Of a stretch of 34,758 bases of DNA, positions 1 through 34,758 are shown one piece after another. The notes under the pieces were generated by a model. That model had not been told where the DNA came from, searched no databases, and saw nothing but the letters and a program-made list of their open reading frames with translations. The stretch spans positions 1 through 34,758 of the IMG/VR virus record IMGVR_UViG_3300043395_000545. The stretch is one strand, 5' to 3'. The DNA comes from a virus. Position 1 is the stretch's first letter. Every line of letters begins with the position of its first letter. The translations under genes and the position numbers were made by a program.

Positions 1-3
1 GAA

Positions 4-585
4 ATGTTTTGGGATTTAGACCGCCGTATTCGCGCTCTTGAAACTGCTTTCCGATTTAACTTTCCGAATGTAGATTTCAATACAAGCACGCCAACCAATC
101 CAAACACGGGCGATGCTTTCTACGATACCTATAACGAACAGTTGAAATACTGGAACGGTACAGAATGGGTAGTTATCGCTGACGATAATCTTGGCGTTCC
201 TGTTATTCAATACACACCTACATGGGCAGGTACAGGATTAACTTACACAGGCACTCCTGCTGTTGGTCGTTATTCACGCGTAGGTAAAATGATTACCTAC
301 AACATTCAAGTTTCATGCACAACTGTTACTAATTTTGGCACAGGTCAATATACGATTACGCTGCCAACAGGACTAAATTCAGGTTACAGTTTTCAGCATC
401 TTGGCGGACTACATAAAAACACAGACCACTACACATTACTTGCCGACCTTGGCGCAAATTCCAATGTTGTAACGCTGTATCACCCAACCGCCAATGGCGC
501 GCAAGATATTTTCAGTCACAACAAACCAACAACACTCACTACCAGTAGTACTTGGTACATCGCTGGTACATACTTTCTAGCATAA
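4..585 (+). CDS. Tail fibre / minor tail protein, possibly 5'-partial
   Basis: Probable virion surface protein acting in host recognition. Residues about 28-60 carry a fibre module (TPTNPNTGDAFYDT then LKYWNGTEWVV) that recurs in the fibre gene at 20846. The rest is a Gly/Thr-rich beta-strand-like domain (YTPTWAG, then RYSRVGKMITYNIQV) of a type common at the C-termini of phage minor tail proteins. The frame is open to the left edge of the window (GAA before the ATG) and no ribosome-binding site is visible, so the true N-terminus may lie outside. It is followed by the lysis genes, as expected for the last tail gene of a late operon. The exact fold and receptor cannot be stated. Confidence 0.7.
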   Translation: MFWDLDRRIRALETAFRFNFPNVDFNTSTPTNPNTGDAFYDTYNEQLKYWNGTEWVVIADDNLGVPVIQYTPTWAGTGLTYTGTPAVGRYSRVGKMITYNIQVSCTTVTNFGTGQYTITLPTGLNSGYSFQHLGGLHKNTDHYTLLADLGANSNVVTLYHPTANGAQDIFSHNKPTTLTTSSTWYIAGTYFLA

Positions 586-603
586 CCGAAAGGTGCAATA
601 TCA

Positions 604-834
604 ATGTCAATACCAGATTGGGCAACAACAGTATCGGGCGTCATAGCCCTACTTGCTGCGTTATGGGCAGCCCACAGATTTGTTACAAAGTCTTTGATTA
701 AAGATTATCTCAGCGAACTTAAACCAAATGGCGGTTCAAGCATCAAAGATAAAGTTAATGATATTGATGCCAAAGTCAATAAATTGGAAAGTCGTATTGA
801 CCAAATTTATCTATTGCTTATAGACAGGAAATAA
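604..834 (+). CDS. Small membrane protein with cytoplasmic coiled coil, holin-like
   Basis: 76 aa. Residues about 6-28 form one hydrophobic membrane segment (ATTVSGVIALLAALWAAH). This is followed by a charged tail with a heptad-like coiled coil (VNDIDAKVNKLESRIDQIYLLL). The size, single membrane span and position directly before the CHAP endolysin (2 bp gap) suggest a holin, a lysis regulator or a membrane anchor for the tail/lysis cassette. A GAAAGG sequence upstream serves as ribosome-binding site. A second membrane-protein candidate follows the endolysin at 1315, so which of the two makes the membrane lesion is undecided. Confidence 0.75.
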   Translation: MSIPDWATTVSGVIALLAALWAAHRFVTKSLIKDYLSELKPNGGSSIKDKVNDIDAKVNKLESRIDQIYLLLIDRK

Positions 835-836
835 AA

Positions 837-1304
837 ATGACAGAGAAGGTAACGCCACTACAAGAAGCATTACAACATCTTAACTATGAAGAAGTGCCTG
901 ATAATTTGACCATATTTGGCAAGTGGTATGGCATGAACGGACAGCCATGGTGCGCCATATTTGTATCGTGGTGCTTTAACAAGGCAGGTCTAAGTAAGAC
1001 TATTGCGGCTTCTACCGCAAAAGGCTTTGCTTCATGTGACGCTGGCTTGAAATGGTTTAGCAAAAAAGGCAAGTTAGTACCTGTTGGACAAGCGCAAGCA
1101 GGTGACATTGTCTTTTTCCAATTTGACAATGACGCTCAACCTGACCATGTTGGAATTGTAGAAAAAAACAATATTAAGCGTCAGCGTCTAGTATGTATTG
1201 AAGGCAACACATCACCCGACAAAAAAGGCTCACAATCAAATGGTGGTGGCGTGTATCGCAAGAAACGCGCTTATGCTACTGTAATGGCTGTGGCTAGACC
1301 CTAA
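837..1304 (+). CDS. CHAP-domain endolysin
   Basis: 155 aa peptidoglycan hydrolase consisting of one CHAP (cysteine, histidine-dependent amidohydrolase/peptidase) domain. The nucleophile is probably Cys39 in QPWCAIFVSWC and the base His104 in QPDHVGIVE. A following acidic/Asn segment, IEGNTS (Glu122, Asn124), fits the third catalytic position of the family. There is no signal peptide and no obvious cell-wall binding domain, so export would need a holin. It is flanked by two small membrane proteins, a typical lysis cassette. The CHAP call is strong. Whether it cuts as an amidase or an endopeptidase cannot be told. Confidence 0.9.
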   Translation: MTEKVTPLQEALQHLNYEEVPDNLTIFGKWYGMNGQPWCAIFVSWCFNKAGLSKTIAASTAKGFASCDAGLKWFSKKGKLVPVGQAQAGDIVFFQFDNDAQPDHVGIVEKNNIKRQRLVCIEGNTSPDKKGSQSNGGGVYRKKRAYATVMAVARP

Positions 1305-1314
1305 GGAGGCAGAA

Positions 1315-1569
1315 ATGAAACCAAAAATGAAAGCGATGCTTGAATCATATGTTCGTGCGTTCGTTGTTGCTGCTGGCGTAGCATATAGCGATGGATTCAA
1401 AGGCACAGAAGAAATCTTAATTGCTGGTCTAATTGCTATTGCTGGACCTGCTATTCGCGCAATCAATCCAAAAGACCCTGCGTTTGGTGTAGTTGCCGAT
1501 ATTGTTGATGCCGAACTAAATAAATTGGCAAAAGCAGACAAGAAAAAGAAAGCAGTAAAAAAGAAGTAG
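1315..1569 (+). CDS. Holin-like small membrane protein
   Basis: 84 aa. Two moderately hydrophobic stretches (about 12-25, VRAFVVAAGVAYSD, and 33-49, EILIAGLIAIAGPAIRAI) are separated by a short polar turn, followed by a strongly basic Lys-rich C-terminus (KADKKKKAVKKK). This is the layout of small phage holins with a cytoplasmic basic tail. It has a good ribosome-binding site (AAGGAGGCAGAAATG) and lies 10 bp after the endolysin. Assignment rests on context and topology, with no diagnostic motif. Confidence 0.7.
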   Translation: MKPKMKAMLESYVRAFVVAAGVAYSDGFKGTEEILIAGLIAIAGPAIRAINPKDPAFGVVADIVDAELNKLAKADKKKKAVKKK

Positions 1570-1571
1570 TC

Positions 1572-1817
1572 ATGGGATTACTAGACGATTTGTCAAATGT
1601 AGAAGCATTTGGGAAGGCGCAATCGTTATTTTGCGGAGTATGTACTCTACTTGGTGAACTCCCCGAAGCCGAGCGTGAAGCACTTACCGCAACAATGGCT
1701 AGGCCAAAAGTCAGTCACACAGCACTTAGTAAAGTATTAAAAGAAAACGGACACAACATTTCAGATGGCGTGATGGGGCGGCATAGGCGAGGAGTCTGCT
1801 CAGGTGTCGCTAAGTGA
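1572..1817 (+). CDS. Helix-turn-helix-like small protein
   Basis: 81 aa. The C-terminal half (HTALSKVLKENGHNISDGVMGRH then RRGVC) looks like a helix-turn-helix in which a second helix with ISDGVMGRHRR would contact DNA. The N-terminal half has two Cys (CGVC) that may be structural. It overlaps the following phosphoesterase by 14 bp, so the two are translationally coupled. Its role is unknown: it could be a regulator, or a small DNA-binding partner of the phosphoesterase. A terminase-small-subunit role is less likely because a better candidate lies next to the large terminase. Confidence 0.65.
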   Translation: MGLLDDLSNVEAFGKAQSLFCGVCTLLGELPEAEREALTATMARPKVSHTALSKVLKENGHNISDGVMGRHRRGVCSGVAK

Positions 1818-2838
1818 TGGACTAGAACAACTAGAACACGAATCCAATCCTGAAATTGCGGAGTTGCGCAAAGCATTACAAAGAGCGCAAAAAGATTTAC
1901 AGAAGGCTAAACAACGCACAGAAGAATTGGTTGAAGTAACAATTCAATCGTGTCATGACGCAATTTTGGCGCATGAAAAATTTCCAGAAGTAGATAAACC
2001 GCAAGTAACAAAAGGTAATAAAAAGAAACCTGAAGTCGCGCTATGGCATATGACGGATTGGCAAGGCGCAAAACAAACCACTTCTTACAATAGTAAGATT
2101 ATGGCAGAACGCGTACTTCAATTTGCCAAGACCGCAGTTCGCATCACGGATATACAGCGCGCAGACCACCCTGTCAATGATGTAACAATTATGTTTGGCG
2201 GCGATATGGTGGAAGGTCTATTCAACTTTCCTGCGCAAGCCTTTGAAATAGACGCGACACTCTTTGAACAATATGTCACAGTTAGCAGACTTTTGGTAGA
2301 AGTCGTGCGCTATGCTCTTGCCCACTACGAGAAAGTAACAGTAGTAGCGGAATGGGGTAACCATGGTCGTATTGGAAGCAAGCGAGATAATGTCCCACGC
2401 TCCGACAATTTTGACCGAATGTGTTACGAACTGGCACGACAATTATTGGCAGGAGAAAAACGGCTTACATGGCAGGAGTGTCCAGACGATATACAACGCG
2501 TACAAATCGGAAACTATAAAGCACTCCTTATACATGGTGACGAAGTTGGGCGGAATGGATTTGCAAGTCCGAGTGCAATCGTGCAACACGCGAACAGATG
2601 GCGAAGTGGCGCATACGATTGGGATTTCCGAGATGTCTATATTGGGCATTACCACACACACGCAGAATGGCCAATGGCAAATGGACAAGGAAGCGTCTAT
2701 CAAACAGGAAGCACAGAGTCGGATAATCGCTATGCTGGTGTCATGTTGGCAGCAAGCGCAACACCATCACAACGACTTCACTTCATTGACCCAACTAAGG
2801 GCAGAGTAACTGCCGCATACAAAGTGTGGTTGGACTAA
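1804..2838 (+). CDS. Calcineurin-like metallophosphoesterase
   Basis: 344 aa, GTG start inside the end of the preceding gene (SD-like GGAG about 10 nt upstream). The N-terminus (about 8-60) is a charged coiled coil. From about residue 78 the metal-binding motifs of the superfamily appear in order: D85 (HMTDWQG), GGD134, GNH186-187, H244 (LLIHGDE) and GHYH281-284. The intact set predicts a two-metal phosphodiesterase/nuclease acting in the cytoplasm. Similar phage genes are usually annotated as MRE11-like or metallophosphoesterase without known substrate. Its position between lysis and GP88 genes gives no further clue. Confidence 0.88.
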   Translation: MSLSDGLEQLEHESNPEIAELRKALQRAQKDLQKAKQRTEELVEVTIQSCHDAILAHEKFPEVDKPQVTKGNKKKPEVALWHMTDWQGAKQTTSYNSKIMAERVLQFAKTAVRITDIQRADHPVNDVTIMFGGDMVEGLFNFPAQAFEIDATLFEQYVTVSRLLVEVVRYALAHYEKVTVVAEWGNHGRIGSKRDNVPRSDNFDRMCYELARQLLAGEKRLTWQECPDDIQRVQIGNYKALLIHGDEVGRNGFASPSAIVQHANRWRSGAYDWDFRDVYIGHYHTHAEWPMANGQGSVYQTGSTESDNRYAGVMLAASATPSQRLHFIDPTKGRVTAAYKVWLD

Positions 2839-3551
2839 TGAGACCAAAAAAACTTTTAACACAAAACAGTGAATTGAAGCCTGATGGTATTTTTAATTGG
2901 TCATTACCAGCGTTTGCTATCAAACTTACCAGTGGTAAAAATTTTAATGTTTGTCCGCAAGCAGGAGCGTGTGCAACTTTTTGTTATGCACGCAACGGAA
3001 CTTATTTATTCCGTAATGTTCGTTCTCGCCATATTGCCAATTTGGAATATGTATTGGAGGAACCTGAAACATGGTTTACTCATATGCTTGGAGAAGTACA
3101 AAATCCACGCATGAAAGGCAAACATATTCGTATTCATGACGCTGGCGATTTTTTCAGCGAAGAATATTTGCGTTTATGGTTGAAAATTGCCGAATTAACA
3201 CCACAAGTGACTTTCTATTGTTACACAAAAGAGGTCGCATTATTCAAGCGTGTTGTAGAATCAAATTGTCCTGTTAATTTCCGTTACTTGTATAGTCTTG
3301 GCGGCAAACAAGACCATCTTATAGACAAATCAAAGGACCGTCATGCAGAAGTATTTCCTAATGATGCCGCAATATTGGACGCTGGATACCAAAATCAAGA
3401 AGCAAGCGACTTATTGGCTATTACGCTTCCAACTAACAAAATTGGTATTCCAGCAAACAACATAAGGCATTTCAATAAAAAACTTGCTGGACGCACCTTT
3501 GGTGAGGTTCAAACAGAAATAGATAACAAGCGACTAGCAAAATTTGAATAA
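2838..3551 (+). CDS. GP88-domain protein (Cys-rich, radical-SAM-like motif)
   Basis: 237 aa from the ATG that overlaps the preceding stop (TAATG). A GTG four codons upstream is possible but less likely. The sequence matches from memory the phage 'gene product 88' family: LLTQNSELKP near the start, then CPQAGACATFCYARNG with three Cys, and RIHDAGDFFSEEYL and YCYTKE further on. The Cys cluster followed by an alternating beta/alpha pattern recalls radical-SAM-type domains. That is structural inference only, and the biochemical role of the family is not known to me. Family assignment is fairly confident, function open. Confidence 0.7.
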   Translation: MRPKKLLTQNSELKPDGIFNWSLPAFAIKLTSGKNFNVCPQAGACATFCYARNGTYLFRNVRSRHIANLEYVLEEPETWFTHMLGEVQNPRMKGKHIRIHDAGDFFSEEYLRLWLKIAELTPQVTFYCYTKEVALFKRVVESNCPVNFRYLYSLGGKQDHLIDKSKDRHAEVFPNDAAILDAGYQNQEASDLLAITLPTNKIGIPANNIRHFNKKLAGRTFGEVQTEIDNKRLAKFE

Positions 3552-3553
3552 TT

Positions 3554-3820
3554 ATGGAAATAGATGACATACTTGCGGAAGCAAGTTGTTTAATTGGCGG
3601 CAATAGACAAGATACCTATGGCAATATAGATGAATCATGGGAACGCGTAGGAAAATTATGGGCAGCCGTCTTACAATTAGACGAACCGATAGAACCACAT
3701 ATGGTCGGTTGTATGTTAGCCCTACTTAAAATTTCAAGAATTGCTAATGACCCAACGCACACGGACAACTACATAGATGCAGTTGCATATGTCGCTGGTG
3801 CTGGTCAATTAGCAACCTAG
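3554..3820 (+). CDS. DUF6378-like protein (MazG-like helical)
   Basis: 88 aa. It shows the pattern of the DUF6378 phage family: an N-terminal GGNRQDTYGN motif, an all-helical middle (SWERVGKLWAAVLQ), LLKISRIANDP, and an Asp pair in TDNYIDAVAYVAGAG. The arrangement resembles MazG/dUTPase-like all-alpha nucleotide pyrophosphohydrolases, where acidic residues bind Mg, but a catalytic role is inference. Last gene of the operon that starts with the lysis genes, directly before the terminator. Confidence 0.7.
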   Translation: MEIDDILAEASCLIGGNRQDTYGNIDESWERVGKLWAAVLQLDEPIEPHMVGCMLALLKISRIANDPTHTDNYIDAVAYVAGAGQLAT

Positions 3821-3835
3821 TAGCAAGACAAAGTT

Positions 3836-3868
3836 ACCCCTCACTTCGGTGGGGGGTTATTTTTTTTT
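3836..3868 (+). terminator. Rho-independent terminator with UUCG tetraloop
   Basis: A 9-bp stem ACCCCTCAC / GTGGGGGGT (one G-U pair) encloses a TTCG tetraloop (3845-3848) and is followed by a T-rich run at 3857-3868. It lies 15 bp after the DUF6378-like gene and ends the rightward late transcript. The T-run touches the stop codon of the convergent minus-strand gene. In the minus direction the hairpin lacks a good U-tail. Confidence 0.92.
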
Positions 3869-4079
3869 ACGCGTCTTCGTCCTCATCTTCATCATCACCA
3901 TAGTCAACCCAAGTAGAGGACATAATTTCTAATCCAGCCGCACTTGCTTGCGCTAAAGATGTAGCAAATAAAACCGCAGCGCGACTACACATATCGGTGA
4001 TTATGTCGGGATAGGAAGCGTCTTGCTCTATCTTGACATTTAATCCACCAAGATTTATCACGACACGGGCTAGGGGCAT
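3867..4079 (-). CDS. Small acidic-tailed protein of unknown function
   Basis: 70 aa. It has an amphipathic/hydrophobic body (MPLARVVINLGG, then a helix RAAVLFATSLAQASAAGLEI) and ends in a run of Asp/Glu (YGDDEDEDEDA). It is the only minus-strand frame without a gene opposite it, it ends exactly at the shared terminator, and it diverges from the ribozyme operon. No clear Shine-Dalgarno precedes the ATG, so expression could be weak or leaderless. The acidic tail would suit a DNA mimic or a partner of a basic protein, but no family is recognised. Confidence 0.5.
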   Translation of the reverse strand: MPLARVVINLGGLNVKIEQDASYPDIITDMCSRAAVLFATSLAQASAAGLEIMSSTWVDYGDDEDEDEDA

Positions 4080-4266
4080 GGCTCAAGGATACAACCACAC
4101 CCAGATTCCCTGAAGTCTGGTCGGCGTGTCTAGGGGCAGACTACACGGGGTATCTAGTCGGGTTGGTTGGTTTATATCGTCTAGGGGGTATGACCGCTTA
4201 GAACGGCTGCTACGCCGTCTAACGGGGGTATGGGGTTTTGAGGGGTCGGTCTAGGCATATATCTAG
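4070..4266. repeat. Clustered CTAGGGG-type repeats, possible operator or iteron array
   Basis: CTAGGGGCAT (4070-4079), CTAGGGGCAGA (4130-4140), CTAG (4154-4157), CTAGGGGGTATG (4181-4192), a variant TCTAACGGGGGTATG (4218-4232), CTAG (4251-4254) and CTAG (4263-4266) fall within 200 bp. CTAG is generally rare in bacterial and phage DNA, so the cluster is striking. Spacing is irregular. It could bind a regulator of the divergent transcripts or a replication protein; nothing in the window decides between these. Confidence 0.5.
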
Positions 4267-4569
4267 GAAAAAATAACGGTAGATATGTGCGCAAGTGTTA
4301 CACATACAGTCTAAGTATGTAATAATGGTTCCCATGATGATACGGCACACCGAAGGCGGTCACACCGCGCGCGGTCAATACTGTGTTTACTCATACGCAC
4401 TTTAACAATTACATAGCAGGATTTAGATAGTCTGTAACGCTTCCCCTAGCGTTATGTTGTACTTGATGGCAACGCCCGTTATCAAATAACTAATTACTTA
4501 TCGCCGTAAATCGGATGTAATAAGCGCACTGCCTATATGTAGTAGCAACTTTGACGACGAAATCATAGA
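4080..4569. other. Gene-free control region / long leader
   Basis: About 490 bp with no convincing gene between the minus-strand gene and the first ribozyme. It holds G-rich CTAG repeats up to 4266 and several potential hairpins. These include CCAGATT/AAGTCTGG (4101-4120), ACGGC/GCCGT (4203-4218), the perfect palindrome ACCGCGCGCGGT (4364-4375) and TAACGC/GCGTTA (4435-4454, loop TTCCCCTA). The divergent gene layout means promoters for both directions should lie here. A 26-codon frame at 4325-4405 has no ribosome-binding site and was not called. Confidence 0.6.
4298..4326 (+). promoter_or_regulatory. Candidate promoter of the ribozyme operon
   Basis: An AATAAT -10-like hexamer (4321-4326, five of six matches to TATAAT) lies 17 nt after a poor -35-like TTACAC (4298-4303). 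It lies about 240 nt before the first ribozyme in the only long gene-free stretch upstream of the operon. The -35 match is weak, so this is a tentative call. Confidence 0.3.
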
Positions 4570-4628
4570 GAACGAAACGCCTACTAAATGTTAGGCGTCT
4601 AGCGGTAAATGCCGCTACTGATGAGTTC
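4570..4628 (+). ncRNA. Type II hammerhead ribozyme 1
   Basis: Complete self-cleaving hammerhead core in the stem-II-open order. Stem II is GAAC (4570-4573) with GTTC (4625-4628). GAAA is at 4574-4577. Stem III is CGCCTA (4578-4583) with TAGGCG (4592-4597). The U16.1-C17 cleavage dinucleotide is at 4598-4599. Stem I is TAGCGG (4600-4605) with CCGCTA (4612-4617), loop TAAATG. CTGATGA is at 4618-4624. The invariant G10.1-C11.1 and C15.2-G16.2 pairs are present. Predicted cut is after C4599, leaving a 5'-OH RNA that begins with the stem I hairpin and carries the first small gene. Confidence 0.93.
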
Positions 4629-4648
4629 AATAATTGAAAGGGTAAATT

Positions 4649-4888
4649 ATGACAAAGTTGACAGTCGGCGATTTCATTAAATGGGCTGAGCCAAAACAAG
4701 TTGGCTCGCATGACAGTTGCGTTCAATGTGGACGCAAACTTGGTAAGAAACCTTATTTCGTAGAGGTTTCTATTAGCGGAGCAATTATGCTCAACGGCGT
4801 TGGTGTAGATGATGCGCCATCGCAAGGCTGCTGGGGTGTTGGCAGCGAATGCGCCAAAGCATTTGACCCAAAAGTTCTACTTAAATAA
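4649..4888 (+). CDS. Small zinc-finger-like protein, ribozyme cassette 1
   Basis: 79 aa, unknown function. A CVQCG knuckle near residue 24 (CVQCGRKLGKKPYFVEV) and two later Cys (GCWGVGSECAKAF) could bind one zinc ion. The motif CxxCGxxLG also occurs in the 54-aa protein at 5791, so the two may be distant paralogues. Start chosen by the cassette's standard ribosome-binding site GAAAGGGTAAATT before the ATG. It lies between hammerheads 1 and 2, and its stop codon is 2 nt before ribozyme 2. Predicted processed mRNA is about 319 nt (4600-4918). Confidence 0.85.
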   Translation: MTKLTVGDFIKWAEPKQVGSHDSCVQCGRKLGKKPYFVEVSISGAIMLNGVGVDDAPSQGCWGVGSECAKAFDPKVLLK

Positions 4889-4890
4889 CA

Positions 4891-4946
4891 GGACGAAACG
4901 CGGTAGCGATACCGCGTCTGCTGGTATCGCCAGCACTGATGAGTCC
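4891..4946 (+). ncRNA. Type II hammerhead ribozyme 2
   Basis: Stem II GGAC (4891-4894) with GTCC (4943-4946). GAAA 4895-4898. Stem III CGCGGTA (4899-4905) with TACCGCG (4910-4916), GCGA tetraloop. Cleavage dinucleotide TC 4917-4918. Stem I TGCTGG (4919-4924) with CCAGCA (4930-4935), loop TATCG. CTGATGA 4936-4942. All core positions are canonical; predicted cut after C4918. The upstream product would end in the GNRA-capped stem III hairpin with a 2',3'-cyclic phosphate. Confidence 0.94.
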
Positions 4947-4962
4947 AATGAAAGGGTAAAAA

Positions 4963-5172
4963 ATGACACTCAATAAAATTGACCGCGACTATTATGAGTA
5001 CCGTGGTGTCCGTATCAGTCGCACAAAAGGCGGTTGGACATATCGCACGGTTAACAAAAAACGCCACGACTGTGTGGTTCCTGCGACTTTGGAGTTTTTG
5101 ATGCGCAAGATTGATGCATCGCTAGATAAGGATTACATAACCGTTGAACGCGGTTGTCTTTATATTAACTAG
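4963..5172 (+). CDS. Small basic protein of unknown function, ribozyme cassette 2
   Basis: 69 aa, net basic, with YYEYRGVRISRTKGGWTYRT near the N-terminus suggesting a small beta-rich fold, followed by a helix (ATLEFLMRKIDASLD). No family recognised. The ATG follows AATGAAAGGGTAAAAA, the shared cassette ribosome-binding site. Its TAG stop (5170-5172) supplies the first base of ribozyme 3, so translation termination and ribozyme folding compete for the same RNA. Predicted processed mRNA is about 279 nt (4919-5197). Confidence 0.82.
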   Translation: MTLNKIDRDYYEYRGVRISRTKGGWTYRTVNKKRHDCVVPATLEFLMRKIDASLDKDYITVERGCLYIN

Positions 5173-5226
5173 GACGAAACCGCGCTACGGCGCGGTCTGT
5201 TGGTAAATGCCAACACTGATGAGTCC
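5172..5226 (+). ncRNA. Type II hammerhead ribozyme 3
   Basis: Stem II GGAC (5172-5175) with GTCC (5223-5226). GAAA 5176-5179. Stem III CCGCGC (5180-5185) with GCGCGG (5190-5195), UACG tetraloop. Cleavage dinucleotide TC 5196-5197. Stem I TGTTGG (5198-5203) with CCAACA (5210-5215), loop TAAATG. CTGATGA 5216-5222. Overlaps the upstream stop codon by one base. Predicted cut after C5197. Confidence 0.95.
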
Positions 5227-5250
5227 ATCAGCACTAACAAAGGGTAAATC

Positions 5251-5559
5251 ATGGGTGCAGTTATTACTAAGCCAGTAGTTGTAGAAGTTCCAACAGGTCG
5301 CGACATTATTCTTGTTGTTGAAGGCAAGCCTGTTGTTTATATTCGCCACAACGAAACACGCGAAGGCAAAGACCTTCTTGGCGCTTCATACGCTAAACAC
5401 GAATATGTCGGCATGGGTATCACAGTAAAAAATGATGACAATTACAACTATCAATTTGTTGGTGAATGTGCCAACACAATGGCGTTGGAAATTGCAGAAC
5501 AAACTATTGATGGTGTAGTTGATGGAATTTACAACCGCTACTACGCCAAGAAAAACTAG
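5251..5559 (+). CDS. Small protein of unknown function, ribozyme cassette 3
   Basis: 102 aa. It has a beta-rich N-terminal half (KPVVVEVPTGRDIILVVEG, then PVVYIRHNET) and a C-terminal helix (NTMALEIAEQTIDGVVDGIY). No cysteines except one (GECAN) and no recognised family. Start chosen by AAAGGGTAAATC directly before the ATG. Its TAG stop (5557-5559) overlaps the first base of ribozyme 4. Predicted processed mRNA is about 385 nt (5198-5582). Confidence 0.85.
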   Translation: MGAVITKPVVVEVPTGRDIILVVEGKPVVYIRHNETREGKDLLGASYAKHEYVGMGITVKNDDNYNYQFVGECANTMALEIAEQTIDGVVDGIYNRYYAKKN

Positions 5560-5610
5560 ACCGAAACCGCCTACGGGCGGTCTTGCCGTAACGCGGCAAC
5601 TGACGAGGTC
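5559..5610 (+). ncRNA. Type II hammerhead ribozyme 4
   Basis: Stem II GACC (5559-5562) with GGTC (5607-5610). GAAA 5563-5566. Stem III CCGCC (5567-5571) with GGCGG (5576-5580), UACG tetraloop. Cleavage dinucleotide TC 5581-5582. Stem I TTGCCG (5583-5588) with CGGCAA (5594-5599), loop TAACG. CTGACGA 5600-5606, where C at variable core position N7 is allowed. Predicted cut after C5582. Confidence 0.94.
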
Positions 5611-5629
5611 AGCAAACGAAAGGGTAATC

Positions 5630-5788
5630 ATGGAATACGCAGTATCTTTGACAGTAAACATCATAGTAAATGCTAAAAATGAAAAACAAGCAATTGACAA
5701 AGCAAAAGACATTATTGAAAGCATTAGCAATGCTTACGCTGTTGCTGTTAATAGCACGCAATTAAATGACTATATGGTGGAGGCATAA
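5630..5788 (+). CDS. Small protein of unknown function, ribozyme cassette 4a
   Basis: 52 aa: a beta strand (MEYAVSLTVNIIVNAKN), a helix (EKQAIDKAKDIIESIS) and a second strand (NAYAVAVNST), i.e. a small beta-alpha-beta domain. No family recognised. The frame is open further upstream to 5519, but that would run back through ribozyme 4 and into the preceding gene. The ATG at 5630 with AAAGGGTAATC before it is the evident start. It shares a predicted processed mRNA (5583-5981, about 399 nt) with the next gene. Confidence 0.82.
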   Translation: MEYAVSLTVNIIVNAKNEKQAIDKAKDIIESISNAYAVAVNSTQLNDYMVEA

Positions 5789-5790
5789 AC

Positions 5791-5955
5791 ATGATTTCAT
5801 GTCATATGTGCGGCAAACAACTTGGTGCTGGTGGCAAATGGTTATGGTTCCAGTATGACAATGGCGAGAAGGTGCGCGCATTATGTTGTATCGGCTGCCA
5901 ATTCAAGCACGATGCGCTGACAGATGCAGACGGCAATCGTGTACCAAATGCGTAA
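5791..5955 (+). CDS. 54-aa zinc-ribbon protein, ribozyme cassette 4b
   Basis: Cys-rich: SCHMCGKQLG near the start and LCCIGCQFKH near residue 31-40 give two CxxC-type knuckles expected to hold one zinc. Good ribosome-binding site TGGAGGCATAAAC (GGAGG 5778-5782) inside the end of the preceding gene, with a 2-nt gap between the genes. The stop (5953-5955) is immediately followed by the first base of ribozyme 5. CxxCGKxLG resembles the cassette 1 protein. Function unknown; short zinc ribbons of this kind may bind host proteins or nucleic acid. Confidence 0.8.
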   Translation: MISCHMCGKQLGAGGKWLWFQYDNGEKVRALCCIGCQFKHDALTDADGNRVPNA

Positions 5956-6010
5956 AGGCGAAACCCTGCTACGGCAGGGTCTAGTGCTAAATGGCACTAC
6001 TGACGAGCCT
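5956..6010 (+). ncRNA. Type II hammerhead ribozyme 5
   Basis: Stem II AGGC (5956-5959) with GCCT (6007-6010). GAAA 5960-5963. Stem III CCCTGC (5964-5969) with GCAGGG (5974-5979), UACG tetraloop. Cleavage dinucleotide TC 5980-5981. Stem I TAGTGC (5982-5987) with GCACTA (5994-5999), loop TAAATG. CTGACGA 6000-6006. It begins on the base after the upstream stop codon. Predicted cut after C5981 releases the DUF932 mRNA. Confidence 0.95.
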
Positions 6011-6038
6011 ATCGTTAGAAAAATTTGAAAGGGTAATC

Positions 6039-7025
6039 ATGTCACACAATCTAGAAAAATTCGCAGATGGCACTTCCGCATTTTTTACAGCGCGCGAGGT
6101 TGCTTGGCACAAACTTGGTACAGTTACCGAAAATGCTCTTACTGCTGAGGACGCGCTAAAAATTGCGCAACTTGACAGCGTTGTTAAGGTCAGTGAAAAT
6201 GCTGTAACAACTGTTATAGATGGCAAGACAATTTCAGTACCGGGCAAGTTCATGACATACCGCGACCACCCAAAGAAGGGTCTGACAGGACTTGGTGTGG
6301 TTGGTAATCGTTACACACCTATCCAGAACACCGAAGCATTTGAATTCCTAAATCAAATTGCTGATGAATCTGGTGCGGTATTTGAAACTGCTGGTTCACT
6401 AGGTAATGGCGAACGCGTATTCATGACTATGAAATTTCCACAATCCATGACCCTTGGCGGTGTAGATGTTGTGGACAATTACATCATGGCTGTTAATTCG
6501 CATGATGGTACAACTGCCTTTACTGTGGCAGTTACACCTATCCGCGCAGTATGTACCAACACAGTTCGCCTTGCTCTCAACTCAGCGGTTAGCAAAATTT
6601 CTCTACGCCACACCGCTAACGCAACACAGAAAGTTCAGCAAGCCCGTGAAACTCTTGGCGTTGTTTTCAAATACCAAGAGGAATTCCAACGCGAAGTTGA
6701 ACGCCTACTATCTATTGAAATGTCGGATAGTTCGTTCAATAAATTTGTGGAAAAACTAGTTCCACTACCAACACGCAAGGATTCTACGCAGCGTGAGTTA
6801 AACACAGTTGAACGCAAGCGTTCCGAAATCACTGGACTTTGGAATGCGCCTACACAGGCTAATGTCAAAGGTACTGCGTGGGCTGCTTACAACGCAGTTG
6901 TGGAATGGTCGGACTGGGCGAAAAATATTCGTGGCGGTGCTGACAAATCAACACTCCGCGCCGAGCGTCTAATTCTTGGACAGGGCGAGGAACTTAAGCA
7001 GAAGGCACAACTACTGCTTGCTTAA
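6039..7025 (+). CDS. DUF932 / phage-plasmid-like protein
   Basis: 328 aa. Recognised by the N-terminal pattern of the DUF932 (TIGR03299-like) family: FTAREVAWHKLGTVTE, then GVVGNRYTPIQNTEAFEFLN and NSHDGTTAFTVAVTPIRAVCTNT, with a helical C-terminal region. Members are common in phages and plasmids. Some are thought to act near DNA replication or anti-restriction, but no activity is established. The frame extends upstream to 5991 through ribozyme 5; the ATG at 6039 after GAAAGGGTAATC is preferred. Largest and last gene of the ribozyme operon. Confidence 0.85.
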   Translation: MSHNLEKFADGTSAFFTAREVAWHKLGTVTENALTAEDALKIAQLDSVVKVSENAVTTVIDGKTISVPGKFMTYRDHPKKGLTGLGVVGNRYTPIQNTEAFEFLNQIADESGAVFETAGSLGNGERVFMTMKFPQSMTLGGVDVVDNYIMAVNSHDGTTAFTVAVTPIRAVCTNTVRLALNSAVSKISLRHTANATQKVQQARETLGVVFKYQEEFQREVERLLSIEMSDSSFNKFVEKLVPLPTRKDSTQRELNTVERKRSEITGLWNAPTQANVKGTAWAAYNAVVEWSDWAKNIRGGADKSTLRAERLILGQGEELKQKAQLLLA

Positions 7026-7033
7026 ACATATGA

Positions 7034-7076
7034 GTAGCAACCCCCGATGGAAACGCTGTCGGGGGTAGTTACTTTT
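7034..7076 (+). terminator. Hairpin terminator after the ribozyme operon
   Basis: Outer stem GTAGC (7034-7038) with GTTAC (7068-7072), an A/A mismatch, then an 8-bp stem ACCCCCGA (7040-7047) with TCGGGGGT (7059-7066) around an 11-nt loop, followed by TTTT (7073-7076). Strong stem but short U-tail, so termination may be partial. It closes the DUF932 transcript. Confidence 0.75.
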
Positions 7077-7119
7077 ACCGTGTATGACTGTAAAATATCA
7101 ACCAAACGAAAGGGTAATC

Positions 7120-7347
7120 ATGTTGTATCCAGTTTTTCTATTTGTTATCGCAGGTTTATTTGGCACATTACTGGCGTTGCGCTTAATGGCGATTGACGCA
7201 CAAGAACAACGCAGTTCATTAACTCGCAGAGGCAGAATTGTTGTTGGAATATCTTGGGGCATTGTTATTGCGCTGATTGTCGTAGTTATCAATGGCTCAT
7301 GGTGGAATTGTGACACCGCAACTTGTTCATTTGTGTGGGGTTACTAA
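7120..7347 (+). CDS. Small two-span membrane protein
   Basis: 75 aa with two membrane segments (about 2-20, YPVFLFVIAGLFGTLLALRL, and about 44-62, GISWGIVIALIVVVINGS) joined by a basic loop (EQRSSLTRRGR). Two Cys follow in the C-terminal tail (NCDTATC). The ATG at 7120 is preferred over 7084 because it has the AAAGGGTAATC ribosome-binding site used across the ribozyme cassettes, though no ribozyme precedes it. Function unknown; a superinfection-exclusion or host-membrane role is only a guess. Confidence 0.75.
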   Translation: MLYPVFLFVIAGLFGTLLALRLMAIDAQEQRSSLTRRGRIVVGISWGIVIALIVVVINGSWWNCDTATCSFVWGY

Positions 7348-7643
7348 TGACACAGGCGGCTCAGCAATTTGTAGATGATTATTTATTGGTTGTGGAAAAT
7401 GATTTGTATGGCTGGCAGTGGCACAAAGCCGTTGCCGCACAACACAACAACAATGTCTTTGAGTTGGCAGATAATTTGCGTGACGAGTTTGAAGATTTTG
7501 TCAGCAAAATTCTTATCAGAATAGACCCAGCACACAACTCATGGCAGGTAAATATAATGCGCGAAATGTTACTTGGCTGGGGTATAACGCCTTACGAAAA
7601 TATTGCGCGCGAACTATTGGCACGATTTAGTGAAGGGAAATAA
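7347..7643 (+). CDS. Hypothetical helical protein
   Basis: 98 aa, starts on the TAATG overlap with the preceding gene. Mostly helical and acidic (QQFVDDYLLVVENDLYGW; NVFELADNLRDEFEDFVSKI; YENIARELLARFSEG). No recognised family. It lies one base before the GTG of the glycosylase-like gene, so the three genes 7120-8307 form a coupled unit. Confidence 0.75.
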   Translation: MTQAAQQFVDDYLLVVENDLYGWQWHKAVAAQHNNNVFELADNLRDEFEDFVSKILIRIDPAHNSWQVNIMREMLLGWGITPYENIARELLARFSEGK

Positions 7644-7644
7644 T

Positions 7645-8307
7645 GTGCAAACATTTATGACACGCAGTAACTATGCGGAGGTTGCGCAACAGTTAGACGA
7701 CAAGCGTCTTGGCAAGCAACGCGTAGAGGCATATCAAATAGTCAAAGCGTTACGCGGTGACTATAACGACACAGGCGCATGGGTTAATCACCCTGCTACT
7801 GTCATGTGGCGCGGTCATGTCGGTGCGCTGTGCGAATATGGAACCGCTATGTGTTACGAATGGTTAGACCGCGGTTACAGCGATTCATTGTTGTTCCAAT
7901 TCAAGAACGCAACCGACAGGAATACATCTAGTCCATGGTGGGTCAATAACCAACTGCTACACATGACACACCAATCCAACTTAACTCGCAAACTGCCCGA
8001 ATACTATGGCGGATTTCAAGTGCCTAGCAATATTCCCTATGTATGGCCTTTGGAAACTGCCAATGAATTCAAACTTGGTTCATTCAAATTAGGAGATAAT
8101 TTAGAAATGCTTAAAAATAGTAATGTATATCTAACCAGCAAACAGGTAGCCGAATTACTTGGCATTAGTCCAAAAACTATCTCCGCATATAAAGCGCGCA
8201 ATCAGATGCCCGACCCTGACAAGGAATATGGTCGCACTCCATTGTGGTGCTTATCCACCATTGAAAAATGGCGTGGCGAACTACCAAATATAGAAGTTAA
8301 AAAATAA
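7645..8307 (+). CDS. Pyrimidine-dimer-glycosylase-like protein fused to a helix-turn-helix
   Basis: 220 aa. Residues about 1-150 match the MSMEG_6728-type branch of the pyrimidine dimer DNA glycosylase family: MQTF start, LDDKRLGKQRVEAYQIVKAL, NHPATVMWRGHVGAL, CYEWLDRGY, HQSNLTRKLPEYYGG, PYVWP. The GTG start at 7645 is chosen because it restores the family's MQTF N-terminus and has GAAGGG upstream. Residues about 162-212 add a MerR/AlpA-like winged helix-turn-helix (LTSKQVAELLGISPKTISAY then KARNQMPDPDKEYGRTPLW). The first domain suggests repair or base excision; the fusion suggests site targeting or autoregulation. Catalysis is inferred. Confidence 0.78.
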   Translation: MQTFMTRSNYAEVAQQLDDKRLGKQRVEAYQIVKALRGDYNDTGAWVNHPATVMWRGHVGALCEYGTAMCYEWLDRGYSDSLLFQFKNATDRNTSSPWWVNNQLLHMTHQSNLTRKLPEYYGGFQVPSNIPYVWPLETANEFKLGSFKLGDNLEMLKNSNVYLTSKQVAELLGISPKTISAYKARNQMPDPDKEYGRTPLWCLSTIEKWRGELPNIEVKK

Positions 8308-8328
8308 ACAACTACAGGAAAGGCAAAC

Positions 8329-9096
8329 ATGAGCACAGCACTAGCAATAACAGGTGAACAAACATACTGGACACCTGCGCAAATATCCGCACTAAAACAA
8401 CTTGGTCTAAGTAATGCCAGTAATGGCGACTTAGCATTTTTCTTTCACCAAGCGCAACGCACAGGACTAGACCCATTCGCGCGACAGATTTATATGATTG
8501 AGCGTGGTGGTCGGTACAACATTCAAACCAGCATAGATGGGTTCCGCATTATTGCGCAACGAAGTGGTAAATATCGTGGTCAAGCAGGACCTTACTGGTG
8601 TGGCGAAGACGGCGCGTGGAAAGATGTATGGTTAAAAAATACGCCACCACTAGCGGCGCGCGTAGGAGTTTATGCCGATGGTTGGACAGAACCACTATGG
8701 GCAGTTGCTAAATGGGATTCATATGCCCAGCAAAGTCCAATTTGGCGCAAAATGCCAGACTTAATGTTGGCTAAATGCGCCGAAGCACTCGCGTTGCGTA
8801 AGGCATTTCCAAATGATTTGTCAGGCGTCTATACAGATGACGAAATGAGTCAAGCGGATATTGTTACAGTAGAGGAAAAACCAAAACCGCAGAAAGTTGA
8901 TTTGAAAGCGGTTCCTGCTACTGAACCAACCAATATAGATTGGCAAGTCATTGATGCTTCTCTTACTGACTTGACCACAAAAGACAAAATTGAAAAAATG
9001 TGGAACGCCAATAAGCCAATTTTGGACGCTGTTCACCCTAAGAATGGTGATACTTTGCGCGAGATATTGCTAAAGAAGGTGGCGTTATTAAAATGA
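8329..9096 (+). CDS. bet: Bet/RecT-family single-strand annealing protein
   Basis: 255 aa. The typical phage Bet order is visible: LGLSNASNGDLAFFFHQAQR, TGLDPFARQIYMI, YNIQTSIDGFRIIAQRSGKY, then VAKWDSYAQQSPIWRKMPDL and MLAKCAEALALRKAFPNDLSG. It anneals complementary single strands during recombination-dependent replication, usually together with a 5'-3' exonuclease; the Fe-S exonuclease at 10609 and the SSB at 14840 are the likely partners. The C-terminal about 75 residues after the YTDDEM motif are variable, as in the family. Good ribosome-binding site AGGAAAGGCAAAC. Confidence 0.93.
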   Translation: MSTALAITGEQTYWTPAQISALKQLGLSNASNGDLAFFFHQAQRTGLDPFARQIYMIERGGRYNIQTSIDGFRIIAQRSGKYRGQAGPYWCGEDGAWKDVWLKNTPPLAARVGVYADGWTEPLWAVAKWDSYAQQSPIWRKMPDLMLAKCAEALALRKAFPNDLSGVYTDDEMSQADIVTVEEKPKPQKVDLKAVPATEPTNIDWQVIDASLTDLTTKDKIEKMWNANKPILDAVHPKNGDTLREILLKKVALLK

Positions 9097-9275
9097 CAAC
9101 CACATTCCCACCACACTTACACGACACAATGATGGCGTGTTCTCGCAAGTTGTTCAATGCCGCGCAAGATGGCAATACTGAATACGCAACAGCAGTTATC
9201 AAACAGACGATTGAAACTCTTTCCCTAGTTCAATCATTTCTAGAGACAGGAAATAGTAATGGAACTACAAATTGA
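9093..9275 (+). CDS. Hypothetical helical protein
   Basis: 60 aa, mostly one or two helices (SRKLFNAAQDGNTEYATAVI then KQTIETLSLVQSFLETG). Starts on an ATGA overlap with bet and overlaps the next gene by 17 bp, so it is part of a tightly coupled operon. No family recognised; a recombination accessory role is possible by position only. Confidence 0.7.
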   Translation: MTTTFPPHLHDTMMACSRKLFNAAQDGNTEYATAVIKQTIETLSLVQSFLETGNSNGTTN

Positions 9276-9828
9276 CGATTGTTACTGGTGTGAGGAAAAG
9301 ATAACCCGTCCAAATAGCACTTTGTTATGGATAGGACAATTTGAATCTGCGGTATGTCTATTTCACCCTGCCAATTTTGACGCAATCAAAATGGACGCAA
9401 CAGGCGAAACCGCTTACCACCAAAGCATGGAAGAAGTTTATGACATTATTGTTGCCGAACATTACAAACAAAAGGCAATTAGGTCTAAACAAAAACCACG
9501 CTTGGTAGATGATAATGCCACAGTTGCGTTATCTAAAAATGCGCAACGCACTAGCAAAGCAGTAGCAGAAAAAATCCTACCTAAGACAGGTTCCTTAAGA
9601 CGGAGGGTTTATGACTACTGGGTTGGTCGTGGTGACTATGGCGCAACCGATGATGAGGCGCAAGCATTTCTAGGTATAGATGGGAATACCATGCGACCTA
9701 CTCGTGGCAGTCTAGTTGATGATGGTTACTTAGTTGATTCAGGTCATACACGCAAGAATGAAAATGGTAACGATTGTATTGTCTGGATTGAACGCGAACA
9801 CGCTTGGGCTAAAGGGTTATTTTTGTGA
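9259..9828 (+). CDS. Zinc-knuckle plus winged-helix protein
   Basis: 189 aa. The N-terminus has CYWCEE and further Cys/His (VCLFH) that could form a zinc site. After a basic linker, the C-terminal about 85 residues (GSLRRRVYDYWVGRGDYGAT; DDEAQAFLGIDGNTMRPTRG; LVDDGYLVDSGHTR) look like a winged helix in which DNTMRPTRGSLVD would be the recognition helix. Such small winged-helix proteins occur in phage replication/recombination operons. The role (DNA binding, regulation) is inferred. Confidence 0.7.
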   Translation: MELQIDDCYWCEEKITRPNSTLLWIGQFESAVCLFHPANFDAIKMDATGETAYHQSMEEVYDIIVAEHYKQKAIRSKQKPRLVDDNATVALSKNAQRTSKAVAEKILPKTGSLRRRVYDYWVGRGDYGATDDEAQAFLGIDGNTMRPTRGSLVDDGYLVDSGHTRKNENGNDCIVWIEREHAWAKGLFL

Positions 9829-9983
9829 GAAATAATTGGCGAGATGGGTGGGCATTGACATATTCCCACCCTATTGTCCGTGTTAAAGAAGTTAGACCAG
9901 AACCAGTTACGCGTTGCGGTTATTGTGGCGCGTGGAAAATTACTAGTCAAGCATGTAATTCATGCGGAACGGAAAGCAAATGA
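9825..9983 (+). CDS. 52-aa zinc-ribbon protein
   Basis: GTG start on a GTGA overlap with the preceding stop, and a TGA stop that overlaps the next ATG (ATGA). The C-terminal half, RCGYCGAWKITSQACNSCG, has two CxxC pairs 13 residues apart, a classical zinc ribbon. The N-terminus carries Trp/Arg (NNWRDGWALTYSHP). The perfect overlaps on both sides and intact ribbon support a real gene. Function unknown. Confidence 0.7.
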   Translation: MRNNWRDGWALTYSHPIVRVKEVRPEPVTRCGYCGAWKITSQACNSCGTESK

Positions 9984-10327
9984 CGATAACACCTGAACGC
10001 GTTGAGGCTCGCCTATACGAACTCAGCAAAGAAATAGATGAAGCGCATGACGAATTGGTCAATGCGGAAAAGAATTACCATAATGCCAAAGCCAAGTTTG
10101 AAATTCGTATAGCACACGAACGCTTGAACATTGGTCTGAATAATCTGAAACTGCGTGTAGGAGATGTAGCGGATAAGGCATTAACTCAATGCGAAAACGA
10201 ATGGTTTGATTTACAGCAAGCCGAAGCATTGGTCAAGGCAGCGCGAGCCAACTCAAATCGTGTACGGACACAAGTGGATATTGCTCGCTCTATTGGAACC
10301 AGCGTTCGCGCTTCCATGGAAGTCTAA
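9980..10327 (+). CDS. Coiled-coil protein of unknown function
   Basis: 115 aa, highly charged and almost entirely helical with heptad patterning (YELSKEIDEAHDELVNAEKN; FDLQQAEALVKAARANSNRV). Starts at the ATG overlapping the upstream stop; the frame also opens at 9962 but that lies inside the zinc-ribbon gene. It could be a bridging or recombination-accessory factor near the Bet/exonuclease genes. No family recognised. Confidence 0.75.
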   Translation: MTITPERVEARLYELSKEIDEAHDELVNAEKNYHNAKAKFEIRIAHERLNIGLNNLKLRVGDVADKALTQCENEWFDLQQAEALVKAARANSNRVRTQVDIARSIGTSVRASMEV

Positions 10328-10343
10328 ACAAAGGAGAAGGGTA

Positions 10344-10625
10344 ATGAAAACAGTAAAGGAAATCTATGACCGAATTGCTGATAGACCACAAACAGAGGTT
10401 CTATTTGCACCTATGTTTACCAAACAGGAAGCAGATGAATTCATAGAGGAACATTATGAGGACGATAAACAAAAACCACTCACAGACGACGAATGGTTTG
10501 AGGTGGTCCAAAAAATGGGCAACGATGATGCTGTATGGCAGGAACTAATATCTTGCTGGAACTACGCAATAGAAAAAGTCATAACAAATCGCGAGAAGGG
10601 TAAAGTAAATGGCAGCAGCAAATGA
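10344..10625 (+). CDS. Acidic protein of unknown function
   Basis: 93 aa, acidic in the middle (ADEFIEEHYEDDKQKPLTDD) and predicted helical. Start chosen by AAGGAGAAGGGTA before the ATG; the longer frame from 10206 lies within the preceding gene. It overlaps the exonuclease gene by 17 bp, so the two are coupled. Acidic proteins beside phage exonucleases sometimes inhibit host RecBCD-type enzymes, but nothing here shows that. Confidence 0.72.
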   Translation: MKTVKEIYDRIADRPQTEVLFAPMFTKQEADEFIEEHYEDDKQKPLTDDEWFEVVQKMGNDDAVWQELISCWNYAIEKVITNREKGKVNGSSK

Positions 10626-11556
10626 ACTAATCAAGGCAATAACCATTGCCAGCAAAAGCGAACAGCGCAGTAAACAAAAGGCGATAGGTCCAAGCGAGAT
10701 TGGTGGGTGTCGTAGGCGTACTTGGTTGCGACTCAATGATGCCGAAATTACCAATACGGATACATTCCGCTTTCCTGCCATGTTCGGTACGGCTATCCAT
10801 TCATACATACTTAATGCTTTCAAGAAATTAGACCCGTTTGAGGAACGATTTATCTTGGAAGCAGAATTTGAATCCAAAGACGATAGTTTGATTGGTCATG
10901 TGGATATGTATGACAAGGAAAAGAAGGAAATTGTGGATTGGAAGTCCATGAAAAAAGCAGGATTGCGTTATTTTCCAAGTCAGCAGCAGCGTTGGCAAGT
11001 TCAACTGTATGGTTATCTAGTACAAAAAAATGGTTATGAAGTAGAAAATGTAACGCTGGTTGGAATTCCGCGTGATGGTACGGAAGCAGATGTTGTATTC
11101 CATACCGAACCATATGACCCTGCTGTTGTAACGGAAGCACTCAACTGGGTAACACAAGTCAAACTAACTCAGGTGATTCCACCTGCCGAGAAAGATGTGT
11201 CATTTTGTGCTGGCTATTGTCCGTACTATGACGCGTCTGGGAAAGTGGGTTGTACTGCACGCCCAAAAGCAGAAGCGGAAGGCGCTATTATTGAGGACAC
11301 AGTGGTCCAAAATGTAGCGAAAAGATACTTAGAGATAACCAAGGAAATAGGTGCTCTAGAGGACGAGAAGGACGCTATAAAGGGCGTTCTGGAGGGCGTA
11401 AATGGAATTACCCAAGATGGTCTTAAAGTCGCTTGGTCGGCTGTTGCTGGACGGAAATCCATTGACGAAGATGCGGTCAAACAAGCACTTGGTCATGTTC
11501 CATACAAAGTGGGTAACCCGTCTTATAGATTGGCGGTAAAAAATGTCGGAGCATAA
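10609..11556 (+). CDS. PD-(D/E)XK exonuclease with Fe-S cluster motif (Cas4/AddB-like)
   Basis: 315 aa recombination nuclease. Active-site residues in order: His64 (FGTAIHSYI), Asp99 (LIGHVDMYD), Asp110-x-Lys112 (IVDWKS) and a QxxxY-like segment (QVQLYGYL, about 131-135). Cys34 (GGCRRRTW) plus Cys200, Cys204 and Cys215 (FCAGYC...GC) fit the four cysteines that hold a 4Fe-4S cluster in Cas4/AddB nucleases. It probably resects double-strand ends to make the single strands that Bet anneals. The C-terminal 80 residues contain a helical EIGALEDEKDAIKG segment. Confidence 0.88.
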   Translation: MAAANELIKAITIASKSEQRSKQKAIGPSEIGGCRRRTWLRLNDAEITNTDTFRFPAMFGTAIHSYILNAFKKLDPFEERFILEAEFESKDDSLIGHVDMYDKEKKEIVDWKSMKKAGLRYFPSQQQRWQVQLYGYLVQKNGYEVENVTLVGIPRDGTEADVVFHTEPYDPAVVTEALNWVTQVKLTQVIPPAEKDVSFCAGYCPYYDASGKVGCTARPKAEAEGAIIEDTVVQNVAKRYLEITKEIGALEDEKDAIKGVLEGVNGITQDGLKVAWSAVAGRKSIDEDAVKQALGHVPYKVGNPSYRLAVKNVGA

Positions 11557-11779
11557 TTGCGCAGGTATTAAAGGCGTAGGTAACTCCGTAGTGGCTTGCC
11601 AATGTCTATCGGTGGAAATGTTAAACAAGGTCATGGATTTCGTTCGGTTGGATATTATCCGCGAGATACAGGCATTTGCCAACGATTATCACCATCATAT
11701 AGAAGGTCGTGATGTGGTTATTGTTGAACAATTGTTAACATTTTTACGACCAGTAGAAGGGCAGAAATCCAATGAATGA
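11543..11779 (+). CDS. Hypothetical protein
   Basis: 78 aa, ATG inside the last codons of the exonuclease (14-bp overlap). It has three Cys near the N-terminus (HNCAGIKGVG; ACQCLS) and a helical body with a DYHHHIEGRD segment. No family recognised. Tight coupling to the exonuclease suggests coexpression but not a specific job. Confidence 0.65.
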   Translation: MSEHNCAGIKGVGNSVVACQCLSVEMLNKVMDFVRLDIIREIQAFANDYHHHIEGRDVVIVEQLLTFLRPVEGQKSNE

Positions 11780-11876
11780 AGACGCTTGGGATAAATGTAA
11801 GGTTGTAAATTGCGACAAATGCCATTGTGACGAATGCGAACTAGAACATATTGCTGTTCGGAACGGAGATGTCTAA
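11772..11876 (+). CDS. 34-aa cysteine-rich microprotein
   Basis: MNEDAWDKCKVVNCDKCHCD then EC: six Cys packed into 15 residues plus a His, probably a single metal knuckle. It starts inside the preceding gene (8-bp overlap) and its TAA overlaps the ATG of the replication gene by one base. The chain of overlaps and the metal-binding pattern support a real gene, but its size leaves doubt. Confidence 0.5.
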   Translation: MNEDAWDKCKVVNCDKCHCDECELEHIAVRNGDV

Positions 11877-12691
11877 TGGGCTGGGTACGACTTGATGACA
11901 ACTTTGCAGACCACCCAAAAGTTATTGCGTTATCCGATACGGCATTTCGTTTGTTTGTAACGGGTCTGTGTTATAGCAATAGACATTTAACAGATGGGCT
12001 AGTGCCATATCAGATGGTAAGTGCGTGGGTAGGTGATAATCCTATGAAACCTAGCGATGAACTGGAAGACCAAAATCTGTGGGAACGGGTTGATAAAGGT
12101 TTTCTAATTCGCTCGTATGACGAGTATCAACCTACACGGGATAGCGTAGAAGCCAAGCGACAGCAAAACAAGGAACGATTGGCTCGTTTTCGTGAGCGTA
12201 AAACGCAAGTGAAACGCGTTTCAAACGCAGATGAAACGCTTATCCCAACCCAACCCAACCCAACCCAACCCAACTCTTTAGATATAGATATATCTAAAGA
12301 GGTAGAGCCATACGAATCGGATACTCCGATTCCGCTACCGCGCGTGAAATCTGCTCGTATTTCTGTTCTAAAAATCCACGAAAAATTGGTGATAGCACGC
12401 AACGCTGGTGTGAATTCGTGGAATCTATCTCGTCTTGTTGAGGAAGAATGGGATTCGTTACACGGCGCAGATGATATTGGCGGTTGCATTGCCTTGACGA
12501 TTTGGTATGTCGCCGAGTTACAAAGCCGCCAACTCACATCAGCAGAAATAAGCCGAATTGGTCAAATGACTAAACGCTTTGGTCGTATTGCGTTACTGGC
12601 AATTGACGAAGCCGCGTCTAAAGACCTTGACGATTTGGTGAGTTATGCCTTTAGGATAGCGCAACGAATGTACGCGGATAGGAAAGCATGA
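11876..12691 (+). CDS. Replication initiator / replisome-organiser-like protein
   Basis: 271 aa. The N-terminal about 85 residues (WVRLDDNFADHPKVIALSD; FRLFVTGLCYSNRHLTDGLV) have the winged-helix pattern of phage replisome organisers. A charged linker with Thr-Gln-Pro-Asn repeats follows at about 122-135, then a helical C-terminal domain (NAGVNSWNLSRLVEEEWDSL onward) that could load the host helicase as in DnaD/O-type proteins. The frame opens at 11834, but the ATG at 11876 overlapping the previous stop is preferred. The gene contains a repeat plus palindrome that may be the origin (12244-12300). Confidence 0.75.
   Translation: MGWVRLDDNFADHPKVIALSDTAFRLFVTGLCYSNRHLTDGLVPYQMVSAWVGDNPMKPSDELEDQNLWERVDKGFLIRSYDEYQPTRDSVEAKRQQNKERLARFRERKTQVKRVSNADETLIPTQPNPTQPNSLDIDISKEVEPYESDTPIPLPRVKSARISVLKIHEKLVIARNAGVNSWNLSRLVEEEWDSLHGADDIGGCIALTIWYVAELQSRQLTSAEISRIGQMTKRFGRIALLAIDEAASKDLDDLVSYAFRIAQRMYADRKA
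12244..12300. repeat. CCCAA x6 iterons plus perfect A+T palindrome, candidate origin
   Basis: Six head-to-tail CCCAA units (12244-12273) are followed one base later by a 12-bp perfect inverted repeat TCTTTAGATATA / TATATCTAAAGA with a 2-nt spacer (12275-12300). It lies in the linker of the replication gene. Lambda-type phages carry origin iterons and an A+T-rich stretch inside the initiator gene, so this is a good origin candidate; simple slippage in a low-complexity linker is the alternative. Confidence 0.55.
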
Positions 12692-12873
12692 TACTGGAAA
12701 ACGGCTACGAAATACCTGAAGGCTATGAAAGTATGAGTTGTTTCCATAACTGTGGATTCATCATCATTTGGCAATCTGGTAAGCACGAAGGGGTGGGCGA
12801 GAAAATGGACGCTCACTTAGAGGAATGTCCAACCAAACCAAAACGAAGTCCATTTAGAACGAAGGGTATGTAA
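12688..12873 (+). CDS. Small zinc-finger-like protein
   Basis: 61 aa, starts on an ATGA overlap. A CFHNC knuckle (residues about 18-22) and a later HLEECP (43-48) could form a CCHC site around a short beta hairpin (GFIIIWQSG). Ends basic (KPKRSPFRTKGM). Unknown function; expected to bind nucleic acid or protein. Confidence 0.72.
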   Translation: MILENGYEIPEGYESMSCFHNCGFIIIWQSGKHEGVGEKMDAHLEECPTKPKRSPFRTKGM

Positions 12874-13181
12874 TGAATCTGGAAAATCATTGTGGCAAAA
12901 GCGGTTGTATTTGTACCCACACAGAGCCTTGTGAAAGAGGGTTTATTTGGGTAGAATATTATGAAGAACAAAAGAAGACTACGGCAGATGGGAATACCAA
13001 AGTAACGGCTCAGCGTTACGAAGGTGTACAATTCTGCTCAACTTGTAGTCCAGAAAGAGCAAGTATAGTTGCTACATCACGCAACTCACACGAAATGGGC
13101 GAGCGACTCCGCGCTCGTAGTAACCATCAAAAACTCAAATCATACGAAGAAGACGAGCGTTCTAAAACACGGACGCTATGA
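12873..13181 (+). CDS. Cys/His-rich putative metal-binding protein
   Basis: 102 aa. Cys/His are clustered: NHCGKSGCICTHTEPCERGF at the N-terminus and FCSTCSPER around 55-60. These give up to two metal sites around a beta-rich stretch (WVEYYEEQKKTT). The C-terminus is basic and helical. Starts on a TAATG overlap with the preceding gene. No family recognised. Confidence 0.72.
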   Translation: MNLENHCGKSGCICTHTEPCERGFIWVEYYEEQKKTTADGNTKVTAQRYEGVQFCSTCSPERASIVATSRNSHEMGERLRARSNHQKLKSYEEDERSKTRTL

Positions 13182-13190
13182 GGTACTTCA

Positions 13191-13616
13191 ATGACAACAA
13201 ACAAAAAATGGCGAGTAAGAGCCTTTGCGCTTATCTACTTTGCCTGTCTTTTTACATTCGTAGGTCCAACGGCTCAAACACAACCACCAATAGTTGAATC
13301 TATAATTGTGGAACCCGTTACACCAAAGGAATATGCTAAAGATTTAGCCAAGACCTTATATGGCTGGAATCAAGCACAGTTTAAGTGCCTAGCAATTCTG
13401 TGGGGTAAAGAATCCGCATGGAATCCAACAGCGGTTAGTCCAACCAATGACCATGGAATTCCACAACGCAATATGCCCAACGCAACTAGCGCCGAGAAGA
13501 AAGCATTTTTAGAAGATACCGAAGCGCAAATTGAGTGGGGTCTTGGATACATCAAGCATCGCTACGAAACTCCTTGTAATGCTTGGTCTTTTTGGCAGAA
13601 AAATAACTGGTACTAA
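13191..13616 (+). CDS. Exported lysozyme/transglycosylase-like protein
   Basis: 141 aa. A basic N-terminus and hydrophobic segment (KKWRVRAFALIYFACLFTFV) act as signal peptide or anchor, ending near PTAQTQPP. The C-terminal about 80 residues match the lysozyme-like SLT fold of actinobacterial and phage proteins. The likely catalytic Glu74 is in WGKESAWNPTAVSPT, followed by GIPQ and GLGYIKHRYETPCNAW. Cys66 and Cys129 could form a disulfide outside the membrane. It probably cuts glycan strands in the host wall. Its place among replication genes, away from the lysis cassette, is unusual. Confidence 0.8.
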   Translation: MTTNKKWRVRAFALIYFACLFTFVGPTAQTQPPIVESIIVEPVTPKEYAKDLAKTLYGWNQAQFKCLAILWGKESAWNPTAVSPTNDHGIPQRNMPNATSAEKKAFLEDTEAQIEWGLGYIKHRYETPCNAWSFWQKNNWY

Positions 13617-14000
13617 ATGAGGTCATTTTTTGTTGCTGGCAGACCTGTTCCACAAGGTTCACTAAAGTTCATACAAGGGCGACCTATTCATGTTCGCGCA
13701 ACCGACCTAGCGGTATGGCGTGCGGATATTGCTAGAAACGCGGAAGCGGTCGGCTACAAGCCTGTGACGACAGGGGTGAAGGTAATCATTAAGTTTATTT
13801 TCAACCCTCCCAAAACCGTCTCTAGACCGCTTCCATGGGTCAAACCCGACCTAGATAAATTGGTTCGCGCCGTTTTAGATGGTCTGAGTGGCGTTGCCTA
13901 TGTAGATGATTGCCAAGTGGTTGAATTGGTTGCTAGAAAAGAATACGGACCAAAGGCAGGGGCAATTATCTGTGTTGAAGACTATCCTTGGAAACTATGA
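13617..14000 (+). CDS. rusA: RusA-family Holliday junction resolvase
   Basis: 127 aa. It shows the RusA pattern: N-terminal GRPVPQGSLKF, the catalytic KPDLDKLVRAVLDGL (Asp78, Asp80, Asp88) and GVAYVDDCQVVEL (Asp97/98), which correspond to the essential Asp residues of E. coli RusA. It resolves four-way junctions produced by Bet-dependent recombination and trims branches before packaging. It starts next to the stop of the lysozyme-like gene and shares an ATGA overlap with the next gene. Length is normal for the family. Confidence 0.92.
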   Translation: MRSFFVAGRPVPQGSLKFIQGRPIHVRATDLAVWRADIARNAEAVGYKPVTTGVKVIIKFIFNPPKTVSRPLPWVKPDLDKLVRAVLDGLSGVAYVDDCQVVELVARKEYGPKAGAIICVEDYPWKL

Positions 14001-14515
14001 GATTATTAGATGAAATCCTAAGCGATTATCCTCGCGTCTGGGAATTTTACAAACACGACTCAACCGAAAAAGGACGCGCACCTAAGTTTTCACAGCGTTA
14101 TCCATTACCGCTTGGCACAATTAGCATGATGATGGATTTCCACAAATGGACACATAAAACCACTTACTTGGTAGCAGGTCAGTTACAGCAAGCGTTACCA
14201 GTACCAGTTCGCAGAACCGATGTTGGACCTTGCCCGTTAGTCATGTCGCGTGTTCGTTGGTTAAGTTACTCATGGGAAGAATTAGTGCGTAAGCGCAAGT
14301 CATTGTCACAAACACTAGGCGATGAGGTAGTTCATTGGCACACCCGTATCAGGGTCAAAGTCAATGATGGAGATGTTTATACCTACGAGTCCGAAATGGT
14401 CTGTGATGGTTGTGGTCACCGAAGCGTCATGTGTGTAAATGATAAATTTGTCTGTGTGAATACTGGTTGTAAGAATCCTTTGACAGGGCAGTTCCGCACT
14501 TGGCAAAAGACTTAG
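13997..14515 (+). CDS. Protein with C-terminal zinc ribbon, unknown function
   Basis: 172 aa from the ATG overlapping the RusA stop; a TTG three codons earlier is possible. The N-terminal two thirds are helical (RLLDEILSDYPRVWEFYKHD; YSWEELVRKRKSLSQTLGDE). The last 45 residues hold MVCDGCGHRSVMCVNDKFV followed by CVNTGCK, four Cys of a zinc ribbon. The HTKTTY-type middle gives no clear catalytic motif. Probably a nucleic-acid-associated protein of the replication block. Confidence 0.75.
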   Translation: MRLLDEILSDYPRVWEFYKHDSTEKGRAPKFSQRYPLPLGTISMMMDFHKWTHKTTYLVAGQLQQALPVPVRRTDVGPCPLVMSRVRWLSYSWEELVRKRKSLSQTLGDEVVHWHTRIRVKVNDGDVYTYESEMVCDGCGHRSVMCVNDKFVCVNTGCKNPLTGQFRTWQKT

Positions 14516-14850
14516 AGGTTGTTCGCGCTCTTGTTTGGGCACGCGCAAGAGGATACTGCGAGAAATGTGGCAAGTCACTTTCAAGTTCATGGGCGTTACA
14601 CCATAGAAAATTGCGTAGCCGTGGCGGCAAAGACGCTATTGAGAATTTCCTAGCATTACATCATGGTTGTCACAATTTAGACACAGACAGCGTTCATAAC
14701 AATCCTGCTGACAGTATGGCTAAGGGTTATATGGTTTCAACTTGGGCTGACCCTGCGGAGTGTCCTGTGACGCTTCCAAGCGGTGATATTGTTATACTTA
14801 CAACGGAAGGCACTTACAAATATGTAGAAAGGAATGGCTATGGCTGGTGA
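14500..14850 (+). CDS. HNH endonuclease
   Basis: 116 aa. All elements of an HNH nuclease are present: CEKCG (Cys20, Cys23), the ALHHRKLRSRGG His pair (34-35), Asn49 in DAIENFLALHHGCH and His54-His58 with Cys57. The two Cys pairs bind structural zinc. TTG start at 14500, 16 bp inside the preceding gene, chosen as the only reasonable upstream start. It is embedded in the replication operon rather than interrupting a gene, so a nicking or recombination role is more likely than homing. Confidence 0.85.
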   Translation: MAKDLEVVRALVWARARGYCEKCGKSLSSSWALHHRKLRSRGGKDAIENFLALHHGCHNLDTDSVHNNPADSMAKGYMVSTWADPAECPVTLPSGDIVILTTEGTYKYVERNGYGW

Positions 14851-15238
14851 ACCACTTGTTACTGTAATTGGTAACTTGGGAACTGATGCCGAATTCAAGA
14901 AGACACCAAAAGGAACACCTGTTACATCTTTTAGTATTGCGAACACACCTCGCAAACAATCAGGAAATGAATGGGTAGATGGCGATACAACTTGGTTTCG
15001 GATTTTCGTATGGAATCGTGACGCTGCTGGAACTGCGCTAGCGTTAAAAAAAGGCGACAAAGTAATTGTTACAGGTCGTCTGCAAGTTTCAAATTACATG
15101 GACAAAGAAGGTAACAATAGAACGACATTGGAAATTAACGCCGATGGCGTAGGACTTATTCCAAAATATGCTCCTGAACCACAGGAGCCACGCTCGGACA
15201 AATCAGATGAAGAACCAATAGAGGAGTTCCCATGGTAA
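14840..15238 (+). CDS. ssb: Single-stranded DNA-binding protein
   Basis: 132 aa OB-fold SSB. N-terminal VTVIGNLGTDAEFKKTPKG, core TTWFRIFVWNRDAAGTALAL then KKGDKVIVTGRLQVSNYMD, and an acidic tail ending EEPIEEFPW, the protein-interaction tip. The second ATG (14840) is preferred to 14834 because GAAAGGA lies 6 nt before it but touches the first one. It protects single-stranded DNA during replication and annealing. The phage-encoded tail tip ends PW rather than the bacterial DDxPF. Confidence 0.93.
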   Translation: MAGEPLVTVIGNLGTDAEFKKTPKGTPVTSFSIANTPRKQSGNEWVDGDTTWFRIFVWNRDAAGTALALKKGDKVIVTGRLQVSNYMDKEGNNRTTLEINADGVGLIPKYAPEPQEPRSDKSDEEPIEEFPW

Positions 15239-15372
15239 GGCATGGTTTTCGTACACTTGGAAAAATATCCATAGGTTTTGGCTACGGCAAGCGTTTCGCT
15301 CTCGGTTTTTGTATTGACGAATGGTCTATCAATATGGATATTGGTCCATTTTGGTTTTATTTGGAATGGTAG
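15232..15372 (+). CDS. 46-aa protein of unknown function
   Basis: Starts inside the end of ssb (ATGGTAA overlap) with a strong ribosome-binding site GAGGAG 5 nt before the ATG. The sequence alternates aromatic and charged residues (GFGYGKRFALGFCIDEWSIN; IGPFWFYLEW) and looks like a small all-beta protein of a kind often seen in phages. It ends with an ATGGTAG overlap with the next gene. No function known. Confidence 0.72.
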   Translation: MVRHGFRTLGKISIGFGYGKRFALGFCIDEWSINMDIGPFWFYLEW

Positions 15373-15587
15373 CCGAGCGTTACAAATTCGTAGAGGACGC
15401 ATTAAATAATGTCCTGCGGTTCACGAATTACGATAACAAAAAGATACTGAACCATCAAATACTTTGCGAGCAAATGTATTGGACTATTCGCAGAGATATG
15501 GCTAAAGAACTGTTACAACTCATTGACGCTGGCGGAGATGCTTACTCTCGGTTAGCAAACATCAAGAAAGTTTTAGAGGAACAATGA
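15366..15587 (+). CDS. Hypothetical helical protein
   Basis: 73 aa from the ATG in the ATGGTAG overlap; the frame opens earlier at 15321 but that would overlap the previous gene more. Helical (YKFVEDALNNVLRFTNYDNK; RDMAKELLQLIDAGGDAYSR). Part of the chain ssb-15232-15366-15584 in which each gene starts within the stop of the one before. No family recognised. Confidence 0.72.
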   Translation: MVAERYKFVEDALNNVLRFTNYDNKKILNHQILCEQMYWTIRRDMAKELLQLIDAGGDAYSRLANIKKVLEEQ

Positions 15588-15793
15588 CAGAAGGCAACGG
15601 AATTATTGATAGCGAAGTAGCAGCGATGCTTCTGGGAATCAGCAAAAACAATCTCCGTCAGTTGGTTCACAGAAAACAATTAGTGCCAGTGGGAAGGCAA
15701 AAACGCAGGTCCACCTTTCACCTGCAAGATGTGCTGGCACTACAAACACGCCGAGGCGATACTGGGCAGGAGAGGAATACTTCTGCGCCTTAG
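15584..15793 (+). CDS. Excisionase/MerR-type helix-turn-helix protein
   Basis: 69 aa. IIDSEVAAMLLGISKNNLRQ, then LVHRKQLVPVGRQKRRSTFHLQDVLAL spells a winged helix-turn-helix of the AlpA/excisionase type: recognition helix KNNLRQLVHRK and a basic wing GRQKRRS. No integrase is present in the window, so it is more likely a transcription regulator or replication accessory than an Xis. Starts on an ATGA overlap. Last gene before the RNA element at 15816. Confidence 0.82.
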   Translation: MTEGNGIIDSEVAAMLLGISKNNLRQLVHRKQLVPVGRQKRRSTFHLQDVLALQTRRGDTGQERNTSAP

Positions 15794-15815
15794 TGTGTTA
15801 CACTTCCTGCCAATG

Positions 15816-15880
15816 GGAGAGGTCTGTCCATGTGCGTTATTACCCTTCCGCACTATGACAGCCTCTCCTATGTGGGAAGG
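15816..15880 (+). promoter_or_regulatory. Structured RNA leader A with loop-SD pseudoknot
   Basis: P1 GGAGAGG (15816-15822) pairs with CCTCTCC (15862-15868). After a bulged T, CTGTC (15824-15828) pairs with GACAG (15857-15861). After a 3x3 internal loop, GTGCG (15832-15836) pairs with CGCAC (15849-15853). The loop sequence CCTTCC (15844-15849) is complementary to GGAAGG (15875-15880), the Shine-Dalgarno of the gene at 15886. There is no U-run, so it is not a terminator. A related element lies at 31608. Probably a translational control RNA; no known riboswitch class is recognised. Confidence 0.7.
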
Positions 15881-15885
15881 CGATA

Positions 15886-16815
15886 ATGAAAAGAATTTTA
15901 GTAACAGGTGGAGCAGGTTTTCTAGGCTCTCATTTAGTCAAACGACTAATAGAACATAACGAAGTAATAGTTGCGGATAATCTATTTACAGGTAACAAAC
16001 AAAATATCCAACAATTTTTTTCCAATCCAAATTTTGAATTCATCAGACACGACATTACCTTTCCGCTTTATGTAGAGGTAGATGAGATTTACAACTTGGC
16101 TTGCCCTGCTAGTCCAGTTCATTACCAAAAGAATCCAGTACAAACATTAAAAACAAATGTACATGGTGCGATTAACATGCTTGGTTTAGCCAAGCGAGTT
16201 GGTGCAAAGATATTACAAGCATCAACATCTGAGGTTTATGGCGACCCAATTATTCACCCACAAGTGGAAGATTATTGGGGGAATGTCAATCCAATAGGAA
16301 TACGCTCTTGTTATGATGAAGGTAAGCGAGCGGCAGAAACATTATTCTTTGATTATCACCGCCAGTATGACTTATCCATCAAAGTAGTCCGTATTTTTAA
16401 CACATATGGACCAAATATGAGTTTGAATGATGGCAGAGTTGTAAGTAACTTTATCAAGCAAGCATTACTTGGTGAAAATATAACAATTTATGGCGATGGT
16501 TCACAGACACGAAGTTTTTGTTATGTAGATGACTTAATTGACGGCATAGTTAAGTTTATGGATTCGCCTAAAGAATTAACTGGTCCAATGAATTTGGGCA
16601 ATCCAACAGAATTTACAATGGTACAACTTGCTGAATTGGTCATAAACCTAACCAATAGTAAATCAAAAATAATTTATCAACCGCTACCACAAGACGACCC
16701 ACGACAACGCAAACCTGATATTGGTTATGCTAAACAACTTGGCTGGGAACCAAACATAAACTTGCTTGAAGGCTTGACTAAAACTATTGAATATTTCAAA
16801 GATAAAGTCAAATAG
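15886..16815 (+). CDS. UDP-glucuronate decarboxylase (UDP-xylose synthase) family SDR
   Basis: 309 aa extended short-chain dehydrogenase. NAD-binding TGGAGFLG (7-14). The catalytic region reads STSEVYGDP (Ser115, Glu116), [15 protein letters not shown], and [11 protein letters not shown] (Tyr143, Lys147), the full signature of UDP-glucuronate decarboxylases. [15 protein letters not shown] follows as in the family. It would convert UDP-glucuronate to UDP-xylose (or the 4-keto intermediate) in the cytoplasm. With the glycosyltransferase at 17474 it suggests sugar transfer to DNA or to the virion. Its Shine-Dalgarno lies in RNA element A. Confidence 0.88.
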
Positions 16816-16824
16816 GAGAAGGAA

Positions 16825-17472
16825 ATGGAAGCAAAATCATTTGTGGCGGAATGGATTGACACACAAGACCTAAAACCACACCCCAGAAATTACCAACAAC
16901 ACCCAGACTACCAACTACGCCACATTATCAAGTCTATTGAAACTCATGGGTTTTATCGTAATGTTGTAGTGGCAAAAGATAATACAATTTTGGCTGGACA
17001 TGGCGTTGTTGAAGCCGCTACTCGCTTAGGTATAACACAGATACCAGTACATAGAGTTGATTTAATGCCAGACGATACAAAAGCACTACAAATCCTTACA
17101 GGCGACAATGAAATCAACAATCTTGCAGTAGTCAATGACAGAATGTTGACAGAGTTGCTCAAAGAAATAGCGCTAGATGACACAGCAGGGTTAATTGGTT
17201 CAGGTTTTGATGAAAACCAACTAGCCACACTGGCTATGATTACGCGACCAGCGCACGAAATAAAAGACAAAGACGAAGCCGCTGAATGGTTGGGTATGCC
17301 TGACCTTGAAATTGAAAAGCCGTCCATTAGACTTATTGTTCACTTTGATAACGAAACAGACCGCGAAGAATTTGCCAAACTAATTGGCTATAAGTTCACG
17401 GAAAATACAAAGTCAATCTGGTATCCACAACGCGAACGAGATGATGTTACCTCGGTAGAATTTGTTGGCTAA
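16825..17472 (+). CDS. ParB/sulfiredoxin-fold protein
   Basis: 215 aa. The N-terminal about 95 residues show the ParB-like pattern: DLKPHPRNYQQHP, IIKSIETHGFYRNVVVAKDN, TILAGHGVVEAATRLGITQI and PVHRVDLMPDD. The GHGVVEA element replaces the GERR/GHRR box of chromosomal ParB, so it is not a partition protein. Phage versions of this CTP/nucleotide-binding fold often stand beside DNA-modification genes. The C-terminal part (about 150-215) is a separate alpha/beta domain (PSIRLIVHFDNETDREEFAK). Function in modification is inferred. Confidence 0.8.
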   Translation: MEAKSFVAEWIDTQDLKPHPRNYQQHPDYQLRHIIKSIETHGFYRNVVVAKDNTILAGHGVVEAATRLGITQIPVHRVDLMPDDTKALQILTGDNEINNLAVVNDRMLTELLKEIALDDTAGLIGSGFDENQLATLAMITRPAHEIKDKDEAAEWLGMPDLEIEKPSIRLIVHFDNETDREEFAKLIGYKFTENTKSIWYPQRERDDVTSVEFVG

Positions 17473-17473
17473 T

Positions 17474-18388
17474 ATGACTAAGTTATTGCCGCAATATCCT
17501 GTCTATGTGATTAGCAAAGGGCGTTACGAACGCAATCTTACGGCTAATTTTCTTGTCAAAGATGAAGTTCCATTTCATCTAGTTGTTGAACCACAAGAAT
17601 TTGACGAGTATGCAAGCAGATACGGCAAAGAACGCATATTGGTTTTACCATTTAGCAATCTTGGTCTAGGTGGAATTCCAGCACGAAATTGGGTCTGGGA
17701 ACACGCCAAAGAACAAGGTCATAAACGCCATTGGATTCTTGACGACAATATCAACGGAATTTGGCGATATTACAAAGGTAAGCGCTTACCTATGAAATCA
17801 GGCGCCGCATTTAAGATTATAGAAGACTTTACCGAGCGTTATACCAACATTGGTATTAGCGGTATGAATTACACAACCTTCATTGGACTTGTCGCATCAG
17901 GCGGCAAAATGCCACCATTTTATTTGAACACGCATATTTACTCATGCTTGTTGATTTTGAATGAATTGCCCTATCGTTGGCGTGGTAGATACAACGAAGA
18001 TACAGACTTATGCTTACAGGTTTTAGCCAATAACTGGTGTACCGTGGCATTTAATATCTTTGGACAACTTAAAGCCGCCACAATGACCATGAAAGGCGGC
18101 AATACAGATGAGTTATACAAGGGCGATGGCAGATTGGAAATGGCGCGTACATTAGAACGCTCATGGCCTTACACTGTAACAGTTGGACGCCGATTTAAGC
18201 GACCACAACACATTGTTCACCAAGCATGGCGCAAGTTTGATACACAGTTAATCCGCCGAACGGATATTGACTGGGATAAAATCGCCGAAACCACATATGA
18301 CCTGAAATTAGTCCAAGTGGCAGACGAGATTAAAAGTGCAAGAATCAAGAAGTTATTGAAAGATTCAGGCAATGGCGCGCCCGAGTAA
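17474..18388 (+). CDS. TET-associated (TAGT)-type glycosyltransferase
   Basis: 304 aa from the ATG one base after the preceding stop; upstream TTGs are less likely. YPVYVISKGRYERNLTANFL, VEPQEFDEYASRYG, GLGGIPARNWVWEHAKEQG and HWILDDNINGIWRYY match, from memory, the GT-A-like glycosyltransferases found beside TET/JBP dioxygenases in phages, where they glycosylate hydroxymethylated bases. The DDN triad would bind metal and nucleotide sugar. YNEDTDLCLQVLANNW is a second conserved block. No TET or hydroxymethylase gene is in the window, so the acceptor is open: DNA, RNA or protein. Confidence 0.72.
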   Translation: MTKLLPQYPVYVISKGRYERNLTANFLVKDEVPFHLVVEPQEFDEYASRYGKERILVLPFSNLGLGGIPARNWVWEHAKEQGHKRHWILDDNINGIWRYYKGKRLPMKSGAAFKIIEDFTERYTNIGISGMNYTTFIGLVASGGKMPPFYLNTHIYSCLLILNELPYRWRGRYNEDTDLCLQVLANNWCTVAFNIFGQLKAATMTMKGGNTDELYKGDGRLEMARTLERSWPYTVTVGRRFKRPQHIVHQAWRKFDTQLIRRTDIDWDKIAETTYDLKLVQVADEIKSARIKKLLKDSGNGAPE

Positions 18389-18866
18389 ACTTACAGAGAG
18401 AACTAAGAACCTGCTTTTACAAGCGTTACAAGCAGGAAATGACCAAAAAGTAGCCGCACAAATGGCTGGTATTGGTGAAACAACTTTTTACCGCTGGATG
18501 GAAATGGGCGCGGAAGAAAAGGCTAAGAAGGAGTATCGGGAATTCCGGGAGTCAGTTGAACGGGCTATTGCGGAAGCGGAAGTCGCGGCTGTTGCTCGTA
18601 TTCAACAAGCAGCCGTCAATGGTAGATGGCAAGCAGCAGCATGGTGGCTAGAAAGAAAACATTCGGAACGCTGGGGAAGGAACGATAAGATTCGCGCCGA
18701 AATCTCAGGTCCAAATGGACAACCAATAGAGATAGACATAGAGGAAGCAAAGAAGGCAATCCTTGAGTTCATCAACGAAGGCAATGTAAATGGGGCTATC
18801 ACTCAGAGAACAAATCTCACTGTTACCAATACAGGAACAGCAGAATTGGCTGAGCCAACAGAGTAA
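18372..18866 (+). CDS. Terminase small subunit
   Basis: 164 aa. N-terminal helix-turn-helix (VAAQMAGIGETTFYRWMEMG, about 26-45) for binding the packaging site, a long helical middle (YREFRESVERAIAEAEVAAV), the WLERKHSERWGRND segment typical of phage small terminases, and a variable tail. It overlaps the glycosyltransferase by 17 bp and the large terminase by 77 bp. Family assignment is strong. Confidence 0.88.
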   Translation: MARPSKLTERTKNLLLQALQAGNDQKVAAQMAGIGETTFYRWMEMGAEEKAKKEYREFRESVERAIAEAEVAAVARIQQAAVNGRWQAAAWWLERKHSERWGRNDKIRAEISGPNGQPIEIDIEEAKKAILEFINEGNVNGAITQRTNLTVTNTGTAELAEPTE

Positions 18867-20214
18867 CGATTACATTCAGAGCCTTGTTCGTAAGCCTTGG
18901 TGGTTTATTGGCAGACCTGAACAATATGAACCAGAAGGTAATTGGAACATCTGGTTAATTCTTGCTGGTCGTGGCTGGGGCAAAACAAGAACAGGCGCAG
19001 AATGGCTTGCTGAACGCATCTTGACAACACCAAAAGCACCAGACGGCACAGGAACGCAATGGGCAATTATCGCACCGCGTTTTAGTGATACCAAAACAGT
19101 ATGCGTAGAAGGTCCGTCAGGATTACTTGTAGCGTTACGCAATCGCGGTTTGGTTAATGAAATAGATTTTGTCTATAACAAATCGTCATACAAGATTACA
19201 TTCAAAGATGGACAAATAGTCCATATGTTTGGCGCGGATTCACCTGATAGTGGTCGCGGATTAAATTTATCGGGAGCATGGCTAGATGAAGTCGCGGCAT
19301 GGCCTTATCCATATGAAACATGGACAGAAGGTTTAGCACCAGCGCTTCGTATTGGCGACAGACCACGCATTGTGGCAACAACAACGCCAAAACCAATTAA
19401 ACTGTTACGCGATTGGGTTACACGAACCGATGGTTCGGTTCATGTTACACGCGGAAGCACATTTGATAACGCACGAAATTTGTCTGAAACCGCGCTCGCG
19501 GAACTGAAGGCGCGCTACGAAGGTACGCGCACAGGAAGGCAAGAGTTATATGGCGAACTGCTTGAACAAGCAGAAGGCGCATTATGGCAACGCCAATGGA
19601 TAGAAGATACTCGCGTCACCACCGACAAAGTACCACCGCTATACCGCATAGTTGTTGCTATTGACCCAGCAGTAACTAGTGGAGAAGATAGCGATGAAAC
19701 AGGAATTGTTACAGCAGGAGCATCATCAGACGGACATTTCTATGTGTTATCTGATGACAGCCTACGCGCTACTCCAAACGAATGGGGTAAGCGAGCGATT
19801 GAAGCATTTAGAAAACACAAAGCAGACCGAATTGTCGCCGAAACAAATAACGGTGGCGACATGGTTATCATGGTGCTTCAACAGGTAGATAGGAACGCAC
19901 CAGTAACTAAGGTTCATGCCACACGCGGTAAGCGAGTGCGAGCAGAACCTGTCTCGGCTTTATATGAGCAGTACCGCGTTCATCATGTTGGCGCATTTCC
20001 ACAATTGGAAGACCAAATGGTGATGTGGACACCTGAAAGTGCGGAATCACCTGATAGACTAGACGCACTAGTGTGGGCGCTAACAGAACTTAAAGATGGT
20101 TCAGTATCATTGACAGGGCTACAAAATCTTGCGATTATCTGTGGCGCGTGTCAGATGCCGAATAAGAAAACCAATAAGATTTGCGAATACTGTAATACAG
20201 CGCTAGGAGCGTAA
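18790..20214 (+). CDS. terL: Terminase large subunit with C-terminal zinc ribbon
   Basis: 474 aa packaging motor. Walker A LAGRGWGKT (about 58-66); Walker B GAWLDEVAAW (Asp166, Glu167); an AATTTPKP coupling motif; and the RNase-H-fold nuclease with IDPAV, RIVAETNNGG and SPDRLDALVWAL supplying the metal-binding acids. The start at 18790 lies deep in the small-subunit gene. After the normal end of the nuclease domain the protein continues into CGAC (451-454) and CEYC (465-468), a zinc ribbon that is not usual for terminases. Confidence 0.95.
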   Translation: MGLSLREQISLLPIQEQQNWLSQQSNDYIQSLVRKPWWFIGRPEQYEPEGNWNIWLILAGRGWGKTRTGAEWLAERILTTPKAPDGTGTQWAIIAPRFSDTKTVCVEGPSGLLVALRNRGLVNEIDFVYNKSSYKITFKDGQIVHMFGADSPDSGRGLNLSGAWLDEVAAWPYPYETWTEGLAPALRIGDRPRIVATTTPKPIKLLRDWVTRTDGSVHVTRGSTFDNARNLSETALAELKARYEGTRTGRQELYGELLEQAEGALWQRQWIEDTRVTTDKVPPLYRIVVAIDPAVTSGEDSDETGIVTAGASSDGHFYVLSDDSLRATPNEWGKRAIEAFRKHKADRIVAETNNGGDMVIMVLQQVDRNAPVTKVHATRGKRVRAEPVSALYEQYRVHHVGAFPQLEDQMVMWTPESAESPDRLDALVWALTELKDGSVSLTGLQNLAIICGACQMPNKKTNKICEYCNTALGA

Positions 20215-20562
20215 ATGGCAGTAACCTACAACACCACGATTGACCAAGGTGCGGATTGGTACATTACTTTTATTTACGAACAACCCAATGGAACTCCTGT
20301 CAATATAACCAGTTACACGGCAGCGTTACAGGTCAGAACATCACCATTGGCTAAAACGGCAGTATTGACATTAACAAACGGAAATGGCATAACCATTACA
20401 GGCAACACAGGCACAATTGCGTGTCACGCAACCAACGCACAGACAACCGCAATTACCAATGGCAGATATGCTTACGATATTGAAATTACTTCGCCACAAA
20501 ATGTTGTAACGCGTTTAGTTCAAGGTACCATTGAAGTAACGCCACAAGTAACGAGGACATAA
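20215..20562 (+). CDS. Small beta-rich structural protein
   Basis: 115 aa, Thr/Asn-rich and predicted all-beta (QGADWYITFIYEQPNGTPVN; YTAALQVRTSPLAKTAVLTL). Similar small proteins lie in phage baseplate/fibre loci. It begins directly after terL and overlaps the next ATG by one base. Probably a virion protein; exact role unknown. Confidence 0.72.
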   Translation: MAVTYNTTIDQGADWYITFIYEQPNGTPVNITSYTAALQVRTSPLAKTAVLTLTNGNGITITGNTGTIACHATNAQTTAITNGRYAYDIEITSPQNVVTRLVQGTIEVTPQVTRT

Positions 20563-20837
20563 TGGCAGACGAAACAGTAGTAGTCCAAGTAACGCAACCA
20601 ATCATTCGCGTTACAGCGCCCGGACCACAAGGTGGCGCAGCACAGATTTTCTATACGCACACACAAGCGGTAGCAAGTAGCGTATGGACTATCAATCACA
20701 ATTTAGGTGGCGAACCCACAGCAGTTGTGCTTGACAGCGCAGGTACTCAATGTGAAGGCACATTTAGTTATCCAAGCAAGAACACAATGGTAATAACCTT
20801 CACGGCAGCCTTTACTGGCACCGCGTATGTAATATAG
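20562..20837 (+). CDS. Small beta-rich structural protein, fibre-associated
   Basis: 91 aa. Gly-Pro-rich spot (VTAPGPQGGAA), then a compact domain with WTINHNLGGEPTAVVLDSAG and STMVITFTAAFTG-like strands. The last module (HNLG...VVLDSAG) resembles the C-terminus of the fibre at 20846 (VTHNLNTRDVIVTLYD), so it may pack against or cap the same fibre. Starts on an ATAATGG overlap. Confidence 0.72.
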   Translation: MADETVVVQVTQPIIRVTAPGPQGGAAQIFYTHTQAVASSVWTINHNLGGEPTAVVLDSAGTQCEGTFSYPSKNTMVITFTAAFTGTAYVI

Positions 20838-20845
20838 GAGAAATA

Positions 20846-22351
20846 ATGTCACGCAAATTCTTGGTCAGTATTGACCTCAATAAGAATGAATTACAAAACG
20901 CGGTAATTCAAAATCTTGCTACAGCGCCGTCAACCCCATTAGACGGACAAATTTATTACAACACCTCTGATGACACGCTGTATTTTTACAATGGTACTTC
21001 GTGGGTTAACTTCGTACAGACAACACAAGTTCAATACGGAACATTTAGTAATCGCCCTGCGGCTAATACTGTTCCTGCTGGAACTCTTTATTTCGCTACT
21101 GATTACAATTTGTTATACCTCAGCGATGGTTCTTCTTGGGACCAAATCTCATCTTTTGGCACAGTATCGGCTCAAACCTCCTATGGCGATACTTCCTCAA
21201 GCGGAACTAGCAACGATTATGCTCGCGCTGACCACACACACGGAACTCCATCACTTACTTCATCAGCGCCACAATCACTTAGCGTTGGAGGAAGCAACAG
21301 CGTAGGTACTGCTACCACACCTGCTCGCGCAGACCATGTTCACGCATTACCTAACTTTGGAAATGTTTCCGCACAGACTTCTTTTGGTGCTTCTTCTGCT
21401 AACGGAACAGGCACAGAGTTCGCTCGCAACGACCATACTCACGGAACACCTGTTCACGATAACGCGGCACACAGCGCAATCAATCTTTCAGCACTCGCAG
21501 TTCCTACTGCTGATGTGTCATGGGGTAACTACAAGATTACAAGTCTTGCTACCCCTACTGCTGACAGCGATGCCGCAACCAAGTCTTATGTTGATGCAAC
21601 AGCACAAGGTCTCGCAATCAAAGAGGCAGTTCATCTAGCGACTGCGGCAATTCTTCCTAACAGCCCTGCTTGGACAAGCACAAATGGCGGAACATATACC
21701 GCTACAACTTATGGACAGATTTCTATTGATGGACAACTTGCTACTGACGGACAACGCATTCTCGTCAAAGACCAAGTTCAATCTCAATACAATGGTATTT
21801 ATGTAGTCACCACACAAGGCGATGGCGGAACCTACTGGGTCTTGACTCGTTCCGCAGATGCGAATACTTCTGCTGAAGTTAAGTCAGGTATGTTTACCTT
21901 CGTACAGACTGGCGATACTCTTGCTAATACTGGCTGGGTACTTACAACCGATAACCCAATTACCCTTAACACAACTGGTCTTACATTCACACAGTTCTCG
22001 GGTGCTGGTACTTATACTGCTAGCAATGGTGTTGCTCTTGGCGCAGTTGGCGGAGCAAATAACTTCTCAGCAGTCGCAGGAACAGGCATTACTGTTACAA
22101 GCGGTGGCATCAATATTGACACTAGCGTTGTTGTACGCAAGTACGCAGCCAATGTTGGTGATGGCTCAAGCACTTCTATCACAGTTACGCACAACCTCAA
22201 CACTCGTGATGTAATTGTCACGCTTTATGATAACAGCAGCCCATATGCCGAAGTCATCTGCGATGTATTACACGCAACAGTAAATACTGTTACACTACAA
22301 TTCTCAGTTGCTCCAACTTCAAATCAATATCGTGTAGTAGTACACGCTTAG
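20846..22351 (+). CDS. Tail fibre with DHTHG repeats
   Basis: 501 aa receptor-binding fibre. N-terminal attachment-like modules contain DGQIYYNTSDDTLYFYNG and a second GTLYFATDYNLLYLSDG. Three repeats end in ARADHTHGTP, ARADHVHALP and ARNDHTHGTP (about 120-205), of the type that binds metal along trimeric fibres. A C-terminal beta domain follows (GVALGAVGGANNFSAVAGTG; then VTHNLNTRDVIVTLYDNSS). It lies between the terminase and portal genes, an unusual place for a fibre but consistent with its two small neighbours. Ribosome-binding site AGGAGAAATA. Confidence 0.88.
   Translation: MSRKFLVSIDLNKNELQNAVIQNLATAPSTPLDGQIYYNTSDDTLYFYNGTSWVNFVQTTQVQYGTFSNRPAANTVPAGTLYFATDYNLLYLSDGSSWDQISSFGTVSAQTSYGDTSSSGTSNDYARADHTHGTPSLTSSAPQSLSVGGSNSVGTATTPARADHVHALPNFGNVSAQTSFGASSANGTGTEFARNDHTHGTPVHDNAAHSAINLSALAVPTADVSWGNYKITSLATPTADSDAATKSYVDATAQGLAIKEAVHLATAAILPNSPAWTSTNGGTYTATTYGQISIDGQLATDGQRILVKDQVQSQYNGIYVVTTQGDGGTYWVLTRSADANTSAEVKSGMFTFVQTGDTLANTGWVLTTDNPITLNTTGLTFTQFSGAGTYTASNGVALGAVGGANNFSAVAGTGITVTSGGINIDTSVVVRKYAANVGDGSSTSITVTHNLNTRDVIVTLYDNSSPYAEVICDVLHATVNTVTLQFSVAPTSNQYRVVVHA
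21154..21451 (+). repeat. Triple fibre repeat encoding HxH motifs
   Basis: Three degenerate in-frame repeats within the fibre gene end at 21221-21250, 21322-21348 and 21422-21451, each encoding an AR(A/N)DH(T/V)H box. The first and third also share FGxVSAQTSxG-type starts. The His pairs probably coordinate metal ions at the trimer axis, and the array can grow or shrink by recombination. Confidence 0.75.
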
Positions 22352-22360
22352 GAGGCTAGC

Positions 22361-24235
22361 GTGGGTCTGCTTGACAGATTGGCTAGGGCAGTCGTAGCGG
22401 AGATACAAAAAGCACCAAATCTCCCTGCTGGCTCTGTAACCATGACCGAACAGGAAATGGTTAATCGTTCTAGTCCAATGAACCAAACATACGGACAAAG
22501 TGTTGGGTTACCTCGTAATCCGATTTGGCCAAGTGTTCCATTTACACCCGGAAATCCAATTGTTCCCGGTGCTATTAACCCGTTGCGTGAAGATGGTCGT
22601 CCTGACCCACGCCGTTACGAATATCAGGTTGCGCAAAATATCAACATTACCGCAACGCGTCTTGTTCCATTTACGACATTACGCGCTACGGCAGACCAAG
22701 TTGACATTATTCGCCGTTGCTTGGAAGTAATTAAAAATAAAGTAACTGGTATGGATTGGGATATTGTTTTATCTGATGATGCGTCCGAGCGTATCGCCGC
22801 TGAATCAGGTAAAGACCATGTACGCGCTATGGCTACTGCTCGTCAAAAATTCACCGAAGATATTGCTCGCCTACGCGCATTCTGGGAAAATCCAGATAAA
22901 GCAAATGGCTACACATTTTCGGATTGGATTAACCTATCGCTAGAAGAAATTCTAGTTATTGACGCATGGGCTATTTGGCCACAGCGCGCAGTCAATGGCG
23001 ACTTATATGGATTCCAAGTGCTTGATGGCACAACTATCAAGCCACTAATTGACGACCGTGGTATGCGTCCAATGCCACCTAATCCTGCATTCCAGCAAAT
23101 TCTTTACGGCTTTCCTCGTAGTGAATTTATGGCACCGAACGAATTGGAAGATGCTGATGGCGAGTTCACCTCTGACGAATTATCTTATTTGGTCAAAAAT
23201 AGAAGGTCATGGACTATCTACGGCTTTTCCCCAACTGAGCGCTCACTACCTCTTGCTGACATATATCTGCGAAGACAACAATGGTTACGAGCAGAATATA
23301 CAGATGGTGTTCTCCCTGAACTAATGTTCCAAACTGACGCCACCTTTGGTAATAACCCAGAGTTGTTGCGTGCGTATGAAAACATTTTTAATGACGATTT
23401 GGCAGGACAAACACAACAGCGCAAGCGCTCGCGTGTATTACCTGCTGGCTTTATCCCACATCAATTTGATGGATACGGCGAGAAATTCAAAGATGTACTA
23501 GACAACTATCTTGTTACTTCTATTTGCGGTCACTTTGGCGTACTACCAAGCGAAATTGGATTTAGCGGTAGTGGTTCATTAGGCGCATCAGGGCTACAAG
23601 AAGGTGAAACGCTATCAGGCGAAGTCATTGGCATTGCGCCATTGGTGGATTGGATTAGCAAACAACTAACCAATTTGTCCTATCTTTATCTTGGTATGCC
23701 ACGCGAACTAGAATTCAAGATTCTATTTGAATCAAAAGTGGATACAGAAGCCGAAGCACGCCGTATTGATATTGAACTTAAGAACGGCAATCGCACTGTA
23801 AATGAAGCGCGTTCTGCAAGTGGTTTACCACTATTGGATACTCCGCAAGCAGATATGCCAATGCTACATAGCGGTTCTGGTCTATTTTTCCTCTCACCAG
23901 AAGGGATTATTGATGCCGCAACCGCAGCGGGAGCGAGTGCTCTTGAAGGTCCTGATGCTTCGCCAATTGACGGCGGACTCACCATCGGTGAAGAACCCGA
24001 AACTGAGACAGGAAAACCTGTTGAAGAAGTGGTTGAGGATACGGAGGAAGAAGAAAGTAATCAGGCTGCTGAGGAAGTTAAGAAATTCCTAAAGTGGCTC
24101 CGTAAAGGTAACCGCAAACGCCCGTTTAACTTTGAAGTAATTGAAACGGACTACGCTGAGGTTATTAACAAATATGTCGCTATTGGTGACGAAGAATCTG
24201 CTCGTTGGCACGCGGAGAGATACATAGGGCTATAA
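22361..24235 (+). CDS. Portal protein
   Basis: 624 aa, GTG start after a good ribosome-binding site (TAGGAGGCTAGC). The central 100-480 region reads like siphovirus portals: TLRATADQVDIIRRCLEVIK, NKVTGMDWDIVLSDD, a long central helix region, and a wing/stem with SICGHFGVLPSEIGFSGSGS. It forms the dodecamer at the packaging vertex. The C-terminal 100 residues are acidic (TEEEESNQAAEEVKKFL), then basic. Size and position between fibre and MuF-like genes fit. Confidence 0.88.
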   Translation: MGLLDRLARAVVAEIQKAPNLPAGSVTMTEQEMVNRSSPMNQTYGQSVGLPRNPIWPSVPFTPGNPIVPGAINPLREDGRPDPRRYEYQVAQNINITATRLVPFTTLRATADQVDIIRRCLEVIKNKVTGMDWDIVLSDDASERIAAESGKDHVRAMATARQKFTEDIARLRAFWENPDKANGYTFSDWINLSLEEILVIDAWAIWPQRAVNGDLYGFQVLDGTTIKPLIDDRGMRPMPPNPAFQQILYGFPRSEFMAPNELEDADGEFTSDELSYLVKNRRSWTIYGFSPTERSLPLADIYLRRQQWLRAEYTDGVLPELMFQTDATFGNNPELLRAYENIFNDDLAGQTQQRKRSRVLPAGFIPHQFDGYGEKFKDVLDNYLVTSICGHFGVLPSEIGFSGSGSLGASGLQEGETLSGEVIGIAPLVDWISKQLTNLSYLYLGMPRELEFKILFESKVDTEAEARRIDIELKNGNRTVNEARSASGLPLLDTPQADMPMLHSGSGLFFLSPEGIIDAATAAGASALEGPDASPIDGGLTIGEEPETETGKPVEEVVEDTEEEESNQAAEEVKKFLKWLRKGNRKRPFNFEVIETDYAEVINKYVAIGDEESARWHAERYIGL

Positions 24236-25045
24236 ATGAAACCGAACACAAAACGCCTTAAAACAAGGCTTGCTGTTCGGCATCAACGCGCTATCCGTAA
24301 TGCGATACGCGAATCAGTTAATGTTCAGGACATTGTTGATGCGTGGTTCGCAAACTTTCCATCAGGTTCTGGAACTGTTACACCTGACGATGCTCGCGCA
24401 TGGGCACGCGTCCATGTAATAGTCAATACACGCATTATGCGTAACACTTTATTTAACCTCTACGCAGATAGCGTTGTATTAGGTACAGACCTAAGCGCTT
24501 ATGAAATAGCGCGTAAGGCAAAGGTAGGTAAAGCGGCTCCAAGTAAGAAAGATTTACAACGAGCGTTGTCAATCAACTGGAATACATGGAAACCGGGAAA
24601 TCGTGCGGCATCATTACGCCTACGCCCTAGTTCTACGCTATATGACTTACTTAATCGCGGTACAAGTATGTCTGATGAAATTACCATGACGACAGTTAAG
24701 CGAATTGGCTCAATATTGGCTCGCACGCTGGACGAAGGTTTAACACCATCAAAAGCATCTATCTTGATAGATGAGTTGATAGATGACCCTGTACGAGCGT
24801 TAATGATTGCTCAGACAGAAACCTCTTATGCGGTGGTTCAAGCCTCATTAGACCTCTATCGCGAGTCTGGTGTGGAAATGATTGAATATTTGGTGGCAGA
24901 CCCATGCGACTTATGTTCAGAAAATTTGGAAGCATCTCCGATACAGTTAGGTCAGGAATGGCCAAATGGTGACCCACCTGTACACCCAAATTGTATGTGT
25001 GATGTTGCTCCATATGTAGTAGATACTCAGTTCATAAACGAGTAA
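24236..25045 (+). CDS. MuF-like minor head protein
   Basis: 269 aa. The C-terminal half shows the Mu gpF domain: ALMIAQTETSYAVVQASLDL, MIEYLVADPCDLCSE, and the Cys/His-ending GDPPVHPNCMCDVAPYV. The N-terminal half is basic and helical, as expected for a protein that enters the capsid with the portal. It starts immediately after the portal stop (TAAATG). Its role is head morphogenesis; no C-terminal toxin domain is attached. Confidence 0.88.
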   Translation: MKPNTKRLKTRLAVRHQRAIRNAIRESVNVQDIVDAWFANFPSGSGTVTPDDARAWARVHVIVNTRIMRNTLFNLYADSVVLGTDLSAYEIARKAKVGKAAPSKKDLQRALSINWNTWKPGNRAASLRLRPSSTLYDLLNRGTSMSDEITMTTVKRIGSILARTLDEGLTPSKASILIDELIDDPVRALMIAQTETSYAVVQASLDLYRESGVEMIEYLVADPCDLCSENLEASPIQLGQEWPNGDPPVHPNCMCDVAPYVVDTQFINE

Positions 25046-25054
25046 AGGATAAAT

Positions 25055-26923
25055 ATGAAAGACACAAGCGTATATGCTGGCATTGTCAAGATGGACGACA
25101 ATGGTGACGGCACACTTACCGTTTATGGTAAAGCGACAGATGACTCCATTGACATTGACCAACAGATTTGTGACCCTGCGTGGTTAGACCGCGCCATGCC
25201 AGAATGGTTTATGTCAGGTGGCAACATTCGCGAACAGCACAGCAATATTGCGGCTGGCGTAGCACAAGAATATGAACAGAAGAATGATGGACATTACATC
25301 TCTGCTCTTGTTGTTGACCCAGTATCGGTTAAAAAAGTAAAAGCACGCGTATTAAAAGGTTTTAGCATTGGCATCAAAGCGCCACGCGTAGTGCGTGACC
25401 AAAAGGCAGCCAACGGCAGAATCATTGACGGACAAATTGTTGAGGTATCGCTTGTTGATAGACCTGCCAATCCTAATTGCCAACTTGTATTGGCTAAATC
25501 AGTAACAGGCGAAAAGACCTTAGTTAAAACTGAGGAACTAATTGAAAAGCATGGCGACCATGACCAAGCCGACCATGGAAATCGTGGTGGTGGCAGTTCA
25601 GATGATAGATTCCGTGATGCTCGTGATAATACAAAAGACGAAGAATTGCGTGGTTCAGCAAGAGAAACCAAAGACGATATTTCAGAACTGAAAGCAGACT
25701 TGAAAAACGAAGGTTATGACGCTAAAACCATTAACACAGCAGATAAAGCAGAAACTGCTATGCGTAATGCTTCTAGCAAATTAGATGAAGCCGTTAGAGG
25801 TGCTGACGGAGAAGAACATGTAGAGGCTTTGCGTTCAGCAATGGACGATTTGGATAAAGCCTACGCGCTACTTGACAATGTTCATCATGGCGATGCTGAC
25901 ATTATTCAAGACAGAATTGGTGAAACTTACGCAGAAATAGATAGTTATTTATCAGATTTAGATTCTGAGCATGAATCGTATCTAAATATGGCAGCACAAA
26001 TCCGACACAAGGAGATAGTAATGGCACGCAGAACAAAGGCAGCAAAATCTGCCGTAGCAAAAGAAGCAGATGGTATGCCAATGAACGGCGAAGCCAAATC
26101 AATCCCATCTCGCGATGAAATGATGGAGCGTTACGCAGGTGCGCGTAAAGCCCTAGATGATGTAACTCGTATGTGTAAAGAATACGGATACGGCGACATT
26201 GAAAAGCAATATGGTGAAACCGCAGAACAGGAAACCGCCGAAGGTCCATCTGTCGGTGCTGAAACCGCACAAGAAGAAGCACAAGAGGCAGAAGGCAAGA
26301 AACCACTAGATAAAGAACTAGTTGTTGAAGATAATGAAATGGCGGATAAGTCAGTTCATAAATGCTTAGAATGTGGCTGTAACCAACCAGCAAATAATCA
26401 TGGCGACCCAAATATGTCCACCGCTGTAATGAGCAGCCCAGACCAGACGCCAACGGGCGGTCCAATGATTCAACCACCAACGCCAAAGAGCGTTGAGACT
26501 ATCCTTCCACCTTCTACTATTGAAGAAATTGGAACGATTACAGAAGAAGATTCTGACGAGGAAGACTCGACAGAGAAGTCCCTGCTCGCTGATAGCGTAA
26601 ATGCTGTCATTGAGAAAGCCGTAAAGAGTGCTATGGCTTCAGTACAGGCAGAAATTGCTGAGTTAAAATCCGCAAAAGAGGCGGTAGAGAACAAAGCAAC
26701 ATCTCTTGAACAGGAGTTAGCAACGGCAAAATCTCTCGCAATAGGTGGCGGTCCAAAACGGACAACCATAGCGACAGGTGCTAAAACCAATAACGAGTGG
26801 AAAGCCAAAGCAGATTTATATCTAGCAAAGGCGTCCGCTACAACCGATAACGACTTGGCTAAGGGATACCGCGAAATGGCAAAAGATTATCTTGCTAAAG
26901 CGGCAACCGAAGCACAAGCGTAA
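25055..26923 (+). CDS. Prohead protease fused to scaffold
   Basis: 622 aa. Residues 1-145 are a U35-type prohead serine protease with His62 (REQHSNIAAG), Ser104 (LKGFSIGIKAP) and Asp135 (EVSLVDRPANP). Then comes an HGDHDQADHGN box (166-176) also seen in other phage head proteins, a long acidic helical region, a Cys/His spot (Cys437, Cys440, Cys442, His449) and a coiled coil at about 510-560 (VQAEIAELKSAKEAVENKAT) that acts as scaffold. It lies directly before the major capsid gene. An internal start at 26021 may make the scaffold alone. Confidence 0.85.
   Translation: MKDTSVYAGIVKMDDNGDGTLTVYGKATDDSIDIDQQICDPAWLDRAMPEWFMSGGNIREQHSNIAAGVAQEYEQKNDGHYISALVVDPVSVKKVKARVLKGFSIGIKAPRVVRDQKAANGRIIDGQIVEVSLVDRPANPNCQLVLAKSVTGEKTLVKTEELIEKHGDHDQADHGNRGGGSSDDRFRDARDNTKDEELRGSARETKDDISELKADLKNEGYDAKTINTADKAETAMRNASSKLDEAVRGADGEEHVEALRSAMDDLDKAYALLDNVHHGDADIIQDRIGETYAEIDSYLSDLDSEHESYLNMAAQIRHKEIVMARRTKAAKSAVAKEADGMPMNGEAKSIPSRDEMMERYAGARKALDDVTRMCKEYGYGDIEKQYGETAEQETAEGPSVGAETAQEEAQEAEGKKPLDKELVVEDNEMADKSVHKCLECGCNQPANNHGDPNMSTAVMSSPDQTPTGGPMIQPPTPKSVETILPPSTIEEIGTITEEDSDEEDSTEKSLLADSVNAVIEKAVKSAMASVQAEIAELKSAKEAVENKATSLEQELATAKSLAIGGGPKRTTIATGAKTNNEWKAKADLYLAKASATTDNDLAKGYREMAKDYLAKAATEAQA
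26021..26923 (+). CDS. Nested scaffold protein from internal in-frame start
   Basis: An ATG in the same frame as the protease gene is preceded by AAGGAG (26008-26013) and a 7-nt spacer, the best ribosome-binding site within the gene. The product would be 300 aa beginning MARRTKAAKSAVAKEA, without the protease domain, containing the Cys/His spot and the coiled coil. Lambda C/Nu3 uses this nested protease/scaffold layout. Its use here is inferred from the strong internal site. Confidence 0.6.
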   Translation: MARRTKAAKSAVAKEADGMPMNGEAKSIPSRDEMMERYAGARKALDDVTRMCKEYGYGDIEKQYGETAEQETAEGPSVGAETAQEEAQEAEGKKPLDKELVVEDNEMADKSVHKCLECGCNQPANNHGDPNMSTAVMSSPDQTPTGGPMIQPPTPKSVETILPPSTIEEIGTITEEDSDEEDSTEKSLLADSVNAVIEKAVKSAMASVQAEIAELKSAKEAVENKATSLEQELATAKSLAIGGGPKRTTIATGAKTNNEWKAKADLYLAKASATTDNDLAKGYREMAKDYLAKAATEAQA

Positions 26924-26943
26924 CTCTTTACAGAAAGATAACA

Positions 26944-28617
26944 ATGGCTAAAACACAACTCAAAGCAGCGGACTTGTACAACGAGTCCAATCCAAAAGTT
27001 GCTGCTGAGCGCCATGAGGAATACACCGCAGAACTAAGCAAGGCGCTATCAGCACCTCGCTCATTCAACGGCGAAACTCTTGGAACTTCAACAGACGCCA
27101 CAGCACAGATTGAGGCACTTGTCGCAAACAAGTCACTCGCACCTGAGGCTGTCGCATCTTTGAATACTGCTCTCGCAGCACAGCGTGGCGCAATGGGCGA
27201 CATCAACAAAGAAATCACCCTTACTCAGCCACTCTCCTCATCATTCGCAGCGTTTGACCTAGAAGCACCTGCGAAACTTCTCACACCTCGTCCAACACCA
27301 CTCCGTAACAAACTCCCACGCAAGCGTGGAGTTGGTACTTCGCACCGTGTCAAGAGAATTCTTGGTTACACTGGTACAGGTACAGGCGGACAAGGAAACA
27401 TTTGGCCGGGCATTACCGAAACAACACAGAACAACTTTGCTCCAGGAGCATCTAATCCGTTCTACCTAGAGCGCGGTCCTCAGATTTCCTACACAGCAGA
27501 CGACCTCGTGTTGCCTTACAACTCTTACTCACTCTCTGACCAAGTTTCGTTTGATGCGAACTTCTCAGGTATGGGTTATCAAGACCTTCGCCAACTTTCC
27601 TCAACATCTACGCTTTATGCAACAATGTTGATGGAAGAAAGAATGCTCCTATTCGCACGCGGAACACAAAGCGGATATTCAGGACTTCTCTCGGCACCTG
27701 CTGCGGCTCCAACAGGAACCGCACGCTCTGCTGCAACTGGAGAAACTGGCCTATCTGGAATTTCAGGTGGCAAGGTTTATCTCTATGCAACTGCTGATGC
27801 TGGCGCTTTCGGACAATCAACACTTTCACCTGTTTCTTCTGCAATTACCGCAGCAAACGGTCAGGTCGTTGATGTAACCCTTACTGCTGTTAGTGGTGCA
27901 GTCGGATACCGCATTTATGTTGGTACTGGCTCATCTGCTCCTGCTGATTCAGCATTCTTCTATTATGGAACTGTCGCTGCGACTTCATTCGTACTTCAAG
28001 GCGCACTTCCAACAACAGGCGCAACTGCTGCTTCTGTAACCGCCGCAGGAAATACCTCTGCTTACGCGACTGGATACGACGGAATTCTTCCAACAGTTCT
28101 TGGTCCTAACACCGGTTACAACAACAACATCAACGCAGCATTCAGCACAGGAAATCCTGGAGTTGAATATCAGACTGTATTCTACAATCTCTACAACAAT
28201 GTTAAGGCTGACCCAGATGAGATTCTCATCAACGGCGCAGACCGCAAGCAGTTGTCAGATGCAATTAAGAACGGCTCAACCGCTAACTATCGTCTCAACC
28301 TCACACAAACTGATGTTGGCGATTATGTTGGTGGCGCAACCATCGGTGCTCTATATAACGAAATCACTGGTAAGATGGTTCCTCTCACCGTTCACCCATG
28401 GCTACAACAAGGCGTAAGCCCTGTATTGTCATACACACTTCCAATTCCAGACACAGAAGTTTCTGATGTATGGGCTGTTATCAATGTTCAGGACTACATG
28501 GGTATTCAATGGCCAGTAGTTCAGTTCTCTTATGACTTCAGCACTTACTTCCGTGGAACTTTCTTCTGCTACGCTCCAGCATGGAACGGCGCAGTTTCCG
28601 GAATCAAGAATGTGTAA
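26944..28617 (+). CDS. Major capsid protein with Ig-like insertion
   Basis: 557 aa HK97-fold capsid protein. The N-terminal about 95 residues are helical with alternating charge and may be a cleaved delta domain. The body includes KLPRKRGVGTSHRVKRIL, YNSYSLSDQVSFDANFSGMG, EERMLLFARGTQSGYSG, NVKADPDEILINGADRK and LPIPDTEVSDVWAVINVQDY. Between about 245 and 375 a Gly/Ala/Thr-rich domain (GGKVYLYATADAGAFGQSTL; VSGAVGYRIYVGTGSSAPA) is inserted, resembling an Ig/fibronectin surface decoration. Codon use is more C-rich than in its neighbours, as in highly expressed genes. Confidence 0.9.
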   Translation: MAKTQLKAADLYNESNPKVAAERHEEYTAELSKALSAPRSFNGETLGTSTDATAQIEALVANKSLAPEAVASLNTALAAQRGAMGDINKEITLTQPLSSSFAAFDLEAPAKLLTPRPTPLRNKLPRKRGVGTSHRVKRILGYTGTGTGGQGNIWPGITETTQNNFAPGASNPFYLERGPQISYTADDLVLPYNSYSLSDQVSFDANFSGMGYQDLRQLSSTSTLYATMLMEERMLLFARGTQSGYSGLLSAPAAAPTGTARSAATGETGLSGISGGKVYLYATADAGAFGQSTLSPVSSAITAANGQVVDVTLTAVSGAVGYRIYVGTGSSAPADSAFFYYGTVAATSFVLQGALPTTGATAASVTAAGNTSAYATGYDGILPTVLGPNTGYNNNINAAFSTGNPGVEYQTVFYNLYNNVKADPDEILINGADRKQLSDAIKNGSTANYRLNLTQTDVGDYVGGATIGALYNEITGKMVPLTVHPWLQQGVSPVLSYTLPIPDTEVSDVWAVINVQDYMGIQWPVVQFSYDFSTYFRGTFFCYAPAWNGAVSGIKNV

Positions 28618-28619
28618 AT

Positions 28620-28670
28620 AATTGAATAGAGCAGGAGCGCGTCAAATAGTGGGCGCGCTCTTGTTCAATT
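28620..28670 (+). promoter_or_regulatory. Long hairpin after the capsid gene (3' stabiliser or attenuator)
   Basis: AATTGAA (28620-28626) pairs with TTCAATT (28664-28670). After a bulge of TAGAG, CAGGAGCGCG (28632-28641) pairs with CGCGCTCTTG (28654-28663, one G-U) around a 12-nt loop. No U-run follows and the next ribosome-binding site starts one base later. This suggests mRNA protection, processing or partial attenuation below the most abundant transcript. Confidence 0.65.
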
Positions 28671-28680
28671 AGGAGGCATC

Positions 28681-28962
28681 ATGGCAAAGTTCATACCACC
28701 GCAAGGACTACGGGAAATTGGCATCAGAACAAGTAGCGGTACAAAAGTCATTCGGACAGGCAAAGATGGATTATTTAATGTAGATAATCCCAAATTGGAA
28801 CGCAAATTGAAAGAAGAAGGCTTAGGAATAGCAAGCGCAAGCGGAGTAATTGTAGGTGAAGGTTTTCCTTGCGCTGAATGCGGTTTTGGTTCATGGTTTA
28901 AGAAATGTTCTCGGTGTGGGCACGAGAACGAACGAATAGAGAGAGATGGTTCAAGTGGCTAA
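28681..28962 (+). CDS. Small protein with C-terminal zinc ribbon
   Basis: 93 aa. N-terminal IPPQGLREIGIRTSSGTKVI may be a beta domain for virion binding. The C-terminus holds CAECGFGSWFKKCSRCGHEN, four Cys of a zinc ribbon. Strong ribosome-binding site AGGAGGCATC. Its place between capsid and connector genes suggests a head or neck accessory protein. Confidence 0.75.
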   Translation: MAKFIPPQGLREIGIRTSSGTKVIRTGKDGLFNVDNPKLERKLKEEGLGIASASGVIVGEGFPCAECGFGSWFKKCSRCGHENERIERDGSSG

Positions 28963-29854
28963 TGCGATTAACCCAACCACACAGCAATTCTCAACGCCGT
29001 ATCTCACGACAGATGAATACCGCAACGCACCTACCTCAATAGATATAGACAACTTAGTATTCAATAGCAGCGACCCTGATGTTCAAAATAGCGAATTAGC
29101 CAATGTTATTGCTCGCGCTTCATCTTGGATAGATACATACTGTAATCAAATTCTTGGTGCGACACAGGAAACGGAAACGCAACGCGCCCGTATTTCACCT
29201 GACGGAACCATTAAATTTCACCCACGCTATAACCCAGTAATTGCGCTAACTGATTTCTGGTATGGCAACCCATCAAACAATCTAATTCAGGCACAAGATT
29301 GCTCGGTAGCATGGATAGAAAACCAACAGATTATTTTTCCGTATGTATCGCAATCATCTTATTTCACATCACAAGGTCCATTACAGTTTGGATTCCCTAG
29401 CAGCGCAGGTACGCTTGTCTATCTAAAATATACTTATGTAAATGGCTATCCAAATACTTTAATTGCCACAGCCACCGCACTTGCGTCATCGCTAACTGTT
29501 ACAAGCGGTACAGGAATTACTGCTGGCGACCAACTTAAAATTTATGATGGTATGTATTCCGAGAATGTAACAGTTGCCTCAACTTATGTTTTTGGTTCAA
29601 CAACTGTGCCATTAACAAGTCCTCTGCTATACTCGCATAGCGCAGGTGTATCTATTTCCGCACTTCCACCTGCTATTAAAGAGGCAGCAATTTTGGCAAC
29701 AACGGCTATGCTCAAAGTGCGTGGTGATAATTCACTTACAATGGCAGTTGGCACACTACCTAGCCAAGCAACCACGCCACAAGTTCAAGCAAGTATTTCT
29801 GATGATATGAGTATGGCGATGGCGTTGTTAGCACCATACCGCAGGATTAGATAA
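28946..29854 (+). CDS. Head-tail connector protein
   Basis: 302 aa. The N-terminal part (YLTTDEYRNAPTSIDIDNLV; ELANVIARASSWIDTYCNQI; IKFHPRYNPVIALTDFWYG) follows the pattern of gp6/gp15-like adaptors that dock under the portal. A beta-rich insertion with SLTVTSGTGITAGDQLKIYD, and a helical end, complete it. The one-base overlap with the tail-terminator-like gene fits the usual order. Start ATG 28946 is 17 bp inside the preceding gene. Confidence 0.8.
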   Translation: MVQVANAINPTTQQFSTPYLTTDEYRNAPTSIDIDNLVFNSSDPDVQNSELANVIARASSWIDTYCNQILGATQETETQRARISPDGTIKFHPRYNPVIALTDFWYGNPSNNLIQAQDCSVAWIENQQIIFPYVSQSSYFTSQGPLQFGFPSSAGTLVYLKYTYVNGYPNTLIATATALASSLTVTSGTGITAGDQLKIYDGMYSENVTVASTYVFGSTTVPLTSPLLYSHSAGVSISALPPAIKEAAILATTAMLKVRGDNSLTMAVGTLPSQATTPQVQASISDDMSMAMALLAPYRRIR

Positions 29855-30366
29855 TGTCACGCCGAGTAGTTCGCGAGAATGTCGCAAATTGGATTGCTTC
29901 TGCGCAGATTACTACGCTGAATCAAGTCTTTACCTCGTTCCCTAAGCGCATAAACTTTCAGGTGGATTCATTTCCCGGTCAAAATTCACGCGCAGCCGCA
30001 GTTGTATTTATTGAGAATGAGCAAGAAAATCGTATTGCTATTGGCGGCGTTGGCGATATGTCACAAGGCGGATTTGGTAAAGGTTGGAAGCGCGTTGATT
30101 ATGGCGTTGCGTTACAAATATTCCATCATTCGTTACAGCGTAATGCCGAAGATGCGATGGACGATTTTGACCAACTTATAGATGCAGTAAAAGACAGACT
30201 TCGTGCGGGTCAGCATACCTTAGGTAATGATAATCCGAACGAAATTTGGCAAGCAGCCGAACCAAACCTAGATGTTCAATACGGAGAACCACTTACAAAT
30301 GAAGGTGGCGCAACCGAAACTTGGGCAGCGATACGGTTCACCGTAACGCAAATGATAGAAACATAA
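29854..30366 (+). CDS. Tail terminator / tail completion-like protein
   Basis: 170 aa. FPKRINFQVDSFPGQNSRAA, VVFIENEQENRIAIGG, YGVALQIFHHSLQRNAEDAM and DDFDQLIDAVKDRLRAGQHT give an alpha/beta fold typical of phage tail completion proteins (lambda gpU/HK97 gp10-class). Its place after the connector and before the tail tube gene agrees. Specific subfamily not resolved. Confidence 0.75.
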   Translation: MSRRVVRENVANWIASAQITTLNQVFTSFPKRINFQVDSFPGQNSRAAAVVFIENEQENRIAIGGVGDMSQGGFGKGWKRVDYGVALQIFHHSLQRNAEDAMDDFDQLIDAVKDRLRAGQHTLGNDNPNEIWQAAEPNLDVQYGEPLTNEGGATETWAAIRFTVTQMIET

Positions 30367-30376
30367 GGAGAATCCT

Positions 30377-30598
30377 GTGCCCCGTTATGAATACAACGGC
30401 GAAGTTGAGCGTTCATTTCCTACGCTCGGCATCACTGTCAAGAAAGGTGATTCATTTGATGGTCCCGAAGGTCTAACGGCTCCGGGATTATCACTTGCTT
30501 CATCTGCTAAATCCGCACCTGCGGCACAAGCACCAAAGGAAAAAGTAAAAGAAGAACCAAAGTCGTCAGCCCCGTCTGACATGAACGCAGGAGCGTGA
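30377..30598 (+). CDS. Small Ala/Pro/Lys-tailed protein
   Basis: 73 aa, GTG start behind AAGGAGAATCC. The first 40 residues form a small domain (RYEYNGEVERSFPTLGITVK then KGDSFDGPEGL) that resembles other short phage head-tail proteins. The rest is a disordered Ala/Lys/Pro tail. It lies between tail completion and tail tube genes. Function unknown. Confidence 0.7.
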   Translation: MPRYEYNGEVERSFPTLGITVKKGDSFDGPEGLTAPGLSLASSAKSAPAAQAPKEKVKEEPKSSAPSDMNAGA

Positions 30599-30602
30599 AT
30601 AA

Positions 30603-31592
30603 ATGGCATCAGCAAAACCCTCCGTACGCAGTTACCTTGGTATTGCTAAAGAAGTAACACCAGCAACACCAGTATCAGCAACGGATTTCATTCCCATTTC
30701 TAAAGATGCTTTCAAGCCAGTTGATATTATCGCGCCGTTGTATGACAACGGACTTCGCGGTTCAATGGCTGAAAACTACACATACATTCAAGGTCGCCGT
30801 CACACTGAAATTGATGTAGCAGGTCCAGTATTTGCCGACACAGTTGGATATTGGCTTGGCGGAATCATGGGTTCAGTAGCAACAAGCGGCGCATCAGCAC
30901 CATACGCGCACACCATTACATTAAAGAACGCAACTGGTATTGGCGCAGACGCACAACCAACTTCCTTTACTTTGGAAGATATGTATGTAGCAAATAATCG
31001 CTATTATCCCGGTTGCAAAGTAACTGAGTTTTCCATGACCTTTAATAGCGAAGGTATGTTGGAATACACAGCAAAACTTATGGGTCACCCATCAACCACA
31101 ACCTCTGCCGCAAGTCCAACATTTAGTTCCGTTACACCAACTCCTGTTTGGCGCGGTTCTGTGCTCATTGGTGGTACATCTATCGGTTACATTACTGATG
31201 GAACCATTACAATGACACGCAAGGCTGAGGCAATCTTTGGTATTAACACCGACCAAGGACCATATGAAATCTTTGTTGGCGCACTTGATTCAACAGGTTC
31301 TCTTACATTTGTAATGGAAAATGATGACCAATTGCTCAAATTCCTAAACAACACACAGCCAGTCTTGAACTTCCAATGGTCACAAGGCACAGGCGCAACA
31401 GCAACAACAATCGCGTTTAACCTCAGCAAGGGTGCTTACACAACTGCTGCGATTGACCGCTCACCTGACCATGTTGCTGTATCCGTTGACATTTCTGCAA
31501 TCGCCACTACTGCTGACGCAGGTGCTACTGGTGGTTATGCTCCAATTCAATGGTATCTAGAGAATGCTGTTACTGCTGGTACTTACCAGTAG
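30603..31592 (+). CDS. Major tail tube protein
   Basis: 329 aa. The typical N-terminus of siphovirus tube proteins is visible: RSYLGIAKEVTPATPVSATD then FIPISKDAFKP. DVAGPVFADTVGYWLGGIMG, a middle beta-sandwich (TFNSEGMLEYTAKLMG), and a repeated IGYITDGTITMTRKAEAIFG-type domain follow. It is directly before the tail-assembly chaperone pair and tape measure, which fixes its identity. It builds the hollow tube the DNA passes through. Confidence 0.88.
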   Translation: MASAKPSVRSYLGIAKEVTPATPVSATDFIPISKDAFKPVDIIAPLYDNGLRGSMAENYTYIQGRRHTEIDVAGPVFADTVGYWLGGIMGSVATSGASAPYAHTITLKNATGIGADAQPTSFTLEDMYVANNRYYPGCKVTEFSMTFNSEGMLEYTAKLMGHPSTTTSAASPTFSSVTPTPVWRGSVLIGGTSIGYITDGTITMTRKAEAIFGINTDQGPYEIFVGALDSTGSLTFVMENDDQLLKFLNNTQPVLNFQWSQGTGATATTIAFNLSKGAYTTAAIDRSPDHVAVSVDISAIATTADAGATGGYAPIQWYLENAVTAGTYQ

Positions 31593-31607
31593 TAATTAGC
31601 GTAAGAC

Positions 31608-31694
31608 GGTAACAGGGGATTGTGCGGCATAGTGCCGCCTTCCCACTATGCTCTGCCCCTGTTACCCCTATAATATGGAAGGCTATACGGAAGG
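31608..31694 (+). promoter_or_regulatory. Structured RNA leader B with loop-SD pseudoknot
   Basis: P1 GGTAACAGGGG (31608-31618) pairs with CCCCTGTTACC (31656-31666), 11 bp. Inner stem GCATAGTG (31627-31634) pairs with CACTATGC (31644-31651). The loop GCCTTCC (31637-31643) is complementary to GGAAGGC (31677-31683), and CCTTCC also to the Shine-Dalgarno GGAAGG (31689-31694) of the chaperone gene. It shares CCTTCC(G)CACTATG and the downstream CCTAT...TGGAAGGC with element A. A TATAAT at 31669-31674 could instead be a promoter -10. Confidence 0.72.
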
Positions 31695-31700
31695 AATAAC

Positions 31701-32060
31701 ATGACGGAAAAAAGTAAACTACAACTACCATCAGGCGGTTGGGCTACATTTAAAGACCCATCTACCCTACGCGTAAAAGACCGTAAAAAGGTTCTAAAAA
31801 ACGCAAGTAAAGAAGACGAAGGATTGATGCAAGCAATTAGTCTTGTAGATGGTCTTATTGCAATCTTGGTTGAAGAATGGTCGTTTGAGTTTCCAATACC
31901 ATCTATTAAAATTAGCGTATTGGAAGATTTAACTATGGCTGATTATGACGCGCTTGCTGAGGAAGCAGGAAAAGCACAAAAAGTTCTTTTCCCACAATTG
32001 GCTAAAACTGACGCTAGCGAGGCAGACGAAGATAGCCCTTTCGGCAAGTCCAACGACTAA
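31701..32060 (+). CDS. Tail assembly chaperone, short (G-type) form
   Basis: 119 aa product of normal termination. Basic N-terminus (KLQLPSGGWATFKDPSTLRV) and a helical body (LEDLTMADYDALAEEAGKAQ), ending in an acidic tail (ASEADEDSPFGKSND). It coats the tape measure during tail assembly and leaves before maturation. Position between tail tube and tape measure is diagnostic. Translation is probably controlled by RNA element B just upstream. Confidence 0.85.
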   Translation: MTEKSKLQLPSGGWATFKDPSTLRVKDRKKVLKNASKEDEGLMQAISLVDGLIAILVEEWSFEFPIPSIKISVLEDLTMADYDALAEEAGKAQKVLFPQLAKTDASEADEDSPFGKSND

Positions 32061-32272
32061 AATGGGTGCTCGCAGGACACGAAAGGCATGAAGCCTTTAG
32101 TTATCCTGACAATGAATTTCTGTACTATTTAGCGGCAGAAAAGTTTGGTTGGACTCCTTCCCAAGTAGATGAGCAACCTGCTTATTTATTGGATTGGATA
32201 TTAGCCATTGCTAATGTACATGAGGAAGTGAGAGCAGAACAAAGTGCTAAACAACAATCTAAGACTCGTTAG
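31701..32272 (+). CDS. Tail assembly chaperone, -1 frameshift (GT-type) form
   Basis: The slippery heptamer C CCT TTC (32036-32042, X XXY YYZ) lies in frame near the end of the short form. A -1 slip continues through RQVQRLKWVLAGHERHEAFS to a 190-aa product. The downstream part (YPDNEFLYYLAAEKFGWTPS then QVDEQPAYLLDWILAIANVH) has no ribosome-binding site of its own, and the -1 frame has a stop just before the heptamer, so shifting must occur there. A small hairpin AAAGGC/GCCTTT (32082-32098) lies 39 nt downstream, farther than usual for a stimulator. This is the conserved G/GT arrangement. Confidence 0.85.
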
Positions 32273-32681
32273 AAAAGGCGTTAATACCTTTACTGCAAAC
32301 TTAGATTCTGCTGCTCGTATGGCGCGTGATGAAATGATGGCTGCGCTCATTCAGTTATCAAAAGAACAAATTCAAGGCGCACGACCATATACAAAAGGTC
32401 CTCGTGGTGGTCGCATATATCAAAAAGCAGAACCCGGTAAACCACCAATGAATCGCACAGGTAATTTGCGGCGTTCTATCCGTGGCGAAAAGGCTTCCGC
32501 TGGTTTTGGCAATTATGTTGCCATTGTAGGTCCTACAATAGAATACGGTAGGCGCGTAGAATTAGGTGGCGGCAATTGGCCAAGCGGTGTTCGTTTCCCA
32601 TATATGGAACCTGCTTACGCTCAATTCCGCTCAGTAGTCGTACCACAAATAACTGCTAAATACTTTAGGAGGTTCCGATAA
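32244..32681 (+). CDS. HK97 gp10-like neck/tail protein
   Basis: 145 aa. AARMARDEMMAALIQLSKEQ, then ARPYTKGPRGGRIYQKAEPG with KPPMNRTGNLRRSIRGE and GPTIEYGRRVELGG match the HK97-gp10 family, in which the TGNLRxS box is characteristic. It normally sits at the neck, so its place after the chaperone is a little unusual. GTG start at 32244 overlaps the chaperone by 29 bp; an ATG at 32319 is possible but would lose part of the family domain. Confidence 0.78.
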   Translation: MLNNNLRLVRKGVNTFTANLDSAARMARDEMMAALIQLSKEQIQGARPYTKGPRGGRIYQKAEPGKPPMNRTGNLRRSIRGEKASAGFGNYVAIVGPTIEYGRRVELGGGNWPSGVRFPYMEPAYAQFRSVVVPQITAKYFRRFR

Positions 32682-34758
32682 TGGGCGGATTTTTACCACC
32701 TGTAGTATTTACAATTACGGCTAACGCTACACAAGCCATGGCAACTTTCAAAGGTGTCAATACGCAGTTGAAAGTAATGGACGCGCAAGCAAAGAAAACT
32801 AGCGCATCAATGTTGGCATTGAACAAGTCGCTGCTTCTTGCTACAGCAGCAGCCAAAGCATTTGCTACTGTGCTAGTTGGTTTTGCAGCATACGGCGTCA
32901 AAGAGATTATGCAGTTGGAACAGGCATATACTCGTCTTGGTCAAACAATGTCGGCTGTTGGTGTATCAACAGAAGCCAACCGCCAGCGCCTTGCTGATGT
33001 AGCACAAGGTATGGAACAACTTGGTTTTGATGCTGCTACTGCTTCTGATGCCCTTTCCATTTTGTTACAAACCACAAAGAGTGTTGAAACTAGCGAGAAA
33101 TTATTAGCCACTGCTGCTGACCTTGCTCGCGCTCGCCAGATGGATTTGGCAACTGCCGCACGATTATTGTCACGCGCCCAAGCAGGTAATACTCGTATCT
33201 TTTCTATGTTTGGTATCCAACTGGATAAGAATAAAGACAAAGCCACCGCCACCAAAGAAGCGATGGAAAAACTATCGCAGGTTATTGGCGGTCAAGCAGA
33301 GGCATATACAAAAACTTTTGCAGGACAATTAGCAGTTCTTGGCAAACAAATTGAGAATGTTGCTGAAGGTATAGGCGCGGCACTACTGCCATATCTGATG
33401 AAATTCTTAACAATAATTCAGCGTCTTGCTAAATTCCTTAATGAACATCGCGAAATACTTGCTGGTATTGCAGCAGTTATTACGACAGTTCTTATCGTAG
33501 CGATAGTCAATCTAACAAAAAGATTATACGGATTAGCCGCAGCGTGGGCTGCTGCGAATTGGCCAATTCTTGCTGTGGTTGCAGCCGTAGTTGGTGCTGC
33601 TGCTGCGTTTGTTCATTTCTGGAACAAATCCGAAGGTTTCCGCAAAACAATTATCAATATTGGTAAATTGTTATTGGAATTTGCTGAAACTGTTGTTATG
33701 GCATTTCAACTTGCGCTTAATGTCATTTTGTTGCTCATACGCGGTACTGCTAATGCTCAAATAGCGCTTGGTAAACTTTTCAACAATGACGAAATGGTTC
33801 GGCGCGGTAAAGCCACTTTGGATTGGATTGATGCAACTAATAAGAGTATTGAAGATTTTGGTAAATCAATTCAGAAAGCGCAAGGCAATTTAGATAAATT
33901 CCAATCAACAAAAATAGATTTATCAAAATTTAAGTTACCATCATTGCAGATTGGTGATTTTGGTAATCAAAATGTAACGCCTAGCGACCCAACAGGTTTG
34001 GCTGCGGATATAAAAAAGTCATTAGACCAAGCCAAACAGTATATCAAGGATTTTAATACTGATATTAGTACAGAGTTTCAAGGTCTTGGCGCCATGTGGA
34101 AGAATATTGTTGGCAAAGATATTAACAAAGCCGTAGAAGATATCCTTACTAATCCTGTTGATGAGTTAATACTTAAAGCACAAGACGCTGTTAATGCATA
34201 TCAATCTGCATCAAATCAATATAATGGCGCACTTGCTACTTTAACTAAAGCGCAAAAAGACTACGAATTGGCTGTGGCTAGCGGTAACGAAAAAGCAATA
34301 ATGGCTGCCGAAAGTACCATGAAGCGAGCCGAAGATACCGTCAAGGCTATCAACGATGGTATGCGTGATGCGTTACAAGATATTGGACAATTACAAAAAG
34401 ATATGATTCGCGCTATTGCTGACTCATATAAGGAAATTGGAAAACTAGAAGAAGAACGCACAAAAATTTTGGTTGAAGCGCAAAAAGAACGCGCCGATTT
34501 GGAAAAACAATATAATGTAGATGTTGCCAAAATTCGTCAACAATATGACAAAGATGTTCTTAATGCGCAGGAAGCAGCAGCCAAACGCAGCGCGCAAATC
34601 GTAAAACAATCGGTTGACCAATTACGCGGCGCATTTAGAAGTGCTACCTATCGCACAGTCGGCGATATTTTCTCAGCACTGACATTTGAAGGTCGCTATA
34701 TGAAAGGCGGAACAACCGAGAAAATTCTTGCTGCTCTTGGGTTACAAGCAAAGAAAGC
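32681..34758 (+). CDS. Tape measure protein, 3'-partial
   Basis: At least 692 aa, cut by the window edge with no stop. Strong AGGAGG ribosome-binding site and TAATG overlap with the preceding gene. N-terminal helical region (NATQAMATFKGVNTQLKVMD), the LEQAYTRLGQTMSAVGVST and LLSRAQAGNTRIFSMFGIQL blocks typical of tape measures, a hydrophobic segment near residues 260-312 (GIAAVITTVLIVAIV; PILAVVAAVVGAAAAFVH) and a long C-terminal coiled coil (EIGKLEEERTKILVEAQKER). It sets tail length and enters the host envelope. Confidence 0.92.
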   Translation, partial: MGGFLPPVVFTITANATQAMATFKGVNTQLKVMDAQAKKTSASMLALNKSLLLATAAAKAFATVLVGFAAYGVKEIMQLEQAYTRLGQTMSAVGVSTEANRQRLADVAQGMEQLGFDAATASDALSILLQTTKSVETSEKLLATAADLARARQMDLATAARLLSRAQAGNTRIFSMFGIQLDKNKDKATATKEAMEKLSQVIGGQAEAYTKTFAGQLAVLGKQIENVAEGIGAALLPYLMKFLTIIQRLAKFLNEHREILAGIAAVITTVLIVAIVNLTKRLYGLAAAWAAANWPILAVVAAVVGAAAAFVHFWNKSEGFRKTIINIGKLLLEFAETVVMAFQLALNVILLLIRGTANAQIALGKLFNNDEMVRRGKATLDWIDATNKSIEDFGKSIQKAQGNLDKFQSTKIDLSKFKLPSLQIGDFGNQNVTPSDPTGLAADIKKSLDQAKQYIKDFNTDISTEFQGLGAMWKNIVGKDINKAVEDILTNPVDELILKAQDAVNAYQSASNQYNGALATLTKAQKDYELAVASGNEKAIMAAESTMKRAEDTVKAINDGMRDALQDIGQLQKDMIRAIADSYKEIGKLEEERTKILVEAQKERADLEKQYNVDVAKIRQQYDKDVLNAQEAAAKRSAQIVKQSVDQLRGAFRSATYRTVGDIFSALTFEGRYMKGGTTEKILAALGLQAKK

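Follow-up and report, generated by a model that had tools for sequence, protein, structure and literature searches.

The stretch of DNA analysed here, hereafter the window, comprises positions 1 to 34,758 of the IMG/VR virus record IMGVR_UViG_3300043395_000545 (34,758 nucleotides). An operon spanning about 4.3-7.07 kb carries a series of five type II hammerhead ribozymes (R1 to R5) set among small genes, and ends with the gene for a DUF932 protein, the conserved anchor downstream of the array. Between two terminator-like hairpins the order is R1, gene 1, R2, gene 2, R3, gene 3, R4, genes 4 and 5, R5 and the DUF932 gene; since these hairpins flank the array, it probably constitutes one transcription unit. 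Exonuclease-like, GP88 and DUF6378 genes are the upstream neighbours of the operon and RecT-like, RecE-like and virion genes its downstream neighbours, and a long open frame resembling a tape-measure gene is cut off by the end of the window. The features of the operon and its borders are as follows:

3836..3857, plus strand: intrinsic-terminator-like hairpin, a 9-bp stem followed by TATTTTTTTT, putatively closing the preceding operon (exonuclease, GP88 and DUF6378 genes)
4297..4326, plus strand: pair of promoter-like hexamers, tentatively where the array operon begins, from a scan in which the number of promoter-like sites, this one included, was not above chance
4570..4628, plus strand: R1, type II hammerhead, predicted cut after C4599, found by the structure finder and by our own covariance model (60.7 bits, E 8e-19)
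4649..4888, plus strand: gene 1, 79 aa, no family match
4891..4946, plus strand: R2, type II hammerhead, predicted cut after C4918 (own model, 63.3 bits)
4963..5172, plus strand: gene 2, 69 aa, no family match
5172..5226, plus strand: R3, type II hammerhead, predicted cut after C5197 (own model, 65.3 bits, E 2e-20)
5251..5559, plus strand: gene 3, 102 aa, no family match, with a relative in locus L019 at 41% identity
5559..5610, plus strand: R4, type II hammerhead with CUGACGA, predicted cut after C5582 (own model, 61.4 bits)
5630..5788, plus strand: gene 4, 52 aa, with relatives in loci L019 and L031 at 47% identity
5791..5955, plus strand: gene 5, 54 aa, weakly zinc-ribbon/TRASH-like (E 0.0018, below the Pfam cut-off)
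5956..6010, plus strand: R5, type II hammerhead with CUGACGA, predicted cut after C5981 (own model, 55.9 bits)
6039..7025, plus strand: gene for the DUF932 protein, 328 aa (Pfam PF06067, E 4e-65; PHROG 1221)
7040..7066, plus strand: intrinsic-terminator-like hairpin, an 11-bp stem followed by AGTTACTTTT, putatively closing the array operon

Genes 4 and 5 fall within one predicted cleavage unit. The small open reading frames were called without a gene finder; Pfam and PHROGs gave no family for genes 1-4, and PADLOC returned nothing usable on the cassette proteins. The SD sequence GAAAGGG and the relatives of the DUF932 protein, which occur mainly in actinophages, suggest that the host is actinobacterial. 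DUF932 relatives in the cultured actinophages Mufasa8, Clawz and Dropshot are accompanied by no hammerheads in the 13-20 kb examined, so the ribozymes are not required for this gene.

We confirmed from the sequence that the five elements are complete type II hammerhead ribozymes, for which cleavage is predicted. A structure-based finder written for this analysis located exactly five type II cores in the window, all on the plus strand, compared with a chance expectation of zero in 100 first-order Markov samples of the window; it found no hammerhead on the minus strand, nor any of types I and III. A pattern scan of the entire record gave five forward matches, none in reverse and none with a reversed-pattern control. 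All five copies possess the core expected of the type (GAAA, UH at the cut and CUGANGA, with stem II open) and fit the model of three covarying stems, with a stem III of 5-7 bp, a stem I of 7 bp including a U-G closing pair, a loop I of 3-4 nt after that pair and a stem II of 4 bp. An initial annotation, made by reading the sequence, had placed five type II cores at these positions, and both the finder and our own covariance model agree with it; direct reading bears out its claim that every stem is paired, the G10.1-C11.1, C15.2-G16.2 and U1.1-A2.1 positions are canonical in five of five copies as it described, and the five predicted cuts do delimit RNAs of 319, 279, 385 and 399 nt.

Its expectation of five high-scoring Rfam matches was not borne out, as Rfam release 15 returned none for R1-R5 at the gathering score, which is a curation threshold and not a defining property of hammerheads. 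Below threshold, the RF02276 model matched four of the five copies at 29.9-33.6 bits, the cut-off being 37 (E 0.0024 or better in a search space of 2.8 kb), and missed R1. A covariance model (CM) of our own, built on 42 copies that all come from other phages and none from the window, recovered R1 to R5 with scores of 55.9-65.3 bits (E 2e-20 to 3.6e-17); the next-best window match had an E of 0.024. Given the sub-threshold RF02276 matches and those of our own CM, we rejected the reading of the Rfam gathering result as 'no ribozyme'.

Across 32 array-bearing loci, our own CM produced 208 matches at E 0.001 or better. The catalytic core was intact in 149 of the 150 aligned CM matches, under a model that itself favours the core though a change at one core position takes away only a few of 40-68 bits, while stem positions were only about 40-70% conserved. 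We judge conservation from these CM matches because the pattern scans required the core, so that its conservation in the finder set is largely by construction. In the 42-sequence alignment 98.5% of cells are paired, a figure inflated by the selection of sequences for pairing, which does not inflate the variety of compensating pairs; the covariation score in this alignment was 0.842, against 0.186 when shuffled and at most 0.133 with slid partners. Double-sided changes numbered 225, compared with 66 in shuffles, and the number of pairs showing double-sided change was not above the shuffles.

Pattern scans of IMG/VR yielded at least 519 distinct type II hammerheads in at least 301 loci; among the matches listed, the most ribozymes in any one locus was 11, and no locus bore hammerheads on both strands. 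In whole records the hammerheads cluster in one region; one 45 kb contig, for example, has 12 of them inside 7.4 kb. About 30 related contigs have an accessory region that adjoins conserved exonuclease/DUF6378 and DUF932 genes and is made up of small, mostly unrelated genes with ribozymes between them. Within such regions, ribozymes stay alike while the intervening genes get replaced: window positions 4890-4947 share 93% DNA identity with locus L031, ending at the ribozyme borders, with different flanking genes, and window positions 5959-6007 are 96% identical to a ribozyme of locus L016 that has a different gene downstream. In L031, an R2-like body is followed by the tail of the window's R3. 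Most short-loop copies are missed by standard annotation; in 13 contigs, Rfam at its gathering score made 3 matches versus 61 copies detected by the finder (59 of them short-loop). A DNA search of sequenced phages returned no close relatives of the array, and a scan of bacterial genomes gave 26 matches to the GGAC/GTCC form and none to the UAAAUG-loop form.

Stop codons adjoin or overlap stem II, an observation that is new here. In the window, G5172 is common to the TAG stop of gene 2 and stem II of R3, and G5559 to the TAG stop of gene 3 and R4; the TAA upstream of R5 ends at 5955, directly adjoining the ribozyme, and the TAA upstream of R2 ends at 4888, leaving a gap of two bases. Among the matches listed, the stop codon of an open reading frame of 60 aa or more ended between -6 and +4 nt from the ribozyme in 286 of 542 distinct copies, with peaks at 0 (60 copies) and +1 (84 copies), the latter being the distance at which the last base of the stop doubles as the first base of stem II. 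A stop lies within +/-3 nt of about 54% of non-redundant ribozymes, versus 2.5% of random positions, and start codons are mostly found 14-30 nt downstream of the ribozyme. Array ends were not decisive between a role at 5' ends only and one at 3' ends only, since first and last members are both mostly located between genes.

R3, R4 and R5 are each followed by a 3' tail complementary to the catalytic strand CUGANGA, and the two are predicted to form an anti-core hairpin:

5216..5231, plus strand: anti-core hairpin of R3, CUGAUG (catalytic strand) with CAUCAG (tail)
5600..5612, plus strand: anti-core hairpin of R4, CUGAC with GUCAG, the GUCAG overlapping stem II
6000..6018, plus strand: anti-core hairpin of R5, CUGACGA with UCGUUAG

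Its first nucleotide is the one that directly follows stem I, and the hairpin cannot coexist with the active core. R1 and R2 have no clear tail lock of this kind. Counterparts of R5 in loci L026 and L167 pair CUGAUGA with CAUCAG, a double change relative to the R5 of the window. In nearest-neighbour energies, which refer to the RNA before cleavage and ignore tertiary contacts, the anti-core fold beats the ribozyme 2D fold by 3.7 (R3), 1.4 (R4) and 5.5 (R5) kcal/mol, and in most tail-bearing copies the ribozyme fold stands above the minimum (median 4.7 kcal/mol). The 5' product is predicted to form the anti-core hairpin with P 0.94-1.00 (R4: 1.00).

Beyond the window, tail-core pairing of at least 5 bp occurred in 84 of 355 short-loop copies (about a quarter), whereas shuffling the tails gave 17 and swapping them between ribozymes 63 (maximum 73 of 200); in long-loop copies it was not in excess. 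N7, the sole variable base of the core, covaried with the base opposite it in the tail (T-A 42, C-G 24, T.G 7 and C/A 3; Fisher p 1e-10). On newly fetched contigs, where N7 was free to be T or C and the tail base A or G, copies of the GTCC class again agreed (T-A 20, C-G 7, T.G 2 and C/A 0; p 2.3e-5), and the GCCT class gave the same trend in a small set (4, 2, 1 and 0; p 0.14), all p-values being approximate as redundancy was removed by identity thresholds and not by tree. Agreement across different stem II classes argues against a single inherited change. We thus confirmed on fresh data a new element that is complementary to CUGANGA and covaries with N7.

A pseudoknot between loop I and the tail was above chance in copies with a loop I of at least 7 nt (42 of 65, 21 expected) and at chance in short-loop copies (32, 26 expected); given this frequency, we rejected the idea that it supplies the tertiary contact in short-loop copies. 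We also rejected a reading in which the tail belongs to a DNA operator, as this leaves unexplained that the tail base tracks N7 across differing stem II sequences. An association of stop overlap with the tail was dropped, overlap being present in 56 of 87 copies with a tail and 121 of 226 without (p 0.10, not significant).

The arrangement of ribozymes in an array is itself of a known kind. Prophage hammerhead clusters that flank single genes or short blocks have been described in Clostridium scindens, Azorhizobium caulinodans and Agrobacterium tumefaciens, three arrangements were shown to cut themselves in vitro and one to do so in E. coli, and processing into single-gene mRNAs was proposed; hammerheads by ardA antirestriction genes were part of the same study (Perreault et al., 2011; PMC3088659). 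The window resembles those clusters in having serial same-strand ribozymes around single genes of a phage genome, but its series is all type II and short-loop, with one ribozyme per gene or gene pair and stops on stem II, and three of the five copies have a core-complementary tail. The initial annotation was therefore right to see type II hammerheads ordered in a phage operon, one per gene or pair, from which gene-sized RNAs would be expected, and its view that such an ordered series is undescribed is contradicted by Perreault et al. (2011). With RF02276 (Hammerhead_II) the window copies have the permutation, the core and the cleavage triplet in common; RF02276 itself is centred on copies whose stem II has two pairs and whose tail is paired with loop I in the literature, whereas the window copies have a 4-bp stem II, a short loop I and, on inspection, no evident loop I-tail pseudoknot, a contact that is common but not universal (about 40% of hammerheads; Perreault et al., 2011). 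Enrichment of bacterial self-cleaving ribozymes in one another's vicinity and close to Mu-like phage genes has also been described, for a reason stated to be unknown (Nucleic Acids Res. 2023; PMC10085705), but that clustering is a statistical association across classes, whereas the window has an ordered series with a tail.

What is new besides the stop overlap and the tail is the replacement of genes between like ribozymes and the short-loop-I subtype, which falls mostly below the Rfam cut-off and occurs in uncultured phages in arrays that reach 11 to 12 copies. In the main texts of the open papers searched, neither the core-complementary tail nor the stop overlap nor the short-loop subtype is described. 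These three features and the replacement of genes between like ribozymes had been overlooked by the initial annotation.

We consider it likely that active hammerheads punctuate one operon and cut during transcription, after which the tail locks the core. The first strand of stem II, stem III and stem I are transcribed first, so the ribozyme would be complete ahead of its tail; stem II would close as the polymerase leaves the ribozyme, the core would form and self-cleavage after UC would follow. The products would be separate mRNAs, one for each gene or for the pair of genes 4 and 5. Each would have a 3' end formed by the stem III hairpin ending in UC and a cyclic phosphate, 23-30 nt past the stop codon, and would start with a 5'-OH where the stem I hairpin has its base, 44-57 nt ahead of the start codon. 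The tail of R3, R4 and R5 would then pair with the CUGANGA strand, stack on stem I and lock the core open, which would block re-pairing and religation, make processing one-way, release the product and leave two adjacent hairpins behind the 5'-OH. Bacterial RNA decay in general points to mRNA stabilisation by such ends, and we infer in-cell cleavage, the tail lock and an effect on mRNA stability. The outcome would be uniform, protected ends and independent expression of each gene, so that genes could be replaced without disturbing their neighbours. As no gene lies directly ahead of R1, gene separation cannot be the whole role of that copy.

The locked form of R3-R5 is predicted by nearest-neighbour energies to be favoured even before cleavage, and the tail could thereby leave part of the RNA uncut. 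It may be, although we think it rather improbable, that tail-bearing short-loop hammerheads are natural RNA switches, with the anti-core hairpin as the default state and cleavage confined to a kinetic window or prompted by a ribosome event, so that each operon joint would be cut conditionally on translation or transcription speed. A ribosome at the upstream stop would block stem II and a 30S subunit at the downstream start could melt the tail, and the fraction of transcript cut would then be adjusted by translation. The predicted pre-cleavage ground state of R3-R5 and of most tail-bearing copies, which is the anti-core fold, is consistent with such a switch, as is the location of stop codons on stem II. 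Yet the frequency of stop overlap does not differ significantly with the presence of a tail (p 0.10), the overlap is simply explained by the compactness of phage genomes, and many array members are tail-less, which makes a general switch unneeded.

We doubt still more that the ribozyme repeats are kept mainly as cassette borders for gene exchange by RecT-like annealing and exonuclease, with cleavage secondary or irrelevant. The phage does encode RecT- and RecE-like proteins, genes between like ribozymes are replaced, similarity islands stop at ribozyme borders, and the combination in L031 of an R2-like body with the tail of the window's R3 is what recombination at ribozymes would give. But the longest common stretches are short, and the compensated divergence of the stems around a fixed RNA core serves RNA structure, not DNA homology. 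That the ribozymes are kept intact amid gene exchange argues for a real role in the expression of small accessory genes. It is very improbable that cutting at two successive ribozymes is followed by ligation into circular or spliced RNAs: hammerheads can ligate, and the idea was raised by Perreault et al. (2011; PMC3088659), but neither product was detected when they looked, and a covarying tail that masks the core opposes ligation. Equally far-fetched is the notion of chance or decayed, inactive motifs, for which the lack of Rfam matches at the gathering score might speak, since an independent model finds the copies at E 4e-17 or better with none expected by chance and core-damaged copies are essentially absent.

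For co-transcriptional punctuation by active hammerheads, our preferred reading, the covarying core-masking element provides a specific, mutable handle on mechanism. The arrays of the Streptomyces phages R4 and Hank144, which can be propagated on standard laboratory strains, offer a laboratory system in which the question is directly testable. Each of these phages carries at least nine type II hammerheads in one accessory region of small genes, on the same strand as the genes, and the region includes an OCR-like antirestriction gene. Unlike those in the window, the R4 and Hank144 copies are mostly of the pseudoknot/long-loop subtype and are detected by Rfam, which makes 9 matches in the R4 stretch.

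Across loci, AG directly follows stem II in 29 of the 46 copies whose stem II 3' strand reads GTTC, and GTTC with AG gives a UCAG that spans the stem II border, a 4-bp form of the pairing between the 3' tail and the catalytic strand CUGANGA. Covariation with N7, the one variable base of that strand, is impossible in this 4-bp pairing.

Comparison with the second and third hammerheads of the window (R2 and R3) revealed a hybrid copy in the comparison locus L031:

L031, ~2557-2642, minus strand: ribozyme whose body resembles R2 and whose tail and start region are those of window R3

Judged by its sequence, the hybrid looks as if a gene had been lost between adjacent ribozymes through their recombination.

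Upstream of the first hammerhead, R1, about 700 bp (window 3860-4570) hold no clear gene and are probably promoter or leader sequence; from 4305 onwards this gene-poor stretch is 74% conserved in L019 and L031. Gene 4 shares the leader CAAACGAAAGGGTAATCATG (repeat family D3) with the gene past the terminator, where it lies at 7103-7122 and no ribozyme is present. The virus record is probably an incomplete genome, because a long tape-measure-like open frame at 32681-34758 extends off its end.

Type II hammerheads also occur in two Streptomyces phages, at least nine in each:

Streptomyces phage R4 (L331), NC_019414 41465-51071
Streptomyces phage Hank144 (L332), MH669004

In both, the hammerheads are interspersed with small accessory genes, one of them an OCR-like antirestriction gene, and several R4 copies carry an additional U ahead of stem II (CUGACGAUG...).

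A three-hammerhead array lies on the same DNA in L309, L310 and L328, which come from Phycicoccus jejuensis and Streptomyces iakyrus assemblies and from an Eggerthellaceae MAG. The array-bearing DNA of L309 and L310 is 100% identical across 6654 bp, and L328 matches it at 99.9% across 3106 bp; on these matches, we infer a single phage or a sequencing contaminant, not three hosts.
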